Shown piece after piece: positions 1-64,000 of a DNA stretch of 64,000 nt; within the stretch, counting starts at the first letter, position 1; each line of letters starts with the position of its first letter. Below the pieces are notes generated by a model. That model had not been told where the DNA came from. It did no database searches and saw nothing but the letters and a program-made list of their open reading frames with translations. This stretch comes from Blastococcus mobilis (GTDB lineage Bacteria; Actinomycetota; Actinomycetes; Mycobacteriales; Geodermatophilaceae). The position numbers were made by a program, and so were the translations under genes. Location of the stretch: the NCBI RefSeq assembly GCF_900188025.1, contig NZ_FZNO01000018.1:1-64000 (forward strand), in the 5' to 3' direction.

Positions 1-75
1 ACCGATCCGCTCGAGCACCTTCTCCAGACCCACGGCCCAGTCCTCGACCTCGGCCACGGTCACATCTTCGACCAT
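1..75 (-). CDS. Transposase N-terminus (IS701-like), cut by window edge
   Basis: A minus-strand ATG opens a frame that runs off the left edge. The 25 visible residues include VAEVEDWAVGLEKVLERI, which resembles the N-terminus of IS701-family DDE transposases of actinomycetes. No catalytic residue is in view, and the rest of the gene and any inverted repeat lie outside. The setting, next to a broken amidohydrolase and an integrase remnant, fits a mobile-element scar. The call rests on a short stretch only. Confidence 0.35.
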   Translation of the reverse strand, partial: MVEDVTVAEVEDWAVGLEKVLERIG

Positions 76-219
76 CCCGAGACAGTCGTGACCTCGAAGC
101 CCTCAACCCAGTAGACACACCGCAGCCGACAAGACAGGTGCGGCTGTAGTACTAGCCATCATTGCCGTCGGCTCGGCCCAGTCATCGCGCCGATCGGCAG
201 CGTCCGGTCGGAGATCTAG

Positions 220-630
220 CCTGCTACCCGTGACCCTGAGGCCGCCCTCTCGGCGGGCCCGCGCAAGCCGGCGCTGGTGTCCCTGAGCGACCACTGCGGG
301 CGGCCGGACCTGGCGGAGGGGCTGGCCGCGCCGGCGTTCCGCGAGCTCCTCCGCCTGGGCCGCGCCGGCCGCGCGGTGGTAAAGCTTTCGGGGCTGGTCA
401 AGTTCTCCCGGCGGCCACCGCCGCACGAGGACACCTGGTCCTTCGTCCGGGCGCTGGTGGACGCGTTCGGGCCCGACCGCTGTGTCTGGGCTTCGGACTG
501 GCCGTTCCTTCGCGCGCCTGTCCGCGTGAACTACGGCCCGTTGCTCACGCTGCTGGAGGACTTGGTCCACGAGCGTGCCGCACGGCGCCAGATCCTTTGG
601 GACACGCCCTGCCGCAAGTTCGGATTCCCC
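220..630 (+). pseudogene. Amidohydrolase (amidohydrolase_2 type) C-terminal remnant
   Basis: The frame opens after a stop at 217 and has no convincing ribosome site; GTG at 277 is the only in-frame start near. It carries the C-terminal half of a TIM-barrel metal-dependent hydrolase: DHCGRPD near residue 5, the VWASDWPF motif near residue 70 (family form: WGSDWPH) and QILWDTPCRKFGF at the end. Whole family members have about 270-290 residues; the N-terminal metal-binding half is missing. After residue 117 the frame drifts into unrelated sequence to 705. It looks like a gene beheaded by insertion or deletion at the border of the mobile region. Confidence 0.55.
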
Positions 631-679
631 GGGGGACCCAGTCGCCCCCAGGGTCGGCGCGCCCCGCGAGGCTGGATCG

Positions 680-808
680 CGGTGGCAATCCGTTGCCGAG
701 CATGAAGGCGACGAGGGTCGGGCGGGTCTTGCCGACCGTTGTGGGGTCGTCGGCCAACCACCCTCGCAGTTGATGCGCTTCGTCGATGGTGGGCGCTCGA
801 GGACGGCG
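680..808 (-). pseudogene. Tyrosine integrase remnant
   Basis: In minus frame this stretch reads TIDEAHQLRGWLADDP and then TLVAFMLGNGLPP. This matches the start of the catalytic domain of actinomycete phage-type integrases, where a T-x-EEA-x-x-LR helix is followed by LVAFMLGTGLRIGE. The catalytic Arg of GLRIGE is lost because the frame breaks at GLPP. No other part of the enzyme is seen nearby. It is therefore a relic of an integrase other than the intact one at 5530-6627, and suggests a second, older integration here. Confidence 0.45.
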
Positions 809-953
809 GGAGTCACGCGGCGCTCGGCGGGCTGGCGCCTCCCACGGCTGGGACAGCGTCCGGGGACGGGCATTCCGGCGCCGGGCCGCGCCTCGGAATG
901 CCTTGTCGGCCCTGGCCGGTGGTGTCATGATCGAGAGACGAGAAGGAGCAGAG

Positions 954-1325
954 ATGGCTACGGACACGCCTGCGGATCTGTGGAATTATCGCGACTCGTA
1001 CCACATCCCTTCGGGCGATCTCGATCTTTCCGGCTTCGAGGTCGTGGGTCGGGACGGCTCCATCGGGACGGTCGACAAGGCGACCAACCGGGTGAGCGCG
1101 AGCTACCTGATCGTGGACACCGGTGACTGGCATGCGGGCCACCAGGTCCTGCTGCCGGCGGCCACGGTCGAGCGCATCGACGGCGACCGCAGGCTGGTCC
1201 ACGTCGACCGCAGCCGCAAGGAGATCGAGGAGGCGCCGGACCTCACGAAGAAGGACATGCGGACGGCGGCCTTCCAGGACCGGCTGCAGGGCTACTACCA
1301 CGGCCTGTACGACACCGGGCTCTGA
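954..1325 (+). CDS. PRC-barrel domain protein
   Basis: A 123-residue cytoplasmic protein. The start ATG sits 6 bases after AGAAGGAG, a good ribosome site; the open frame extends upstream but without a better start. The N-terminal 80 residues have the PRC-barrel pattern: FEVVGRDGSIGTVDKAT, then YLIVDTGDW and a VLLPAATVERID strand. The tail is charged and ends in YYHGLYDTGL, as in actinobacterial PRC-barrel stress proteins. PRC barrels bind RNA-processing or photosynthetic partners in other bacteria, but the role here is unknown. It stands alone between mobile-element scars. Confidence 0.8.
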   Translation: MATDTPADLWNYRDSYHIPSGDLDLSGFEVVGRDGSIGTVDKATNRVSASYLIVDTGDWHAGHQVLLPAATVERIDGDRRLVHVDRSRKEIEEAPDLTKKDMRTAAFQDRLQGYYHGLYDTGL

Positions 1326-1432
1326 GGCCGCGCGAAGGGGGCGCCGGCCTCCTGGCCGCCACCGAGCGGGGTGAGCGTGGTTCCCGCGGGGTGCCCCCGA
1401 CGTGACCGCAGCAGATCCTGAGCGCCTCAACG

Positions 1433-1458
1433 TGTCCCTGAAGCCGCCTTCAGGGACA
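1433..1458 (+). terminator. Perfect 11-bp stem hairpin
   Basis: TGTCCCTGAAG and CTTCAGGGACA pair perfectly around a 4-base loop (CCGC). It lies 108 bases after the PRC-barrel stop codon. There is no T-run, so it is either a hairpin-only terminator, common in high-GC actinomycetes, or a protein-binding dyad of the mobile element. Confidence 0.4.
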
Positions 1459-1875
1459 GGTCCGCCGCCTCGGTCCGCCGTCACCACGCGGGGGACGCCA
1501 ACCGGCAACCCGGCAGGACAGATCCGCGCCCCTCAGTCGCCGTCCCGTAAGGCCCGCCTGGTGAACCTTCCCGCATGGGGAGGACAACCAGGCCACCCTG
1601 CTGGCCTGCATGGCAGCGTCGTCCGCGAGCTGATCGACACCCACGTCACCGTGTCGCAGGAGGGCTGCTGCGTGACGCGAACCGGTACATCGCGGAGCGC
1701 CTCATCAGCCGCCAGTAGCCGGGCGGACGAGATATGCATTGCAACCAACAATCGCCATAAGCGACAAGCGGAATCGGGCCTGCAACGACTGACTGCCCGC
1801 AATTTCTAAGGTCTCTCGCGCATGCCCAAGGCTTCACTAAAGAGCGGCACGCATGCTACCAATAGGGGTAGCTCG

Positions 1876-1894
1876 GGCCCCGCTTTGCGGGGCC
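1876..1894 (+). terminator. Perfect 8-bp stem hairpin before the relaxase gene
   Basis: GGCCCCGC and GCGGGGCC pair around a TTT loop, followed by TACCGTCGTTTCT. It lies about 40 bases before the first plausible relaxase start, in the A+T-richer pocket. It could be a terminator insulating the conjugation gene, or part of an origin of transfer; relaxases of this family often nick next to a hairpin close to their own gene. The sequence alone does not decide. Confidence 0.35.
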
Positions 1895-1933
1895 TACCGT
1901 CGTTTCTAGGGGTGGCGCATTGGTTATTGTTGG

Positions 1934-4900
1934 GTGGCGTTGAAATTGCACGGCGGAATGAAGGTGTACGCCGGCGCGCCGGCGGCTGCCCGGGCGTACC
2001 TGGAGGCGGATCGGGGACGGGCTGATGACTACTACCTGGCCGAAGGGACGGGCGTGGCCCGCCGCTTACGGCCACCGCCGGACGGGTGGAGGAGCTTGCG
2101 CCCTTGACGGGGGAGACCTACGAGAGCTGGGTGGCCGGCCGGGACCCGGACACCGGGCAGCCGCGGGGGCGGCTGCGTACCAATGAGCGGGCTGTGCGGT
2201 TCGTCGAAGTCGTGGTAAACGGCTCGAAGACCTGGTCGCTGGCCGCCGCGGTGCACCCGGACGTCGCCGCCGCCTACGACACCGCCCAGGACCGCGCCGC
2301 GGCCGAGATCATCGGCTGGCTGGCTGGGCATGCCACCACCCGGGTCGGCCCGCGCGGCGGGCAGGTGCAGGTGCCGGCCGAGGTGCTGGAGGCGGTGACG
2401 GTGCGGCACGACACGTCCCGCGCCGGAGATCCGCACCGGCATCTGCACCTGCACCTGCAGATCAACGCCCGGGTGTTCGCCGCGGGAAAGTGGCGCGGGC
2501 TGCACACCGTCGGCGTGCGCGATTTCCTCGCCGCGATCAACGGGATCGGGCATGCCACGGTCGCCTGCGACCCGCAGTTCCGCACCGCGCTGGCCGCCCA
2601 CGGCTACACCCTCGACGCGACTGGAGAAATACTGGAGCTCGCCGCCTACGTCGGTCCGTTCAGCGCCCGGGCGGCGCAGATCGGGCGCAATCTGGACCGC
2701 TACGAACGCGACTGGATGGCCGCCCACCCCGGCGAGTTCCCGGGGCCGGCGCTGCGGCGGGCCTGGGACGCCCGAGCGTGGGCCGACGGCCGCCCGGACA
2801 AGATCACCCCCCGCTCGAGGGCGGACCTCACCGTGCGGTGGCGGGCCGAGCTGGCCGCCCTCGGCTACCGCGACCCCGACCGACCGGTCCAGCTGAGCCC
2901 CACCCCGATCGGCGTCCTGGACCGCGACCACGTCGTGGACCAGATGCTCACCCGGCTGGCCGCCGGCCGCTCCGCGTGGAACGCCGCCGACCTGCGCGGC
3001 GAGGCCGAACGGCTGCTTGCCGCCGCGGGCGTTGTCGCCGGGGCCGCGGTGCGCGGCGAGCTGGCCGAGGACCTCACCGCCCGCGCTCTGGCCCGCTGCC
3101 TTCCGCTGCTGGCGCGCGACGGAGTGCCCGAGCACGTCCGGGCCTGGACCTCTCCGGCGGTGCTTGAGGTCGAGGCCGACCTGGCCGCCCGCTCGCCGCC
3201 CGCGGCGGCCACCACGGTGCAGATGCCGACCTCCGGCCGGACCGGGCGGCCGGCCTGGAGGGGCTGGATGCCGGGCAGGGCGCCACCGCGGCCGCGCTCG
3301 CCGGGAACCGGTCGCTGGTGGTGGTGGAGGGCGCGGCCGGTGCCGGCAAGACCACCACCTTGGGAGCGGCTCGTCGACTGATGGGGGAACAGGGGCGGCG
3401 GCTGGTGGTTGTCACCCCCACCTTGAAGGCGGCCAAGGTCGCCTCCGCCGAGGTCGGTGCCACCGCCGGCTCGGCGGCCTGGCTGGCCTTCCAGCACGGC
3501 TGGCGCTGGACCGACGACGGCGCCTGGACCAGGTTGACCCCCGGTGAGGCCGACCCGGCCACCGGCCAGCTCTATGCCGGACCCGGGGAGAACGCCTGGC
3601 TGCGGCCGGGGGGACATCCTGGTCGTCGACGAGGCCGGGATGCTCGACCAGGACACCGCCCGAGCCCTGCTGGTCGTCGCCGACGAGCACGACGTCCGGG
3701 TGGCGCTGCTCGGTGATCGTCACCAGCTCGCCGCCGTCGGCCGCGGCGGGGTACTGGACCTCGCCGTCCGCCGGGTCGACCCGGCCGCGCACATGACCCT
3801 CGACCGGGTGCACCGCTTCACCCGCACCGACCAGGCCGGGCAGACGGTGCCCGACAGGGAGTACGCCGACCTGACCCTGGCCATGCGCGACGGCGCGGAT
3901 CCCGGCGGGGTGTTCGACGCGCTGGCCGCCCGCGGCCAGGTCCGCCTGCACGCCGACGCCGCTGCGCTGCGGGAGGCACTGGCCGCCCTGGCCGCAGAGC
4001 TTCACCGCCGGGGCGAGCAGACAGCAATCGTGGTGGACACCCGCGAGCAGGCCGCCGAGCTGGGCGCCGCGATCCGGGAGCGGCTGGTCGCCGACGGCCG
4101 CGTCGACGACACGCGGGTCGCGGTCACCGGGACGGGGCAGCGGATCGGCGCCGGGGACCGGATCGCCACCCGCCGCAACGACCGAGCAATGGGCGTGGCC
4201 AACCGCGACATCTGGACCGTCACCGCCGTCAGTCCCTCCGGGGCGCTAACCGTCGCCCCGGCCGACGTCACCCCGACCCGCGCCGTCCCGCCCGGTGTCA
4301 CCCCGGGTGTCACCCCTTCGGGAGTGGGGGAGCGGGTACTGCCCGCCGGCTACGTGACTCCCCACGTCGAGCTGGCCTACGCCAGCACCGCGCACGGGGT
4401 GCAGGGCGACACCGTCACCTCGGCGCACGTGGTGCTCGGCGAGCACACCGGCGCCGCCTCGGCCTACGTCGGCATGACCCGCGGCCGCACTGCGAACACC
4501 GCGCACCTGGTCGCTGCTGACCTGGCCGAGGCGCGGCAGCAGTGGATGGCGGTGTTCGTCCGCGACCGCGCCGACCTGGGACCCGGCCACGCCGCGCACC
4601 TGGCCGCCGCCGAGGCCGCCCGCTATGCCCAGCCCCGCCCGCTCGACCAGGTGCTCGCCGAACTGCACGAAGCGTGGACGGTCGAGCAGCGCTGCCTGGA
4701 CCGGCTGACCGTCCTGCACGCGCAGCACAACACGCTGCGCGCCGTCGCCGCACTCCAGGCCGCCCGGGAGCCCACCGCGGTCGGTGCGCTCGGCCGCGCC
4801 CCGGGCCCCACCGAGCGGCTGGTCGACGTCGACCGGGGCATCGCGGCCGCCGAACACGAGCTGGCCGGCGCGCGGGAACGCATCGCCGCGCTGGTGGCCG

Positions 4901-5097
4901 ACCCGGCCCTGCTCGACCGGCCCGCCGACCGGCTCAGCGGAGAACGCAACGCGTGGCGGGCGGGAGACGCCGACCGCTCCCAGTTCCCGACATTCCCTCG
5001 ACCGGCCGCCGTCGACCCCGGCGTACCGCGGCCGGAGTCCGAGCGCCGCGGCCCCTCCCTCGCCCGGGGCGGCGCGGCCCCCGGCCTCGGGCGATGA
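1934..5097 (+). pseudogene. MobF-type conjugative relaxase-helicase (TraA-like), three frameshifts
   Basis: Put back together, this is a relaxase of roughly 1050 residues. It starts near GTG 1934 (or TTG 1940) with the typical KLHGGMKVYAG and DDYYLAEGTG. The relaxase domain has the histidine cluster HRHLHLHLQIN near 2440-2470. The helicase part has Walker A GAAGAGKTT near 3340, Walker B ILVVDEAGMLD near 3620 and a UvrD-like SAYVGMTRGR near 4460. Three 1-base shifts break it: at 2065-2070, between about 3200 and 3255, and at the six-G run 3608-3613, where RPGGHPG should read RPGDILVV. Enzymes of this family nick oriT and unwind the transferred strand. As read, no full-length product is possible; either a true pseudogene or indel errors. 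Confidence 0.85.
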
Positions 5098-5232
5098 GCC
5101 GCGCCTCAGAGAACTGCAGGCCAACTGGAGAATCCCGGCAGGATCTTGCGGTCGGCTGTCACCAATGGCCTTCATTTGGCGCCTTCTACAGGTGACGGGG
5201 CCCAGCCCATACGACCACCACCGGAGCCGACC

Positions 5233-5445
5233 ATGACCGACCACACCGCCAGCCGCGAACCAGAGCTGCTCACGATCACCGAAGCCGCCGACCTCCTGCG
5301 CGCCCCTGTCGCCACCCTGCGCTACTGGCGCCACCTCGGCACCGGCCCGCGCAGCTTCCGCCTCGGCCGCCGCGTCCTGTACCGCACTGACGACCTCCAC
5401 GCCTGGATCGCGCAACAGCACGCCCAGGCCCTCGACCGTCGATGA
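5233..5445 (+). CDS. Excisionase / AlpA-family DNA-binding protein
   Basis: A 70-residue protein with a MerR-like winged helix: LLTITEAADLLRAPVATLRYWRHLGTG recognition region followed by the beta-hairpin SFRLGRRVLYRTDDLHAWI. This is the HTH_17 pattern of excisionases and recombination directionality factors. ATG 5233 was chosen because the longer open frame from 5146 gains only unrelated residues. The gene sits 84 bases before the integrase in the same direction, as excisionases do in tRNA-integrating elements. It probably bends the attachment site to favour excision. Confidence 0.85.
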   Translation: MTDHTASREPELLTITEAADLLRAPVATLRYWRHLGTGPRSFRLGRRVLYRTDDLHAWIAQQHAQALDRR

Positions 5446-5529
5446 GCGGGCGTCGTCCACAGGCGTGCCGGCCTCCCCAGAGACTCGAGGCGGCATTGAC
5501 CCGGGAGCCGTCGTCGGCACGGTCATCTG

Positions 5530-6627
5530 ATGGCCGGCAGCATCAACGTGGACGTGCTCAGCGACGGCAGTAAGCGGTACCGGTCGCGGTACCGCGATGC
5601 TCGTGGGCGGCAGCACGAGAAGCGATTCATGCGCAAGGTCGACGCGCAACGATGGCTCGACGAGCAGACGTCGGCGATCGTCACGCAGACCTGGACGGCG
5701 CCGGAGCGTGGCCGGGTCACCGTCGATGTCTGGGCAGAGCAGTGGCTCGCCGCACAGACCGGGCTGAAGCCCAGCACGCTCTACCGCTACCGGTCGCTGC
5801 TGCGCGTCCAGATCCTGCCGCGCTGGGGTCAGCACCGGCTGGCCGACGTCACCCATGCCGAGGTCGCCGCGTGGGTGGCCCAACTGGTCGCCGGCGGCCT
5901 CGCGCCGGCGACAGTGCGGCAGGCGCACCGCGTCCTCGCGCTCGTCCTGACCCTCGCCGTCCGTGACGGGCGTATCCCGCGCAACCCGGCATCCGGCGTG
6001 CCACTGCCCAGGGCCCGGCGCGCCGATCCCCGGTTCCTCACCCGCACGGAGGTGGAGCGGCTGGCGAACGCAGCGGGGGAGTACGGCGCCGTCGTCCGCC
6101 TGCTGGCGTACACCGGCCTCCGGTTCGGCGAGATGGCCGCCCTACGGGTCCGCCGGGTCGATTTCCTCCGCAAGCGGCTCACCGTCGCCGAGAGCGCCAC
6201 GGAGGTCGGCGGCGCCGTCGAGTACGGCGCCCCCAAGTCGCACCAGCAGCGCACCGTGCCGCTCCCGAGCGTCCTCGTCGAGCCGATGTCCCGCCGCTGC
6301 CAGGGCAAGGGCCCGGACGACCTCGTCCTGACTTCGCCGGGTGGCGCGGTGCTGCGCTCGGGCAACTTCCGGCGGCGGTTCTTCGACCCGGCGGCCACGG
6401 CCGCCGGGCTGGAGGACCTCAGCCCGCACGACCTCCGGCACACCGCCGCGAGCCTGCTGGTGGCCAGCGGGGCGAACGTCACGGCGGTCCAGCGGATGCT
6501 CGGTCACGCCTCCGCAGCGATGACCCTCGACGTCTACTCCGGGCTCTTCGACGACGACCTCGGCGCCCTCGCTGACCGCATGGATCTCGCCCACGAGGCG
6601 TCAGTCACGAGACGTCACGGTGCGTAG
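5530..6627 (+). CDS. int: Site-specific tyrosine recombinase (integrase)
   Basis: A 365-residue phage-type integrase of normal length. N-terminal AP2-like arm-binding domain at residues 5-60 (SKRYRSRYRDARGRQHEKRF), SAM-like core-binding domain at 65-150, catalytic domain from 165. All active-site residues are visible: Arg198 (TGLRFGE), Lys236 (GAPKSHQQRTV), His300 and Arg303 (SPHDLRHTA), His326 (LGHAS) and the nucleophile Tyr336 (TLDVYSGLF). It ends 80 bases from the 3' end of tRNA-Met and is probably the enzyme that placed the element there. It appears intact, unlike the relaxase upstream. Confidence 0.95.
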   Translation: MAGSINVDVLSDGSKRYRSRYRDARGRQHEKRFMRKVDAQRWLDEQTSAIVTQTWTAPERGRVTVDVWAEQWLAAQTGLKPSTLYRYRSLLRVQILPRWGQHRLADVTHAEVAAWVAQLVAGGLAPATVRQAHRVLALVLTLAVRDGRIPRNPASGVPLPRARRADPRFLTRTEVERLANAAGEYGAVVRLLAYTGLRFGEMAALRVRRVDFLRKRLTVAESATEVGGAVEYGAPKSHQQRTVPLPSVLVEPMSRRCQGKGPDDLVLTSPGGAVLRSGNFRRRFFDPAATAAGLEDLSPHDLRHTAASLLVASGANVTAVQRMLGHASAAMTLDVYSGLFDDDLGALADRMDLAHEASVTRRHGA

Positions 6628-6707
6628 TGTGGGCACCGTGTGGGCACGGGACCCCGTCGTCAAGATCGACGATCAAGCTCCAACCCCCTGACCTGCACGT
6701 ATATCGG
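6628..6707. other. Probable attachment-site junction
   Basis: The 80 bases between the integrase stop and the 3' end of the tRNA hold a near repeat (GTGTGGGCAC and GTGTGGGCACGG, inside a longer GC-rich tract) and no gene. The crossover core is expected in the 3' half of the tRNA itself. A second copy of that core could not be found in the first 2 kb, so the assignment is from context. Confidence 0.35.
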
Positions 6708-6781
6708 TGGGGCGGGTGGGGCTCGAACCCACGACCCAGGGATTATGAGTCCCATGCTCTGACCGGCTGAGCTACCGCCCC
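6708..6781 (-). tRNA. tRNA-Met (anticodon CAT)
   Basis: A full cloverleaf on the minus strand. Acceptor GGGGCGG pairs with CCGCCCC, the T arm is GTGGG-TTCGAGC-CCCAC, and the anticodon loop CTCATAA carries CAT at 6735-6737. CCA is not encoded. The GGACTCATAATCC anticodon arm resembles elongator tRNA-Met; a lysidine-modified tRNA-Ile2 cannot be strictly excluded. Its 3' end faces the integrase, so it is the likely attB of the element. Confidence 0.93.
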
Positions 6782-6974
6782 GACGCGGGACAGCCTGCCA
6801 GACGCCGACCGGCGAGCGGAGCGTCCCGCCTGTCGCGGGGGCCGTCGGCCGGCCCAGGCAGGCTCGAGTGTGGCGTGATGTGCGCTTCGTTATCTTCCCG
6901 TGACATCTGCTTGCGCGGCACGTACCGTCGTCCGCGGCCTTGACGAGCTCCGCCCCTCGAACCGAGGGCATCGG

Positions 6975-7120
6975 ACGGGCCCCGCCGAACCATGCGACCG
7001 GACGGTCGCACGGGCCGGGGAACCACCGCAGTACTGGGGTGAATCACGCCCGCGTTCCTGGACGCGGGCGGGTAGGGCACTTCCGGCCCGAACCCGTCAG
7101 CTAACTCGGTAGGCGGTCGC
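6975..7120 (+). promoter_or_regulatory. c-di-AMP riboswitch (ydaO/yuaA type)
   Basis: The leader has the conserved blocks of the ydaO class in order: CCGCCGAACC, CGGGGAACCACC, CTGGGGTGAATCACGCCC, a GC-rich variable stem, GGGTAGGGCACTTCC, then CCCGAACCCGTCAGCTAAC and GGTAGGCGG. It ends about 20 bases before the start of an exported M23 peptidase. In actinobacteria this riboswitch class commonly controls cell-wall hydrolases and is usually an off-switch when c-di-AMP is high. The remaining bases from 6782 to 6974 show no gene and presumably hold the promoter. Confidence 0.9.
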
Positions 7121-7142
7121 GAGGAACAGGAGAAGCGTCGCC

Positions 7143-8384
7143 TTGGCGACCCCGCACCACACCGCAAGCTCCACAGCTCCAGACCAGCAGCTCCGCCCGC
7201 GCCGCCTCCGGCGAGGCACCCGTCGAGCCATCCTCGTGGTCGGGGCGCTCGCCGCGCTGGTGAGCACCTCCACGGCCCACGCCGCCCCCGGCGACCGCGG
7301 CTCGGTCGCCGAGGCGCGCACCGCCCATGAGGCGGCCGCCGCGGAGGTCGCCGCGATCGGCGCGCGCGTCACCGAGGCCGAGCAGACGCTGCAGCGGATG
7401 ACCATCGAGGCCGAGGCGGCCAGCGGCCAGGCCCTCGCCGCGCAGGCTGCGCTCGCCGCCGCTCAGGCCGAGGCCACGGCGACGGCCGCCAAGCTGGCAG
7501 AGGCGCAGGGCGCCGTCGCCGAGACGCAGGACGACGTCTCGACGATCGGCCGCGAGGCCTACATGGGCAGTGACGAAACCTTCGGCGACGTCGCGATCCT
7601 GCTCGCCGCGGAGAGCCCCACCGAGGTGCTGCAGCAGGCCGCCACCCTCGAGGTGCTCGGCGAGGAGCGCACCCGGGTGCTGAAGGAGATGGAGCGGGTC
7701 GAGGCACTGGAGGCTCGCGCCGACCAGGCCGCCCGCACCGCCGTCGCCGAGCGGGACCAGCTCGCCCGAGCTGCCGCGGAGGCGGAGGCCGCTGCCAACC
7801 AGCAGCTCGCCGCCGCCCAGGGCACCTACGACAGCATCGCTGCCGAGAAGGCGGCGCTCGACGCGCAGCTCCGCGAGGCCGAGATCCACCTGCTGAACCT
7901 GCAGGGGGCCGCGGACGCCGAGGCTGCCTGGAACGCGCAGCAGGCGGCCGCCGCAGCCCCCACCACCCTGACCTCCGCCGGAGGCGCCGTCGCCCCGGCC
8001 ACGGGGCGGGTCACCTCCTGCTACGGCGCCCGCTGGGGCACCCTGCACGCCGGCATCGACATCGCCGCTCCCATCGGCACGCCGGTCTACACGCCCGAGG
8101 ACGGCATCGTCCTCCAGGCCGGCCCCGCCAGCGGGTTCGGACTGGCCGTGGCGGTCCAGCACCGCGACGGCACCATCACGCTCTACGGCCACGTCAACCA
8201 GATGTTCGTGTCCGCCGGCGAGGTCGTCTCGGCCGGTCAGCAGATCGCCGAGGTCGGCAACCGGGGCCAGTCCACCGGACCCCACCTGCACTTCGAGGTG
8301 CACACCGGCGGGCTGTACAAGAACCGCAGCAACCCGGCGCCGTGGCTGGACGCCCGAGGCATCTCCCTCGGTGGGGGCTGCTGA
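7143..8384 (+). CDS. Exported coiled-coil M23 (LytM) peptidoglycan peptidase
   Basis: A 413-residue exported protein. TTG start with AGGAG about 10 bases before it. A Sec signal lies near residues 24-48 (AILVVGALAALVSTSTAHA|AP). Then comes an Ala/Glu-rich coiled coil from about 50 to 265, as in EnvC/NlpD-like or RipA-like proteins. The C-terminal LytM domain has HAGIDIAAPIGTPVY and HLHFEVHTGG, which supply the zinc ligands of active M23 endopeptidases. It probably cuts peptide cross-bridges during growth or division. The c-di-AMP riboswitch in its leader ties its expression to turgor and wall stress. Confidence 0.9.
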   Translation: MATPHHTASSTAPDQQLRPRRLRRGTRRAILVVGALAALVSTSTAHAAPGDRGSVAEARTAHEAAAAEVAAIGARVTEAEQTLQRMTIEAEAASGQALAAQAALAAAQAEATATAAKLAEAQGAVAETQDDVSTIGREAYMGSDETFGDVAILLAAESPTEVLQQAATLEVLGEERTRVLKEMERVEALEARADQAARTAVAERDQLARAAAEAEAAANQQLAAAQGTYDSIAAEKAALDAQLREAEIHLLNLQGAADAEAAWNAQQAAAAAPTTLTSAGGAVAPATGRVTSCYGARWGTLHAGIDIAAPIGTPVYTPEDGIVLQAGPASGFGLAVAVQHRDGTITLYGHVNQMFVSAGEVVSAGQQIAEVGNRGQSTGPHLHFEVHTGGLYKNRSNPAPWLDARGISLGGGC

Positions 8385-8416
8385 GCACTGCCCTGTGCCC
8401 GGGTGAAGATGGGCGA

Positions 8417-9100
8417 ATGCGGACGGCGGTGGACAGCGCGTGGGTCCGTGCCGCCGTGCTGGGCCTGGTCCTCGCCGTCGGAGGAGTCCTCGCCCTCACC
8501 GTCGACCTGCCGACCGTCGACGTCGTCCGCACCTGGGTGGACGGCGCCGGGGGAGCCGCGTGGGCCGGCATGGTCCTGGGGCTCGCGGTCCTGCTGCTGG
8601 CGCCGATCCCGCGGTCGGCGCTCTCCGTCCTGCTGGGCGTCGTCGCGGGGTTCGGCGCCGGGCTCGCGGTCGCGCTGGCCGGTGGTCTGCTCGGCGGCCT
8701 CGCCGCATTCGGGCTCGCGCGGGCGCTGGGTCGGCCCGCCGTCACCCGGCTCGTCGGCCCGCGCCTGGGCCGGGTGGACCGCCTGATGGTCGACCGCGGC
8801 TTCTGGCCGCTGCTTGCGGGCCGGTTGCTCCCCGTCGTCCCGTTCGTCGTCCTCAGCTACGGCGCGGGTCTCACCGCCGTCCGGGTGACCCCGTACGCGC
8901 TCTCCACCGCGCTCGGGCTGGTGCCGAGCACCGTCGTCCAGGTCGGCGTCGGCGCCTCGGCGGGAGCGCTCGCCACCTGGATGACGCCGGCCACCGTCGT
9001 GCCCGTGGCGGCCGCTGTTCTCGTCGCGGCAGGCCTGGGGGCGCTCGCCTGGCGCCGGTGGCGCCGGACCCGGGACGGACAGTCGGTCGCGGTCTCCTAG
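8417..9100 (+). CDS. TVP38/TMEM64 (VTT-domain) membrane protein
   Basis: A 227-residue integral membrane protein with about six hydrophobic segments. The VTT core shows APIPRSALSVLLGVVAGF near residue 65 and GRLLPVVPFVVLSYGAG near 135, the re-entrant-loop pattern of SNARE-associated/DedA-like proteins. Relatives act in lipid scrambling or envelope homeostasis; the substrate here is unknown. ATG 8417 is preferred because the longer frame overlaps the previous gene. Its stop overlaps the stop of the convergent next gene by three bases. Confidence 0.8.
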   Translation: MRTAVDSAWVRAAVLGLVLAVGGVLALTVDLPTVDVVRTWVDGAGGAAWAGMVLGLAVLLLAPIPRSALSVLLGVVAGFGAGLAVALAGGLLGGLAAFGLARALGRPAVTRLVGPRLGRVDRLMVDRGFWPLLAGRLLPVVPFVVLSYGAGLTAVRVTPYALSTALGLVPSTVVQVGVGASAGALATWMTPATVVPVAAAVLVAAGLGALAWRRWRRTRDGQSVAVS

Positions 9101-9972
9101 CCCTTCCGGAAGAGGCGCCCGAGCATCCCCCCGGCTCCGCCGACTGTTCGCGCCGCCAGTTGGAGGATCGGCCCGCCCGGGATACCGGGGACGGCCTGGA
9201 CGATGGGCGCCAGCGCCAGCAGGCCGCCCACGTCGTGGACCTTCAACCTCCGCCGCGCTACCGCGGGCACCGGGTTGATCCGCCCTGACGCGGCCTCCAG
9301 CAGCAGGTCCGCCGGCGCCTCCACCGCGGGACCGTCGACCCGGCCCGGCGGCACCTGGCGCACGGTCCATCCGCCGCCGTCGGAATCGAAGGCCCAACCG
9401 CCCTCCGGCGTCGCGAGAGTGACCCCGCCGGTGATGTCCATCGACGCGGCCAGGCCACCGGTGACGTCGGCCAGGGCCGCCAGACCGGACTGCAGGACGT
9501 CCGCCGACGGGGGAGCGGCACCGCAGGACACCAGGTCCAGCCCGTGGACGGCGAGCTCGTAGGCCTGCCCCAGGACGACGCTGAGCAACGGGATCCGGCC
9601 GACGACGGAAACGGTGAGGGCGGTGTCGAGCTCGGCGGGCTCCTCGGCCAGGTAGCGGGCGGTCGCCTCCCGGTTGCGTCGCAGGGCGACCAGGACCTCG
9701 TCCCGAGTCGCGTCACGGTGCGCGGAGGTCACCCGGGCGTTGACGGCGTCGACGTCGGGGGGCGTGCCGGTGCCACCCGCCCGGGCGGAGGCGATGAGGT
9801 CCGCCATGGCGGTGTGGTCGTCCCAGCAGCCCAGGTGGACGCAGATCTCCTGCGCCCGCCAGCCGCTCAACCGAGACGGTCGGGTCAGGTCCACCGTCTC
9901 CGCGCGGTCGATGAACGCGTCCCACGCGCTCAGCACCCGGTCGGCGACCTCGTCGCGCCCGGCATCCGCCAT
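9097..9972 (-). CDS. Maleylpyruvate isomerase / mycothiol-dependent DinB-like family protein
   Basis: A 291-residue protein beginning with the four-helix DinB-like fold of the mycothiol-dependent maleylpyruvate isomerase family: LSGWRAQEICVHLGCWDDH near residue 35 and GQAYELAVHGLDL near 150, giving the family's histidine metal ligands. The C-terminal half (residues 180-290) is a sterol-carrier-like extension common in actinobacterial members. ATG 9972 is used; the 49 residues upstream in frame look like non-coding translation. Members are often annotated as TIGR03083/TIGR03086 proteins. The real substrate is unknown. Confidence 0.75.
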   Translation of the reverse strand: MADAGRDEVADRVLSAWDAFIDRAETVDLTRPSRLSGWRAQEICVHLGCWDDHTAMADLIASARAGGTGTPPDVDAVNARVTSAHRDATRDEVLVALRRNREATARYLAEEPAELDTALTVSVVGRIPLLSVVLGQAYELAVHGLDLVSCGAAPPSADVLQSGLAALADVTGGLAASMDITGGVTLATPEGGWAFDSDGGGWTVRQVPPGRVDGPAVEAPADLLLEAASGRINPVPAVARRRLKVHDVGGLLALAPIVQAVPGIPGGPILQLAARTVGGAGGMLGRLFRKG

Positions 9973-10138
9973 GCCCTGGTGTCGTCCCACGGAAGCCGCC
10001 CTACCCGGCCAGGGCCGGGGCAGGCATCGACGGGGCAGGTGGAGAGGTGGCGCGCGCCACGTCCCCGCGGCACCGGGTCTCCCCCGGAGGGAGGAGACCC
10101 GCGTCAAGGAACGGTGCAAGCCGGTCGATCGCAGGACT

Positions 10139-11284
10139 GTGACCGACCGAGCGGCTACCGATCGCCGCGCCTCCCGTGCGCGCCTGAGCGTGCCGTCCCG
10201 GCGGGGACGGCTGTCCCGGCTGTCCGCCGCCCTGCGCGCGGGCCTGTCCCGCCCCCTCGCCGAGGACGGCGACCGGGTCGCCTACTGGATCCGCCACGTC
10301 CGGATCGGCGTGCTGCTCAGCGAGGTCGCCGCGCTCACCGTCGTCGGCTACGTCCTGCTCACCGACGACCCCGGCCGGCAGTCGCCCCTCATCCTCGGGC
10401 TCGCGGGTCTGGTCGTCCTGGCCGTCCCGGGCCTGCTCCTGCTGCCCCTGCCGGCGATGATGCGCGATTCCCGCGGGCCCATGCTGTTCTACGCCTGGGC
10501 GCTCGGCGCCACCGCGTTGGTGGTCATCGGCACGCGGGCGGACGGCGGGCCCTCGAGCCCGCTGGACGCGCTGCTGTTCCTCACCCTCGCGTACATGGCC
10601 GTGGCCTGCCCCCCGTACGGCGTGGTCGCCGTCGGCAGCGTCATGACGCTCGGCTACTTCGTCGTCGTGGAACTTCCGGGGATCACGCCGTCGGGCTTGT
10701 TCTTCCTGGCGATCCTGGTCGCCTTCACGGTGGTCTGTGCGCTCGCCTCGTCGAGCTCCTGGGCAGCCCACGACCGTCAGGTGCTGCTGGTCCGCACGCA
10801 GGAGACGCTGGCCTCCACCGATCCGCTCACCGGGATCCCCAACCGGAGTGCCTTCCTCCGGCGGGTCAGCGGTGCGGTGAGTGACGCGGCCTGGGGTCAC
10901 CCGAGCGTCGTCTGCCTCGTGGACCTCGACGGTTTCAAGGCCGTCAACGACGCCCGCGGGCACGCGGCCGGTGACGCGATGCTCAAGGCCGTGGGGGTCG
11001 CGCTCGGTGGCGCGGTCCGCGAGACCGACACCGTGGCCCGGCTGGGGGGCGACGAGTTCGCCGTCCTGGCCGACATCACGGTCGGCTTCTCGAGCGAGGT
11101 GCTCGCCGAGCGGCTCCGCGCCGCCGTCGCCGAGGTGGGACGCGCCCACGGGGTGACCGCCAGCGTCGGGGTCGCCGAGGTCGAGCCGGGTGACGACGTC
11201 GAGGACCTGATGCACCGCGCCGACGCCGCCATGTACCGGTCGAAGACCGCCGGCGGCGACCAGGTGACGGCGCTCGGCTGCTGA
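10139..11284 (+). CDS. Membrane diguanylate cyclase (GGDEF)
   Basis: A 381-residue protein with an N-terminal membrane sensor of about six helices (residues 55-215) and a C-terminal GGDEF domain. The active-site motif is LGGDEFAV, and STDPLTGIPNR marks the domain start. RETD lies five residues before GGDEF, the inhibitory I-site, so product feedback is likely. There is no EAL domain. GTG 10139 is the first in-frame start after the divergent gene's start; upstream residues are antisense to that gene. It should make c-di-GMP in response to an unknown envelope signal. Confidence 0.88.
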   Translation: MTDRAATDRRASRARLSVPSRRGRLSRLSAALRAGLSRPLAEDGDRVAYWIRHVRIGVLLSEVAALTVVGYVLLTDDPGRQSPLILGLAGLVVLAVPGLLLLPLPAMMRDSRGPMLFYAWALGATALVVIGTRADGGPSSPLDALLFLTLAYMAVACPPYGVVAVGSVMTLGYFVVVELPGITPSGLFFLAILVAFTVVCALASSSSWAAHDRQVLLVRTQETLASTDPLTGIPNRSAFLRRVSGAVSDAAWGHPSVVCLVDLDGFKAVNDARGHAAGDAMLKAVGVALGGAVRETDTVARLGGDEFAVLADITVGFSSEVLAERLRAAVAEVGRAHGVTASVGVAEVEPGDDVEDLMHRADAAMYRSKTAGGDQVTALGC

Positions 11285-11498
11285 GCCGACCGGATCGGTC
11301 CGCGCGTCGCCCACCTCCTGGGACGCTCCGCCGTTACCCACCGTCATCGAGAACGAGACGTTGCTCACGCAGTCGTCGCGGGTACCCGAGAACCCATCAT
11401 CGCTGGCTCGCGTGCCTCCGGAGGACGCGCCACGGTGGCTGGACGCCGTGCCGGCGCGCGTGGTAATGGCGCTTGACCAGCGGTAAGACACATCACAC

Positions 11499-11513
11499 GT
11501 GACCATCAGTCAC
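11499..11513. promoter_or_regulatory. Perfect inverted repeat, possible operator
   Basis: GTGAC-N5-GTCAC lies about 155 bases before the DUF3145 start. The region 11285-11669 has no gene and is less GC-rich than its flanks near this site. The spacing differs from the CRP/GlxR consensus (TGTGA-N6-TCACA), so the binding protein is unknown. Confidence 0.25.
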
Positions 11514-11669
11514 ATTCGTCCCAACTGGAACAGCCGGGCTGGCGCGATGGGCACTCCATCGTGCAGACTGTTCCCGGAAGTCCTGCTCCGTCACTGCCGA
11601 ACACAGCGCGTCACCGAATCGATGGTCCGTAGGGGAAGACGAGACCAATCGAGTCGATGGAGGTGCCTC

Positions 11670-12170
11670 GTGCAGCGACGGTCTACCCAGGGTGTCGTCT
11701 TCGTGCACGCGTGCCCGAAGGCGCTCTGCCAGCATGTCGAGTGGGCGCTGGAACGCGTCGTCGGCGCGCCGGTCTCCCTGTCGTGGGCTGAGCAGCCCGC
11801 GGCGCACGGTTCCTACCGTGCCGAGGTCGCCTGGACCGGTTCGCCGGGTACCGGCGCCCGGCTGGTTGCTGCCCTCCGGGCGTGGCCGATGCTGCGCTTC
11901 GAGGTCACCGAGGAGGCCAGCCACGGCAACGACGGCGAGCGCATGTCGTACGTCCCCGGCCACGGAGTCTTCCGCGCGCCGACGAGCGCCAACGGCGACA
12001 TCATGATCAGCGAGCAGCAGCTGCGACACCTCGCTGCCACGGCGTCGTCGGCCGAGGCCTTCCGTCACGGTGTCGACGAGCTGCTCGGGGCGGCCTGGGA
12101 CTCCGATCTCGAGGTCTACCGCCACGCCGGCGACGGCAGCCCGGTCACCTGGCTGCACCAGGTCGTCTGA
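11670..12170 (+). CDS. DUF3145 family protein
   Basis: A 166-residue protein of the actinobacteria-specific DUF3145 family. It matches across its length: FVHACPKALCQHVEWALE at the start, SWAEQPAAHGSYRAEVAW, WPMLRFEVTEEAS in the middle and the typical end SPVTWLHQVV. GTG 11670 follows GGAGG by six bases and gives the normal family length; the longer open frame from 11499 adds about 57 unrelated residues. Function is unknown. It is followed at once by a large stem-loop repeat. Confidence 0.9.
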   Translation: MQRRSTQGVVFVHACPKALCQHVEWALERVVGAPVSLSWAEQPAAHGSYRAEVAWTGSPGTGARLVAALRAWPMLRFEVTEEASHGNDGERMSYVPGHGVFRAPTSANGDIMISEQQLRHLAATASSAEAFRHGVDELLGAAWDSDLEVYRHAGDGSPVTWLHQVV

Positions 12171-12280
12171 GGGAAAGGACCCCGCTGCCCTCCGCCGTAG
12201 AAGGACCCCGTCCCCCTCATCCCTCGCACGCTCGGAAGGAGCCTCTGGACGGGGCCGGCGGCGGGACCCCGCAGCGGGCC
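12171..12280 (+). repeat. Long nested stem-loop repeat (family copy R1)
   Basis: Directly after the DUF3145 stop. Outer arms GGACCCCGCTGC (12177-12188) and GCAGCGGGCC (12271-12280); inner arms GGACCCCGTCC (12203-12213) and GGACGGGGCC (12247-12256); apex CTCGCACGCTCGG. One of nine related copies in this window. From 12281 to 12523 I see no gene, only a GC-rich spacer before the convergent accD gene. Confidence 0.75.
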
Positions 12281-12523
12281 GCAGGTCACAGATTCGCCAC
12301 GTCGACCCGGACGACTCGCCGGATCGTCGTAGCCTGAACGAGGTCGTCCGGGCGCCGTCGGGGAAGCGGCGTCCGGACGGCCTTCCGCTGTCTCGGCGCA
12401 ACGGCTACCGGCGTGCTGTGGCGACTACCGCACCGCAGCGCGGTACCGGGCACCACAGCGCGGTATCGCCACGACGTCACAGGGCCGGCACGGGGAACCG
12501 ATGGCCGGGCCCTGTTGCGCTCC

Positions 12524-13936
12524 TCAGAGGGGGATGTTGCCGTGCGCCCCGCGGCCGGGCGGTGCCGCGGCGAGCGCCTCGACCAACCGGCGCCTGGTCT
12601 TCGCGGGCTCCACGACCTCGTCCACGACGCCGATCTGCAGGGCCCGGTTGACCCCGCCGGCGATGCGCTCGTGCTCCTCGGCCAGCTGCGCGTGCAGGGC
12701 CTCCCGCTCACCGGGCGGGACGGCAGCCAGCTTCTTGCGGTGCAGGATGCCGACCGCGGCCTTCGCGCCCATGACGGCGACCTCGGCCCCCGGCCAGGCG
12801 AACACGGCGGTGGCGCCCAGCGCGCGGGCGTTCATCGCGATGTAGGCGCCGCCGTAGGACTTGCGGGTCACGAGCGTCACCCGCGGCACCACCGCCTCGG
12901 CGAAGGCGTGCAGCAGCTTCGCCCCCCGCCGCACGACACCGTCCCACTCCTGGCCGACCCCCGGGAGGTAGCCGGGCACGTCGACCAGCACGACCAGGGG
13001 CACCCCGAAGGCGTCGCACATCCGCACGAAGCGGGCGGCCTTCTCCGCGGAGGCGGAGTCGAGGCACCCGCCCAGCCGCAGCGGGTTGTTGGCGATGACG
13101 CCCACGGTCCGCCCGGCCAGCCGACCGAGAGTGGTGACGATGTTGGGCGCGAAACGCGGATGCAGCTCGAGGCCCGGCCCGTCGAGGACGCCGGAGATCA
13201 GCGGCTTCACGTCGTAGGCGCGCTGCTTCTGCTCGGGCAGCAGCGCGCTGAGGTCGACGTCGGCCTCGTCCCCGGCCGGCGCGAACGTGCCCTGGGCCGC
13301 GAGCAGGTCGACGGCCATGCGGGCGGTCTCGAGGGCGGCCGGCTCCGAGTCGGTGACCACGTGCACGACGCCGCTGCGCCGGCCATGGGTGTCGGGCCCG
13401 CCCAGCTGCTCCTGGTCGACGACCTCGCCCGTGACCGAGCGGACGACGTCCGGGCCCGTGACGAAGACGCGGCCGGCCGGGCCCATGATCACCAGGTCGG
13501 TCAGGGCCGGTCCGTAGGCGGCGCCACCAGCGGCCGGGCCGAGCACCACCGAGATCTGCGGGATCCGGCCGGAGGCCCGGACCATCGCCGCGAAGACCTC
13601 GCCGACCGCGTGCAGGGCCGTGACGCCCTCGGCCAGGCGCGCGCCGCCGGAATGCCAGATGCCGATGACCGGCACCCGCTCCCGCAGCGCGGTGTCGATG
13701 GCGTCCACGATGTGCCGGCAGCCGTCGACACCCATCGCGCCACCCATGACGGTCGCGTCGGTGCAGAACGCCACCGCGGGGGTGCCGTTCACGGTGCCCC
13801 GCGCGGCCAGCACGCCGGAGGTGTCCCGGGCGGCCAGCTCCTGCATCGACCCGGGGTCGAAGAACCGCTGGAGGCGGTCCTCCGGATCGCGCGGGTCGCA
13901 AGCGGGCAGCGTGGGCGGGGCCTGGACGGCTGTCAC
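12524..13936 (-). CDS. accD: Acyl-CoA carboxylase carboxyltransferase beta subunit (AccD6-like)
   Basis: A 470-residue carboxyltransferase with both crotonase-like halves. The N-terminal half has HSGGARLAEGVTALHAVG near residue 95 and GPAAGGAAYGPALTD near 133; the C-terminal half has DVPGYLPGVGQEWDGVVR near 319 and RKSYGGAYIAMNARALG near 358. The length matches AccD6 of mycobacteria (about 470) rather than the longer PccB-type subunits. It should transfer carboxyl from biotin-BCCP to acetyl- or propionyl-CoA to make malonyl-CoA. It is last in the fatty-acid locus, 48 bases after fabF, as accD6 follows kasA/kasB in mycobacteria. The biotinylated alpha subunit is not in the window. Confidence 0.88.
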   Translation of the reverse strand: MTAVQAPPTLPACDPRDPEDRLQRFFDPGSMQELAARDTSGVLAARGTVNGTPAVAFCTDATVMGGAMGVDGCRHIVDAIDTALRERVPVIGIWHSGGARLAEGVTALHAVGEVFAAMVRASGRIPQISVVLGPAAGGAAYGPALTDLVIMGPAGRVFVTGPDVVRSVTGEVVDQEQLGGPDTHGRRSGVVHVVTDSEPAALETARMAVDLLAAQGTFAPAGDEADVDLSALLPEQKQRAYDVKPLISGVLDGPGLELHPRFAPNIVTTLGRLAGRTVGVIANNPLRLGGCLDSASAEKAARFVRMCDAFGVPLVVLVDVPGYLPGVGQEWDGVVRRGAKLLHAFAEAVVPRVTLVTRKSYGGAYIAMNARALGATAVFAWPGAEVAVMGAKAAVGILHRKKLAAVPPGEREALHAQLAEEHERIAGGVNRALQIGVVDEVVEPAKTRRRLVEALAAAPPGRGAHGNIPL

Positions 13937-13984
13937 GAGGTCTCCGGGGGCCGAGGGGATGGGCGGCGAGGGCAGGGCTGGGCC

Positions 13985-15226
13985 TCAGGCGGTGGTGAAG
14001 ACCAGCGCGATGTTGTGGCCACCGAAGCCGAAGGAGTCGTTGACGGCGGCCGTGAGGGTGGTGCGGCGGGGCTCGTGGCGCACGATGTCGAGGGCCTGGA
14101 CGGCCGCGTCGTCGTCCGGGTCCTCCAGGTTGGCCGTCGCCGGCACGATCTGCTCGCGGAGCGCGAGGATCGTGAAGACGGACTCAAGCGCTCCGGCGGC
14201 ACCGAGCAGGTGGCCGGTCTGGCTCTTGGTGGCGCTCACCAGGACGTGGTCCCCGAGCGACGAGCGGATGGCCGCCGCCTCGGCGGTGTCCCCGACCGGG
14301 GTCGAGGTGGCGTGGGCGTTGACGTGCCCGACGTCGGTCCGGCTCAGGCCGGCGTCGCGGAGGGCCGCCGCGATCGCACGGGCGGCTCCCTCGCCGTCGG
14401 GGTGCGGGGCGACGAGGTCATAGCCGTCGGCGGTCGCGCCGGCACCGGCGAGGCGGGCGTGGATGCGGGCCCCCCGCGCCTTGGCGACGTCGGCCCGCTC
14501 CAGGACGATGGCCGCCGCGCCCTCGCCCAGGACGAACCCGTCCCGGGCCTTGTCGAACGGGCGGGAGGCGCGCTCCGGCTCGTCGTTGCGGGTCGACATC
14601 GCCCGCATCGCGGCGAACCCGGCCATGGGCAGCGGGTGCACGCAGGCCTCGGCGCCACCGACGAGGACGACGTCGGCGCGGTCGAAACGCAGCAGGTCCA
14701 GGCCCCAGCGGATCGCCTCGGCTCCGGACGCGCAGGCGCTGACCGGCGCGTGCACCCCGCCCTTGGCGCCGATCGCCAGACCGACGGCGGCAGCCGGGCC
14801 GTTGGGCATGAGCATCGGGATGGTGAAGGGGGAGACCCGCTTGGGGCCCTTCTGCTCCAGCACGTCGTCCTGACCGAGCAGGGTCAGCGCGCCACCGATC
14901 CCGGTGCCGAGGACGACCGCGACCCGCTCGGCCGGGACGCCGGCGTCGGCGGCGCCGGCGTCGCGCCAGGCCTCCTCGGCGGCGACGACGGCGACCTGCT
15001 GACTGCGGTCGAGGCGGCGGGCGCGGACCCGGTCGATCTGCTCGGCCGGGTCGGTGGCCAGCCGCGCGACGAGCTGGGCGGGGTAGTCCTTGACCCAGTC
15101 GTCGGTGATCCGGCTGACCCCCGACCGCCCGGCCAGCAGCGCGTCCCAGGTGCTGGCGACGTCGCCGCCCAGGGGCGTGGTGGCACCCAGTCCGGTGACG
15201 ACGACGTCGGTGACGGGCGTGCTCAT
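13985..15226 (-). CDS. fabF: 3-oxoacyl-ACP synthase II (KAS II)
   Basis: A 413-residue ketosynthase of normal length. The Cys-His-His triad is complete: Cys165 in VSACASGAE, His305 in NAHATSTPVGD and His339 in SQTGHLLGAAG. The C-terminus NDSFGFGGHN is typical. It condenses malonyl-ACP with acyl-ACP in each elongation round. It is the fifth gene of the locus, and a stem-loop repeat fills most of the gap between acpP and this gene. A plain ATG start follows a GGAGGAAT-like site. Confidence 0.95.
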   Translation of the reverse strand: MSTPVTDVVVTGLGATTPLGGDVASTWDALLAGRSGVSRITDDWVKDYPAQLVARLATDPAEQIDRVRARRLDRSQQVAVVAAEEAWRDAGAADAGVPAERVAVVLGTGIGGALTLLGQDDVLEQKGPKRVSPFTIPMLMPNGPAAAVGLAIGAKGGVHAPVSACASGAEAIRWGLDLLRFDRADVVLVGGAEACVHPLPMAGFAAMRAMSTRNDEPERASRPFDKARDGFVLGEGAAAIVLERADVAKARGARIHARLAGAGATADGYDLVAPHPDGEGAARAIAAALRDAGLSRTDVGHVNAHATSTPVGDTAEAAAIRSSLGDHVLVSATKSQTGHLLGAAGALESVFTILALREQIVPATANLEDPDDDAAVQALDIVRHEPRRTTLTAAVNDSFGFGGHNIALVFTTA

Positions 15227-15267
15227 GACGATTCCTCCTGGATTGGTGGCCGGGCGGCCGGGGTGAG

Positions 15268-15370
15268 GCCCCCCTGCAGGGTCCCGCCGCCGGCCCCGTC
15301 CAGAGGCTCATTCCGGGCGTGCGAGGGATGAGGGGACGGGGTCCTTCTACGGTGGGGGCAGGGGGCCCTT
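15268..15370 (-). repeat. Long nested stem-loop repeat (family copy R2) after acpP
   Basis: Begins 3 bases after the acpP stop and lies in the acpP-fabF gap. On the minus strand the outer arms are CCCCCTGC and GCAGGGGG and the inner arms GGACCCCGTCC and GGACGGGGCC, with apex CTCGCACGCCCGG. The outer arm pair differs from R1, yet pairing is kept. Confidence 0.75.
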
Positions 15371-15372
15371 TG

Positions 15373-15618
15373 TCAGCCCTGGTTCTTCTCGATGTAGCTG
15401 ATCGCGTCGCCGACGGTCTTGATGTTGCCGAGCTCGTCGTCGGGGATGGCCACGCCGAACTTGTCCTCGACGGCGGTGGCGATCTCGACCATCGACAGGG
15501 AGTCGACGTCGAGGTCGTCGGTGAACGACTTCTCGGGGGTGGCGTCGGCGGGGGTCACACCGGCGACCTCCTCCAGGATCTCGGCCAAACCGGACTGGAT
15601 CTCCTGGCTGCTCGTCAC
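15373..15618 (-). CDS. acpP: Acyl carrier protein
   Basis: An 81-residue acidic ACP. The phosphopantetheine site is Ser40 in DDLDVDSLSMVE, followed by the usual VEDKFGVAIPDDE helix and the conserved IKTVGDAISYI. It carries the growing chain for FabD, FabH and FabF, whose genes flank it. Stem-loop repeats lie on both sides (R3 upstream, R2 downstream), so its mRNA segment may be processed or stabilised separately, which would suit the large amounts of ACP cells need. Confidence 0.96.
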   Translation of the reverse strand: MTSSQEIQSGLAEILEEVAGVTPADATPEKSFTDDLDVDSLSMVEIATAVEDKFGVAIPDDELGNIKTVGDAISYIEKNQG

Positions 15619-15650
15619 GCGGGTCCTCTCTCTCGGATGGGGCGGTAGAA

Positions 15651-15704
15651 GGACCCCGTCCTGCCCACCACTCGCAAGCTCGCGGCGGTGCCCTGGACGG
15701 GGCC
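15651..15704 (-). repeat. Stem-loop repeat (family copy R3) between fabH and acpP
   Basis: Arms GGACCCCGTCC (15651-15661) and GGACGGGGCC (15695-15704) pair around an apex CTCGCAAGCTCGCGG. It lies 48 bases after the fabH stop on the transcribed strand and before the acpP ribosome site. A short copy without the outer stem. Confidence 0.7.
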
Positions 15705-15751
15705 GTTCGACGTCCGGGACGCGGTGTCCCGGGGATCTGGGGTGGGCCGGC

Positions 15752-16720
15752 TCACGGCAGGACGACGACCTGGCCGGCGAAGGTGAGGCCGGCGCCGTAG
15801 CCGAGCAGCAGGGCGACGTCGCCGCTTCTGGCCTCGCCGCTCTCCAGCAGCGCCGACAGCGCCAGGGGCACCGACGCCGAGGAGGTGTTGCCCGACCGGA
15901 CGATGTCGCGGGCGATGACCGTGCGCTCTGGCAGCTTCAGGCGCTTGGCCATGAGCTCGATGATGCGGAGGTTGGCCTGGTGCGGCGCGAACACGTCGAT
16001 GTCGTCTGGGCCGACGCCGGCCCGCCGCATGGCCTCCACGAGGGTGTCGGTGAGCTTGGTCGTGGCCCAGCGGTACACCGCCTGGCCGGCCATGCTCATG
16101 CCCGTCTCGTTCTCGGGGATGGCGATGGCCTCGTGCAGGTCGCCGTCGCTGCCCCACACCACCGGGCCGACCGCGGGCTCGTCGGAGGGGCCCACGACCG
16201 CCGCGCCCGCGCCGTCGGCGAAGATCACCGCCGTCGCCCGGTCGTCGAGGTTCGTGTAGTCGGTGAGCCGTTCACCGCCGATGACCAGGGCGTTGCGCGC
16301 CGAGCCGCTGCGGATCGCGTCGGCGGCCGCGCTCAGCGCGTAGCACCAGCCGGCGCAGCCGGCGTTGACGTCGAAGGCCCCCGGGCGCGGCACGCCGAGC
16401 TGGTGGGCGACGCGTGGCGCGAGACCGGGGATTGCCTTCGGCGGGCTCGTGGTCGCCAGCAGCACCAGGTCGATCTCGCCGGCGTCGAGGCCGCTGGCAG
16501 CCAGGGCCTTGCCGCCGGCCGCGACGGACATCTCCACGAGGGTCTCGTCCGGCTCGGCCCACCGGCGCTCGGCGATCCCGACCCGCGACTGGATCCACTC
16601 GTCGTTGGTCTCCATCCGCTGGGCGAGCTCGTCGTTGGTGACCCGACGGCGGGGCCGGTAGCTCCCGAAGCCGAGGATCCGGGCGCCGGGCGCGCCCGTC
16701 GGCAGCTGCAGGCGGGTCAT
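15752..16720 (-). CDS. fabH: 3-oxoacyl-ACP synthase III (KAS III)
   Basis: A 322-residue initiating ketosynthase. The triad is complete: Cys122 in VNAGCAGWCYAL, His247 in FAPHQANLRI and Asn278 in RSGNTSSASVP. The N-terminal RILGFGSYRPRRRVTNDEL is typical. It condenses acetyl- or branched acyl-CoA with malonyl-ACP to start fatty-acid synthesis. ATG 16720 overlaps the fabD stop (ATGA), so the two are translationally coupled. Confidence 0.95.
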   Translation of the reverse strand: MTRLQLPTGAPGARILGFGSYRPRRRVTNDELAQRMETNDEWIQSRVGIAERRWAEPDETLVEMSVAAGGKALAASGLDAGEIDLVLLATTSPPKAIPGLAPRVAHQLGVPRPGAFDVNAGCAGWCYALSAAADAIRSGSARNALVIGGERLTDYTNLDDRATAVIFADGAGAAVVGPSDEPAVGPVVWGSDGDLHEAIAIPENETGMSMAGQAVYRWATTKLTDTLVEAMRRAGVGPDDIDVFAPHQANLRIIELMAKRLKLPERTVIARDIVRSGNTSSASVPLALSALLESGEARSGDVALLLGYGAGLTFAGQVVVLP

Positions 16721-17919
16721 TCCGACACCTCCGGGTAGAGACGGGCGATCGGGTCCCCGGCATCCACGAGGTCGCCGTCGTGTACGAGCCACTCGGCCAG
16801 TACCCCGTCGTAGCCGGCGGAGACATTGACCTCCTCGCGGCGGCTGCGGATGGAGCCCAGCGGCGTGCCGGCGGGCAGGCGGCTGCCCTCGGCCACCTCG
16901 GCCGGCTGCACCGTGCCGCGGACCGGGGAGACGACGACGCGCCAGTCGGGGAGGTGCTGGGCCTCGGCGCGACCGCGTTCGGCGTCGATGAGCTCGCGCG
17001 CCCGGTCGAGGTCGCCGGGGGTGGTCAGCGCCAGGACCTCGATCCCGGCACCCTTCCACTCGCGCTTGGCCAGCCCGGCGAGCGCGCCGGCCGGCGGCAG
17101 CTCGAGAACGGCTGTGACGCCGAGCTCGCGCATGGTGGCCAGGCAGGCGTCGAAGCGCACCGGGCTGGTGACCTGGCTGACCAGCCGGGCGAGCGTCTCG
17201 GCGCCGGTCGAGACGCCGTGGCCATCGGCGTTGGAGAGCAGGAGGCGGCTGGGGTCGGCCGGCGCCAGCCCACCGATCAGGCCCTCGAGCTCGGCGCGGG
17301 CCGAGGCCATGTACTCGGTGTGGAAGGCCCCGGCGACCGAGAGCGGCATGATCCGGGCCTTGGCCGGCGGGTCCGCCTTGAGCGCCTCCAGCCCCTCCAG
17401 TGCGCCGGCCGCCACGATCTGCCCGGCGCCGTTCATGTTCGCCGGGGTCAGGCCGTGCTTGTCGATGGCGGCCAGCACCTCGTCGGGGTCGCCACCGAGG
17501 ACGGCGGACATGCCGGTCGGCGTCTGCGCGCACGCCGCAGCCATCGCCCGCCCCCGGACGGCGGTCAGCGCGATCGCCGCCTCGACCGACAACACCCCGG
17601 CCAGGGCCGCGGCGGTCAGCTCGCCGACGCTGTGCCCGGCGATGACGACGTCGCGACCGGCGTGCGGCGTGTGGCTCACCGGACCGGGGAGCCCGCCGAG
17701 CTCGCGGGCCACGAACAGGCTCATCGCGACGACGAGGGGCTGGGTGACCGCGGTGTCCTTGATCGCCTCGGCGTCGCCGCTCGTGCCGAGCGTCAGGAGG
17801 TCGGCATCGGCGATGGCACCGGCCCAGCGGAAGAACGACTCCGCGCCGGGGAGGTCGAGCCAGTCGGTGAGCATTCCGGGTTTCTGGGCACCCTGTCCGG
17901 GGGCGAGGACGGCCAGCAC
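16717..17919 (-). CDS. fabD: Malonyl-CoA:ACP transacylase with C-terminal biotinyl/lipoyl-like domain
   Basis: A 400-residue protein, about 90 longer than standard FabD. Residues 1-315 are the transacylase: GQGAQKPGM, nucleophile Ser97 in AGHSVGELTAA and His200 in VAGAFHTEYM. Residues 327-398 form an extra barrel-sandwich domain: VVVSPVRGTVQPA, GTPLGSIRSRREEVNVSAG, DGVLAEWLVHDGDLVDAGD. This is the biotinyl/lipoyl carrier fold, but at the turn where carriers have MKM or DK there is SRREEV, so no modifiable lysine is seen. It loads malonyl onto AcpP. The tail may dock a carboxylase or ACP; that is inference. Confidence 0.93.
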   Translation of the reverse strand: MLAVLAPGQGAQKPGMLTDWLDLPGAESFFRWAGAIADADLLTLGTSGDAEAIKDTAVTQPLVVAMSLFVARELGGLPGPVSHTPHAGRDVVIAGHSVGELTAAALAGVLSVEAAIALTAVRGRAMAAACAQTPTGMSAVLGGDPDEVLAAIDKHGLTPANMNGAGQIVAAGALEGLEALKADPPAKARIMPLSVAGAFHTEYMASARAELEGLIGGLAPADPSRLLLSNADGHGVSTGAETLARLVSQVTSPVRFDACLATMRELGVTAVLELPPAGALAGLAKREWKGAGIEVLALTTPGDLDRARELIDAERGRAEAQHLPDWRVVVSPVRGTVQPAEVAEGSRLPAGTPLGSIRSRREEVNVSAGYDGVLAEWLVHDGDLVDAGDPIARLYPEVSE

Positions 17920-17985
17920 CCCTTCACCGTGCCAGTGATCAACGAGGCGCGTGGCTTACTTCGGCACGAAAGCACACGGGTGATC

Positions 17986-18004
17986 TTTGTGGGAACCCTC
18001 CAAA
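17986..18004 (-). promoter_or_regulatory. Candidate regulator operator in the fasR-fabD gap
   Basis: An imperfect inverted repeat TTTGTGGG-AAC-CCTCCAAA lies 67 bases before the fabD start in a 138-base gap that is unusually A+T-rich for this window. This is where the PucR-type regulator encoded just upstream would be expected to act on the fabD promoter. The motif was read here, not taken from a known consensus. Confidence 0.4.
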
Positions 18005-18057
18005 AAGCCCGTGCCGTAACGGCCCATTGGCGCGCTCCACTGGTGGACATCACCCCA

Positions 18058-19239
18058 TCAGTGCCAGAGGGAGCGGTCCCGATCCAGCTCGGCGAGGGCC
18101 AGTGCCACCTGCAGCGTCCAGCTCCCCCGTGCGTCGGTCACCGAGATGCCGGTCAGGTCGGCGGCGCGTTTGAGCCGGTACCGGACGGTGTTCGGATGCA
18201 CGAAGATCGCGCGGGCGCTCGCCTCGAGGTTGCCGCCGCTGTTCAGCACCGCGCGGACGGTCTCGAGCACCTCACCGCCCGCCGCGTGCAGCGGAGCGGC
18301 GACACGTTCGTTCAGTGCGGCCCGGGCCAGTGGGTCACCGTCGAGCGCCCGCTCGGCCAGCAGCGCGTCGGCTGCCACGGGCCGCGGAGCCTCCGGCCAG
18401 GCGCGCGCCGCCCGCAGCCCGGCGAGCGCCGCTGCCGCGGACTCGCCGGCGCGCCCAAGCCCGTCCACCACCGGGCCGGTCACCACCGGGCCGTCCCCGA
18501 ACTCGTCGCTGACCCGCTCCGCGACCTCGTCGAGGCGCTCCATCCGCCCGAGCACCACGACCAGTTGCTCGGCGTGGACGCCGACGAGGACCTCGCTTCC
18601 CAGAGACCGGGCCGCGCGGCGGACGTCGGCATGGGGATCGTCCACGCCCCTGGGGGTCGCCCCGACCAGGACGACGACCGGCGTGCTCGTGGCCCAGCCG
18701 AGGGCTGCGGCGCGCCCCGAGAGCTCCGCCGACCGCTCGCCGCGGACCAGTGCGTCGACGACCAGGGCCTCCAGCCGGGCGTCCCAGGCGCCCCGGTTCT
18801 CGGCGAAGCTGGCGTAGACGTGGGCGGTGGCGAAGGCGACCTCGCGGCTGAACTGCAGCACGGCCAGGTGCAGGGCGTCCTCGTCGCCCGGCTCGGCGAC
18901 CGACGCGACGTGGTCCTCCAGGACGTCGACGGTCACCTGGATCAGGTCCACGGTCTGCTTCAGCGCGACCACGCGGACGAGCTCGCGCGGCGCGGCACCG
19001 AACACCTCGCCGGTGAGGCGGGGCGGGCGCCCCGGGTTGCGGCACCACTCCACGAGCGAGGCGATCCCGGCCTGAGCCACCAGCGTCACCCAGGACCGGC
19101 GGTCGGCCGGCATGGCGCGGAACCAGGGCAGCTCGTCGTCCATCCGGGCGACGGCGCGGGTCGCGAGCGCGCCCGAGGAACGCTCCAGCCGCCGGATCGT
19201 CGCTTCGGTCGGCGGGCGGTTGCTCACCCGGCTCCTCAC
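18058..19239 (-). CDS. fasR: PucR/CdaR-type transcription regulator (FasR-like)
   Basis: A 393-residue regulator. A long alpha/beta sensor part fills residues 1-320, and the C-terminal PucR-type helix-turn-helix is clear near 335-365: GGNLEASARAIFVHPNTVRYRLKRA pattern (NLEASARAIFVHPNTVRYRL). It lies directly before fabD in the same direction, exactly as FasR (SCO2386) of Streptomyces does, where it activates the fab operon. The predicted role here is activation of fabD-fabH-acpP-fabF. The gene name follows synteny and family. Confidence 0.85.
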   Translation of the reverse strand: MRSRVSNRPPTEATIRRLERSSGALATRAVARMDDELPWFRAMPADRRSWVTLVAQAGIASLVEWCRNPGRPPRLTGEVFGAAPRELVRVVALKQTVDLIQVTVDVLEDHVASVAEPGDEDALHLAVLQFSREVAFATAHVYASFAENRGAWDARLEALVVDALVRGERSAELSGRAAALGWATSTPVVVLVGATPRGVDDPHADVRRAARSLGSEVLVGVHAEQLVVVLGRMERLDEVAERVSDEFGDGPVVTGPVVDGLGRAGESAAAALAGLRAARAWPEAPRPVAADALLAERALDGDPLARAALNERVAAPLHAAGGEVLETVRAVLNSGGNLEASARAIFVHPNTVRYRLKRAADLTGISVTDARGSWTLQVALALAELDRDRSLWH

Positions 19240-19283
19240 GTCGCCAGCGTGTCACGCCCGACGCCGTCGGGGAGAGTGGGGCG

Positions 19284-19979
19284 GTGAAGCTTCCTCCGGA
19301 CGGTGACGCGGCCGTGGCCCGGACGCGCGCCGCTCCCGCGACCCGCGCGGCCGTCGTCGCCACCGCCACCTGCCTGGTCGTGCTGGCGCTGCTGGGGGCC
19401 GGGATCAGCGCCGGGTTCGGGCCGCAGCTGCGGCTGGATGCCGCCGTCAGCGAGGCGCTCTATGCCGGGGACAGCCGGGTCGGAGCCCTGGACGGGCTGC
19501 TCGAGGTGCTGACGGCGCCGGGGCTGTCCTGGGTGCGCTTCCTGGTCTTCCTCCCGGTGCTCGTCTCGCTGGCGCGGCGTCGCATGTGGTGGACGGCGGG
19601 CTGGGTGCTCACCGCCGTCGTCCTCGTGGCACCGCTGACGACCGCCCTGAAGGAGTACTTCGGGCGGATCCGGCCGCCCTTCGGCGAGGGCGGCGCCCGG
19701 TACGAGTCGCTGAGCTTCCCCAGCGGCCACTCGTCGGGGATCGCGACCCTGGTGGCCGTCGCGCTCGTGCTCGCGTGGCCGCTCCTGAGCGCCCGTGCCC
19801 GGCGCTGGGCGCTCGCGGTCGGGATCGCGCTGGTCGTGCTCGTCGGCCTGACCCGGCTCTGGCTCGGCGTCCACTACCTGTCCGACGTCGTCGGTGGCTG
19901 GTCGCTCGGGCTGGCGTGGACCCTGGGCACGGCGCTCCTCTTCGGCGCCCTGCCCGGCGGCCGGGCGGCACTCCGGTGA
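19284..19979 (+). CDS. PAP2-family membrane phosphatase
   Basis: A 231-residue membrane protein with about six helices. The three PAP2 acid-phosphatase motifs are present: KEYFGRIRPP near residue 123, FPSGHSSG near 149 and GVHYLSDVVGG near 195. Such enzymes dephosphorylate phosphatidate, undecaprenyl pyrophosphate or related lipid phosphates at the outer membrane face. The substrate cannot be read from sequence. GTG 19284; the gene is divergent from fasR with a 44-base gap and overlaps the next start (GTGA). Confidence 0.88.
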   Translation: MKLPPDGDAAVARTRAAPATRAAVVATATCLVVLALLGAGISAGFGPQLRLDAAVSEALYAGDSRVGALDGLLEVLTAPGLSWVRFLVFLPVLVSLARRRMWWTAGWVLTAVVLVAPLTTALKEYFGRIRPPFGEGGARYESLSFPSGHSSGIATLVAVALVLAWPLLSARARRWALAVGIALVVLVGLTRLWLGVHYLSDVVGGWSLGLAWTLGTALLFGALPGGRAALR

Positions 19980-20527
19980 GCGGGCTCGACCAGCGGATCG
20001 TCCTCGCGCCGGAGGACGGCTCGCTCGGACCACTGCTGCGCATCGCCGACGACCGGCTGGGCCCGCACTCGGGGTACGGCCGGCACGGGCACCGCGCCGT
20101 CGACGTCGTCGCCGTCGTCCTGGCCGGCTCGCTGCGGCACCGGTGGGGGGTCGGCGCGGAGCTGACGGCCGGGGACGTCGCGGTCCTGCGAGCCGGCGCG
20201 GGTCTGGAGCACGACGAGGTCGCCGGGGACGACGGCGCGCGGGTGCTGCAGTGCTACCTGCGCAGCGCCGCCCCGGCTGCGGAGCCGGAGCACCAGGTGC
20301 ACCGTGCCGCGGCGGGCTGGCTGGACCTGGGCCGGGCGGACGCCCGGTTGTGGCTGGCGCGGGTGGCCCCCGGTGAGTCGGTTCCCGTACCGGCCGGGCT
20401 GCTCGTCGTCCGCGGCGTGGACGGCGTGCTCGTCGAGCAGCAGCCCGGCCGTCGGGTGCAGGGCCCGGGCGCGGTCCTGGTCTGGCAGCTCGACACCGCC
20501 GTACCGGAGTGGGCCAGGGGCTGGTGA
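19976..20527 (+). CDS. Pirin-like bicupin protein
   Basis: A 183-residue cupin protein translationally coupled to PAP2 (GTGA). The N-terminal half has the YhhW/pirin metal-site pattern: HSGYGRHGHRAVDVVAVVLAGSLRH (key residues His24, His28, His30 region) and DVAVLRAGAGLEHDE. The C-terminal half is a second cupin lacking clear ligands. It is shorter than classical pirins (about 230-290 residues), so it is a small member. Function unknown; quercetinase activity exists in relatives. Confidence 0.7.
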   Translation: MSGLDQRIVLAPEDGSLGPLLRIADDRLGPHSGYGRHGHRAVDVVAVVLAGSLRHRWGVGAELTAGDVAVLRAGAGLEHDEVAGDDGARVLQCYLRSAAPAAEPEHQVHRAAAGWLDLGRADARLWLARVAPGESVPVPAGLLVVRGVDGVLVEQQPGRRVQGPGAVLVWQLDTAVPEWARGW

Positions 20528-20640
20528 AGGACGCCCTGCCCCCGCAGTGAAGGACCCCCGTCGTCCTCACCGCTCGCGACCTCGCGGCGAGCCTCTGGAC
20601 GGGGCCACGGGACGGGGCCGTGGGCGACGCTGCGGGGCGC
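20528..20640 (+). repeat. Nested stem-loop repeat (family copy R4)
   Basis: Starts right at the pirin-like stop codon. Inner arms GGACCCCCGTC (20552-20562) and GGACGGGGCC (20597-20606) around apex CTCGCGACCTCGCGG; outer arms CCCCGCAG and CTGCGGGG. It runs close to the next gene, which argues for the later ATG start of that gene. Confidence 0.7.
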
Positions 20641-20664
20641 CGGGCGTGTGTGAGAGTGGCGCGC

Positions 20665-21870
20665 ATGCCGACCAGTGCCGCGGGCCTGCTCTCCGCCGCC
20701 TACAACGACGCCGACCGGACCATCGACCTGCGTCGTCGGTTGCACCGCGAGCCGGAGATCGGCCTGCACCTGCCGCGCACGCAGGAGATGGTGCTGGAGG
20801 CGTTCGCCGACCTCCCCGTCGAGATCACCACCGGGACGAGGACGAGCTCGGTCGTCGCCGTCCTGCGGGGCGCGCGGCCGGGGCCGACCTACCTGCTGCG
20901 CGGCGACATGGACGCCCTGCCGGTGCACGAGGACACCGGGCTGCCGTTCGCCTCGCAGCACCCCGGTGCCATGCATGCCTGCGGCCACGACACCCACGTG
21001 GCGATGCTGCTGGGGGCCGCCCGGCTGCTGGCCGAGCGCCGCGACGAGCTGACCGGCCAGGTGGTCTTCATGGTGCAGCCGGGGGAGGAGGGCTTCCACG
21101 GCGCGCGCTACATGCTGGAGGAAGGGCTGCTGGACGTCGTGCCGGGGGCACCGGTCAGCGGAGCGTTCGCCCTGCACATCTCCTCGACGCTGGAGAGCGG
21201 GAGCGTCAACGTCCGCCCGGGCCCGATGATGGCGGCCGCCGACCAGTGGCGGATGGTCGTCCGCGGCCGGGGTGGGCACGCCTCCGAGCCGCATGCCGCG
21301 GCCGACCCCATCCCGGTGGCCGCGGAGATCGTGCTGGCCCTGCAGTCGATGGTGACCCGGCGGGTCGACGTCTTCGACCCGGCGGTGGTCACGGTGGCGC
21401 ACATCGAGGCCGGCTCCACCAACAACGTCATCCCCGACACGGCGTTCCTCGAGGGAACCATCCGCACGCTGTCGGCGGACCGGCGCGCGGACGTCGTGGC
21501 GGCCGTCCGGAGGGTGGCGACCCACATCGGTGCGGCCCACGGGCTGGAGGTCGAGTTCGAGCACGAGGAGGGCTACCCGGTGACGGTCAACGCCCCCGAT
21601 GCCGCCGCCGCGGTGCTCGAGGCCGCCACCGAGCTGCTGGGCACGGGGGCCGGCCAGCTGGCGCCGGCGCCGCTCATGGGTGCCGAGGACTTCTCCTACG
21701 TGCTGCAGCGGGTCCCCGGGGCCATGGCCTGGCTCGGTGCGTGCCCGCCCGGGATGGAACCGGCGACCGCGCCCCCGAACCACTCCAACCTCGTCGTCTT
21801 CGACGAGGAGCCGCTGCCGGCCGGGGTGGCGCTCTACGCCCGGATGGCACTGGACGCCCTACGCGACTGA
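20665..21870 (+). CDS. M20D-family amidohydrolase
   Basis: A 401-residue di-zinc hydrolase of the M20D group (hippurate/IAA-amino-acid/N-acyl amidohydrolases). Metal-site motifs are RGDMDALPVHEDTG, HACGHDTHVAMLLGAA and QPGEEGFHGARYML, with MGAEDFSYVL near the end; a dimerisation domain lies between. It probably removes an acyl group from an amino acid; the exact substrate is unknown. ATG 20665 is preferred over GTG 20620 because the latter lies inside repeat R4. The last codons form half of a long hairpin with the downstream spacer. Confidence 0.88.
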   Translation: MPTSAAGLLSAAYNDADRTIDLRRRLHREPEIGLHLPRTQEMVLEAFADLPVEITTGTRTSSVVAVLRGARPGPTYLLRGDMDALPVHEDTGLPFASQHPGAMHACGHDTHVAMLLGAARLLAERRDELTGQVVFMVQPGEEGFHGARYMLEEGLLDVVPGAPVSGAFALHISSTLESGSVNVRPGPMMAAADQWRMVVRGRGGHASEPHAAADPIPVAAEIVLALQSMVTRRVDVFDPAVVTVAHIEAGSTNNVIPDTAFLEGTIRTLSADRRADVVAAVRRVATHIGAAHGLEVEFEHEEGYPVTVNAPDAAAAVLEAATELLGTGAGQLAPAPLMGAEDFSYVLQRVPGAMAWLGACPPGMEPATAPPNHSNLVVFDEEPLPAGVALYARMALDALRD

Positions 21871-21893
21871 AGGTCAGCGCGTAGGGCGTCCAG
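21850..21893. terminator. 16-bp perfect inverted repeat spanning a stop codon
   Basis: CTGGACGCCCTACGCG (21850-21865) pairs without mismatch with CGCGTAGGGCGTCCAG (21878-21893). The last codons and the TGA of the amidohydrolase gene are inside the structure. It lies between two convergent genes and can fold in both transcripts, so it is probably a two-way terminator. Confidence 0.75.
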
Positions 21894-21908
21894 CTACGGG
21901 GCCCTCTT

Positions 21909-24713
21909 TCAGGTGGCGGGGCTGGGGTCCGAGCGCTCGTCCACCGGCGCGGCCTGCACGTCCCGGACCTGGTACTTCTCCACCGCCTCGCGAACCCGGG
22001 CCCGGTCCACGTGGCCCTCGTCGGCCAGTGACGCGAGCGTCCGGACGACGATCGACTCGGCGTCGACGTGGAAGTGGCGCCGCAGCGCCGGGCGGGTGTC
22101 GGAGAGCCCGAACCCGTCGGTGCCGAGGCTCGACAGCCCGCCGGGGACGTACGGCGCGATCAGGTCGGGGACGGCGCGCATCCAGTCCGACACCGCCACC
22201 ACCGGACCGGTCGTCTCCTGCAGCCGGGAGGTGACGTAGGGGACCTGCGGCTCGTCCTCCGGGTGCAGGAGGTTGTGCTCGACGACCTCGTCGGCCTGCC
22301 GTCGCAGCTCGGTCCAGGACGTCACCGACCACACGTCGGCCGAGACGCCCCAGTCCTGCGCCAGCAGCTCCTGGGCCCGCAGTGCCCACGGCACCGCGAC
22401 CCCGGACGCCAGCACCTGCGCCTTGGGTCCCTCCACCTGGGGGCCCTCGGCGTACCGGTACATGCCGGCCAGCACGCCCTGGAGGTCCAGGTTCTCCGGC
22501 TCGGCCGGCTGGTTGAACGGCTCGTTGTAGACCGTCAGGTAGTACATGACGTCGGGGGAGCGGTGCCCGCCCAGCGGGGCGCCCGGGTCGTCGCCGTACA
22601 TGCGCAGCAGCGCGTCCCTGGTGATGTGCGCGACCTCGAAGGAGAACGCCGGGTCGTAGGACACCACCGCCGGGTTGGTGTGCGCGAGCAGCAGCGAGTG
22701 ACCGTCCTCGTGCTGCAGGCCCTCGCCGTTGAGCGTGGTCCGACCGGCCGTGGCGCCCAGGAGGAAGCCGCGCGTCATCTGGTCCGCAGCCGCCCAGAAC
22801 GAGTCACCGGTCCGCTGGAACCCGAACATCGAGTAGAAGATGTAGATCGGGATCATCGGCTCGCCGTGGGTGGCGTAGGACGTGCCTACCGCGGTGAAGG
22901 AGGCCGCGGAGCCGGCCTCGTTGATCCCCTCGTGCAGGATCACGCCCTGCTCGGACTCCTTGTAGGCCAGCATCAGCTCGCGGTCCACGGACGTGTAGCG
23001 CTGGCCGTGCGGCGAGTAGATCTTGTGGGACGAGAACAGGGAGTCCAGCCCGAACGTGCGGGCCTCGTCGGGGATGATCGGCACGAAGCGCGGGCCGAGC
23101 TCGGGGTCCTTGAGCAGCTCCTTGAGCAGGCGGACGAACGCCATCGTCGTCGCCACGTCCTGCTTGCCCGAGCCTCGGCGCAGGACCTCGAGCGCCTTGT
23201 CCTCCGGGGCCTTGAGCGGCTTGTGCTCCGACCGCCGCCGCGGCACGGCCCCACCCAGCTGCTGCCGGCGCTCGAGCATGTACTGCATCTCGTCGGACTT
23301 CGGGTCCGGCCGGTAGTAGGGCGGCAGGGTCTTGTCCAGCGCCGAGTCGGGGATGTCCAGGTACAGCCGGTCGCGGAAGAGCTTGAGGTCCTCGGCGGTC
23401 AGCTTCTTCATCTGGTGGGTGGAGTTGCGCCCCTCGAAGTGGCTGCCGAGCGTCCAGCCCTTGATCGTCTTGGCGAGGATGACCGTCGGCTGGCCCTTGT
23501 GCTGCTGGGCCGCCTTGAACGCCGAGTAGACCTTGCGGTAGTCGTGCCCACCGCGGGACAGCCCCCAGATCTCCTTGTCGCTCATCGACTCGACGAGCTT
23601 GCGGGTGCGCGGGTCACGGCCGAAGAAGTGCTCGCGGACGTAGGCGCCGTCCTCGGCCTTGTAGGTCTGGTAGTCACCGTCGGGCGTCTGGTTCATCAGG
23701 TTGACCAGCGCGCCGTCGCGGTCGGCGGCCAGCAGCGCGTCCCACTCCCGCCCCCAGATCACCTTGATGACGTTCCAGCCGGCGCCGCGGAAGAACGACT
23801 CGAGCTCCTGGATGACCTTGCCGTTGCCCCGGACCGGGCCGTCGAGCCGCTGCAGGTTGCAGTTCACGACGAACGTGAGGTTGTCCAGCTCCTCGCGGGC
23901 GGCCAGGCCGATCGCGCCGAGCGACTCCGGCTCGTCCATCTCGCCGTCACCCAGGAAGGCCCACACGTGCTGGTCGGAGGTGTCCTTGAAACCGCGGGCG
24001 TGCAGGTAGCGGTTGAACCGCGCCTGGTAGACCGCGTTCAGCGGGCCCAGACCCATCGAGACCGTCGGGAACTCCCAGAAGTCCGGCATGAGCCGCGGGT
24101 GCGGGTAGGAGGAGAGACCACCGCCGGGGTGGCTGACCTCCTGGCGGAACCCGTCGAGCTGCTCCTCGGTGAGCCGGCCCTCCAGGAAGGCGCGGGCGTA
24201 GATGCCGGGGGAGGCGTGCCCCTGGAACCAGATCTGGTCGCCACCGCCGGGGTGGTCCTTGCCGCGGAAGAAGTGGTTGAAGCCCACCTCGTAGAGCGAG
24301 GCCGAGCTGGCGTAGGAGGAGATGTGGCCGCCGACGGCGATCCCGGGCCGTTGTGCGCGGTGCACCATGATCGCGGCATTCCAGCGGATGTAGGCGCGGA
24401 TCCGGCGCTCGACGTGCTCGTCGCCGGGGAACCACGGCTCCCGCTCCGGCGGGATGGTGTTGATGTAGTCGGTACTGCGCAGCGCGGGGACGCCGACCTG
24501 CTGCTCCCGGCTGCGCTCGAGCAGCCGCAGCATCAGATAGCGGGCGCGCTCCCGCCCCGCGTGATCGACGACCGCGTCCAGGGAGTCCATCCACTCCTGC
24601 GTCTCGTCGGGATCGATGTCGGGAAGCTGGCTCGGCAGCCCGTCGGTGATGACCGCGCGGGGGGCGCCTGATTCGCGGGCGGGGTCGCCGTCCGTCTGCT
24701 GCGGTGCGCTCAT
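21909..24713 (-). CDS. aceE: Pyruvate dehydrogenase E1 component, homodimeric type
   Basis: A 934-residue E1 of the AceE type. The thiamine-diphosphate motif is [17 protein letters not shown] ending in FVVNCNLQ; the N-terminal region has [20 protein letters not shown] and [20 protein letters not shown]. It decarboxylates pyruvate and passes acetyl to the E2 lipoyl group. In actinobacteria this AceE works with an E2 (SucB/AceF) and E3 coded elsewhere; none is here. ATG 24713 is chosen by homology; the open frame runs 144 residues further but without a family match. It convergently faces the amidohydrolase gene. Confidence 0.96.
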
Positions 24714-25160
24714 GTCTCCATCGTCTCCCGCCGGTCGTGGATCGTCACGCCTACCCACCGGTTCTGCGTCGAGTTGCGTGTGTCCCAGGATCGTCCCCCA
24801 CAGGAGTCGCCGCCGCGTGAGGCTTGCGCCTGCCATTCCATGCCCTACGCTTCCGCCTGCGTGGCTCGCCGTGACGAGCCCGTACCGCATGCCCGCCGAT
24901 GTCGGCCGGGCGGCGGGACGTCGGATAGACCGAGAGGGGTGACATGACCAGGCTGCGGGGGAGTCTCCCGCCGGTCGTGTCCGTCGTATGCTCCCTGTCC
25001 CCCGACGCCGCCTGCGGGGCCTTGCTCCGTGGAGCGCCCACCTTTCCGGATCGCGCGGACCGGTGACTGTGACGCGTCCGCGCGCGTTCGGCGCCCCGAC
25101 AGGGCACCATCCACCCCACGACCGGTCAGTAGCAGGCCACTCCATGGAGGATCAGCAGGG
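24714..25160. other. Divergent aceE / DUF3052 control region
   Basis: A 447-base region with no known gene. It must hold the promoters for aceE (minus) and DUF3052 (plus). A 17-bp sequence GTCTCCCGCCGGTCGTG occurs twice as a perfect direct repeat, at 24723-24739 and 24963-24979, which could be a shared regulator site. A 40-codon open frame is listed separately. Confidence 0.5.
24944..25066 (+). CDS. Possible small protein, 40 residues
   Basis: ATG 24944 follows GAGAGGGGTGAC, a fair ribosome site, and opens a frame with [20 protein letters not shown] near its start and TGA at 25064-25066. It covers the second copy of the 17-bp direct repeat. I recognise no family. It might be a leader peptide or chance. 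Confidence 0.2.
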
Positions 25161-25580
25161 ATGAGCGTCGACAGCACCGGCATGGCGGCCCGGTTGGGCA
25201 TCAAGCCGGGCATGGTCGTGCAGGAGCTCGGGTGGGACGAGGACGCCGACGAGGACCTGCGCGACGCCGTCATCGACCTCTCCGGCAGCGAGATGGTCGA
25301 CGAGGACACCGACGAGGTGGCCGACGTCGTCCTGCTCTGGTGGCGTGAGGACGACGGCGATCTCGTCGACGCCCTCGTCGACGCCATCGCCTCACTGGCC
25401 GACGACGGTGTGGTGTGGCTCCTGGTCCCCAAGTCCGGCCGCCCCGGCCACGTGGAGCCGGGAGACGTCACCGAGGCCGCGCCGACCGCCGGGCTCGCGC
25501 AGACCAGCAGCATCTCCGCAGCCAAGGACTGGTCGGGCATCCGCCTGGTGACCCCGAAGGCCGCCCGTTCCCGTCGCTGA
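25161..25580 (+). CDS. DUF3052 family protein
   Basis: A 139-residue protein of the actinobacterial DUF3052 family: AARLGIKPGMVVQELGWDED at the start, a very acidic middle (DEDTDEVADVVLLWWREDDGD) read in short blocks, then DGVVWLLVPKSGRPGHVEPG and SISAAKDWSGIRLV at the end. The fold resembles methyltransferase-like small domains, but function is unknown. Position between aceE and an AhpE peroxiredoxin is common in actinomycetes. ATG follows AGCAGGG. Confidence 0.88.
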   Translation: MSVDSTGMAARLGIKPGMVVQELGWDEDADEDLRDAVIDLSGSEMVDEDTDEVADVVLLWWREDDGDLVDALVDAIASLADDGVVWLLVPKSGRPGHVEPGDVTEAAPTAGLAQTSSISAAKDWSGIRLVTPKAARSRR

Positions 25581-25583
25581 AGA

Positions 25584-25643
25584 AGGACGCCCTCACCCCG
25601 CACCGCTCGCGAGCTCGCGGCGGGCCCCTGCGGGGGCCCGTCC
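25584..25643 (+). repeat. Stem-loop repeat (family copy R5)
   Basis: Starts 4 bases after the DUF3052 stop. Arms CCCCGCA (25596-25602) and TGCGGGG (25629-25635), extended by GGACGCCC / GGGCCCGTCC at the base; apex GCTCGCGAGCTCGCGG contains the perfect palindrome GCTCGCGAGC. Confidence 0.65.
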
Positions 25644-25669
25644 GAACGTATGGGGCAGCATGGGGCGCC

Positions 25670-26137
25670 ATGAGCCTCTCCGTCGGCGATCGCGCCCCCG
25701 AGTTCAGCCTCCCCGACCAGGACAAGCAGGTCGTCTCCCTGGCCGACCTGCGGGGCACCCCCGTCCTCGTGGTCTTCTATCCGTTCGCGTTCTCCGGGAT
25801 CTGCACCGGTGAGCTGTGCCAGCTCCGCGACGAGCTGACCACCTACACCGACGCCGGGGTGAAGGTGCTCGCCATCAGCACCGACCCCGTCTTCAGCCTC
25901 AAGGCCTACAAGGAGAAGGAAGGGTTCGAGTTCCCGCTGCTCAGCGACTTCTGGCCACACGGCGCCACGGCCCAGGCCTACGGCGTCTTCAACGAGAAGG
26001 CCGGCATGGCGCTGCGCGGCACCTTCCTCGTCGACGCCGAGGGGACGATCGCCTTCGCCGAGGTCAACGCGCCCGGTGACGCCCGCGAGCAGTCGGGCTG
26101 GAAGGACGCCGTGGCGCAGCTGGGCGAAGCCGCCTGA
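25670..26137 (+). CDS. ahpE: AhpE-type peroxiredoxin
   Basis: A 155-residue 1-Cys-like peroxiredoxin. The active-site stretch is FYPFAFSGICTGELCQLRDE, with peroxidatic Cys in the SGICTGE position and a second Cys four residues on; Arg is conserved later in MALRGTFLVD. The length and the motif match AhpE of mycobacteria. It reduces hydrogen peroxide, organic peroxides or peroxynitrite, with mycothiol/mycoredoxin as likely reductant. ATG 25670 gives the family start (MSLSVGDRAPEF). Confidence 0.93.
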   Translation: MSLSVGDRAPEFSLPDQDKQVVSLADLRGTPVLVVFYPFAFSGICTGELCQLRDELTTYTDAGVKVLAISTDPVFSLKAYKEKEGFEFPLLSDFWPHGATAQAYGVFNEKAGMALRGTFLVDAEGTIAFAEVNAPGDAREQSGWKDAVAQLGEAA

Positions 26138-26190
26138 GGAAGGACCCCTCCTGGGTCCCTCGCACGCTCGGGGACGCCCTGGAGGGGGCC
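26138..26190 (+). repeat. Stem-loop repeat (family copy R6)
   Basis: Immediately after the ahpE stop. Arms GGACCCCTCC (26142-26151) and GGAGGGGGCC (26181-26190), apex CCTCGCACGCTCGGG. The arm pair CCCCTCC/GGAGGGG differs from the CCCCGTCC/GGACGGGG of other copies, with pairing kept. It separates ahpE from tRNA-Val. Confidence 0.7.
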
Positions 26191-26221
26191 GCCCGCCCGG
26201 GGCACCTACCCTGGGCGCGCG

Positions 26222-26293
26222 GGGCGCGTAGCTCAGCGGTAGAGCTCTCGCCTTACAAGCGAGCGGTCGCAGGTTCGAACCCTGTCGCGCCCA
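26222..26293 (+). tRNA. tRNA-Val (anticodon TAC)
   Basis: Complete cloverleaf. Acceptor GGGCGCG pairs with CGCGCCC, the T arm is GCAGG-TTCGAAC-CCTGT, and the anticodon arm TCGC-CTTACAA-GCGA carries TAC. CCA is not encoded (ACC follows). No integrase or att-like repeat is seen beside it. Confidence 0.95.
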
Positions 26294-26343
26294 CCCCGTT
26301 CCCTCGTCTGCAGTCGCACCGAGACCCGACCGGCAACGACTGC

Positions 26344-26532
26344 CTACTCGCGGACGACCCACACCTCGGCCGGCCCCAGAGGGGTGTCCTGCGTCTGCAC
26401 GGGCTCGAAGCGTTGGTAGACGCCGAACCATCGAGGACCGTCGTAGACGAGGACGGAGGACGCGAGCTGGTCGGCCGGCACCTCGTCGACGTCACCGTGC
26501 CGGGGCCCGCCCCAGTGCGAGATCAGCGGCAT
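26344..26532 (-). CDS. Small conserved-looking hypothetical protein
   Basis: A 62-residue protein: MPLISHWGG at the start, then VLVYDGPRWFGVYQRFEPV and AEVWVVRE at the end. The aromatic-rich beta-strand pattern and good start context (GGTGG five bases before ATG 26532) suggest a real gene. I recognise no family. It lies alone between tRNA-Val and repeat R7. Confidence 0.5.
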   Translation of the reverse strand: MPLISHWGGPRHGDVDEVPADQLASSVLVYDGPRWFGVYQRFEPVQTQDTPLGPAEVWVVRE

Positions 26533-26573
26533 GCGGACCACCGTAGCCGCGTTCTCTGACTCGAGATCATCGT

Positions 26574-26630
26574 GGCCCCCTCACGGCACCGCCCCGAGCG
26601 TGCGAGGGGAGGGGAGGAGGGGGTCCTCCG
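26574..26630 (-). repeat. Stem-loop repeat (family copy R7)
   Basis: Touches the stop codon of the minus-strand hydrolase gene. On that strand GGACCCCCTC pairs with GAGGGGGCC around apex CTCGCACGCTCGGGG. Again the arm sequence differs from other copies while pairing holds. Confidence 0.7.
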
Positions 26631-27443
26631 TCAGGCGGCGGTGCCGTGCGCGGCGGCCGGATCGCCGGCCTTCGGCCGGGCCGGCCTCGGGAACGCCGGG
26701 CGCAGGAACAGCGGCGCCTTGAACGGCGTCCAGGTGCCCTCGCGCTGGGCCAGCCGGTCGGCCACGGCCCAGATCGAGGCGGGGTGGTGACCCAGGCCCA
26801 GGTGGCTGGCCATGACCGCGATGTTCTCGCAGCGCTCGCCCGGTGTGTTCAGGCACGTCTGCCAGTGCACGATGCCGTCGTAGTGCGAGTAGATCGACGT
26901 CGTGGGCACGGCGAGCGGGGTGGTCTCCGACTCCAGGGGCAGCGTGCGGTGCTCCACGTGCAGGTGTGAGTAGCGGTCGAACACCTTCGCCGCCCGGCTC
27001 TGGCTGTGCCGCGTCAGACGGAACGGGCTGCCGAGGGTGACGACCTGGCGTACCGACTCCGGGTCCCGGCGGGCGAGGTCGCGGGCGAAGATGCCGCCGA
27101 GGCTCCAGCCGATCAGGGAGACGGGCCGCTGGTGCTTGTCCCTCAGGTGGTGCAGGAGGTCACGGGTGCCCTTCACGCAGCCTGCGGTGGGGCCGATGTT
27201 GCGGCCCAGGCCCCAGCCATGGGCGTCGTAGCCCAGCTTGCGCAGCACGGCGCGGAGCACCCGGGTGGAGATGTCGTCGGCCAGCAGACCCGGGAGCACC
27301 AGGACGGGGTGGCCGTCACCGCGGGGGAGGCGGGACATCAGGGGGCGCGCGGCGAGGTAGAGGCCGTAGTCGCCTACTGCCCGACCCGGTTCGGTCAGAT
27401 ACAGGGGGAGCGCGGGCCCGTCGTCCTGCTGCCGTGCTGCCAC
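26631..27443 (-). CDS. Alpha/beta-hydrolase (esterase/lipase-like)
   Basis: A 270-residue hydrolase without signal peptide. The nucleophile elbow is LIGWSLGGIFARDLA near residue 112; HPVLVLPGLLADD near residue 45 forms the oxyanion side, and His is likely supplied by MASHLGLGHHP near 212. An acidic residue lies in the YSHYDGIVHW strand. Such proteins act on esters of short to long acids; substrate unknown. It opens the neutral-lipid island and is divergent from a second hydrolase across a 175-base region rich in repeats. Confidence 0.8.
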   Translation of the reverse strand: MAARQQDDGPALPLYLTEPGRAVGDYGLYLAARPLMSRLPRGDGHPVLVLPGLLADDISTRVLRAVLRKLGYDAHGWGLGRNIGPTAGCVKGTRDLLHHLRDKHQRPVSLIGWSLGGIFARDLARRDPESVRQVVTLGSPFRLTRHSQSRAAKVFDRYSHLHVEHRTLPLESETTPLAVPTTSIYSHYDGIVHWQTCLNTPGERCENIAVMASHLGLGHHPASIWAVADRLAQREGTWTPFKAPLFLRPAFPRPARPKAGDPAAAHGTAA

Positions 27444-27467
27444 TTCGTCCTCCTGCGTCGACCGCCG

Positions 27468-27487
27468 TTGGTACCGACCTGTACCAA
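27468..27487. promoter_or_regulatory. Perfect palindromic operator candidate
   Basis: TTGGTAC-N6-GTACCAA, 25 bases before the minus-strand hydrolase start. A perfect 7+7 palindrome with a 6-base spacer is the form bound by TetR-type dimers. No regulator gene is adjacent, so a distant regulator is implied. Confidence 0.5.
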
Positions 27488-27494
27488 GATGAGG

Positions 27495-27559
27495 CCTGCG
27501 TCATACTCCGTCGACCCCACTCGCCCGGCACATGTTGCCGAAATGCGTCCTGCGTCATA
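27495..27559. repeat. Direct repeat pair in the divergent promoter region
   Basis: CCTGCGTCATA occurs at 27495-27505 and 27549-27559, exactly 54 bases apart, about five helical turns. The similarity extends outward (ATG.G. before, C.GTCG after). Both copies can be read as half-palindromes ATG...CAT. They lie in front of the plus-strand hydrolase and could be regulator sites on one DNA face. Confidence 0.45.
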
Positions 27560-27618
27560 TCAGTCGTTCACGTTCCGCCGATAAGGGCGTCGCCACGTGA
27601 CCCCCGCGAGGAGCAGGG

Positions 27619-28590
27619 ATGTCGCGCGTGTCACCGTACGAACGACTGGACCTGCGCAGGCGGAAGGACCGACGGGTGACCGAGCGGAGCGAGATGTACG
27701 GGGAGAGCTGCACTGTCGATCTCGGCGGTCCGGTCCACTACGTCGATTTCGGCGGCCCGACGGGCGCGCCGACGGTGGTCCTGGTGCACGGGCTGGGCGG
27801 CTCGCACCTGAACTGGGACCTGTTCGCGCCCCTGCTCCGCTCGCGCGCCCGCGTGCTGGCTCTCGACCTGCCCGGCTTCGGCCGGAGCGAGCCGGGCGAC
27901 CGCCGCACCACCGTGCAGGACAACGTCAAGGTTCTCGACCGGTTCCTCACCGAGGTCGCCGGCGCCCCCGCCGTGCTGGTGGGCAACTCCATGGGCGGGA
28001 TGATCTCGATCCTGCAGACCGCCGCTGCGCCGTGGACGGTCAACGGGCTGGTCCTCCTCGACGCAGCCGTCCCCGGGCCCCGCCGGGCGCTGGACCCGCT
28101 GGTCGCCGTGACCTTCGCCGTCTACGCGCTTCCCATGCTGGGGGAGCGGTTCCTGGCGCTGCGCCGCAAGCGGTCGACCCCGCTGCGTCAGGTCCGCGAC
28201 ATGCTCCGGCTCTGCGGCGTGGACCCCGACGCCCTGCCCGCGCACACGATCGACCGGTCGGTCGCGCTCATCGAGCAGCGCCAGGACGTCCCGGCGATGG
28301 ACAAGGCGTTCCTGTCCGCGGCTCGATCGCTGCTGCGCCTGCTGGTCGACCCGCGCGGCTACCGGACGGCGATGGCCTCGATCCGCGTGCCCGTGCTCAT
28401 GGTGCAGGGCGCCAAGGACCGCCTGGTCCCCGTGGCCGCTGCCCGGGACATCGCCCGCCGGCATCCGCACTGGCGCTACCTGGAGCTGCCCGGCGTCGGC
28501 CACGTGCCGCAGCTGCAGGTGCCCGAGAAGGTGGCGACAGAGGTCCTCGCCTGGCTCGACGCGACCGCGGCGGCCCGGACCGCCGGCTGA
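27619..28590 (+). CDS. Alpha/beta-hydrolase
   Basis: A 323-residue hydrolase. The oxyanion motif is LVHGLGGSHLNWD, the nucleophile elbow is LVGNSMGGMISI near residue 118, a KDRLVPV acid strand lies near 275 and GVGHVPQLQVPEK near 297 gives the catalytic His. The GNSMGG elbow is typical of epoxide-hydrolase/lipase-like enzymes. No signal peptide. It lies in a run of lipid-related genes, so a lipase or acylglycerol role is likely but unproven. The stop is 6 bases from the convergent epimerase gene. Confidence 0.85.
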   Translation: MSRVSPYERLDLRRRKDRRVTERSEMYGESCTVDLGGPVHYVDFGGPTGAPTVVLVHGLGGSHLNWDLFAPLLRSRARVLALDLPGFGRSEPGDRRTTVQDNVKVLDRFLTEVAGAPAVLVGNSMGGMISILQTAAAPWTVNGLVLLDAAVPGPRRALDPLVAVTFAVYALPMLGERFLALRRKRSTPLRQVRDMLRLCGVDPDALPAHTIDRSVALIEQRQDVPAMDKAFLSAARSLLRLLVDPRGYRTAMASIRVPVLMVQGAKDRLVPVAAARDIARRHPHWRYLELPGVGHVPQLQVPEKVATEVLAWLDATAAARTAG

Positions 28591-28596
28591 ACCGCG

Positions 28597-29670
28597 TCAG
28601 GGCCGGTCGCGCAAGGTGTCCCGCAGGGCTTCCAGGCCGCTGTAGCGAGGCCGCCAGCCGAGCTGCTCGCGGGCCTTGGTGGTGTCCATGATCACCGGTC
28701 GGCTGGCCGCCTCCACCCACTGCGCCACGGGCGGCAGGAACGGCAGCCGGGAGAACGCCCGTGCCGCGGCCTGGGCCGGTGCCGCGGGCAGCGGGATGGG
28801 CACGGCGCCGAACTCCCGCGCCACGTCGGGAGCGGTCAGGACGCCGTCGCCGGCGATGTTGTAGGCGCCCGGGGGCCCCGCCGCCACGATGCACTGCACG
28901 AGCGCGCGCCCGACGTCCTCCTCGTGGACGAACTGCATCGGGAGGGAGGGCACGAGCATCAGGAGCGGGACGGGAAGCCGGCGGGGCCGGCTGAACAGTG
29001 CCCGGCCCAGTGGCGCGAGCGGTCCGGGGAGGACGTCCTTCCCGCCGACGGCGTTGGGCCCCAGGACGACCGGCGGGCGGAGCAGGAACAGTGCCAGGTC
29101 CGGATGCTTCCGGGCCTCCTCGCCCAGCAGCTCCTCCAGTTCGGCCTTCTCCTGGGCGTAGAACAGCCGCGCGGCGGGCCGCGTCGGCCACTGCTCGTCG
29201 ATCGTCTCCGGGTTGTCGGGGTGGAAGCCGTAGGCCGCGACCGACGAGGCGTAGACGAAGCGGCGGGCACCTGCGTCAGCCGCCGCGCGGAAGACGTTGA
29301 GGGTGCCGTCGACGTTGATCGACCGGGTCGTCTCCCGGGAGGCGTTGCCGGTGATGAGGAACGCCAGGTGCACGACCACGTCGGCGCCGTCGAACGCTGC
29401 CCGCAGCGCGTCGGGGTCGCGGACGTCGCCCTGCCGGTACTCCATCTTCGTCCAACCCCGCTCGGCCGGATCGAAGGGGCGGCGGGCGATCCCGATGATC
29501 CGCCCGATGCGGTCGTCGTCCTGGAGGAGCGGGATCAGCCCGGACCCGAAGGTGCCCGTCGGCCCGGTGACCGCAACGGTGAGGTTCCGCTCGGCGGACC
29601 CGGACGGCTCGTCCAGGCCGCGTGGACCCTCGCCGAGCGCCCCTGCCCCGCGTCGTTGCCGCGGGCTCAC
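28597..29670 (-). CDS. NAD-dependent epimerase/dehydratase (extended SDR)
   Basis: A 357-residue extended short-chain dehydrogenase. The Rossmann motif VAVTGPTGTFGSGL lies near residue 32, with VVHLAFLITGN, FVYASSVAAYGF and the active-site YAQEKAE (YxxxK). Sugar epimerases and related NAD(P) enzymes share this plan; the substrate is not readable. GTG 29670 overlaps the stop of the acyltransferase gene (GTGA), so the two are coupled, hinting at a role on the same lipid. Confidence 0.85.
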   Translation of the reverse strand: MSPRQRRGAGALGEGPRGLDEPSGSAERNLTVAVTGPTGTFGSGLIPLLQDDDRIGRIIGIARRPFDPAERGWTKMEYRQGDVRDPDALRAAFDGADVVVHLAFLITGNASRETTRSINVDGTLNVFRAAADAGARRFVYASSVAAYGFHPDNPETIDEQWPTRPAARLFYAQEKAELEELLGEEARKHPDLALFLLRPPVVLGPNAVGGKDVLPGPLAPLGRALFSRPRRLPVPLLMLVPSLPMQFVHEEDVGRALVQCIVAAGPPGAYNIAGDGVLTAPDVAREFGAVPIPLPAAPAQAAARAFSRLPFLPPVAQWVEAASRPVIMDTTKAREQLGWRPRYSGLEALRDTLRDRP

Positions 29671-31148
29671 CGGGCGGCCGCCGTGGTCGTCTTCTTCGCC
29701 GTCCGGGATCCCGGCTCGCTCTCCGGCTCGGCCTTCCGCGCGGCCTCGGGCGCGGCATCCTTCGTGGCCACGGCCAGCAGCTCCTCGATGCCGCGCCGGA
29801 TGCCACCGGAGAGGACGTCGACGTCCGGGTAGCCGTCGAAGTCGGCGTTGATCCCGAACGTCATCGTGTTCAGGTAGGAGAAGATCCCGATCGAGCACCG
29901 CGTGCCGCCGGCGATGGGGACGTAGGCCGTCGCGCTGCACATGCGCTTCCCCAGCACGTAGAGCGGGACCCGCGGGCCCGGCACGTTGGTGGTCACCGCC
30001 TGGCACCACATCTGCCCGGCCTGGAGGGTGGCGCGGACGCCGAGGGACAGCAGCGTCGGAGCGACGAAATCGCCCATGGAGATGATCGACCGGGCGTCGA
30101 CCGCCTGCAGGGCCCGCTTGTGCTCGTCCATCTGCCCGCGGACGGCGGTCAGACGCGCGACCGGGTCCGCCTGCCCGACGGGCAGGTCGACGAAGACGGC
30201 AGAGATCTGGTTGTTCAACGAGCCGCGCTCGTCGGCCCGCCGGACCGAGACCGGCACCAACGTGCGCACGACCAGCCGGTCCGAGGACAGCTCGCCGCGG
30301 CGCTCGAGCAGGTCACGGAACCCCGTGCTGATCGCGGTGAGCACGACGTCGTTGACCGTGCCGCCGAGAGCTCTCCGGACCGCCTTGAACTCCTCGAACT
30401 TGCCCTCCGTCCACGCCCAGCGACGGTGCGGGCCGATCGGGCCGTTGAGTGATCGCGCGGTGGGGGTGACGGCCTGCCGGGCCAGCGACGGGACCGTCTG
30501 AGCGAGGGTCCTGCTGGACTGCGCCACGCCCTTGGCCGCCCGCACCGCACCGCCGACGTTGGGCATCGACATCAGTTGCTGGAGCGGGTGGGTCATGTTC
30601 TCGGTGAGGGCGCCGGCCACCAGCGACAGGTCGGAGGGATTGCGCCGCGGCGTCCAGTCCTGCGGTTCGTCGTGCGTGGCGTCGGGGGTGAGGTCGAACA
30701 TCAGCTGCATCAGGTCGGTCCCGGCGATGCCGTCGACCATGCAGTGGTGCACCTTCGAGATGATGGCCCAGCGGTTGTCGGCCAAGCCCTCGACCAGCCA
30801 CAGCTCCCACAGCGGCTTGGCCATGTCCAGACGCTGGCCGAGCACGCGGCCGGCCAGGTTGCGCAGCTGCTCGTCGCTGCCCGGGCTGGGGACGGCGGTG
30901 TGCCGCACGTGGTACAGGATCTGGAAGTGCGGGTCGTCCACCCACATGGGGCGGCCCAGCTGCATCGGCACGGGGCGGACCCGCTGCCGGTACCGCGGCA
31001 CGAGGGGCAGCTTGCTCAGCAGCAGTCGCACGAGGTCGCCGTAGGTGGGAGCGGGTCCCTCGAAGCCGGCGACCGACCCCACGTGCATGGGGGTGTTCTC
31101 GCTCTCCGCGTAGAAGAAGCCCGCATCAAGGGCGCTCATCCGGTCCAC
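29667..31148 (-). CDS. Wax ester synthase / diacylglycerol acyltransferase (WS/DGAT)
   Basis: A 493-residue acyltransferase. The catalytic motif HHCMVDG is at residues 134-140, preceded by PLWELWLVEGL; the C-terminal half has NDVVLTAIS near 255 and TTNVPGPRVPLY near 390, all typical of WS/DGAT enzymes. It joins fatty acyl-CoA to diacylglycerol or long-chain alcohol, making storage triacylglycerol or wax. The tail is Lys/Ala/Thr-rich (AKKTTTAAAR). Next to hydrolases and a coupled epimerase it defines the lipid island. Confidence 0.93.
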   Translation of the reverse strand: MDRMSALDAGFFYAESENTPMHVGSVAGFEGPAPTYGDLVRLLLSKLPLVPRYRQRVRPVPMQLGRPMWVDDPHFQILYHVRHTAVPSPGSDEQLRNLAGRVLGQRLDMAKPLWELWLVEGLADNRWAIISKVHHCMVDGIAGTDLMQLMFDLTPDATHDEPQDWTPRRNPSDLSLVAGALTENMTHPLQQLMSMPNVGGAVRAAKGVAQSSRTLAQTVPSLARQAVTPTARSLNGPIGPHRRWAWTEGKFEEFKAVRRALGGTVNDVVLTAISTGFRDLLERRGELSSDRLVVRTLVPVSVRRADERGSLNNQISAVFVDLPVGQADPVARLTAVRGQMDEHKRALQAVDARSIISMGDFVAPTLLSLGVRATLQAGQMWCQAVTTNVPGPRVPLYVLGKRMCSATAYVPIAGGTRCSIGIFSYLNTMTFGINADFDGYPDVDVLSGGIRRGIEELLAVATKDAAPEAARKAEPESEPGSRTAKKTTTAAAR

Positions 31149-31254
31149 GTTCTGCTCCTCGCTGCCCTGCTCGCGCTGCTCGGACCAGGGCCGTCACGCG
31201 GCGCGGGTGGCCGCTGAACTCGGGCGTGTCGTCGGGTAACCGCTACAAGACCTC

Positions 31255-31270
31255 TGTGGTGGTCGCCACA
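31255..31270. promoter_or_regulatory. Inverted repeat before the WS/DGAT gene
   Basis: TGTGG-N6-CCACA, about 107 bases before the acyltransferase start. The gap 31149-31295 has no gene. It could be an operator for the lipid genes; weak evidence. Confidence 0.25.
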
Positions 31271-31295
31271 CTCCGATGCCCCGCGGGAGGGCGGG

Positions 31296-32270
31296 TCAAC
31301 CGGCTTTCCGGAGTCCGGCCTCCACGCGGTCCATCAGGGCGTTCAACGCGTCGTCGACGATGTGGGTACGGGTCAGGTTCACGCTGTGCCCGGCACCCGG
31401 GACGACGACCAGCTCGGCGCCCTCGCCGATCGTCTCGGCGATCCGGCGCCCGTGCGCGGCAGGGGTGAGCCGATCGTGCGTGGCCGCGACGACGGTCACC
31501 GGCACGCGCCGCAGCACCTCGAGGGACGCGGTCTCGTCGTGGTCGAGGAAGGTCGCGTAGAAGGCCATGGTGACGGTGAGTGGTGTCTCCTCCAGCAGAT
31601 CCTGCACGAGCCGCACGTAGTGCGGATGGGCGTCGTCGCGACCGAACAGCAGGCGCCGGGTGACGTGGCGGCCGATCGCCGTCCCGCGCGGGCGGAAGCG
31701 TTCCAGGACCGGCGCGATCAGCTGCAGGAAGCGCAGGTAGAGCGGCAGCAGACCGAGCCGGCGCACCAGCTTGAGGGCGAACCCGAGGACGCCCGTCTCC
31801 ACCAGGCCGCCGGCGGAGGTCGCGAGCAGGAAGACCCCCACCACGCGGGTGCCGAAGAGGTCGGGGCGCTGGCGGGCGAGGGCCATGATGCTCATGCCGC
31901 CCATCGAGTGCCCGGCGAGCACCACCGGCCCGGCCGGGGCGGTGGCGTCGAGCACCTGCCCCAGGTCGCGACCGGTGCGGTCGATGGTCGCCCTGGTCAG
32001 CGGGGTCCAGCCCGACCGGCCGTGCCCCCGCTGATCCCAGAACACCAGCCGGGCGCGGTGCCGCAGGGCCCGGCGCTGCAGCTCCCACTCGGCCAGCCGT
32101 GCGGTGAAACCGTGGGAGAAGACGACGGTCACCGGGGCGTCCGGTCTGCCGTCCACCTCGACGTGCAGCGGGACGCCGTCGTCGGTGGTGACGGTCCGGG
32201 AGCCCGGCGGGGGAGGGTCGGACAGCGCGGGGAGGGACAGGGGCGGCGGATCGATCCACACCCCGCTCAT
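31296..32270 (-). CDS. Alpha/beta-hydrolase
   Basis: A 324-residue hydrolase. It has VVFSHGFTARLAEWELQRR, FWDQRGHGRSGW near residue 80, nucleophile elbow LAGHSMGGMSIMALA near 120, acid in AATHDRLTPAAHG near 275 and His in VVPGAGHSVNLTRTH near 300. The plan is that of monoacylglycerol lipases and peroxidase-like hydrolases. ATG 32270 is chosen; the open frame runs far upstream only because it is antisense-like GC-rich DNA over the next gene. It is the third hydrolase of the lipid island. Confidence 0.85.
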   Translation of the reverse strand: MSGVWIDPPPLSLPALSDPPPPGSRTVTTDDGVPLHVEVDGRPDAPVTVVFSHGFTARLAEWELQRRALRHRARLVFWDQRGHGRSGWTPLTRATIDRTGRDLGQVLDATAPAGPVVLAGHSMGGMSIMALARQRPDLFGTRVVGVFLLATSAGGLVETGVLGFALKLVRRLGLLPLYLRFLQLIAPVLERFRPRGTAIGRHVTRRLLFGRDDAHPHYVRLVQDLLEETPLTVTMAFYATFLDHDETASLEVLRRVPVTVVAATHDRLTPAAHGRRIAETIGEGAELVVVPGAGHSVNLTRTHIVDDALNALMDRVEAGLRKAG

Positions 32271-32332
32271 CCCAGGGCGGCGTCCACGCCGCCGCAACCT
32301 CGGGGACGCCGCAACCTCGGGACGCCGCACCG

Positions 32333-34297
32333 TCAGGGACCGTCGCGACGGCCCGGTGCGTTCTCGCGGATCAGCCGCCGGGCGGCGTCCACCTCGCGGG
32401 CCACGGGAGCGAGCACGCCGTCGGCGTGGATCTCGGCGTCGTCGGTGATGCCGTGGGCCCGGGCGTCCTCCTCGAGGCGACGGATCGCCCGCCGCAGCAC
32501 CGCGACCTGCGCGAGGTCCGGGGCCGGCTCGCCCCCGCGCTGGGCGATGACCGCCTCCGTGACGGCGTCCGATGTGCGCTCGAGCTGCACGATGACCGGC
32601 CACCAGGCGGCCGCCCAGGTGCTGATCGGTGGCGGTTCGGCGAGCCGGCGCTGGAGCTGCGTCTGCAGCTCGGTCAGTGCCCGGTAGTTGTGCCGGCGAG
32701 CGCGACGGCGCTCGATGGGGGTGCCCGTGAACGCCGCCTCGACGAAGGCGTCGAGGGCCAGCGCGGCGTCCCGCAGCGCCTCGTCCAGGGGCGCCCGCCA
32801 GGTCTGGGGCCACAGCAGGTAGCCGAAGACCAGGACGATCGCGCAGCCGATGAGCGTGTCGATGAGCCGGGCGCCGACCACGCCCGGGCCGCTGGGCAGG
32901 GCGACGTCCAGCAGCAGGATGATGACCGGCGTCTGGAACACCGAGAACAGCCCGAAGTTGGCGTTGCGGGCCCAGGGGAGCGGGGCCGCGGCGACGGCCA
33001 TGGCGAGGAGCACCCACGGGCCCCGGGGGAGGACCGCCAGCAGCGCGGAGCCCAGCAGCACGCCGAGCAGCGTGCCGGCGCCGCGCTGGACGGCGCGGGT
33101 GAAGACCGAGCCGAAGTCCGGCTTGAGGATGATCGCCACGGTGAGCAGCACCCAGTAGGGCCGCTGGATCGGCAGGTACTGCCGCGCGATCTCGGCGATG
33201 GTCATGCACAGCGCCAGGCGGACGGCGAACGCGCGGCTGTCGGGGCTGGCCAGCGTGCGGTCGGCGAGCTCGCGCAGCCGCGTGCGGAGGGCGACCTCCG
33301 GATGTGGGGCCGCGGCCCCGGCTCGTTCCTCGGGGTCGCCGACGACGTTCCAGACCAACCGGACCCCGTGGCGGACCGCCCGGTGGACGGGCGGGGCGTC
33401 GTCCAGCGGCGGTGGTCGTTCGTCGGTCAACTCCTCGTCGTCCCGGAGCGCGGTGGCCAGCGCACGCACCGCGGCGACGTCGGCGGGGTCGGCCGGCACT
33501 CCCGCCCGGGCCGCGGCCACGGCGCCCTCGACGAGGGGGGCCGCCGCGTTGAGCACCCCCGCGAGCTCGGACAGCTCCTTGATCCGGCCTGCGGAGTGGC
33601 TGCGACTGCGGATGACCCGGTCGTAGGCGGCGTTGAGAGCCGTGGTCAGGGCACGCCGGCTCTCCTCGGACTCCGGGGTGCCGCTGGCGGTGAGGAGGTC
33701 GGCGATGGCGGTGAAGACGGCGGCCACGGACGAGCGATCGGGATCGAGCGCCTCGGTCCGGGCCTGGATCAGCGTCGTCAGGGTCGCCCAGGCGGCGCCG
33801 CAGCAGAAGAAGGCCACTTCCACGGGCAGCGACAGCGGCGTGACGAGCCCGGAGGACAGGGCGGCGTAGATCAGCAGCTGCAGCGAGCCGAGGGACATGG
33901 CCGCGTTCACGGAGCTGATGAGGGCCGCGACGGCCGAGAGCGCGGCGATCAGGAGGACGGGGCCCCAACCGCCGCCGGTGGCGTACTGGCCGACGATCAA
34001 CCCAACGGCGCCGAAGCCGATCGAGGCGGCGATCCGACGCAGCCGGTCACGCAGCGGCCCGGACTGGGGGGCGAGGCTGGCGGCGAGCGCGCCGGTGGTC
34101 GCGAAGACGCCGGCGCCCAGGGCGGCACCGGGCCGGACCCCGCCCTCGACGGCGACGGCGACGGCCAGCGGCGCGGGGACGGTGACCGCGAACCGGACGA
34201 CGTCACGCCAGGGGACCGGGGGCGGCGAGGTGCGGACCAGTTCCTCCAGCCAGGCGGGCGCCCGGAACACGCGTTCGCGGAACCCGCGGTCGGTCAC
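32333..34297 (-). CDS. FUSC-family membrane protein (aromatic/fusaric acid efflux type)
   Basis: A 654-residue protein with two membrane blocks of five to six helices (about residues 35-170 and 380-510), each followed by a soluble helical part. The second block has YWVLLTVAIILKPDFGSVF and RGAGTLLGVLLGSALLA, the FUSC_2 signature. Family members export aromatic acids or are envelope proteins of unknown role. It probably works alone in a monoderm cell; no periplasmic adaptor is near. Confidence 0.85.
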   Translation of the reverse strand: MTDRGFRERVFRAPAWLEELVRTSPPPVPWRDVVRFAVTVPAPLAVAVAVEGGVRPGAALGAGVFATTGALAASLAPQSGPLRDRLRRIAASIGFGAVGLIVGQYATGGGWGPVLLIAALSAVAALISSVNAAMSLGSLQLLIYAALSSGLVTPLSLPVEVAFFCCGAAWATLTTLIQARTEALDPDRSSVAAVFTAIADLLTASGTPESEESRRALTTALNAAYDRVIRSRSHSAGRIKELSELAGVLNAAAPLVEGAVAAARAGVPADPADVAAVRALATALRDDEELTDERPPPLDDAPPVHRAVRHGVRLVWNVVGDPEERAGAAAPHPEVALRTRLRELADRTLASPDSRAFAVRLALCMTIAEIARQYLPIQRPYWVLLTVAIILKPDFGSVFTRAVQRGAGTLLGVLLGSALLAVLPRGPWVLLAMAVAAAPLPWARNANFGLFSVFQTPVIILLLDVALPSGPGVVGARLIDTLIGCAIVLVFGYLLWPQTWRAPLDEALRDAALALDAFVEAAFTGTPIERRRARRHNYRALTELQTQLQRRLAEPPPISTWAAAWWPVIVQLERTSDAVTEAVIAQRGGEPAPDLAQVAVLRRAIRRLEEDARAHGITDDAEIHADGVLAPVAREVDAARRLIRENAPGRRDGP

Positions 34298-34369
34298 GCC
34301 GGAAGCTTGTCACCGACCCCTCCGCCGGCGAGGGAGCAGGCAGGTGTCGCTGACCTACAGTCCGGAGCC

Positions 34370-35191
34370 GTGCCCGTACCCCTGCGCCAGGTGATCGCCG
34401 CGCTCGACGCCCGCTACGACCCCGCGCTGGCCGAGAGCTGGGACGCCGTCGGGCTCGTGTGCGGCGACCCGGACGAACCGGTGGGCCGGGTGCTGTTCGC
34501 CGTCGACCCGACGACCGCCGTCGTGGACGAGGTGATCGAGAGCGGCGCCGACCTGCTCGTCACCCACCATCCGCTCCTGCTCACCCCGGTGCACGGGGTG
34601 CCGGCGGACGACCCGAAGGGCCGTCTGGTCCATCGCCTCGTCCGAGCGGGCGCGGGCCTGTTCGTCGCGCACACCAACGCCGACCGGGCGCCTGCTTCCG
34701 GTGTCAACGACGCGCTGGCCGCCGTCCTGGGGCTGACCGGGACGGTGCCGCTGGAGCCGTGCGCCGCGGACCCGCGTGCCGGGCTCGGGCGGGTGGGGCA
34801 GCTGCCGGAGCCGCTGACCCTCCGGGCGTTCGCGGACCGGGCGGCCGCAGCTCTACCGGAGACCGTCGGTGGGGTCCGCACCGCCGGGGACCCCGAGCGC
34901 GTCGTCCACCGCGTGGCGGTGTGTGGCGGCAGCGGGGGCTCGCTGCTCGCCGCGGCCGCGGCGGCCGGCGCCGACGTCCTTCTCACCAGCGATCTCAAGC
35001 ACCACCCGGCGTCGGACGCGGGGGAGGTGGCGGGGCCGGCGCTCTGCGACGTCGCGCACTACGCCAGCGAGTGGCCCTGGCTGCCGGTGGCGGCAGAGGC
35101 GCTGGCGGCGGACCTGTCCGGCCGGGTCGAGGTGGCGGTGTCCCGTCGGCGGACCGACCCGTGGACGCACCGGGCCGGGCGGGGAGCGTGA
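34370..35191 (+). CDS. Nif3-like dinuclear metal-centre protein
   Basis: A 273-residue protein of the Nif3/YbgI family, in the short bacterial form. Metal-binding motifs: LVTHHPLLLTPVHG near residue 64, VAHTNADRAPASGVNDALA near 103 and DVAHYASEWPWLPV near 225. It starts with the typical VPVPLRQVIAALDARYDPALAESWD arrangement (GTG 34370). Family members are GTP-cyclohydrolase-I-like; the natural role is uncertain. It starts a run with the zinc-ribbon protein and RNase HI gene, an order seen in many actinobacteria. Confidence 0.92.
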   Translation: MPVPLRQVIAALDARYDPALAESWDAVGLVCGDPDEPVGRVLFAVDPTTAVVDEVIESGADLLVTHHPLLLTPVHGVPADDPKGRLVHRLVRAGAGLFVAHTNADRAPASGVNDALAAVLGLTGTVPLEPCAADPRAGLGRVGQLPEPLTLRAFADRAAAALPETVGGVRTAGDPERVVHRVAVCGGSGGSLLAAAAAAGADVLLTSDLKHHPASDAGEVAGPALCDVAHYASEWPWLPVAAEALAADLSGRVEVAVSRRRTDPWTHRAGRGA

Positions 35192-35221
35192 GCGGTCGGG
35201 GGCGTCTCGCCGCGCAGGTAG

Positions 35222-35334
35222 CAGAAGGACCCCCGTGCCCCCCACCGTAGAAGGACCCCGTCCTCCTCATCCCTCGCAGGCTCGGGACGAGCCTCTGGAC
35301 GGGGCCGGCGGCGGGACCCTGCACGGGGGTCGGG
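35222..35334 (+). repeat. Long nested stem-loop repeat (family copy R8)
   Basis: Thirty bases after the Nif3-like stop. Outer arms GGACCCCCGTGC (35228-35239) and GCACGGGGGTC (35321-35331); inner arms GGACCCCGTCC and GGACGGGGCC; apex CTCGCAGGCTCGGG. The best-formed long copy. It separates the Nif3-like gene from the next gene. Confidence 0.78.
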
Positions 35335-35364
35335 GACAGGTGGCTGCACGGGTAGGTTGGCCGG

Positions 35365-36105
35365 GTGAAGGCCGATCACTTCGAGCAGCAGAAGCTGCTG
35401 CACCTCGCCGCTGAAGACGTCGCGCTGACCCAGCTGGCCCACCGGCAGCGGAACCTGCCCGAGGTCACCGCCGTGGAGGCCGCGGCCGAGGCCGAGCGGA
35501 GCCTCTCCGGCGACGTCGTCCGCGCCGAGACCGAGGTGCGCGACCTGGGCCGCGAGGTGAAGCGGCTGGAGTCCGACGTCGAGACGGTCCGGGCGCGGGA
35601 GGCCAAGGACCAGCGGCTGCTGGACTCCGGGAACGTCTCCCCGAAGGAGATGACCAATCTCCAGCACGAGCTGGACTCGCTGAAGCGGCGCCGGTCCGAC
35701 CTGGAGGACCAGGAGCTCGAGCTCATGCAGCGCCTGGAGGACGCCGAGTCCGCGCTCGCCTCGGCCCAGCAGCGCCTGGAGCAGGCGCGCGCCGAACGGG
35801 AGCGGGCCGAGCAGCTGCGCGACGACGCCCTGGCCGACATCGCCGACGGCAGGAAGCGGCACGAGGAGGCCCGGGCCGAGGTGGCCGCCGGGATCGCGGC
35901 GCCGCTGCTCTCCCTCTACGACCGGATCCGCACGCAGACCGGCACCACGGGTGCGGCGATGCTGCGGGCGCGGGCCTGCCAGGGGTGCCGGCTCGAGCTG
36001 TACGGCAACGAGCTGGCCGCGGTGCGCAACGCCGATCCGCACGAGGTGGTGCGGTGCGAGAACTGTGGCCGGATCCTGGTGCGTACCGCCGAGTCCGGGC
36101 TGTGA
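35365..36105 (+). CDS. Coiled-coil C4-type zinc-ribbon protein
   Basis: A 246-residue protein of the COG1579/CT398 family. Residues 10-185 form one long coiled coil rich in Glu, Arg and Leu. The C-terminal zinc ribbon has RACQGCRLELY near residue 200 and VRCENCGRIL near 230, giving four cysteines. Relatives bind nucleic acids or assemble with secretion and sigma-factor proteins. It sits 79 bases before the RNase HI gene, a conserved actinobacterial neighbourhood that suggests a role in RNA metabolism. GTG 35365. Confidence 0.9.
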   Translation: MKADHFEQQKLLHLAAEDVALTQLAHRQRNLPEVTAVEAAAEAERSLSGDVVRAETEVRDLGREVKRLESDVETVRAREAKDQRLLDSGNVSPKEMTNLQHELDSLKRRRSDLEDQELELMQRLEDAESALASAQQRLEQARAERERAEQLRDDALADIADGRKRHEEARAEVAAGIAAPLLSLYDRIRTQTGTTGAAMLRARACQGCRLELYGNELAAVRNADPHEVVRCENCGRILVRTAESGL

Positions 36106-36184
36106 CGCGTCCGGGGACGACGGTGTCGGGAGCATCGCAGGGAGCGCCAGCGACCGAGGAGCGGACCGAGACCGGAGTCGAGCA

Positions 36185-37276
36185 GTGAGAAGGCTCGTCG
36201 TCGAGGCCGACGGGGGATCGCGGGGCAACCCGGGGCCGGCCGGCTACGGCGCGCTGGTGCGGGACGCCGACACCGGCCGGGTGCTGGCCGAGCGGGCCGC
36301 GTCGGTCGGGCGGGCCACGAACAACGTGGCCGAGTACGGCGGCCTGGTCGCCGGGCTGCAGGCCGCCCTCGACCTCGACCCGACGGCCAGCGTCGAGGTC
36401 CGCATGGACTCCAAGCTGGTCGTCGAGCAGATGTCGGGCCGCTGGAAGATCAAGCACCCCGACATGCAGCAGCTGGCCCTGCAGGCTCAGAAGATCGCCC
36501 GTCAGCTCGCCGACGTCCGCTACACGTGGGTGCCGCGTGCGCAGAACGGCGCCGCCGATGCGCTGGCCAACAGTGCGATGGACGGTCGGCCGGTGCACCG
36601 GGACCCAGCCGCAGAGGCCGTCGTCCTGGAGGACGACGTCCAGCCGACCGCCGAGCCGGCGCCCGTGGTCACCACGGTGACGCACCTGCTGCGGCACGGG
36701 CAGACCGAGCACACCCCGGAGCGTCGGTTCAGCGGCCGTAACGACCTGCCGCTGTCGCGGACCGGGCGCGCCGAGGCGGCGGCTGCCGGCGTGCGCGCCA
36801 AGGGGCTCGGCATCGAGGTCGTCGTCGCCTCCCCGCTGCGCCGTACGCGGGAGACGGCGGAGCTGGTCGCGGGGGCGCTGGACCTGCCGGTCACCTTCGA
36901 CGAGGACCTGGTCGAGCTGGACTTCGGAGATCTCGAGGGCCTCACCTTCGACGAGGGCCGGGCCAAGCACCCGCTGGCCGCCCGGCGCTTCCTCGACGAC
37001 GTCACCGTCGCCGCTCCGGGCGGGGAGTCCGTCGCCGACGTGAGCGCCCGCGTCGCGCGCGCCCGCCGCCGGATGCTGTCCCAGCACGAGGGCCGCACGG
37101 TGCTGGTCGTCAGCCACGTGACGCCGATCAAGCTGCTGCTCGCGGCGGGACTGGGCGTCGGTGACGAGGTGGTGCACCGGATGTTCCTGGACGCCGCGTC
37201 GCTGTGCACGGTGGCGTGGTCCTCGGACGGTCGCGCCTCGGTGCGCCTGGTGAACGACACCTCGCACCTGCGATGA
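36185..37276 (+). CDS. Bifunctional RNase HI / phosphoglycerate-mutase-like acid phosphatase
   Basis: A 363-residue two-domain protein, as Rv2228c of mycobacteria. Residues 1-135 are RNase HI: EADGGSRGNPGPAGYG, NVAEYGGLVAGLQAA and RMDSKLVVEQMSG give the acidic catalytic residues. A Pro/Ala linker leads to the histidine-phosphatase domain from 163: THLLRHGQTEHTPERRFSG and, later, LVVSHVTPIKLLL. In mycobacteria the second half has alpha-ribazole phosphatase (CobC) activity. GTG 36185. The cobU gene 7 kb on may be linked to this CobC role. Confidence 0.93.
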   Translation: MRRLVVEADGGSRGNPGPAGYGALVRDADTGRVLAERAASVGRATNNVAEYGGLVAGLQAALDLDPTASVEVRMDSKLVVEQMSGRWKIKHPDMQQLALQAQKIARQLADVRYTWVPRAQNGAADALANSAMDGRPVHRDPAAEAVVLEDDVQPTAEPAPVVTTVTHLLRHGQTEHTPERRFSGRNDLPLSRTGRAEAAAAGVRAKGLGIEVVVASPLRRTRETAELVAGALDLPVTFDEDLVELDFGDLEGLTFDEGRAKHPLAARRFLDDVTVAAPGGESVADVSARVARARRRMLSQHEGRTVLVVSHVTPIKLLLAAGLGVGDEVVHRMFLDAASLCTVAWSSDGRASVRLVNDTSHLR

Positions 37277-37385
37277 CACCGCCACCCTCCGGGCGGCACC
37301 GCGTCCAGGTGTCGTCCCCCGTTGCGATGAGCCGCTGCGTCGTCCCGTCGGGGAGCCTCCGGCCCCCGCTCCGGAACGACCTGGC

Positions 37386-38141
37386 TCACACGCGCAGGAA
37401 CAGGTAGATGGCGACGGCGACGCCGAAGACGACGATGAAGGCCCGCAGCGGCGTCGTCGGGATGCGGGTGGCGACGCGAGCGCCCAGGTAGCCGCCGACC
37501 AGGCTGGCCGGCGCGGCGACGGCCACCACGACCCAGTGCACCGGCCCGAACAGGGCGAAGATGACGAGGCTGACGCTCGCGGTCACCGAGGAGAGCACCG
37601 ACTTCAGTGCGTTGGCCAGCTTGAGCCGGTGCAGGGCGACCCCGAGGACGCCGACCAGGATCACGCCCAGTGCTCCGCCGAAGTAGCCCCCGTACGCGGT
37701 GGCGAAGAAGAGCACGACGTAGAGCCAGCCCGGGTCCCGGTGTGGCCGGTCGTCCTCCTCGCGCTTGAGCCGCTTGGTCAGCAGCGGCTGGAAGGCGAGC
37801 AGCGTGCTCGCCAGGAGCACGAGGACGGGGACGACGATGTCGAAGGCCTCGGACGGCGTGGTCAGCAGCAGCACGCTGCCGGCCGTTCCGCCCAGGACGG
37901 CGACCACGCCCAGCCGGATGATGCGGCTGCGCTGCCCGCCGTATTCGTTGCGGAAGCCGGCCACACCGCCCAGGTAGCCCGGCCACTGGGCCACCGAGTT
38001 GGTCACGTTGGCCTCGACGGTGCCCATGCCCAGCGCGACGAGGGTGGGGAAGAGGATGAGCGAGCCGCCACCGGCGATCGAGTTGATGCCACCGGCGATC
38101 AACGCGACCCCGGCGGCGATCAGCAGGTCGACGGCGGACAC
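37386..38141 (-). CDS. TauE/SafE-family sulfite or sulfonate exporter
   Basis: A 251-residue membrane protein with about eight helices. The first TauE repeat has AGGINSIAGGGSLILFPTLV near residue 17, the second GGYFGGALGVILVG near 150. This repeat pair is typical of the family, which exports sulfite, sulfoacetate or related organic anions. No sulfur genes are near, so substrate is open. Its stop lies 110 bases from the convergent RNase HI gene; that gap has GC-rich hairpins only. Confidence 0.9.
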   Translation of the reverse strand: MSAVDLLIAAGVALIAGGINSIAGGGSLILFPTLVALGMGTVEANVTNSVAQWPGYLGGVAGFRNEYGGQRSRIIRLGVVAVLGGTAGSVLLLTTPSEAFDIVVPVLVLLASTLLAFQPLLTKRLKREEDDRPHRDPGWLYVVLFFATAYGGYFGGALGVILVGVLGVALHRLKLANALKSVLSSVTASVSLVIFALFGPVHWVVVAVAAPASLVGGYLGARVATRIPTTPLRAFIVVFGVAVAIYLFLRV

Positions 38142-38169
38142 GACCGGCGACCCTACGGCGGGATTGCGG

Positions 38170-38646
38170 TCAGGCCTGGTGGAACCGCCGGTGCAGCTCG
38201 TGGACCTCGTCGTCGAGCCCGGGGACGGGACCCTCCACGGTGAGCCCCGGGGCGACCTCGGTGATCGGCAGCGGCCGGACGGGGGCGGGGGGAGCGCCCA
38301 GCTCGGCGAGCCACGCGCCGGTCTGCGCCGCCGAGCTGGCGAAGACGATGCGGCCGAGACCCACCCAGGCGTGCGCTGCCGCGCACATCGGGCAGTGCTC
38401 GCCGGACGTGTAGACCGTCGCCGCGGCCCGCTGTTCCGGAGTCAGGTGCGCCGCCGACCAGCGGGCGATGGCGAACTCGGGGTGCTGCGTGGCGTCGCCG
38501 CCGGCCACGTGGTTGTGGTCCTCGAACAGCACCTGCCCGTCGGCGTCGACCAGCACGGAGCCGAACGGCTCGTCGCCCGCGTCGAGCGCCGTGCGCGCGA
38601 GTTCCACGCAGCGGCGGAGGTGGATGCGATCAACGTCGTCGACCAT
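38170..38646 (-). CDS. Nucleoside/cytidine deaminase-like enzyme
   Basis: A 158-residue CDA-fold enzyme. The zinc motifs are QHPEFAIAR (HxE form, near residue 54) and EHCPMCAAAHAWVGL (CxxC, near 83). Acting on guanine, cytosine or other purine-like bases is possible; it resembles guanine deaminase-like nucleoside deaminases more than TadA. ATG 38646. It is 27 bases from the divergent PIG-L gene and 28 bases after the TauE start, so it may share a transcript with TauE. Confidence 0.88.
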   Translation of the reverse strand: MVDDVDRIHLRRCVELARTALDAGDEPFGSVLVDADGQVLFEDHNHVAGGDATQHPEFAIARWSAAHLTPEQRAAATVYTSGEHCPMCAAAHAWVGLGRIVFASSAAQTGAWLAELGAPPAPVRPLPITEVAPGLTVEGPVPGLDDEVHELHRRFHQA

Positions 38647-38673
38647 GTCCCCATCCTGCGACAGACTGCGGCC

Positions 38674-39393
38674 ATGGCATCCAGGCCCATGCCCGACGAC
38701 TGGCAGCGCGCGCTCGTCGTGGCCGCCCACCCCGACGACATCGAGTACGGCATGGCGGCTGCCGTGGCCGCGTGGACGACGGCCGGCAAAGAGGTGCACT
38801 ACCTGCTGGCCACCCGCGGCGAGGCCGGTATGGCCGGAGTGCCGCCGGAGACCGCCGGGCCGCTGCGGGAAGAGGAGGAGCGGCGGTCGGCGGCCGTCGC
38901 AGGTGTGACCGAGGTGGAGTTCCTCGACCACCGGGACGGCACCCTGGTGGCGGGGCCCGGGCTGCGGCGGGACCTGGCCGCGGCGATCCGGCGGCACCAG
39001 CCGCAGCTCGTCGTCACCGGGTACTTCGGTGCGATGTGGACGCCGCCGGGGGTGTCACCGGCCTACGTGAACTCCGCCGACCACCGGGCCCTCGGGCAGT
39101 GCGTCCTGGACGCCGTCGCCGATGCCGGGAACGAATGGATCTTCCCGGACATCGCCGAGCCCCGGTGGTCGGGGGTGCAGTACATCGCGGTGCAGGAGAT
39201 GTCCGACCCTCCACATGAGGTGGACGTCGAGGCTCACGCGGCTACCGCCGTCGCCTCGTTGAGCGAGCACCGCCGGTACCTCGAACTGCTGTCGGACGTC
39301 CCTGTCGAGGAGCAGGCGCAGCAGGTCATCGACATGTCGACACTGACCGAGGACGGCGGCCGCCGCGTGGGCTTCCGGCTCTACTGGGGCTGA
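38674..39393 (+). CDS. PIG-L family deacetylase (LmbE-like)
   Basis: A 239-residue zinc deacetylase. The motif VVAAHPDDIEYGMAAAV starts near residue 15 and NSADHRALGQCVLDAV near 137 gives the third ligand region. The family includes MshB and Mca of mycothiol metabolism and many N-acetylglucosamine deacetylases. Mca-like enzymes are longer (about 290), so this is another subgroup; substrate unknown. ATG 38674. Confidence 0.88.
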   Translation: MASRPMPDDWQRALVVAAHPDDIEYGMAAAVAAWTTAGKEVHYLLATRGEAGMAGVPPETAGPLREEEERRSAAVAGVTEVEFLDHRDGTLVAGPGLRRDLAAAIRRHQPQLVVTGYFGAMWTPPGVSPAYVNSADHRALGQCVLDAVADAGNEWIFPDIAEPRWSGVQYIAVQEMSDPPHEVDVEAHAATAVASLSEHRRYLELLSDVPVEEQAQQVIDMSTLTEDGGRRVGFRLYWG

Positions 39394-39448
39394 TCACCGG
39401 CCCTCGGCGCACACACCCGCGAGTGATCACCGCCTAGACTGTTCGGCA

Positions 39449-39860
39449 CGACGGACGAGTCGGCTGGGCGGTCGCGTCGGCGGGGGCGACCCCGTCGCCG
39501 AGGAACGTCCGGGCTCCACAGGGCAGGGTGGTCGCCAACAGCGACCCGGGGTGACCCGCGGGACAGTGCCACAGAGAACAGACCGCCAGTGCTCGCACTG
39601 GTAAGGGTGAAACGGCGGTGTAAGAGACCACCGCACACCGGGTGACCGGTGTGGCTCGGTAAACCCCACCCGGAGCAAGGTCAAGAAGGGACGGCGGTCC
39701 GCCGTCGTCCTGCGCAGGCGTTCGAGGGCTGCCCGCCCGATGCCTGCGGGTAGACCGCTCGAGCCTGCCGGCAACGGCAGGCCTAGATGGATGACCGCCC
39801 ATCGGGAGGCCGCAAGGCACCCGTGGACAGAACCCGGCGTACAGGCCGACTCGTCCGTCG
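39449..39860 (+). ncRNA. rnpB: RNase P RNA (bacterial type A)
   Basis: About 412 bases. P1 is formed by CGACGGACGAGTCGG (39449-39463) and CCGACTCGTCCGTCG (39846-39860), a perfect match. Conserved core blocks are present: GAGGAACGTCCGGGCTCC near 39500, GACAGTGCCACAGAGA near 39560, GGTAAGGGTGAAACGG near 39600 and GACAGAACCCGGCGTACAGG near 39826. It is the catalytic part of the enzyme that trims tRNA 5' ends. No gene lies in 39861-40007, which must hold the promoter of the next operon. Confidence 0.96.
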
Positions 39861-40007
39861 TCCTCCGTGCCCGCCCCCCGACGTCGGACGACGTGGAAGC
39901 GAAACGTCTGTCGGCGGCCACGCGACTCCGCTAGTTTGCGCCAGCGTCGCGGGTCGGGACCGGCGGTGGGCCTGCCGCGCTCGCGCTGGCACAGACAGGG
40001 ATGAGCA

Positions 40008-41915
40008 ATGACGCTCGCCGGAGTCAACGTCCCCTCGGTCCCGACCCCCGATCGTCGGCGCCTGCGGACCTTCGCGTTCGACCCCATGTCCACGCGGCTG
40101 TCCGGTCGCTACCTGGTGCTCGACGTGCCCTTCGAGACGAACCTGCAGCCGGGCCCGTGCGGCTCGCTGCTGCAGGTGGTGGACTTCGACGCCACGCGTG
40201 ACCAGTGGTACGAGCCCGTCGACCTCGACGCGGGCGCCGTGCTGGCGCAGGACGGTCTGCGCCCGTCCGAGAGGGACCCCCGGACGCACCAGCAGGTCGT
40301 CTACGCCGTCGCCATGAGCGTCATCGAGCGCTTCGAGCGCTTCGTCGGGCGGCGCTTCCGGTGGCGCGCCAACCACCAGTTGCGGCTGGTGCCGCATGCC
40401 TTCGAGGGACGCAACGCCTTCTTCGACCCGAGACGTCGTGCGGTCCTGTTCGGCTACTACCGGGCCGACCAGCGTGACCCCGGGCCCAACCTGCCCGGGC
40501 AGGTGATCTTCACCTGCCTGTCCTCGGACATCATCGCCCACGAGATCACGCACGCCATCGTCCATCGGTTGCGGCGCTACTTCGCCCAGGCCACGAACTC
40601 CGACGTCTTCGCGCTGCACGAGGCCTTCGCCGACCTCGTCGCCCTGTTCCAGCACTTCGTCCACCGGGACGTCGTCATCCAGGCGGTGGCTGCGACCTCC
40701 GGTGATCTCCGCAGGAACAGCGGTCTGCTGGACCTCGCCGAGGAGTTCGGCCGCTCGTCCGGCCGCGGCCGGGCGCTGCGCTCGGCCATCGGGACCGAGC
40801 GGACACCTGATCGGTTCCGTAGGGCCACCGAGCCGCACGAGCGGGGCGCCTGTTTCGTCGCCGCCGTCTTCGACGCCTACCTGGACGTCTACCAGGCATC
40901 CATCGCCGACCTGCTCCGCATCGCCACCGGCGGGTCCGGGGTGCTCCCGCCGGGGCGGCTGCACCCCGACCTGGTCAACCGGGTCGCTGACGAGGCCGTC
41001 AAGAACGCCGACCGGCTGCTCGGCATGGTCGTCCGCGCATTCGACTACCTGCCGGTCGTCGACGTGACCTTCGGTGACGTCGTGCGCGCGATCGTCACCG
41101 CCGACCGGGTGCTGTTCCCCGATGACAGCGGAAATCTGCGCGGCACCCTCGTCGAGGCCATGCGCCGGCGCGGCATCTACCCGCCACGCGTGACGTCCCT
41201 GGCCGATGCCGCCCTGACCTGGCCTGCGCCGGAACAACCGCTCAGCCTGGCCGACCCCGCCGCTCCGGTCGACCTGCAGCCCCTCATCCTGTCGGCCACC
41301 AGGGACCTGGACCTCACGGGCGAGGCCGGGCCGGTCATCTCGGCCGCGCCGGCCGCGGGCGGCCGGGCCGGCGAACGGCGGATCGACCAGCAGGTCGGCG
41401 CATGGGCACGGCGGCACGCGCACGCGCTGGGCCTCGAACCGTCCGTGGACATCGACCTGGCCGGGATCCATGTGGCCTACCGGCAGGCGGCGGACCGGCA
41501 GCCCCGGCCCGAGATCGTCGTGCAACTGACGCAGCGTCGTCCGGACCTCGAGGACCCGGGCCTCGACGAGAACAAACGACCGGTGTTCCGCGCGGGCACG
41601 ACGCTCATCGCCGGGGTCGACGGCCGCGTCGAGTTCGTGATCGCCAAGCCGTTCCCCTTCCTGGACGAGGGCGCCGTGGCCGCGCTGCCACCCGGCCATG
41701 CTGCGCACGGCCACCACCGGGCCGGAACCGACCGGCTGGCCGCGCTGCGGCGGTGGCTCGCGGGCCTGGAGGAGGACGACGCGCTCAGCGCCTGGACCCT
41801 CGAGCCGGCGATCGACCGCCTCGACTTCGCGGCCATGCACAACGACGTCGGAGGGGAGGCAGCCGATGTCCGGGTCCACCGTCGCGGTGCGCATGTACAA
41901 CGTCGGGTTCGGTGA
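40008..41915 (+). CDS. Large cytoplasmic HEXXH metallopeptidase of unknown family
   Basis: A 635-residue protein with no signal peptide or membrane helix. HEITH at residues 178-182, in SDIIAHEITHAIVH, gives two zinc-binding His and the catalytic Glu. LHEAFADLVALFQHF puts the third ligand at Glu205 with Asp209 nearby, the gluzincin (thermolysin-like) arrangement. Residues 300-380 are helical, and 440-620 form a separate C-terminal domain with repeated IVVQLTQRRPDLEDPG-like strands. It starts a four-gene operon and overlaps the MBL gene by 50 bases, so the two are coupled. The family role is unknown; a stress- or phage-triggered protease is one idea. Confidence 0.75.
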   Translation: MTLAGVNVPSVPTPDRRRLRTFAFDPMSTRLSGRYLVLDVPFETNLQPGPCGSLLQVVDFDATRDQWYEPVDLDAGAVLAQDGLRPSERDPRTHQQVVYAVAMSVIERFERFVGRRFRWRANHQLRLVPHAFEGRNAFFDPRRRAVLFGYYRADQRDPGPNLPGQVIFTCLSSDIIAHEITHAIVHRLRRYFAQATNSDVFALHEAFADLVALFQHFVHRDVVIQAVAATSGDLRRNSGLLDLAEEFGRSSGRGRALRSAIGTERTPDRFRRATEPHERGACFVAAVFDAYLDVYQASIADLLRIATGGSGVLPPGRLHPDLVNRVADEAVKNADRLLGMVVRAFDYLPVVDVTFGDVVRAIVTADRVLFPDDSGNLRGTLVEAMRRRGIYPPRVTSLADAALTWPAPEQPLSLADPAAPVDLQPLILSATRDLDLTGEAGPVISAAPAAGGRAGERRIDQQVGAWARRHAHALGLEPSVDIDLAGIHVAYRQAADRQPRPEIVVQLTQRRPDLEDPGLDENKRPVFRAGTTLIAGVDGRVEFVIAKPFPFLDEGAVAALPPGHAAHGHHRAGTDRLAALRRWLAGLEEDDALSAWTLEPAIDRLDFAAMHNDVGGEAADVRVHRRGAHVQRRVR

Positions 41916-43128
41916 CGCCTTCCTGATCACGGTCGAGGGGACGGCGAAGCCGTGGCGCATGCTGATCGACTGCGGCGTCCACAGCCAGGGGCAGGCACGG
42001 AAGATCAGCGAGACGGTGGACGCGATCATCAGCGATCTCGCGGCCACCAGCCCCGACGGCACACCGCATCTCGACGTCGTCGCGGCCACACACCACCACG
42101 CCGACCACATCTCCGGTTTCTCGGTGGACGCCTGGCAGGACGTGCGGGTCGACGAGGTGTGGCTGCCGTTCGTGGAGGACGAGACCGACGCCGACGCGGC
42201 CGCGCTCCGCCGCGCTCAGACCGAGACGGCCCGTCGCCTGCTCGGCCTCATCGAGGCACGCACCCTGGGCCTGGACCCGGGGTCGGGGCCGGCGGACGTG
42301 CGGGAGGCCCACTGGTTCGCCCTGAACTCCTTCGGCAACGCCGACGCCACCGACCGGCTGCTCGGTCGGAACGGTCAGCACTTCGCCGGCGCGCACCGGG
42401 TGCGGTACTTCCCGCACCCGGACGAAGCGGAGAACACCGTGGCGGTGGCGGGAGGGGACGCGGTGGTCCACGTGGTGGGCCCGTCGCGGGATCCCGAGCA
42501 GCTCAAGCGCATGGACCCGCCGAAGAGCGCCGGGTGGCTGCGTCTCGACCTCGACGACCCCGAGGGCGTCGAGGACCTGACCGACGTCCCGCTCTTCGAT
42601 CCCGACTACGTGGTCAGCGACCGCGACCGGCTGCCCGAGAGCCTCGTGGACGCCAAGCGCTCGCTGAACCTCGTCAGGGTGACCAACGACGCCGGTCTGC
42701 TCGGAGCCGCGTCGATCCTGGAGCGGGCCGTCAACAACACCAGCCTGTTCATGGTGCTCGACGTCGGCGGCACGCGGCTGATCTTCCCGGGCGACGCGCA
42801 GGAGGGCGCCTGGCAGCACGTCCTGCAGAACCCGGCGAAGACCGACCTGCTCCGGGACGCCGTCTTCTACAAGGTGGGACACCACGGCTCGCACAACGCC
42901 ACCCCGAAGGACTTCGTCGAGAAGGTGTGGCAGGACGGCGGCTACGCCATGCTGCCGTGGGGCCTGGTCAAGCGCTGGCAGGACGCGATCCCCAAGCGCG
43001 AGCTGCTCGCCGCCCTGCACGACCACCAGCACACGGTGATCCGGGCGGATGCCCCGCAGACGCTGCCCGGGGTGGTGACGGTGAACGGCGACCTGTGGAG
43101 CGAAGTCGTGTTCACCGTCAACGGGTGA
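41866..43128 (+). CDS. Metallo-beta-lactamase-fold hydrolase (ComEC/Rec2-like MBL domain)
   Basis: A 420-residue stand-alone MBL protein. It begins RMYNVGFGDAFLITVEG, like ComEC C-terminal domains. The metal motif THHHADH is at residues 75-81; LDVGGTRLIFPGDAQEG near 305 gives the bridging Asp, and KVGHHGSHNAT near 343 the last His. ComEC-like MBL domains are nucleases or phosphodiesterases. No membrane part is present. ATG 41866 has GAGGGGAGG before it and overlaps the protease gene by 50 bases. Together with the protease it forms the core of the unexplained operon. Confidence 0.85.
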   Translation: MSGSTVAVRMYNVGFGDAFLITVEGTAKPWRMLIDCGVHSQGQARKISETVDAIISDLAATSPDGTPHLDVVAATHHHADHISGFSVDAWQDVRVDEVWLPFVEDETDADAAALRRAQTETARRLLGLIEARTLGLDPGSGPADVREAHWFALNSFGNADATDRLLGRNGQHFAGAHRVRYFPHPDEAENTVAVAGGDAVVHVVGPSRDPEQLKRMDPPKSAGWLRLDLDDPEGVEDLTDVPLFDPDYVVSDRDRLPESLVDAKRSLNLVRVTNDAGLLGAASILERAVNNTSLFMVLDVGGTRLIFPGDAQEGAWQHVLQNPAKTDLLRDAVFYKVGHHGSHNATPKDFVEKVWQDGGYAMLPWGLVKRWQDAIPKRELLAALHDHQHTVIRADAPQTLPGVVTVNGDLWSEVVFTVNG

Positions 43129-43195
43129 GCGCCGCTCGGGGTGGAACAACCCGGGGGGCGCTCGCCCCGCGGGCCGTCGACGTCGAGGAGAGCGC

Positions 43196-43540
43196 GTGGC
43201 CGAGACCTGGCCGGACCGCAGCGTGGAGTACGAGTACCCGGCATCCACGGAGCCCAACACGAGGAGATGGCAGGCGGGTATCGACGCCGCCCTCGCCGAC
43301 GGGACGCTGCAGCTGTCGAAGAAGGGGCGGGGGCTGTACGACCTGCACGGCGCCTGTCCGCGCTGCGGCCACGACATGAGCGTGGAGATCGAGTTCGACG
43401 TCGGCATGGGCATCGACGTCCAGCCGTCCGGTCGCTACAACGTCGACTGCAACTGCGACGGGTCACACGACGACGAGGACGACGAGCGCGACGGCTGCGG
43501 CTGGGGCGGTCCGCTGATCGTCACGATCGCGAAGCCGTAG
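43196..43540 (+). CDS. Small Cys-rich zinc-binding-like protein
   Basis: A 114-residue protein. CPRCGH (Cys54, Cys57, His59) pairs with Cys85, Cys87 and Cys101 in VDCNCDGSHDDED and DGCGWGG, enough for one zinc site. The stretch between the last cysteines is strongly acidic (SHDDEDDERDG). No known family was recognised. GTG 43196 has GAGGAGAGC before it and lies 67 bases after the MBL gene. An adaptor or sensor role for the operon is inference. Confidence 0.65.
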   Translation: MAETWPDRSVEYEYPASTEPNTRRWQAGIDAALADGTLQLSKKGRGLYDLHGACPRCGHDMSVEIEFDVGMGIDVQPSGRYNVDCNCDGSHDDEDDERDGCGWGGPLIVTIAKP

Positions 43541-43552
43541 GGGTGCGGCGTC

Positions 43553-44140
43553 ATGGCGAAGGAGGACGACGACTACTGGAAGGGCGAGGTCACCAAGGCC
43601 CGCCGCACGCAGCTCGACGTCGTACGGAAGTCGGCGACGGGGTGGTCCGCTCTCTTCGCGGCCGTCCTCGGCGTCTTCGGGTCGGTCACGTTCGTGGGCG
43701 GCCTGACCGGGGTCGACGAGCTGCCCGAGTCACTTGCCGGGGACGTCCGGGTGGCGATCGTCGTGGCCGCGGGCCTGGCGTTGCTCGCCACCGTGCTGGC
43801 CGGTCTGGCGGCGAACTCCCTCCCCTCCGTGACGAGCGATCTCACGTTCCAGAAGCTGCGCGACGACACCAAGAACAAGGCGACGAGCGCGCGAAGGCTG
43901 CTCAGGTGGGCGCTGCTGTGCGCGGCCGGCGCCGCTGTCATCGTCACCGTGGGGTCGGCCGTCGTGGTGCTCTCGGAGAAGGAGCAGGACGCGGTGACGG
44001 CGCCGTCCGCGGTCGTGGTCGTCGACGGCAAGGCGGTCTGCGGCCCGCTGACGGAGGACGCGGACGGTCAGCTGTCGGTCGACGGGATCGCTCTCGGCGA
44101 CGCCGGGGCCTCGTTCACCGTGGTGAGCTCCTGCCCTTAG
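43553..44140 (+). CDS. Three-helix membrane protein of the protease-MBL operon
   Basis: A 195-residue protein with a charged cytoplasmic N-terminus (KEDDDYWKGEVTKARRTQ), helices near residues 30-52, 65-88 and 117-140, and a C-terminal tail of about 55 residues with two cysteines (AVCGPL and VVSSCP) that may form a disulfide outside. No family recognised. It begins 12 bases after the zinc-protein stop, so it is certainly in the same operon. A membrane anchor or pore would fit a stress or abortive-infection system, but this is inference. Confidence 0.6.
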   Translation: MAKEDDDYWKGEVTKARRTQLDVVRKSATGWSALFAAVLGVFGSVTFVGGLTGVDELPESLAGDVRVAIVVAAGLALLATVLAGLAANSLPSVTSDLTFQKLRDDTKNKATSARRLLRWALLCAAGAAVIVTVGSAVVVLSEKEQDAVTAPSAVVVVDGKAVCGPLTEDADGQLSVDGIALGDAGASFTVVSSCP

Positions 44141-44207
44141 CGGCCCGACCAGGAGTTCCCACCTCGGTACGCTCCCATCACATGACCAGCGTGCGGCGGG
44201 TGCGACG

Positions 44208-44753
44208 GTGATCGCGCGTCGGCCGCGGCGGGTCCTCGTGCTCGGCGGCGCACGCTCCGGGAAGTCGTCCTACGCCGAGCAGCTGCTCGGTCGCGAGCGC
44301 TCCGTCGAGTACGTCGCCTGTGGCTCCACCCCGGGTCCGGACGACGCCGAGTGGGCCCGACGGGTCGCCCTGCACCGGGTCCGGCGCCCCGCGTCCTGGA
44401 GCACCGTCGAGACGATCGACCTGCCGAGCGTCCTGGGCAGCACCGGACCGCCCGTCCTGATCGACTGCCTGACCACCTGGCTGTCCCGCGTCATGGACGA
44501 CTGCGGGGTCTGGACCGAGGAACCCGGCGCGGACGAGCGCCTGGCCGCCGCGGTCGACGAGGCCGTCGACGCCTGGACCCGCTGCCGTCGCCGGGTGGTG
44601 GCGGTGAGCAACGAGGTCGGGTCGGGCATCGTCCCGGCCACGCCGTCCGGCCGGCGCTTCCGCGACGAGCTCGGCATCCTCAACGCCCGCATCGCCGCCG
44701 CGTCCGACCGGGTGTGGCTCGTGACCGCCGGGCTGCCCCAGCGGCTGCGCTGA
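44208..44753 (+). CDS. cobU: Adenosylcobinamide kinase / adenosylcobinamide-phosphate guanylyltransferase
   Basis: A 181-residue bifunctional enzyme. The P-loop GGARSGKSSYAE is at residues 13-24, followed by VEYVACGSTPG, the guanylylated-His region RVALHRVRRPASW and LIDCLTTWLSR; VVAVSNEVGSGIVP and GILNARIAA are typical of CobU/CobP. It phosphorylates adenosylcobinamide and links GMP for the nucleotide loop of B12. No other cobalamin gene is near except the CobC-like half of the RNase HI fusion. GTG 44208. Confidence 0.92.
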   Translation: MIARRPRRVLVLGGARSGKSSYAEQLLGRERSVEYVACGSTPGPDDAEWARRVALHRVRRPASWSTVETIDLPSVLGSTGPPVLIDCLTTWLSRVMDDCGVWTEEPGADERLAAAVDEAVDAWTRCRRRVVAVSNEVGSGIVPATPSGRRFRDELGILNARIAAASDRVWLVTAGLPQRLR

Positions 44754-44771
44754 CGATTCACAGGCTGACGA

Positions 44772-45827
44772 TCAGAGGCTGACGACGACGCCCTCGGTCG
44801 CGCTGCGGCGCGCGGCGTCCAGCACGGTCGCCGAGGCGATGGCGTCCCGCGGGTCCACCGGCAACGGGCCGAGCCCGCGGACGGCGCGGGCGAACGACGG
44901 GTAGAAGGTGTCCCACGCGCCGTTCTCCGTGGGCACCGTCTCGCCGGCGCCCCCGCGGTACAGCCGGCCCCACCGCTCGGCCGGCTCGGCGCCCCACTCC
45001 GCGCCGAGCGTCGCGGGCGTGTGCCCGGCGAGCAGCACATCTTCCTGGACGTCCATGAGCGTGCGGTGGACGTAGCCCGCGGCGGTCCCGGTGACCCGGA
45101 ACCGCGGCCCCGGCGCCCCCTGGCTCCAGCTGCCCCACAGGTGGGACCGAGCGCCGTTCGCGTGGGCGAGTGCGACGAAGACGTCGTCGTCCAGACCGTT
45201 CTCGCGCAACCGCCACTCGGCGTAGACGGAGTCCACCGGCCCCAGCAGGACGAGGGACTGGTCGACGAGGTGGCTGCCGAAGTCGAGCAGGGTTCCGCCG
45301 CCGGAGGCGCCGGGTCCGGCGTCGGGAGCCAGCCGTTCGAAGCGCGACTCGAACCGGACGACGTCGCCCAGCGTTCCGTCGGCGACCAGCCTGCGCACGG
45401 TCAGGAAGTCGGAGTCCCATCGCCGGTTCTGGTACGGCGACAGCGCCAGTCCGAGCCGCTCGGCGAGCTCCACCGACCTGGTCGCGGCGGCGGCATCCAG
45501 GGCGAACGGCTTGTCGCACACCACCGCGAGCCCCAGTTCCAGCGCACGGTCGGTCAGCTCGCTGTGCGTCGCGGCGGGGGTGGAGATCGCCACCGCCTCG
45601 GCGCCGGCCGCCGCCAGTTCCTCCAACGAGCCGAACGTCGACCGGCCGGGGGAGTCTTCGTCGACCAGCGCCCGGCGGTCGGGCGAGGACGTGACGACTC
45701 CGAGGAACTCGCACTCCGGGGCGGCACCCAGCAACGGCGCGTGGAAGTACCGGCCGCCGAAGCCGTAGCCCACCAGGCCGAAGCGGACGGGGGGCGGCAC
45801 CGCGGACGGCGGCCGGCTCGTGGTCAC
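44772..45827 (-). CDS. Gfo/Idh/MocA-family oxidoreductase
   Basis: A 351-residue NAD(P)-dependent oxidoreductase. The N-terminal Rossmann motif is FGLVGYGFGGRYFHAPLL; AVAISTPAATHSELTDRALE and the family motif VVCDKPFALD follow (EKP/DKP lysine). The C-terminal domain has DFGSHLVDQSLVLLGP with the catalytic-type His. Family members oxidise inositols or sugars; the substrate is not readable. GTG 45827 follows the divergent chrA region. Its stop is 18 bases from the convergent cobU. Confidence 0.88.
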   Translation of the reverse strand: MTTSRPPSAVPPPVRFGLVGYGFGGRYFHAPLLGAAPECEFLGVVTSSPDRRALVDEDSPGRSTFGSLEELAAAGAEAVAISTPAATHSELTDRALELGLAVVCDKPFALDAAAATRSVELAERLGLALSPYQNRRWDSDFLTVRRLVADGTLGDVVRFESRFERLAPDAGPGASGGGTLLDFGSHLVDQSLVLLGPVDSVYAEWRLRENGLDDDVFVALAHANGARSHLWGSWSQGAPGPRFRVTGTAAGYVHRTLMDVQEDVLLAGHTPATLGAEWGAEPAERWGRLYRGGAGETVPTENGAWDTFYPSFARAVRGLGPLPVDPRDAIASATVLDAARRSATEGVVVSL

Positions 45828-45967
45828 GGGGCGATCATGCCCGGCGGACGTTCCGCGTCGTGTCGAGCGTCGTGATCTGCGCTGCGCAGTGCTCCCAGGT
45901 GCGGCGGAACGGGTGCCCCCTGGTTCGATGGACACGTCGCGCCCGCGCCCCGGTACCAGGAGAGCCC

Positions 45968-47362
45968 GTGACCAGCGAGACCGAGCCGATGCCGCAGGCC
46001 GGCCCGTCCGCACCCGTCGTCCCCTTCCGGACGGCGGTGCGCGCCTGGTTCGCCATCTCGCTGCAGACCTTCGGCGGCCCGGCCGGGCAGATCGCCGTCA
46101 TGCAGCGGACGTTGGTCGACGACAAGCGGTGGATCGGCCAGCGTCGGTTCCTGCATGCCATGAACTACTGCATGCTGCTGCCCGGACCGGAGGCCCAGCA
46201 GCTGGCCACCTACGTCGGCTGGCTGCTGCACGGCACCCGCGGCGGTCTCGTCGCCGGAGGCCTCTTCGTCCTCCCGGGTGTGATCGCCCTGCTGGTCCTG
46301 TCGGCGGTGTACGTGGCCTTCGGCTCGACCGTGGCGGTCAGCGCGCTGTTCGCGGGGCTCGCGCCCGCCGTGCTCGCGATCGTCGTCCAGGCGGTCCTCC
46401 GGGTGGCCAAGCGAGCCCTGAGCAACCCGGCCCTCCTCACCATCGCCGTCCTCTCCTTCCTGGCGCTCGCGCTGTTCGCCGTGCCGTTCCCGGTGGTGGT
46501 CCTGGCGGCCGGGCTGGTCGGATGGGCGCTGGCGCGGTGGCGCCCGTCGGCGCTCCCCGAACGGGGCGCGGCCGAGGTCGTCGACGCCGGCCCGCCGCCG
46601 GTCGTCCCGGACGACGTCCTGCACACCGAACGGCCGTCGTCCCGGCGCACGCTCCGGATGCTGCTGGTCGGGCTGCTCGTGTGGGGTGTCCCGGTGGGCG
46701 CCTTCGCACTGCTGACCGGCGGCGACAGCGTCTTCACCCAGCAGGGCCTGTTCTTCTCCGGGGCCGCGGTGGTCACCTTCGGCGGCGCCTACGCGGTGCT
46801 CGCCTACGTGGCGCAGCAGGCGGTGCAGGTCTACGGCTGGCTGGCACCGGGGGAGATGGTGCGTGGTCTTGCCCTGGCCGAGACGACGCCCGGGCCGCTG
46901 ATCATGGTCGTCCAGTTCGTGGCGTTCCTCGGGGCCTACCGTGCCCCGGGGGAGCTGGACCCCTGGGTGGCGGCAGTGCTCGCCTCGTTGCTGGTCACCT
47001 GGGTGACCTTCGTGCCCAGCTTCCTCTTCGTGCTGCTCGGCGCTCCCTACGTGGAACGGCTGCGTGGCAACCGGTCGCTGTCGGCCGCCCTGACCGGCAT
47101 CACCGCCGCGGTCGTGGGCGTGATCGCGAACCTCGGGGTCTACTTCGCCGTGCACACCCTGTTCCGGGAGACGCACGCCGTCGACGGATTCGGGCTGGCG
47201 ATCGAGTTACCGGACCTCGGGACCGTCCGCCCGGTGGCCGTCGCCATCGCCGTCGTCGCCGCCGTGCTGATCTTCCGGCTCAAGTGGTCGGTGCTCCGGA
47301 CCCTCGGTGGCTGCGCTCTTCTCGGCCTCGTCGCCGGACTGTCCGGTCTCCCGGTGCACTGA
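45968..47362 (+). CDS. chrA: Chromate transporter, two-domain ChrA type
   Basis: A 464-residue membrane protein with the two tandem CHR halves. Half one has FAISLQTFGGPAGQIAVMQ and MLLPGPEAQQLATYVG; half two has GAAVVTFGGAYAVLAYVAQ and ALAETTPGPLIMVVQFVAF. Both GGP/GGA and PGP motifs are kept. It exports chromate, probably by antiport. GTG 45968 follows AGGAGAG. No ChrB regulator is in the window. Confidence 0.92.
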   Translation: MTSETEPMPQAGPSAPVVPFRTAVRAWFAISLQTFGGPAGQIAVMQRTLVDDKRWIGQRRFLHAMNYCMLLPGPEAQQLATYVGWLLHGTRGGLVAGGLFVLPGVIALLVLSAVYVAFGSTVAVSALFAGLAPAVLAIVVQAVLRVAKRALSNPALLTIAVLSFLALALFAVPFPVVVLAAGLVGWALARWRPSALPERGAAEVVDAGPPPVVPDDVLHTERPSSRRTLRMLLVGLLVWGVPVGAFALLTGGDSVFTQQGLFFSGAAVVTFGGAYAVLAYVAQQAVQVYGWLAPGEMVRGLALAETTPGPLIMVVQFVAFLGAYRAPGELDPWVAAVLASLLVTWVTFVPSFLFVLLGAPYVERLRGNRSLSAALTGITAAVVGVIANLGVYFAVHTLFRETHAVDGFGLAIELPDLGTVRPVAVAIAVVAAVLIFRLKWSVLRTLGGCALLGLVAGLSGLPVH

Positions 47363-47473
47363 CGTACGTCGCCGCCCAGAAGTACCCGGAGGGCTACTGC
47401 AACTGACCTCCCGGGCGGCGGGCGCGCGCTGTGTCAAGGTGAGCGCCGTGCCCGCCGCCCCCCGCCTCGCCCC

Positions 47474-48193
47474 GTGGTGACCGCACTCGTCGTCGTGGCG
47501 GGGGCGCTGGGCCTGGTGGTCGGGCACCTGCTGAACCACGCGGCGGGCCGGTTCCCCTGGCCGGATCAGAAACGGGCCGGGAGCCGCGGAGCGGCCACGC
47601 CGACGACCGGGCGCCTGCCGGTACGCCCCCTGCACGATTGCGTCGGTGTCGCCGTGCGTGGGCCCGCCGTCGATGTCGGGGCGGCGCTGCTGTTCGTGCT
47701 CGCGACGCTCCGGTTCGGTCCCTCCTGGGAACTACCCGCTTTCCTCTTCCTCGCGGCCGCGGGCGTACTGCTCGCGGTGATCGACTTCCAGCACCACCTC
47801 CTGCCCAACCGCGTCGTCGTCCCCTCCATCGGGATCGGCGCCGTCCTCCTGCTCGTCGCCGCGGTCGCGGGGCAGGAGTGGGCCGCCCTGCTGAGGGCCG
47901 TGCTCGGCGCCGTCATCCTGTTCGCCGTCTTCCTGGTCCTGGCGCTCATCTCGCCCCACAGCCTGGGCATGGGGGACGTGAAGCTCTCCGGCCTGCTCGG
48001 CCTCTACCTCGGCTGGCTGGGGTGGGGCGCCCTCGTCGTCGGCGCCGCTGCGGGCTTCGTGATCCAGGCGCTATTCGCCCTCGTGCTGCTGGCCGGATGG
48101 CGGATCGGGCTGCGCGGTGAGCTGCCGTTCGGACCCGCGATGCTCGCCGGCGCGGTGTTGGCCATCGGATGGAGTGACGCGCTCCTCAGCTGA
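47474..48193 (+). CDS. Type IV/Flp prepilin peptidase (A24)
   Basis: A 239-residue membrane aspartyl protease. The two catalytic Asp lie in AVIDFQHHLLPNR near residue 100 and GMGDVKLSGLLG near 165. The methylase-type zinc motif of full PilD enzymes is absent, as usual for Tad peptidases (TadV/CpaA). It cleaves the Flp prepilin coded next. GTG 47474 (a second GTG follows at once). It is the first gene of the Tad cluster. Confidence 0.9.
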   Translation: MVTALVVVAGALGLVVGHLLNHAAGRFPWPDQKRAGSRGAATPTTGRLPVRPLHDCVGVAVRGPAVDVGAALLFVLATLRFGPSWELPAFLFLAAAGVLLAVIDFQHHLLPNRVVVPSIGIGAVLLLVAAVAGQEWAALLRAVLGAVILFAVFLVLALISPHSLGMGDVKLSGLLGLYLGWLGWGALVVGAAAGFVIQALFALVLLAGWRIGLRGELPFGPAMLAGAVLAIGWSDALLS

Positions 48194-48276
48194 AAGGGCC
48201 CGGGGTCACTCTTTCGGGTGAGGATGCTCAAGCCGCGGCGTGTCCAGGACGACATAGCTCCCAGAAGCCGCAAGGA

Positions 48277-48292
48277 CGGGTCAACCGACCCG
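48277..48292 (+). other. Short hairpin before the flp gene
   Basis: CGGGTC-AACC-GACCCG, a perfect 6-bp stem 33 bases before the Flp pilin start. It may stabilise the strongly translated pilin mRNA or hold an attenuator. Confidence 0.3.
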
Positions 48293-48324
48293 GTCTGGCC
48301 GGCAGACACCACTCTGGAGTACTC

Positions 48325-48522
48325 GTGCTGAACACGTACGCCACCCTGGTCAGCCTGGTCGCCTTCGCCCAGGACCGCCTCAAGCGCGACGAGAAGGGCG
48401 CCACCGCCGTCGAGTACGGCCTCATGGTCGGCCTGATCGCCGTCGTCATCATCGGCGCCGTGACGTTGCTGGGCGGCGAGCTCAACGGCCTCTTCACGGC
48501 CATCGTGAACGCCCTTCCCTGA
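48325..48522 (+). CDS. flp: Flp-family type IVb pilin
   Basis: A 65-residue prepilin. The processing site is in KRDEKGATAVEYGLM: cleavage after Gly25, with Glu and Tyr at positions 5-6 of the mature protein, followed by a single hydrophobic helix VGLIAVVIIGAVTLLGG. Mature length is about 40 residues, typical of actinobacterial Flp. It forms the adhesion pilus built by the TadA/B/C proteins coded downstream. GTG 48325. Confidence 0.93.
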   Translation: MLNTYATLVSLVAFAQDRLKRDEKGATAVEYGLMVGLIAVVIIGAVTLLGGELNGLFTAIVNALP

Positions 48523-48628
48523 CGGTCGTCCGAGTCGCTCCGGCGCAGCGGCCTCCACCAGGGGGCCGCTGCGCCGTTGCACATGTCGGGCGCAGGACAC
48601 AGCCGTTCAGGTCGGGAGGAGGTGAGCG

Positions 48629-49027
48629 GTGATGCGCGAAGGACTACGGACGGAGCGCGGTGCGACGGCGGTGGAGTTCGCCCTCATCGTGCCGCTGCTC
48701 ATCGTGCTCGTGATCGGTATCGCCGAGTTCGGTCGCGCCTTCCAGGTGCAGGGCACGCTCTCGGCGGCCGCTCGCGAGGGGGTGCGGCTGATGGCGCTGC
48801 AGAACGACCCCGCCGCGGCCCGCGCCGCGGTGCGCAACGCTGCGGCCTCCCTCGACCCCGGGATCACCGACGGTCAGATCACGATCAGCCCCGCGTCCTG
48901 CCCGGTGCTCAACGGCGGCAGCACGTCGGTGCGTCTCACCATCGACTACCCCATGCCCTACCTCACCGGCTTCTTCGGGACCGGCGTCGACCTGACCGGA
49001 ACGGGAGTCATGCGATGCAACGGCTGA
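48629..49027 (+). CDS. TadE-like pseudopilin
   Basis: A 132-residue protein with the TadE motif ERGATAVEFALIVPLLIVLV, a prepilin-like cleavage site followed by one helix, then a soluble domain. Minor pilins of this kind prime the pilus. Start is GTG 48629 or ATG 48632, both right after GGGAGGTGAGCG. It overlaps the next gene by 13 bases. Confidence 0.88.
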   Translation: MMREGLRTERGATAVEFALIVPLLIVLVIGIAEFGRAFQVQGTLSAAAREGVRLMALQNDPAAARAAVRNAAASLDPGITDGQITISPASCPVLNGGSTSVRLTIDYPMPYLTGFFGTGVDLTGTGVMRCNG

Positions 49028-49977
49028 CCTCCCGGCTCCGCCGTCGGCTGGACGGCGAGCGCGGCGCCACAGCGGTGATGTTCGCCCTGCTGCTGGTGCC
49101 GATGCTCGGCTTCGCCGCCATCGCCGTCGACGTCGGTGCGCTCTACGCCGAGCGCGCCCGCCTGCAGGTCGGCGCGGACGCCGCGGCGATCGCCGTCGCC
49201 CAGGACTGCTCCCGTGGGAACTGCGGCGACATGCTGGCCACCGCGCAGGCCCTCATCGCCGCCAACGACACCGAGGGCACGGCCGCGCAGCCGGTCCTGA
49301 GCAGCGACCCGCTGAGCGTCACCGTCACCGGGGGCACCCCCCAGGAGCACTGGTTCGCGCCCGTGATCGGGCACGACTCCACGCGAGTCTCGGCGACGGC
49401 CACCGTCGGCTGGGGGGGCCCCAGCCAGGGCACCGCCGTGCTCCCCCTCACCTTCTCCTGGTGCTCGTTCAAGGCCCAGACCGGCGGTGGCCTGCCCTCG
49501 GGCACCACCGTCCGGACGATCTACCTGACCAAGTCGGCCAGTGCCGAGGCCAGCTGCACGGGTCCCTCCGGCAACGTCGTGCCGGGTGGCTTCGGCTACG
49601 TGCAGAGCGACCCGGGCACGTGCGAGGTGACCAGCGCGATCGACGGCCAGATGTACAGCTCCACCGGGAACACGCCCCCGTCGGACTGCTCCCCGGCGAA
49701 CTTCGCCGAGTGGACCGGCCAGACCGTGCTGCTGCCGATCTTCGACGAGTTCGGGGAGGGCGGCGCCAACGGCTGGTACCGCGTCTACGGCTACGCGGCG
49801 TTCCGGCTGACCGGCTACCACTTCGGCGGCCAGTACAGCTCCAACCCGAAGCCGTGCGGCGGCAACGAGCGCTGCGTGACCGGTTACTTCACCCGCTTCG
49901 TCGAGCTGTCCGACGCCTGGAACTACAGCCCGGACGCCCCGCAACTGGGGTCCTCGATCCTCCGACTGATCCGATAG
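49015..49977 (+). CDS. TadG-like pilus-associated protein
   Basis: A 320-residue protein with the TadG/TadE-like N-terminal helix: ERGATAVMFALLLVPMLGF near residue 15, then DVGALYAERARLQVGADAAAIA. The rest is an exported, Cys-containing domain with about eight cysteines (QDCSRGNCGD, SWCSF, PSDCSP, PCGGNERC), probably disulfide-linked. No VWA domain is clear. It overlaps the TadE gene. Confidence 0.82.
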   Translation: MQRLTSRLRRRLDGERGATAVMFALLLVPMLGFAAIAVDVGALYAERARLQVGADAAAIAVAQDCSRGNCGDMLATAQALIAANDTEGTAAQPVLSSDPLSVTVTGGTPQEHWFAPVIGHDSTRVSATATVGWGGPSQGTAVLPLTFSWCSFKAQTGGGLPSGTTVRTIYLTKSASAEASCTGPSGNVVPGGFGYVQSDPGTCEVTSAIDGQMYSSTGNTPPSDCSPANFAEWTGQTVLLPIFDEFGEGGANGWYRVYGYAAFRLTGYHFGGQYSSNPKPCGGNERCVTGYFTRFVELSDAWNYSPDAPQLGSSILRLIR

Positions 49978-49989
49978 GGGCGACCACTC

Positions 49990-50733
49990 GTGAGACGTCG
50001 ACTTCTCGCCGCGTTCGTGGCCCTCGTCCTCCTCGTCGCCGGCACGCTGGTCCTGCTGGCCTACGTGCGCGGCGCGGACGCGCGCGCCCTCGCCGGCACG
50101 CGCACCGTCGAGGTTCTGGTGGCCGACGAGCTCATCCCGCAGGGGACGCCGGGCGGTGAGCTGGCCGGCCTCGTCCGCACCGAGCTGCTGCCCGCCAAGG
50201 CGGCCCTGCCGGGGCGGGTCACCGATCTGTCCTCGCTCGCCGGCCGGGTGTCCACGGTGGACCTCCAGCCGGGGGAGCAGCTGCTCGCCGGCCGGTTCGA
50301 AGACCCTGACGACCTCCAGGCGGTCGGAACGGTCGCGGTGCCCGAGGGGCTCCAGGAGGTCAGCGTCCTGCTGGAGCCGCAGCGGGTGATCGGCGGCCGT
50401 ATCGCGGCCGGCGACACCGTGGGTGTGTACCTGTCCCAGGTCCTTCCGAGCGGCACGAGGCAGACCTCCGACGTCCTCCACCACGTCCTGGTCACCCAGG
50501 TTCAGGGTGCCCCGGCGGCACCTGATCCGGACGCCGAGACGGAGGCGGAGCCGGCGGCGACGCCGTCCGCCAGTCTCATGATCACGCTGGCCCTCGTCGC
50601 CAAGGACGCCGAGACCGTCGTCTTCGGCATGGAGCACGCGACGCTGTGGCTGTCCCTGGAGACCGAAGGCGACGACACGAGCGGCACGCGCGTCGTCGAC
50701 GAGACCAACATCTACGTGGGGGTACCCCGATGA
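49990..50733 (+). CDS. CpaB/RcpC-like SAF-domain protein
   Basis: A 247-residue protein with an N-terminal membrane helix (LLAAFVALVLLVAGTLVLLA), a SAF domain from about 38 (VLVADELIPQGTPGGELA, STVDLQPGEQLLAGRF) and a C-terminal RcpC-like domain near 110-240 (VSVLLEPQRVIGG, DTVGVYL). In Tad systems CpaB helps pilus assembly outside the cell. ATGA overlap with the next gene. Confidence 0.85.
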   Translation: MRRRLLAAFVALVLLVAGTLVLLAYVRGADARALAGTRTVEVLVADELIPQGTPGGELAGLVRTELLPAKAALPGRVTDLSSLAGRVSTVDLQPGEQLLAGRFEDPDDLQAVGTVAVPEGLQEVSVLLEPQRVIGGRIAAGDTVGVYLSQVLPSGTRQTSDVLHHVLVTQVQGAPAAPDPDAETEAEPAATPSASLMITLALVAKDAETVVFGMEHATLWLSLETEGDDTSGTRVVDETNIYVGVPR

Positions 50734-51920
50734 GCCGCGTCGTGCTGGCCGGAGCCGGCGAGGAGCTGATCCTCCGGGTGAAGGAGGCGGCCGACGGGGA
50801 CGTCGCCGTCCTGCCGCCGGGCCGTCTGCCCAGCGAGCCCGCCCGGCTGTTCGAGCAGCTCCTCGACGGTGAGCTGCCCGACGTGCTGCTGGTGGGTCCG
50901 CACGCGCCGGCGCCGGAGGTGCTGACGCTGGCCTCGCGGCTGGACGTGCAGAGCCCCGGTATCAGCGTCGTCCTCATGGCCGAGCCGTCACCGGAGATGT
51001 GGCAGGCCGCGATGCGTGCCGGCATCCGGGACCTGCTCCCGCCGAGCGCCGACGTGGCCGACATCCGGGCCGCCGTGGAGCGGGCCGGCCACGCCGCTGC
51101 CAGCCGGCGGCGGGTGCTGCGCCCGGTGAGCGAGACCGAGCGCTACGCCGGCCGGGTCATCACCATCGCCTCGCCCAAGGGCGGGGTGGGCAAGACGACG
51201 GTCTCCACGAACCTCGCCATCGGGCTGACCGCGGCGGCGCCGCAGTCCACCGTGCTGGTCGATCTCGACGTCCAGTTCGGTGACGTGGCGTCGGCATTGA
51301 GCCTGGTGCCCGAGTACACGCTGCCCGACGCGGTCCGTGGCCCGGCCAGCGAGGACACGATGGTCCTCAAGACCTTCCTCACCCAGCACCCCAGCGGCCT
51401 GTACGCGGTCTGTGGTGCGGAATCGCCGGCCGCCGGGGACACGGTCACGGGCGAGGACGTCACCCGGCTGCTCGCGTCGCTGGCCCGGGAGTTCCGCTAC
51501 GTCGTGGTCGACACCGCGCCCGGCCTCTCCGAGCAGACGCTGGCCGCCCTGGACCGCGCCACCGACGTGATCATGCTGACCAGCATGGACGTGCCCGGTG
51601 TCCGCGGACTGCGCAAGGAGCTCGATGTTCTCCGCGAGCTGGCCATGATCCCGGCCGGCCGGCACATCGTCATGAACTTCGCCGACCCCAAGGGCGGTCT
51701 CACGGTGCGCGACGTCGAGACGACGATCGGCGCGGGTGTGGACGTCGTCCTGCCGCGTTCCAAGGCCGTGCCCGCCTCCACCAACCAGGGTGTTCCCATC
51801 CTGCAGAGCAACCGGCGCGACCCCATGGCCAAGGAGATGCGGCGCCTGGTGTCCCGCTTCGCCGCCACCCCTCTCATGAAGCCCGGCAAGTACCGGGCCA
51901 GGCACCGGGCGGCCAGCTGA
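50730..51920 (+). CDS. CpaE/TadZ-like MinD-family ATPase
   Basis: A 396-residue protein. Residues 1-120 form a degenerate receiver-like domain; the MinD-type ATPase follows with deviant Walker A ASPKGGVGKTTVSTNLA near residue 150, VLVDLDVQFGDVAS (switch) and VVDTAPGLSEQTL. TadZ positions the pilus machine at a pole or septum. Coupled to both neighbours by ATGA/TGATG overlaps. Confidence 0.9.
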   Translation: MSRVVLAGAGEELILRVKEAADGDVAVLPPGRLPSEPARLFEQLLDGELPDVLLVGPHAPAPEVLTLASRLDVQSPGISVVLMAEPSPEMWQAAMRAGIRDLLPPSADVADIRAAVERAGHAAASRRRVLRPVSETERYAGRVITIASPKGGVGKTTVSTNLAIGLTAAAPQSTVLVDLDVQFGDVASALSLVPEYTLPDAVRGPASEDTMVLKTFLTQHPSGLYAVCGAESPAAGDTVTGEDVTRLLASLAREFRYVVVDTAPGLSEQTLAALDRATDVIMLTSMDVPGVRGLRKELDVLRELAMIPAGRHIVMNFADPKGGLTVRDVETTIGAGVDVVLPRSKAVPASTNQGVPILQSNRRDPMAKEMRRLVSRFAATPLMKPGKYRARHRAAS

Positions 51921-53347
51921 TGAACCTGACCTCCCGCCTCGAGGCGGCGCGCGGAGTCCCGGCGGCGGTCCCTGCTTCGCCCGTCCCAGGCGCGGCCGCG
52001 ACCACCGGCGTCCCGACCACGCGGTCGGCCGTGACGCCGGCGCCGCCGCCCCCGACCGATGCGCTCAGCCGCCTGAAGGACCGCGTCGGCAAGGCGCTGT
52101 TCGAGCGCATGGGCAGTCGGATGAACGATCCGAGTCTGAGCGAGAGTCAGCTCCGCGCCATCGTGCTCGGTGAGCTCGACGAGGTCGTCGAGGAGGAGAA
52201 CGTCCCGCTCAGCACCGAGGAGCGGCAGCGGCTGACGGCCGAGCTCGCCGACGACGTGCTGGGCTACGGCCCGCTGCAGCGCCTGCTCGACGACTCCGCG
52301 GTCAGCGAGATCATGGTCAACGGCCCGGACGCGATCTACGTCGAGCGCAACGGCAAGCTGGAGCGCACCGCCACGCGGTTCACCTCCGAGGAGCACCTGC
52401 GCCGGGTGATCGACCGGATCGTCTCCCGCGTGGGACGGCGGATCGACGAGTCGTCGCCGCTGGTGGACGCACGTCTGGCCGACGGTTCTCGCGTGAACGC
52501 GATCATCCCGCCGCTGGCCTTCAGCGGCTCGACGCTGACCATCCGCAAGTTCTCCAAGGACCCGTTCACCGTCGACGACCTGATCAGTTTCGGCACGCTC
52601 TCCCCGGAGATGGCGGAGCTGCTCAACGCCTGCGTCGACGCGCGGCTCAACGTCATCGTCTCCGGCGGTACCGGCACCGGTAAGACGACCCTGCTCAACG
52701 TGCTCTCCTCGTTCATCCCCGAGGGGGAGCGGATCGTCACCATCGAGGACGCCGTCGAGCTGCAGCTGCAGCAGGAGCACGTCGTCCGGCTGGAGTCCCG
52801 GCCGCCCAACATCGAGGGCAAGGGCGCGATCACCATCCGCGACCTGGTCCGCAACTCCCTCCGCATGCGGCCCGACCGGATCGTGGTCGGGGAGTGCCGT
52901 GGCGGGGAGAGCCTCGACATGCTGCAGGCGATGAACACCGGTCACGACGGCTCGCTGTCCACGGTGCACGCCAACTCGCCGCGGGATGCGATCGCGCGCC
53001 TCGAGACCCTGGTCCTCATGGCGGGGATGGACCTGCCCCTGCGGGCCATCCGCGAGCAGATCGCCTCCGCCGTCGACGTCGTCGTCCAGCTCACCCGCCT
53101 CCGGGACGGCACCCGGCGGGTCACGCACGTGACCGAGGTGCAGGGCATGGAGGGGGAGACCGTCACCCTCCAGGACGCCTTCCTCTTCGACTACTCCGCG
53201 GGCGTCGACGCCCACGGCAAGTTCCTCGGCAAGCCGGTGCCGACCGGCGTCCGCCCGCGGTTCACCGAGAAGTTCGACGACCTGGGGATCAAGCTCTCGC
53301 CGCGCGTGTTCGGGGTGGCCGAGCCGGCCGGCGCACGGGGCTGGTGA
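51920..53347 (+). CDS. tadA: TadA/CpaF secretion ATPase
   Basis: A 475-residue hexameric ATPase. Pro/Ala-rich N-terminus to residue 45, N-terminal domain to 200, Walker A GGTGTGKTT at residues 249-257, Asp box RIVTIEDAVELQL near 275, His box GHDGSLSTVHANSP near 345. It powers pilus extension (and retraction) with TadB and TadC. The start codon shares one base with the previous stop. Confidence 0.95.
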   Translation: MNLTSRLEAARGVPAAVPASPVPGAAATTGVPTTRSAVTPAPPPPTDALSRLKDRVGKALFERMGSRMNDPSLSESQLRAIVLGELDEVVEEENVPLSTEERQRLTAELADDVLGYGPLQRLLDDSAVSEIMVNGPDAIYVERNGKLERTATRFTSEEHLRRVIDRIVSRVGRRIDESSPLVDARLADGSRVNAIIPPLAFSGSTLTIRKFSKDPFTVDDLISFGTLSPEMAELLNACVDARLNVIVSGGTGTGKTTLLNVLSSFIPEGERIVTIEDAVELQLQQEHVVRLESRPPNIEGKGAITIRDLVRNSLRMRPDRIVVGECRGGESLDMLQAMNTGHDGSLSTVHANSPRDAIARLETLVLMAGMDLPLRAIREQIASAVDVVVQLTRLRDGTRRVTHVTEVQGMEGETVTLQDAFLFDYSAGVDAHGKFLGKPVPTGVRPRFTEKFDDLGIKLSPRVFGVAEPAGARGW

Positions 53348-53349
53348 CC

Positions 53350-54291
53350 ATGTCCGCGCTGGTGCTGGTCATCGGGGTGGCCGCGGTTGCGGCCGCCCTG
53401 CTCGTGATCGCCCTCGTCGTCCTGCCGCCGGGGCCGTCCCGGGTGCCGCTGAGCCGGCTCGATCCGTCGGTGGCGCCGTCGGCCTCCGCCCTCGCGGGCG
53501 CGGGCGCCGCGGCCGGGGCCGCGGTGGAGAAGGTACTGGTCAAGCGCGGCCGGGCCGCTGCCGGCGCGGCCGCCCTGGAGCGGGCCGGCATGGCGATGCG
53601 CCTCCCGGACTTCGTGCTCGTGGTCGGCGTGGCCACGGTCGTGCTGGGGGCGCTCGGCCTCGTGCTCGGCGGGCTCGTGTTCGGTCTGCTGCTCCTGGTG
53701 GCGGTGCCCTTCGGCGCCAAGCTGTTCCTGAACTTCCGGGCCTCGCGGCGACAGGCGGTCTTCGCCGACCAGCTCGACGACTCGCTTCAGCTCATGGCCG
53801 GAAGTCTTCGGGCCGGCCACAGCCTCCTCCGCGCGGTCGACTCCGTCGCCCAGGAGGCCGACTCCCCGACCTCGGAGGAGTTCTCGCGCATCGTCAACGA
53901 GACCCGCGTCGGCCGTGACCTCAACGACGCCCTCGACGAGGTCGCCGAGCGGATGGGCAGCGACGACTTCACCTGGGTCGCCCAGGCCATCGCCATCCAC
54001 CGCGAGGTGGGCGGCAACCTGGCCGAGGTGCTCGACGCGGTCGGTCACACGATCCGGGAGCGCAACGCCATCCGCCGACAGGTGAAGGCGCTGTCGGCCG
54101 AGGGCAAGTTGTCGGCGATCGTGCTGATGGCCCTGCCCTTCGGGGTCACCGGGTTCATCTCCATGACCAACCCCTCCTACATTGCGAAGTTCACCCAGAG
54201 CCTGACGGGCTACGCGATGCTGGCGGCGGCGGTGGTCATGCTGCTGGTCGGTGGCGTGTGGCTCAAGAGCACAGTCAAGATCAAGTTCTGA
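53350..54291 (+). CDS. tadB: TadB-like inner-membrane platform protein
   Basis: A 313-residue protein with the T2SSF domain: DDSLQLMAGSLRAGHSLLRAVDSVA near residue 140 and EVGGNLAEVLDAVGHTIRERN near 220, and helices at both ends plus two in the middle. With TadC it forms the platform on which TadA acts. ATG 53350 is used; GTG 53344 overlapping the tadA stop (GTGA) is equally possible and would add two residues. Confidence 0.9.
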   Translation: MSALVLVIGVAAVAAALLVIALVVLPPGPSRVPLSRLDPSVAPSASALAGAGAAAGAAVEKVLVKRGRAAAGAAALERAGMAMRLPDFVLVVGVATVVLGALGLVLGGLVFGLLLLVAVPFGAKLFLNFRASRRQAVFADQLDDSLQLMAGSLRAGHSLLRAVDSVAQEADSPTSEEFSRIVNETRVGRDLNDALDEVAERMGSDDFTWVAQAIAIHREVGGNLAEVLDAVGHTIRERNAIRRQVKALSAEGKLSAIVLMALPFGVTGFISMTNPSYIAKFTQSLTGYAMLAAAVVMLLVGGVWLKSTVKIKF

Positions 54292-55193
54292 TGAGCACCC
54301 TGCCCGCCTCCGTGCTCGTCGCGGCCGCAGCGGTCGGACTGGCCGTGCCGGTGCTCGGCTGGTCGCTGTTCGCCCGGCCCGATGCCGCCACGGTCCAGGC
54401 CCGGGACAACCTGCTCCGCGGCGTCGAGGCGGTAGGTCCCGGCACCGCCGCGGCGGAACGCAGTCGACCGGGTCTGCTCGCCCGGCTGGCGGGGGGGCTC
54501 ACCCCGCGCGGGACCGTCGCCCGGCTCGACCGGCTGGCCGGTGCCGCCGGTCGCCCCGCCGCCTGGCCGGTGCCCAAGCTCGTCGCCGCCAAGCTGGTGC
54601 TCGCCGTCGTCGCCGGCGGGTTCGGGCTGCTCCTGGTGAGCGGCGGCGCGAGCCCCCTGGTCGTGCTCACTGCGGTCGTCGCCACCGTCGTGGCCTACTT
54701 CCTGCCCGAGCTGTTGCTCCACAGCCGCGGCCAGGAGCGGCAGCAAGCGATCCAGCTGGAGCTGCCCGACACCCTCGACCAGATGACGATCGCCGTGGAG
54801 GCCGGGCTGGGCTTCGAGTCGGCGATGGCGCGGGCCGGCAGCAACGGCAAGGGCCCGCTGGCCGAGGAACTGGTGCGCACGCTCCAGGACATCGCCGTCG
54901 GCCAGCCGCGCCGCGAGGCCTACCTCGCACTCGCGGAGCGGACCCGCGTCACCGATCTGCGCCGCTTCATCCGCGCCGTCGTGCAGGCCGACCAGTACGG
55001 CGTCTCGATCGCCGACGTGCTGCGCACGCAGGCGCAGGAGATGCGGCTCAAGCGCCGGCAGCGGGCCGAGGAGAAGGCGATGCAGATCCCGGTGAAGGTG
55101 ATCTTCCCGCTGATCCTCTGCATCCTGCCGACCCTGTTCATCGTGCTGCTGGGCCCCGCCGTCATGGACATCGTCGCGACCTTCAGCAAGTAG
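54291..55193 (+). CDS. tadC: TadC-like inner-membrane platform protein
   Basis: A 300-residue T2SSF-domain protein: LPDTLDQMTIAVEAGLGFE near residue 160 and QYGVSIADVLRTQAQEMRLK near 240, then KVIFPLILCILPTLFIVLLG at the end. Partner of TadB. It begins on the last base of the tadB stop and is the last pilus gene; a strong hairpin starts right at its stop codon. Confidence 0.9.
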   Translation: MSTLPASVLVAAAAVGLAVPVLGWSLFARPDAATVQARDNLLRGVEAVGPGTAAAERSRPGLLARLAGGLTPRGTVARLDRLAGAAGRPAAWPVPKLVAAKLVLAVVAGGFGLLLVSGGASPLVVLTAVVATVVAYFLPELLLHSRGQERQQAIQLELPDTLDQMTIAVEAGLGFESAMARAGSNGKGPLAEELVRTLQDIAVGQPRREAYLALAERTRVTDLRRFIRAVVQADQYGVSIADVLRTQAQEMRLKRRQRAEEKAMQIPVKVIFPLILCILPTLFIVLLGPAVMDIVATFSK

Positions 55194-55230
55194 GGACGAC
55201 ACGGCGACCCTCCGGGTCGCGGTGTCGTCC
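55194..55230 (+). terminator. Strong terminator hairpin of the Tad operon
   Basis: GGACGACAC-GGCGACCC and GGGTCGC-G-GTGTCGTCC form an almost perfect stem of about 16 bp with a 3-base loop (TCC), starting right at the tadC stop. No T-run. It also faces the convergent next gene. Confidence 0.8.
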
Positions 55231-55244
55231 TGAGGACGACAGTG

Positions 55245-55580
55245 TTATCGCGGCTGGGCCGGGTTCGTCGGGTCGCCGTGGGACGGCGGGTTGATCGGCG
55301 GGCCGGACGTCGCCTCGGAGACCTTGGAGCCCCCGGCCGCCGCCCCAGCCGCCTCCGGCGTCGCCGCGGCCCGATCGCCTCCGGACGGCTGGGCACCCTC
55401 CCGCAGACCGGACAGCCGGCTCTCCATGACGGCCACCACCTGTACCCGGTTGGCGTGCGCCCGCTCGTAGTCGAGCAGGGTGGTCAGGTCCCCGGCGTCC
55501 AGCGTGCGGATCCGGGAGGTCAACGAACCCACGGGCAGGTGGTCGTAGTCGGGCAGCGGCAGGTCGTCGCGCTCGGTCAT
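55245..55580 (-). CDS. Conserved actinobacterial protein with PDYDHLP motif
   Basis: A 111-residue soluble protein. The N-terminal half LPLPDYDHLPVGSLTSRIRTL and TTLLDYERAHANRV forms a small helical domain widely conserved in actinobacteria (as I recall, now classed as DUF8129); the C-terminal half is disordered and ends NPPSHGDPTNPAQPR, also conserved. Function unknown. ATG 55580 with GGAGGAACC before it. Confidence 0.75.
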   Translation of the reverse strand: MTERDDLPLPDYDHLPVGSLTSRIRTLDAGDLTTLLDYERAHANRVQVVAVMESRLSGLREGAQPSGGDRAAATPEAAGAAAGGSKVSEATSGPPINPPSHGDPTNPAQPR

Positions 55581-55736
55581 GGTTCCTCCTCGTGAGTTTC
55601 TCAGGTCGAGGTCGGCCTACCCGGGGTCCCTAGATCCGACACAGGGTGTGAGCGGACCGACGGTGGGTAGGCGGCGACGGCGGGATTGTCCACCGCAGGA
55701 CACCTGACCGATCGACCAAGGAGTTGCCGCACCGTC

Positions 55737-56873
55737 ATGGACGCGTCCTTCCTGGAACCCGTCTTCGCTGCCACCGGGCCCTTCGCCACGGTGTGCGCCG
55801 ACGTCACGCACACGACCGAGAACGCCGACACCGAACTGGACCTGCGCGTGCGTGCGGTCGCCGAGCGGCTGACCGAGCAGGGTGCACCGGAGCCCGTCGT
55901 CGAGGCCGTCCGCAGTCGGTTGCTGGAGAGCAACGAGGGAGGCGCGGCCGGCACGTTGAAGGGCCGCGCCGTGGTCGTCGCCTCGGACGGGTCCGTCGTC
56001 CTCGACCAGGCCCTGGTGGACGCGCCGCGGCGCGAGATCGCCGAGTGGGGACCGCACCCGGATGTCCTGCCCGTCCTGCGTCAGTTGCCCGGGCGGGTGC
56101 CGCACGTCGTCGTGCTGATCGATCGCACCGGGGCCGACATCACCTACGTGGGCGCGCCTGGCCAGATCGGCGAGGACACGGAGGAGAAGACGGTCCAGGG
56201 CGAGACCTTCCACCTGCGCAAGGTGAAGGTGGGCGGTTGGGCGCACGACCACTGGCAGAACAGCGCGGAGAACCAGTGGGAGGCCAACGCCGGCCAGGTC
56301 GCCGAGGAGATCGCCTCCTATGCACGCCGGCTCTCGCCGGAGTTCGTGCTGATCGCCGGGGACGTCCGGGCCCGCAACATCCTCGCCGACTCGGCCGGCG
56401 ACCTCTGGAAGGACCTCGTCGTCACCATGGACGAGGGCGGCCGTGCGGCCGGCGCGGACCGGGAGCCGGTCGCCCGGCGGGCGGACGAACTCGTCGCCGA
56501 ACACGAGGCACGGGCCTGCGCCGAGGTCCTCGAGCAGATCCAGGCCGCCGGGGCCCACGGCCTGTCCGCCACCGGCAAGGAGGCCGTCGTCGACGCGCTC
56601 CGCAAGGGGCAGGTCGAGACACTGGTCCTCGCCGACGACCCGGGCGAGGACACGCTCCTGGTGGGCAACGGGCCTCTCGAGCTGGGCGTGAACCAGCACG
56701 ACATGGATGCGCTCGGCATCCACGGCGAGGTCGTGCCGACCGATCGTGCGCTGCTCGCGGCCGCCGTGGCCAGCAGTGCCGGCGTGGTGATCGTGCCGCG
56801 CTCGGCGATGCCGGACGAGGTCCCCGTGGCCGCCGTCCTCCGATACACCGACGCCTCGACGTCGGCTTCCTGA
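55737..56873 (+). CDS. Rv2629/baeRF2-type protein, probable ribosome hibernation factor (Balon-like)
   Basis: A 378-residue protein related to archaeal-eukaryotic release factor 1. The middle domain has HVVVLIDRTGADITYVG and VGGWAHDHWQNSAENQW, then EFVLIAGDVRARNILAD and a C-terminal domain with ALRKGQVETLVLADDPG. It lacks a GGQ loop. This is the layout of the DosR-regulated Rv2629 of M. tuberculosis and Msmeg1130, relatives of the hibernation factor Balon that sits in the A site of idle ribosomes. ATG 55737 follows AAGGAG. Two small genes follow closely and may be co-expressed under stress. Confidence 0.82.
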   Translation: MDASFLEPVFAATGPFATVCADVTHTTENADTELDLRVRAVAERLTEQGAPEPVVEAVRSRLLESNEGGAAGTLKGRAVVVASDGSVVLDQALVDAPRREIAEWGPHPDVLPVLRQLPGRVPHVVVLIDRTGADITYVGAPGQIGEDTEEKTVQGETFHLRKVKVGGWAHDHWQNSAENQWEANAGQVAEEIASYARRLSPEFVLIAGDVRARNILADSAGDLWKDLVVTMDEGGRAAGADREPVARRADELVAEHEARACAEVLEQIQAAGAHGLSATGKEAVVDALRKGQVETLVLADDPGEDTLLVGNGPLELGVNQHDMDALGIHGEVVPTDRALLAAAVASSAGVVIVPRSAMPDEVPVAAVLRYTDASTSAS

Positions 56874-56904
56874 CCAGCCCGTTCGACCGAAGGAGAACGT
56901 TCCC

Positions 56905-57162
56905 GTGACCGACCCGCACCAGCCCGCCACCGCGCCCGGCACCGACCAGGGCGACATCGAGCGGCGGGCCGCGCTCGCCGAGGCCCTGGGCAAGGAGGTG
57001 TGGCCGGCCGATCGCGACACCCTGGTCGCCAAGGCCCAGGAGGGCAACGCCCGGGACGACGTCCTGAGCCAGCTGCGACGCCTGCCCGAAGGCCGGCAGT
57101 TCGAGAACGTCCAGGACGTCGCCCAGGCCCTGGGGCTGGGCACCGAGCAGCAGCGGTTCTGA
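56905..57162 (+). CDS. DUF2795 small protein
   Basis: An 85-residue protein: AALAEALGKEVWPADRDTLVAKA and DDVLSQLRRLPEGRQFENVQDVAQAL, the DUF2795 pattern of short helices (LRRLP...F.sv.dV..AL). Members are frequent in actinobacterial stress regions and have unknown roles. GTG 56905 follows AAGGAGAACG. One base from the next gene. Confidence 0.85.
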   Translation: MTDPHQPATAPGTDQGDIERRAALAEALGKEVWPADRDTLVAKAQEGNARDDVLSQLRRLPEGRQFENVQDVAQALGLGTEQQRF

Positions 57163-57163
57163 C

Positions 57164-57415
57164 ATGCCCTCGATGAAGGACCCCTCACCCGAGGCCGTCG
57201 CCAACGTCACCGAGCAGAACGTGCAGACCCGGGCGCAGCTGCTGCCCGAGGAGCAGTCGGTCGAGGGTCACCCCGACCCGGCGCAGGGCGACCTCGATCC
57301 GAAGATCCAGGCCGCGGTGATCCTCGCCGAGTCGGAGGAACGCACGATCCACGCCGATCCGGACGACGCCCAGGGAGGTCACCGCCAGTCGGCGGAGACC
57401 GCCGACCAGCCCTGA
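57164..57415 (+). CDS. Small acidic hypothetical protein
   Basis: An 83-residue acidic, probably disordered protein. It contains QTRAQLLPEEQSVEGHPDP and KIQAAVILAESEERT. No family recognised. ATG 57164 is right after the DUF2795 stop and two bases before its end the next gene's GTG follows; it belongs to the same operon. Tight packing argues it is real. Confidence 0.6.
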   Translation: MPSMKDPSPEAVANVTEQNVQTRAQLLPEEQSVEGHPDPAQGDLDPKIQAAVILAESEERTIHADPDDAQGGHRQSAETADQP

Positions 57416-57417
57416 CC

Positions 57418-57801
57418 GTGCGCCACGAGCATCCGGTCCAGTTGCGCTGGTCGGATCCCGATTCCCTCGGGCACGTCAACCACGCCCGCGCGTTGAGCCT
57501 CATCGAGGACGCGCGACTGGCGATGGTCGCAGAGCTGCCGGGGGAGTCGATGATCCTGGCCCGGCTGGAGGTCGACTACCTCCGGCAGCTCTACTACCGC
57601 GTCGGTGAGCGGCCGTGCGTCTCCAGCTGGGTGACCCGGATGGGTACGAAGTCGGTGACCGTGCGCCAGGAGCTCGTCCAGGACGGGCAGGTCGCCATCC
57701 GCGCCGACGTCGTCATGGTGACGTTCGACTTCGACACCGACGCCAGCCGGCCGCTCACCGACGACGAGCGGCGGCACTGGTCGAAGTACCTGCAGATCTA
57801 G
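57418..57801 (+). CDS. Acyl-CoA thioesterase (4HBT family)
   Basis: A 127-residue hot-dog thioesterase. RWSDPDSLGHVNHARALSLIED at the start carries the catalytic Asp of the 4-hydroxybenzoyl-CoA thioesterase group, and RLEVDYLRQLYYRVGE follows. It hydrolyses an acyl-CoA; chain length unknown. GTG 57418 lies two bases after the previous stop. Confidence 0.9.
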   Translation: MRHEHPVQLRWSDPDSLGHVNHARALSLIEDARLAMVAELPGESMILARLEVDYLRQLYYRVGERPCVSSWVTRMGTKSVTVRQELVQDGQVAIRADVVMVTFDFDTDASRPLTDDERRHWSKYLQI

Positions 57802-57805
57802 CGGC

Positions 57806-58654
57806 TCAGGCGCGGATCTCCAGGGTGCAGCACTTGACGCTGCCGCCGGCCTTCAACAGCTCCGACAGGTCCACGCCGACCGGGGTGTAGCCGTGGGCGC
57901 GCAGCTGATCGGCCAGGTCGGTGGCGGTCGAGGGCAGGACGACGTTGCGGCCGTCGGAGACGGCGTTGAGCCCGAGGACCGTCGCGTCCTGCTCCCCGGC
58001 CAGGATCGCGTCGGGGAACAGGCGCTGCAGAACCGCCCGGCTGCCCGGACTGAACGCCTCGGGGTAGTAGGCGATGTCGTGGTCGCCCAGGACCGCGAGG
58101 GCGGTGTCCAGGTGGTAGAAGCGCGGGTCGACCAGGTGCAACGACACGACCGGGACGCCGAAGAGCTCCTGCACCTCGCCGTGCGCCCCCGGGTCGGTGC
58201 GGAATCCGGTGCCGGCCAGCACCAGGTCGCCGACGACGAGGAAGTCGCCCTCACCCTCGTTGACGTGCACGGGTTCGGTGACCGTCTTCAGGCCGGCGGC
58301 TCGCAGCCATCGCAGGTAGGCAGGGCCTTCCGCGTGCCGCTCGGGGTGGGTGAAGCGGGCACCGAGGGCCTCCCCCTCGAACACCAGGCCACCGTTCGCG
58401 GCGAACACCATGTCGGGCAGGCCGGGCTCGGGATCGATGAGCTGTACCTCGTGGCCGAGTGCCAGGTAGGTCTGGCGCAGGCTTTCCCACTGCCGGATCG
58501 CGAGCGCCCGGTCCGCGCCTCGCGTGACGTCCATCCACGGGTTGATCGCGTAGTCGACCGCGAAGTGGTCCGGGCGGCACATGAGATAGCGGCGCGGGGT
58601 GGCGATCCGCTCGGCGTGCTCGGCGGCACGGGGACGGGGCAGGACGACGGTCAC
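57806..58654 (-). CDS. ddaH: Dimethylarginine dimethylaminohydrolase (dimethylargininase)
   Basis: A 282-residue guanidino-group hydrolase. It has LMCRPDHFAVDYAINPWMD, MVFAANGGLVFEGE, the catalytic His in FYHLDTALAVLG and the nucleophile Cys in GGSVKCCTLEIRA at the end. It splits dimethylarginine (or arginine-like substrates) to citrulline. In many actinomycetes it is paired with ornithine aminotransferase and an Lrp regulator; here only the regulator is adjacent, divergent across 156 bases. Confidence 0.9.
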   Translation of the reverse strand: MTVVLPRPRAAEHAERIATPRRYLMCRPDHFAVDYAINPWMDVTRGADRALAIRQWESLRQTYLALGHEVQLIDPEPGLPDMVFAANGGLVFEGEALGARFTHPERHAEGPAYLRWLRAAGLKTVTEPVHVNEGEGDFLVVGDLVLAGTGFRTDPGAHGEVQELFGVPVVSLHLVDPRFYHLDTALAVLGDHDIAYYPEAFSPGSRAVLQRLFPDAILAGEQDATVLGLNAVSDGRNVVLPSTATDLADQLRAHGYTPVGVDLSELLKAGGSVKCCTLEIRA

Positions 58655-58730
58655 CAGGACTCCTCAGCGGGGCGGGCGCCGGCGCCATCTGCCGGACAGC
58701 CGGAACGCTAGGGAGGGGGAACATGCACCG

Positions 58731-58801
58731 CAACGTTGTTTCCTTGCGTGTTCCTCGCCGGTACGTTGCGTCTGTATTGCACGGACAGCGATCTGTTGCG
58801 T
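58731..58801. promoter_or_regulatory. Repeated TTGCGT boxes in the ddaH-lrp gap
   Basis: TTGCGT occurs at 58744, 58766 and 58796, and CAACGTTG (a palindrome) at 58731-58738. The spacing is 22 and 30 bases. Arrays of half-sites like this suit an Lrp-type octamer that binds its own divergent promoter. Confidence 0.4.
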
Positions 58802-58810
58802 GGAGGCGGC

Positions 58811-59247
58811 ATGGACACGATCGACGAGCAGGTGATCGGTTGCCTGTTGCAAACGCACGGGCGACCTTCGCCGAGATAGGAACGGAGGTGGGCCTCTCGG
58901 CGCCGGCCGTGAAGCGGCGGGTCGACCGACTGGTGGCGTCCGGTGCGATCCGGGGCTTCACCGCGCTGATCGACCCCGACGTGCTGGGCTGGCAGACCGA
59001 GGCCTACGTGGAGCTGTACTGCAAGGGCACCGTCGCCCCGGAGGACCTCCGGCGCAGCCTGGAGCGGGTGCCGGAGGTGGTCGGCGCGGCCACCGTCTCC
59101 GGAACCGCGGACGCGCTGGTCCACATGCTCGCCTCGGACGTGAAACAGCTGGAGCGGGCCCTCGAGCGCATCCGCGACGAGCCCAACGTCGATCACACCC
59201 GCAGCGTCATCGTCCTGTCTCGACTGATCGACCGCCCGCGCACGTGA
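58811..59247 (+). pseudogene. Lrp/AsnC-family regulator, frameshifted near its start
   Basis: ATG 58811 (GGAGG before it) begins MDTIDEQVIGCLLQ, the normal Lrp start, but the frame then reads THGRPSPR and stops. In the next frame the protein continues NARATFAEIGTEVGLSAPA (helix-turn-helix) and an RAM domain to 59247 (VVGAATVSGTADALVHM). The break is at 58851-58853 in CAAACG, where one more A restores the frame. The whole would have about 145 residues, right for Lrp. Either a 1-base deletion in an A run or a sequencing error. It probably regulates the divergent ddaH. Confidence 0.8.
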
Positions 59248-60175
59248 GCGCACGGCAGGATGCCGACGTGACCGGGGGCTTCTTCGAGGGCTTCACCGAA
59301 GGCCGGATCGACGTCGGCGACGGCGTCGTCCTGCGCGTGCGGCATGCCGGCGACGGGCCGCCGGTCGTCCTCCTGCACGGCCACCCCCGCACGCACACCA
59401 CCTGGCACCGTGTCGCCCCGCGCCTGGTGGCGGCGGGACACACCGTCGTCTGCCCGGACCTCCGGGGGTACGGGCGCTCGTCGAAGCCGCCCACGACCGA
59501 GGAACACGCGCCGTACTCGAAGCGGGCGATGGCCGGCGACGTCGTGGCGCTCATGGCAGCCCTGGGACACGACCGGTTCGCCGTCGTCGGGCACGACCGG
59601 GGCAGCTACGTGGCCATGCGGACGGCGCTCGACCATCCGGCCGCGGTGACGCACCTCGCCGTCCTCGACTGCATCCCCATCGTCGAGCACCTCGATCGCG
59701 CCGACGCCCGCTTCGCGGCCGCCTGGTGGCACTGGTTCTTCTTCGCTCAGCCGGAGAAGCCCGAACGGGCGATCAACGCCGACCCCGCGGCCTGGTACGG
59801 CTCCCATGCACCCGGGAAGGCCGATGCACCCGGGAAGGCCGAGGCCATGGGAGCGGAGAACCACGCCGACCACCTGGCGGCGATCTCCGACCCGGAGACG
59901 GTGCGGGCGATGCTCGAGGACTACCGGGCCGGCCTGACCGTCGACCGGGCAGCCGAGGAAGCCGATCGCGCCGCGGGGCGGCGGGTCACCTGCCCGACGT
60001 TGGTGTTGTGGTCGGCCCGGGACGACCTGGCGGAGCTCCACGGCGACCCGCGGGAGATCTGGACCGGTTGGACCACCGACCTTCGCGGGGGCGGCCCATC
60101 GACAGCGGTCACCACATGGCCGAGGAGGCCCCGGACGAGCTGGTCGGCGCGCTGGCTGCGTTCCTGCGGATGTGA
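59244..60175 (+). CDS. Alpha/beta-hydrolase (haloacetate dehalogenase/epoxide hydrolase-like), C-terminal frameshift
   Basis: About 310 residues. Oxyanion motif VVLLHGHPRTHTTWHRV, DLRGYGRSSKP near residue 75, nucleophile Asp in VVGHDRGSYVAMRTALDHP near 118 (GHDRG, haloacetate-dehalogenase/epoxide-hydrolase type). The last segment, with catalytic His in DSGHHMAEEAPDELVGAL, is in another frame: the break is in the G run near 60087-60092. Without repair the frame runs on to 60284 into the next gene. An 18-bp tandem duplication lies inside (59806-59841). GTG 59244 overlaps the lrp stop; GTG 59268 is an alternative. Confidence 0.75.
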
Positions 60176-60226
60176 TCATCCCGTCCCTCCGGGTAAGGGT
60201 CGGCCAGCGATTCGAGAGGAGAAGGC

Positions 60227-60655
60227 ATGCCGAAGACGACGAAGAGCGGCGCCGCCAAGCTGTCGGAGCTGCCCAGCACGCTGAAGCGTTCGCCGAAGAA
60301 GGCGCAGCGCACGTTCGCGAAGGCGCACGACTCCGCCGCCGAGGAGTACGGGGACGAGAAGCGGGCCAATCAGGTCGCGTGGGCCGCGGTGAAGCACAGC
60401 TTCGAGAAGGTCGGCGACCACTGGGAGAAGAAGGCGGGCGGAAAGAAGGGCCCCTCCGACGCCCAGGCTGCGGGTGGGAGGGACACGAACCGGAAGACCG
60501 CGGGTGGCGTCGACGCCAATGCGACGAAGGACCACCTGCTCAAGCTCGCGAAGAAGCTGGACATCTCCGGCCGGTCGACGATGAAGAAGAAGCAGCTGGT
60601 CGAGGCCATCCAGAAGGCGAACGACAAGAAGACGGCCGACGCCCGCAAGAAGTGA
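60227..60655 (+). CDS. ChaB-domain protein with Rho-N/SAP-like tail
   Basis: A 142-residue, very basic protein. Residues 13-72 form a ChaB domain (LPSTLKRSPKKAQRTFAKAH, VAWAAVKHSFEKVGDHW); residues 98-135 match the Rho-N-type helix-extended loop (ATKDHLLKLAKKLDISGRS, KKKQLVEAIQKA). Both parts could bind nucleic acid. Similar proteins occur widely in actinobacteria and appear stress-linked. ATG 60227 with AGGAGAAGGC before it. Confidence 0.85.
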   Translation: MPKTTKSGAAKLSELPSTLKRSPKKAQRTFAKAHDSAAEEYGDEKRANQVAWAAVKHSFEKVGDHWEKKAGGKKGPSDAQAAGGRDTNRKTAGGVDANATKDHLLKLAKKLDISGRSTMKKKQLVEAIQKANDKKTADARKK

Positions 60656-60707
60656 TTCCGGGGCGCCGTCCCGGTTCCCCCGAACGGCGAGGGGTACGAG
60701 GCGATTC

Positions 60708-61697
60708 ATGACCCAGCCGCGACCGCTGTCCGAGCAGGCCGTCGTCGTCCTCGGTGCCTCCAGCGGCATCGGCCGGGCGGCCGCCCTGGAGTTCGCCGGG
60801 CGTGGCGCCCGGAAGATCGCCGTGGCCTCGCGCGGGACCGAGGCGCTGGACACGCTCGTCGCGGACCTGACGGCCGCGGGTGCCGAGGCGGTGGCCGTTC
60901 CGACCGACATCACCGACGAGGCGGCGGTCACCGCGCTGGCGCGTGCCGCGGAGGAGCGCTTCGGCCGCATCGACACCTGGGTGACCGTCCCGGGGGTCGG
61001 CATCTGGGGCGCCGTCCAGGACATCTCGCTCGACGAGTTCCGCCGCGTGATGGAGGTGAACTTCCTCGGCCACGTCGCCGCCGCGCAGATCGCCGTCCCG
61101 GCGCTGCAGCGCGCCGGAGCCGGTGTGCTCATCGGCATCGGCTCGGTGGAGGGCTACCGCTCGATGCCCTTCCACGCGCCCTACTCCGCGAGCAAGTTCG
61201 CCTTGCGAGCCTTCTACGACGCGCTGCGCATGGAGCTGGCCGACGCGGGCTCGCCGGTGTCGGTGACCTCGATCCTGCCGGCGGGCATCGGCACACCGTT
61301 CTTCGAGCACGCCCGCACCAAGCTCGGTTCCATGCCGAAGCCTCCTCCGCCCGTCTACGCTCCCGAGCTCGTGGCCGAGGCGATCGTGCGGGCCGCCGAG
61401 CACCCACGTCGTGAGGTCCCCGTGGGCGACGCCGCGCTGGGCTTCCTCGCCGGTCAACGGTTCAGTCCCGCCCTGACCGACGCCTTCCTGTCCCTCACCG
61501 GGCGGCGGCTCCAGACGACCGACCGTCCCGACGACGGCACGGACATCCTGGACTCGCCGACGCCGGGCCCCGGTGCCGTGCGCGGCGCCTTCGCCGACCA
61601 GCTGCGCACCACCAGCCCGGTCACCCGGGCGGCGGGTGCGATGGTGCGCCCGGGAGAGCTGCTCCTGAAGGCGCGCCGGCGCCTGGCCAACCGCTGA
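60708..61697 (+). CDS. Short-chain dehydrogenase/reductase
   Basis: A 329-residue classical SDR with an added C-terminal part of about 80 residues. Cofactor motif VLGASSGIGRAAALEFAG, active-site IGSVEGYRSMPFHAPYSASK with Ser and YxxxK (Tyr/Lys in YSASK). The C-terminal extension (from about 245) is helical and basic at the end (LLKARRRLANR). Substrate unknown. Stop is 6 bases from the convergent M24 gene. Confidence 0.88.
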   Translation: MTQPRPLSEQAVVVLGASSGIGRAAALEFAGRGARKIAVASRGTEALDTLVADLTAAGAEAVAVPTDITDEAAVTALARAAEERFGRIDTWVTVPGVGIWGAVQDISLDEFRRVMEVNFLGHVAAAQIAVPALQRAGAGVLIGIGSVEGYRSMPFHAPYSASKFALRAFYDALRMELADAGSPVSVTSILPAGIGTPFFEHARTKLGSMPKPPPPVYAPELVAEAIVRAAEHPRREVPVGDAALGFLAGQRFSPALTDAFLSLTGRRLQTTDRPDDGTDILDSPTPGPGAVRGAFADQLRTTSPVTRAAGAMVRPGELLLKARRRLANR

Positions 61698-61703
61698 CGG
61701 CGG

Positions 61704-63014
61704 TCAGCCGCCCGGGATGAGGATCAGCTCGGTCTGGCGTCCGTCGAGGTACTCGACGCCGTCGCCGGTCAGCGCGATGCCCTGCTCGAGCCCCATCCGG
61801 ACGCACTGACCGCCCCACTCCGGCACCGGCCGGCGCACCGCGAGCTCGAGGGCATAGACGGTGTCGGCGTGGACGGGGTAGTCCCCCGCACCGGGGACGC
61901 CGTCCTGCTCGTCCCACAGCCCGATCGCCGGACCGGCTCCGTGGCCGTGGAAGCCGACGGGGTGGGAGTAGACGTCGGCGTCGATGCCTTCGGCAGCGGC
62001 CGCGGACCGCGCCGTCGCGAGCACCTCGTTCCCGGTCCGGCCGACCGCGAGGGCGGCGGTGGTGAGGTCCTGCATCCGGTTGCCGACGTGCAGCGCCTCA
62101 CGCAGGCCGGCCGGGGCGTCGGCCTCACCCGGCCGCAGCACGTAGCCGTTGCGCTGGGTGTCGGTCCGCAGGCCCAGGCTGGACAGGCCGACGTCGCAGT
62201 GCACCAGGTCGCCCGGCTCGATCACCGCGTCGTACGGAACGGCGGGCAGCAGGATGCCGCGCTCCTCGACCAGCGGCACCCCGGCCCGCTGCAGCGAGAC
62301 GGTCGGCTGGAACCACGGCTCGACGCCGAGGTCGTGGAAGCGCTGACGGATCCACCAGGCGAGATCGAGCGCCGTCGTCGTCCCGGGGGTGAGGGCGGCG
62401 GGGGAGTAGGCCTCGGCGATCACGGCGTGGACGAGCCGGTTGAGGGCGTGCAGGGCCCGGATCTCCTCCGGCAGGCGCGTCTCCAGCCAGCCGACGACCA
62501 GGTCCTCGGCGGAGACGAGGCGGTCGGCGTACGGGCCGAGCGCGTCGACCAGCAGCCGGTGTTCGGTGTGGGAGAGCCCGTCGGCCAGGGCGAAGGCCTC
62601 GGAGACGTCGATGCCGATGCTGCGGGGTTCGGCCTGCGCCACGATCCGGCGCACCACCGCCCACTGCGCGTCCTCGGACGGGAGCTCCGGAGCGTCGTCG
62701 GGTGACCAGGCCGGCAGGAACTGACCCACCGGGTAGCGGGAGGCCGCGGCGGCGGTGACCCCGTCGTCGCTGCGATGCAGCACCAGGATCGTCCGGCGAC
62801 GGGCCGACAGCCAGGTCGCCGGGAGCAGGGTGGCCAGGACCGGGTCCTCGTTGTACTCCCGCCCGATGACCAACCACAGGTCGATCCCGGCGCGGTCCAT
62901 CAGCCCGGGCAGCACGTCGAGCAGCCGTTGGGTGAGCCAGCGATCACGGACGTCGGCCTGCTCGCGCAGCGGCAACGGAACCGACCTCGTGGGGTCGGGC
63001 GCCGCCAGCGTCAT
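61704..63014 (-). CDS. M24-family metallopeptidase (Xaa-Pro dipeptidase-like)
   Basis: A 436-residue protein: N-terminal creatinase-like domain (DRAGIDLWLVIGREYNEDP near residue 40) and C-terminal pita-bread domain with LVHCDVGLSSLGLRTDTQR (Asp ligands), PVGFHGHGAGPAIGLW (His) and YALELAVRRPVPEW (Glu). The second metal-ligand set appears a little divergent, so aminopeptidase activity is not assured. ATG 63014 is used; GTG 63020 is an alternative. Confidence 0.85.
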   Translation of the reverse strand: MTLAAPDPTRSVPLPLREQADVRDRWLTQRLLDVLPGLMDRAGIDLWLVIGREYNEDPVLATLLPATWLSARRRTILVLHRSDDGVTAAAASRYPVGQFLPAWSPDDAPELPSEDAQWAVVRRIVAQAEPRSIGIDVSEAFALADGLSHTEHRLLVDALGPYADRLVSAEDLVVGWLETRLPEEIRALHALNRLVHAVIAEAYSPAALTPGTTTALDLAWWIRQRFHDLGVEPWFQPTVSLQRAGVPLVEERGILLPAVPYDAVIEPGDLVHCDVGLSSLGLRTDTQRNGYVLRPGEADAPAGLREALHVGNRMQDLTTAALAVGRTGNEVLATARSAAAAEGIDADVYSHPVGFHGHGAGPAIGLWDEQDGVPGAGDYPVHADTVYALELAVRRPVPEWGGQCVRMGLEQGIALTGDGVEYLDGRQTELILIPGG

Positions 63015-63060
63015 ACGCACAGGGAAGCAGAGAACCGCCGCGCCCACCGCTCGAACGGGT

Positions 63061-63120
63061 GACCTCCCTGCAGGGCCCCGCTGCGAGCTCGCGAGCGGCA
63101 GGGGCAGGGGGGGTCCTCCG
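63061..63120 (-). repeat. Stem-loop repeat (family copy R9)
   Basis: Touches the stop codon of the minus-strand diguanylate cyclase gene. GACCTCCCTGC (63061-63071) pairs with the GCAGGGG-rich arm at 63104-63115 (one G-T pair); the apex CTGCGAGCTCGCGAGCGG holds the GCTCGCGAGC-type palindrome. Confidence 0.65.
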
Positions 63121-64000
63121 TCAGGCGACCCCGCTGCCGGTGGGGTCGGCCACCCCCGGGACCTCCTCGGGGAGCGGGGTCCGGGCAGGTGGGACGGACA
63201 GCGCGACGACCCGGTCGCGGCCCTGCTGCTTGGCCGCGTACATCGCGGCATCGGCACGGTCGACCAGCCGCCACAGCGCGTCGGTCGGGTCCTCACCGTC
63301 GACCGGTCGGGCCAGCGCGATACCGATCGAGGCGGTCACCGCGTGCCCGTGGGCGGTCCGGCTGCCGGCTACCGCGCAGCGGAGCCGCTCCGCGAGGTGG
63401 GTCGCCTCGTCCGGATCGCCGACCAGCCCGAGCACGACCAGCTCCTCGCCGCCGGTGCGGGCCACGATGTCGGGGGGGCGGACCGCAGCAGTGAGCGAAG
63501 CGGCCACCGCCTGCAGGACGGCGTCCCCGGCGGCGTGCCCGTGCGCGTCGTTGAGCCGCTTGAAGTGGTCGAGATCGAGCACCAACGCCGTCAGGCGGGT
63601 GCCGTCGCGGCGGGCCTGGCGCCACAGCCGAGGTGCCTGCTCGACGAGGAACCGGCGGTTGTACAGGCCGGTGAGGGGATCGAGCCGGGTGAGGTTCTGA
63701 GTGGCGACCAGCAGTCGCTGCACCCGCCGGCGCAGGAGGAAGATCCCCAGGGCGCAGGCGTTGAGCATGCCGGCGCTGACGCCCACCTGCACCCCGAGTC
63801 CGACGGCGTTGTCATAGCTCGGCCAGAGCGCGACGAGGCAGGCGACCGTCGTGGCGACCATGTTCGCGACGAGTTGCCACGGCCCCAGGAACCAGGCCGC
63901 GACGAAGGCCGGGAACAGCAGCATGAGCGGGGTGGCATAGCGGACCGGGTCCTCGATGGACAGCACGATCACGACGTAGATGAGGTCGCCGAGCAGTACC
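63121..64000 (-). CDS. Membrane diguanylate cyclase (GGEEL form), cut by window edge
   Basis: At least 293 residues; the frame runs on past the right edge (LLGDLIYVVIVLSIED), so the N-terminus is missing. Two or three membrane helices precede the GGDEF domain, which starts at LTRLDPLTGLYNRRF. The active-site motif is TGGEELVV, a GGEEF-like variant that is active in known enzymes, and RPPD five residues before it gives an I-site. It should make c-di-GMP. A second cyclase lies at 10139-11284. Confidence 0.88.
   Translation of the reverse strand, partial: VLLGDLIYVVIVLSIEDPVRYATPLMLLFPAFVAAWFLGPWQLVANMVATTVACLVALWPSYDNAVGLGVQVGVSAGMLNACALGIFLLRRRVQRLLVATQNLTRLDPLTGLYNRRFLVEQAPRLWRQARRDGTRLTALVLDLDHFKRLNDAHGHAAGDAVLQAVAASLTAAVRPPDIVARTGGEELVVLGLVGDPDEATHLAERLRCAVAGSRTAHGHAVTASIGIALARPVDGEDPTDALWRLVDRADAAMYAAKQQGRDRVVALSVPPARTPLPEEVPGVADPTGSGVA

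Follow-up and report, generated by a model that had tools for sequence, protein, structure and literature searches.

We analysed a 64,000-nt window of Blastococcus mobilis (NZ_FZNO01000018.1 of assembly GCF_900188025.1), in which four open reading frames, here called A to D, lie on the forward strand between the RNase P RNA gene rnpB and a cobU-like gene (Table 1). The arrangement given in a preliminary description of this DNA was reproduced, rnpB was confirmed by Rfam, and our own codon-usage gene caller passed all four frames as genes. The right-hand border gene is one that we take to be cobU-like from a P-loop motif. B and C are separated by 67 bases, C and D by 12, and A and B overlap by 50. 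This overlap had been described as coupling the two genes. Its length is real, but in the related loci L004, L006, L035 and L036 the genes overlap by 4 bases. Since the A of the window extends beyond the stop position of its relatives, the long overlap is a local quirk.

Table 1. Features of the A to D locus and its borders (positions in the window)
Feature	Position	Strand	Observation
rnpB (RNase P RNA, class A)	39456..39857	+	Rfam RF00010, 282.9 bits
Gene A, metallopeptidase of the thermolysin/fungalysin kind (635 aa) plus an extra C-terminal domain	40008..41915	+	
A residues 178-182, HEITH zinc motif	40539..40553	+	H178, E179 and H182 invariant in 33/33 aligned A proteins
A residues 205-209, E205 (presumed third zinc ligand) and D209	40620..40634	+	E205 and D209 invariant in 33/33
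A H277	40836..40838	+	invariant in 33/33
A residues 454-591, C-terminal alpha/beta region beyond the peptidase fold	41367..41780	+	mostly confident in the predicted model
Gene B, 420-aa ComEC-like MBL-fold protein	41866..43128	+	
B residues 76-81, HHHADH metal motif	42091..42108	+	H76, H78, D80 and H81 invariant in 33/33
B residues 86-289, candidate gate	42121..42732	+	longer than in ComEC
B residues 217-270, part of 86-289	42514..42675	+	low-confidence, possibly disordered
B D310	42793..42795	+	invariant in 33/33
B H339/H340	42880..42885	+	invariant in 33/33
Gene C, 114-aa Cys-rich protein	43196..43540	+	homologue 46% identical, beside the D homologue in L130
Gene D, 195-aa membrane protein	43553..44140	+	homologue 44% identical, right after the C homologue in L130
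cobU-like gene, right-hand border	44208..44753	+	blastn match in 5/12 same-genus rnpB stretches

The HEITH motif that had been noted in A is present. A is predicted to have the gluzincin fold of the thermolysin type (M4/M36), in which an HExxH...E zinc site is joined by another catalytic histidine. The E-x3-D spacing of E205 and D209 matches that of thermolysin, and H277 is presumably the counterpart of thermolysin His231. The predicted fold and the catalytic residue pattern are those of M4 thermolysin and M36 fungalysin. Unlike these enzymes, the A of the window matched no Pfam family at E<=1, the M4 models PF01447 and PF02868 included, has no signal peptide apparent by eye, carries a further C-terminal region and has an MBL partner. 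None of the PADLOC models matched A. A PDB sequence search with A returned nothing, and the A profile gave weak rows only, one of them a neutral protease (E 0.89). Most fold matches stop near residue 402 and scarcely cover residues 454-591. The A of L006 bears an EVE-like domain (E 0.0085, under the Pfam gathering score). A sub-threshold Pfam match to CBP_BcsR on the A relative of L096 (E 0.0017) was set aside as short.

Profile and PDB sequence matches agree that B is a ComEC-like MBL protein, as first described. In PADLOC and NCBIfam the models that fit it best are LmuA (the PADLOC top match, 8.9e-16), Avs1a, 6A-MBL, ComEC and the RT-associated MBL, and ComEC is its top sequence match in the PDB. 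K336 is also invariant in the 33 B proteins. In the fold comparison ComEC came out best (Z 20.2) and the phosphorylcholine esterase Pce second (19.4), the two being tied within 1 Z. From F85 to N290 the B of the window has 205 residues, compared with 180-264 (median 216) across the 33 B proteins and about 69 in ComEC (9ic4), which gives about 136 additional residues between the HxHxDH motif and the NN strand. The structure prediction of B is shaky (mean pLDDT 47-71 over five models). Residues 217-253 and 255-270 fell below a pLDDT of 50, which is weak evidence of disorder with an alignment of 7 rows. Within residues 86-289, P206 is the sole fully conserved residue (33/33) and G205 is found in 29/33, and no conserved isoleucine or glycine resembling the published cut sites was evident in this stretch of the 33 B proteins.

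We then compared the distribution of A and B. In 27 of 29 loci from the plasmid and phage collections B lies immediately 3' of A; in L106 the two are separated by what by eye is a transposase-like gene, and L114 has a split A, with no B found. Among genomic loci with an A of the window's kind, B was present in 7 of 8 distinct loci, L007 having A without B. More distant A relatives occupy 13 genomic loci, all without B. The distances within A and within B are correlated (r 0.889, n 33, uncorrected for host ancestry), the highest value of 2000 permutations being 0.258. Near full-length A occurs in 4 of 112 genomes of the family, each with a B of the same kind. A contig scan of genomes with short patterns, which reach close relatives only, gave 4 loci. 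Of 394 genomes drawn from the class, 8 had a match to A at E 0.001, near full length only in the window's own genome. A was further found on 38 plasmid records, and the pairing spans several bacterial phyla. Viral contigs gave short-pattern matches in 62 stretches for A and 12 for B, none of which encodes a relative. Two phage records matched A, and one of them, L121, looks bacterial by eye. A-B is a mobile pair.

The neighbours of the A-B loci are given as a description and not as a statistic. A LmuB-like ATPase gene stands directly upstream of A on two Hymenobacter plasmids (L100 and L104). HamA/HamB adjoin L096 and L118, CBASS cyclases adjoin L096 and L098, and a caspase gene is near A-B in L115. 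In five loci (L094, L105, L109, L112 and L113) an S8 subtilase and A form one chain. In 13 of the 29 plasmid and phage-collection loci a phospholipase-type gene (patatin, PLD-like, DUF2235/Tle1-like) lies no more than about three genes away; these calls rest on annotation, with Pfam for L096, L101, L107 and L116 and a motif for L099 and L106. A patatin gene adjoins A in 4 of the 8 genomic loci. Cell-wall-hydrolase annotations lie close to L112, L113 and L120, and L117 is located among transport genes. PADLOC had no match for the multiubiquitin-type protein in L107, the L096 patatin or the fused S8-A chain in L094. In the window's block no recognised sensor or third partner was seen.

C is Cys-rich, as had been noted, and probably binds zinc; D has three hydrophobic stretches by eye. 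When both were compared with 130 loci (flanks of 6-10 kb, some contigs shorter), only the window's own loci and those of genome G621 matched, plus two weak matches to C. The G621 stretch L130 carries C-D without A or B, and neither C nor D was found within any other A-B stretch among the 130 loci. Of the 112 family genomes, one has C and one has a strong match to D, with two weak D matches. Because C-D recurs without A-B in L130 and the other A-B loci are without C or D, it looks like a separate pair that stands beside A-B by chance. On the same observations we rejected A-B-C-D as a single system, which had been proposed at the outset. Co-conservation, set beforehand as the test that could refute the proposal, fails for A-D and holds for the A-B core.

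The locus also illustrates that genes at an island insertion site can look like a tidy operon and yet be unrelated modules stacked side by side. In the genus Blastococcus the 3' end of rnpB is such a site; 5 of the 12 same-genus loci examined have direct repeats of it further downstream. Between rnpB and cobU in the window this repeat is absent (local score at best 13.5, and up to 17.0 for shuffled sequence), so integration of the block at rnpB is no more than plausible. By blastn neither rnpB nor cobU was found in the A-B stretches L004, L035, L036 and L037.

Gated MBL pro-nucleases with a trypsin-like protease have been described by Tuck et al. (2025, PMC12799240), namely HamM with protease-HamA (Hachiman), Avs1a/Avs1b (AVAST) and variants of Lamassu and DRT. 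There, the cut sites lie between HxHxDH and the NN strand, each insertion has a conserved cut-site residue (Ile with trypsin-like proteases, Gly with caspase), and proteolysis turns on DNase activity with an antiphage phenotype. Like these pairs, A-B has a ComEC-like MBL hydrolase with a conserved metal motif and a lengthened stretch from HxHxDH to the metal motifs that follow it, an adjoining protease gene with matched divergence that moves with it, and in some loci Hachiman, CBASS or LmuB-like genes alongside. A differs in being thermolysin/fungalysin-like, neither trypsin-like nor a caspase, and it is encoded upstream of its MBL partner, whereas the trypsin-like proteases are encoded downstream and fused to HamA, Avs or Lmu proteins (PMC12799240). 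In five loci A is fused to S8, and the Ile conservation is not seen in B; a metallopeptidase may prefer other residues. In Canu (CanABC, caspase-nuclease; PMC12799240) the protease gene is likewise upstream of the MBL nuclease gene, with variable extra genes, but that protease has a caspase fold. Lamassu shares LmuA as B's closest model; its SMC-type ATPase LmuB is absent among genes A-D. B reaches 42.4 bits with Avs1a against a cut-off of 420, and the STAND ATPase of AVAST type 1 is absent among A-D; for the 6A-MBL antiphage system (NF058524) it scores 41.1 bits against 220. The main text of PMC12799240 does not contain the words metalloprotease, metallopeptidase, zincin, thermolysin, patatin or subtilisin. 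It does state that more homologues of the nuclease are found together with proteases from "other diverse families" (fig. S2), and the clade of the window's A-B may already be in its tree. A search of titles and abstract openings gave no metallopeptidase-MBL pair in defence.

We consider it somewhat probable that A-B is a mobile two-enzyme conflict module, in which A frees a gated B and B degrades DNA, so that the cell is killed or arrested. A conflict system of protease and MBL effector had been suggested before, with a zinc protein and a membrane protein as further parts; the suggestion is supported for A-B, and C and D drop out of it. Co-conservation, sporadic distribution, plasmids, defence-type neighbours and the published protease/MBL mechanism support it. 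B would most likely be a DNase that the long insertion on the face of the active site keeps inactive. A, a presumably cytoplasmic endopeptidase, would cut this insertion upon an infection signal, with phage as the presumed trigger, and the released B would degrade DNA, leading to cell death or arrest. The signal might come from a third partner where one is present, such as a phospholipase, a subtilase in the same chain as A or next to it, or the LmuB-like SMC ATPase; in loci like that of the window it might come from A's own C-terminal domain. The reading draws directly on the gene pairing, the matched divergence, the catalytic residues, the predicted folds, the insertion and its position, the plasmids and the neighbours. 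A-B may thus kill or arrest phage-infected cells.

Other readings share part of this evidence. A and B could be partners with B as a phosphodiesterase acting on lipid, teichoic acid or nucleotides, which together with phospholipases and cell-wall hydrolases would form a lytic cassette against the own cell or competitors. The tie of Pce with ComEC and the phospholipase, patatin and cell-wall-hydrolase genes near the loci are in line with it, but the sequence matches of B run to ComEC and the defence MBL proteins and no secretion gene beside A-B was noticed in passing, and we regard it as unlikely. It is quite unlikely that A is the executioner, cleaving cellular or phage proteins without activating B, with B a separate effector or regulator. 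Its full catalytic set, the S8 domain in the same chain and the A without B in L007 would suit such a role, but it leaves the close pairing, the matched divergence and the extra residues at the published gate position of B unexplained.

Two further readings are very improbable. With C as sensor and D as anchor or pore, A to D would be one system, to which the common strand, the short gaps and the shared site between rnpB and cobU would point; the C-D pair without A-B and the rarity of both genes in the family argue against it. ComEC-like proteins are common, as are M4-like peptidases, which favours an ordinary housekeeping pair adjacent by chance. This is already contradicted by the distribution, with A in few family genomes, on plasmids, and paired with B across phyla; the searches made found no homologue with a known housekeeping role.

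The conflict module of A and B predicts that A cleaves the insertion of B. We tentatively suggest, as a quite possible generalisation, that ComEC-like pro-nucleases are switched on by proteases of a third class, namely thermolysin-like metallopeptidases of the cytoplasm, and that A-B is the core of a cross-phylum, often plasmid-borne immune module whose triggers or co-effectors can be exchanged (phospholipases, subtilase, LmuB-like SMC ATPase, EVE-like domain), which would give protease cascades within bacterial immunity. If true, the release of an MBL nuclease by proteolysis would have evolved on the basis of three or more unrelated protease folds, and the unnamed peptidase family would be a marker for candidate defence loci missed by the Pfam, NCBIfam and PADLOC models searched here.

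The block between rnpB and the cobU-like gene consists of two modules, A-B and C-D. The four same-strand genes that the preliminary description had placed there (the metallopeptidase A, the ComEC-like MBL protein B, the Cys-rich protein C and the membrane protein D) are present as claimed, and all were accepted by a home-made codon-usage gene caller. The 50-base overlap of A and B is real, but it is a local quirk: in the gene calls of the related loci L004, L006, L035 and L036 the overlap is 4 bases, and the window's A extends beyond their stop position.

Features of the window
Feature	Position	Remark
relaxase-, excisionase-, integrase-like genes	2086-6627	named by eye
tRNA-Met	6706-6781	beside the relaxase-, excisionase- and integrase-like genes
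c-di-AMP riboswitch	6973-7130	Rfam RF00379, 62.6 bits; upstream of gene called at 7236-8384
rnpB	39456-39857	left border of A-D block
gene A	40008-41915	same strand as B, C, D
gene B	41866-43128	same strand as A, C, D
gene C	43196-43540	same strand as A, B, D
gene D	43553-44140	same strand as A, B, C
cobU-like gene	44208-44753	right border of A-D block

The proposal of one four-gene set was not borne out. In genome G621, a C homologue is directly followed by a D homologue, and neither A nor B was found in the stretch that carries them (L130). In a sample of 298 genomes of the order, C matched in four (the window's own, G621 at 6e-29 and two weakly) and D in seven (its own, G621 at 1.7e-42 and five weakly). 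Within the family Geodermatophilaceae (112 genomes) C was present in one and D matched in three, two of these weak and partial; neither matched the plasmid collection at E 0.01. Across the 130 compared loci, which extend 6-10 kb past A-B and less on short contigs, every match to C or D fell in a locus of the window's own genome or of G621, apart from two weak ones to C.

A and B, in contrast, are conserved together. A search of the plasmid collection with A matched 38 records, and 28 were examined; the remaining 10 were mostly same-species or near-duplicate rows, with one weak match. With one of two phage-collection matches this gave 29 loci, and in 27 a B-type MBL frame directly followed A on the same strand. 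In L106 a transposase-like gene (by eye) separates the two, and in L114 A is split and B was not found. L121 (MT836994.1), deposited as a stool bacteriophage, carries the pair; its remainder resembles a bacterial chromosome by eye. B was also present in seven of eight distinct genomic loci with an A of this kind (the window, L005, L006, L036, L037, L044 and L035, the latter from the same strain as L004), the exception being L007. L004 and L035 were counted as paired from the gene calls, as the pairing script missed them because of their long stop-to-stop frames. The pairwise distances of A and B were correlated over 33 loci (r 0.889; maximum of 2000 permutations 0.258), ignoring host kinship; the set omits L004 as a duplicate, L007 as lacking B, and three loci with split or missing frames (L110, L113 and L114). 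Where the A relative was more distant, none of the 13 genomic loci examined with flanks (L015-L021 and L038-L043) had B; equally distant relatives on plasmids (L117-L120) have it, so distance alone does not decide pairing.

Hosts of the pair are Actinomycetota, Pseudomonadota (alpha and beta), Bacteroidota, Deinococcota and Planctomycetota; a cyanobacterial plasmid has a split A without B. In the family, A matched 12 of 112 genomes at E 0.001, four near full length, and B matched seven, with strong full-span matches only in the same four. Distant relatives of the A peptidase domain in L015 (own genome, contig C54), L018, L019, L041 and L042 have no MBL and lie near tyrosinase-like and small membrane protein genes (by eye), a different use of this peptidase family. 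Caspase-domain genes flank distant A relatives in L016 (both Pfam-scanned) and L017 (by eye).

The rnpB 3' end is directly repeated 1.5-21 kb downstream in five of 12 same-genus loci (L065, L066, L068, L073 and L075), with local scores of 29-33 against a shuffled maximum of 17; the other seven scored 11.5-14. L066 contains integrase- and excisionase-like genes between rnpB and cobU, and its stretch also has relaxase-like genes and caspase-like cargo, all named by eye. Given these repeats and mobility genes, the rnpB end appears to be a site where islands have inserted repeatedly in Blastococcus. The same search found no direct repeat of the rnpB 3' end in the window. Elsewhere in the window (2086-6781), the mobility-type genes beside tRNA-Met resemble one end of a further integrative element.

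The company of A-B includes defence-type genes, which is a description and not an enrichment test. In 13 of the 29 loci a phospholipase-type gene is no more than about three genes away from the pair: a patatin in L095-L099, L102, L103 and L106, a PLD-like gene in L101 and a DUF2235/Tle1-like gene in L107-L109 and L116. These calls follow the record annotation, with Pfam for L096, L101, L107 and L116 and a motif for L099 and L106. Among the genomic loci, L005, L036 and L037 have a patatin gene immediately before A, and L035 has one in divergent orientation. Five loci (L094, L105, L109, L112 and L113) have an S8 subtilase fused to A, and in L007 one stands upstream of A; L100 and L104 each have an LmuB-like SMC ATPase gene immediately upstream of A. 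L096 and L118 have Hachiman HamA and HamB as neighbours, and L096 and L098 have CBASS cyclases; L098 also has a PtuA-like ATPase nearby, and L109 a SIR2/ThsA-like gene. PADLOC gave no match for the multiubiquitin-type protein of L107. In L035 a divergent block next to A-B (1252-9741, minus strand) combines the patatin with a second MBL, two CHAT-domain proteins and one protein of 1179 aa, as identified with Pfam, and looks like another conflict system.

Protease-gated MBL effectors as a kind entered the literature in 2025. PMC12799240 describes, for Hachiman, AVAST and the caspase-nuclease system Canu, a ComEC-like MBL pro-nuclease whose insertions appear to block its active site and which a partner protease switches on. 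The A-B pair, also carried on plasmids, with its predicted folds, conserved catalytic residues and an insertion in B (within residues 86-289), has the same anatomy, but a metallopeptidase instead of the trypsin or caspase described there. The literature searched did not yield a metallopeptidase of A's class in an MBL-gating role; the supplement of PMC12799240 may show one. The main alternatives are that B is a phosphodiesterase within a lytic cassette, or that A works independently of B. By analogy with the published protease/pro-nuclease anatomy, activation of B by A through cutting is the most likely reading. A, presumably triggered by phage, would cut the insertion of B, and the activated B would act as a DNase and destroy DNA.
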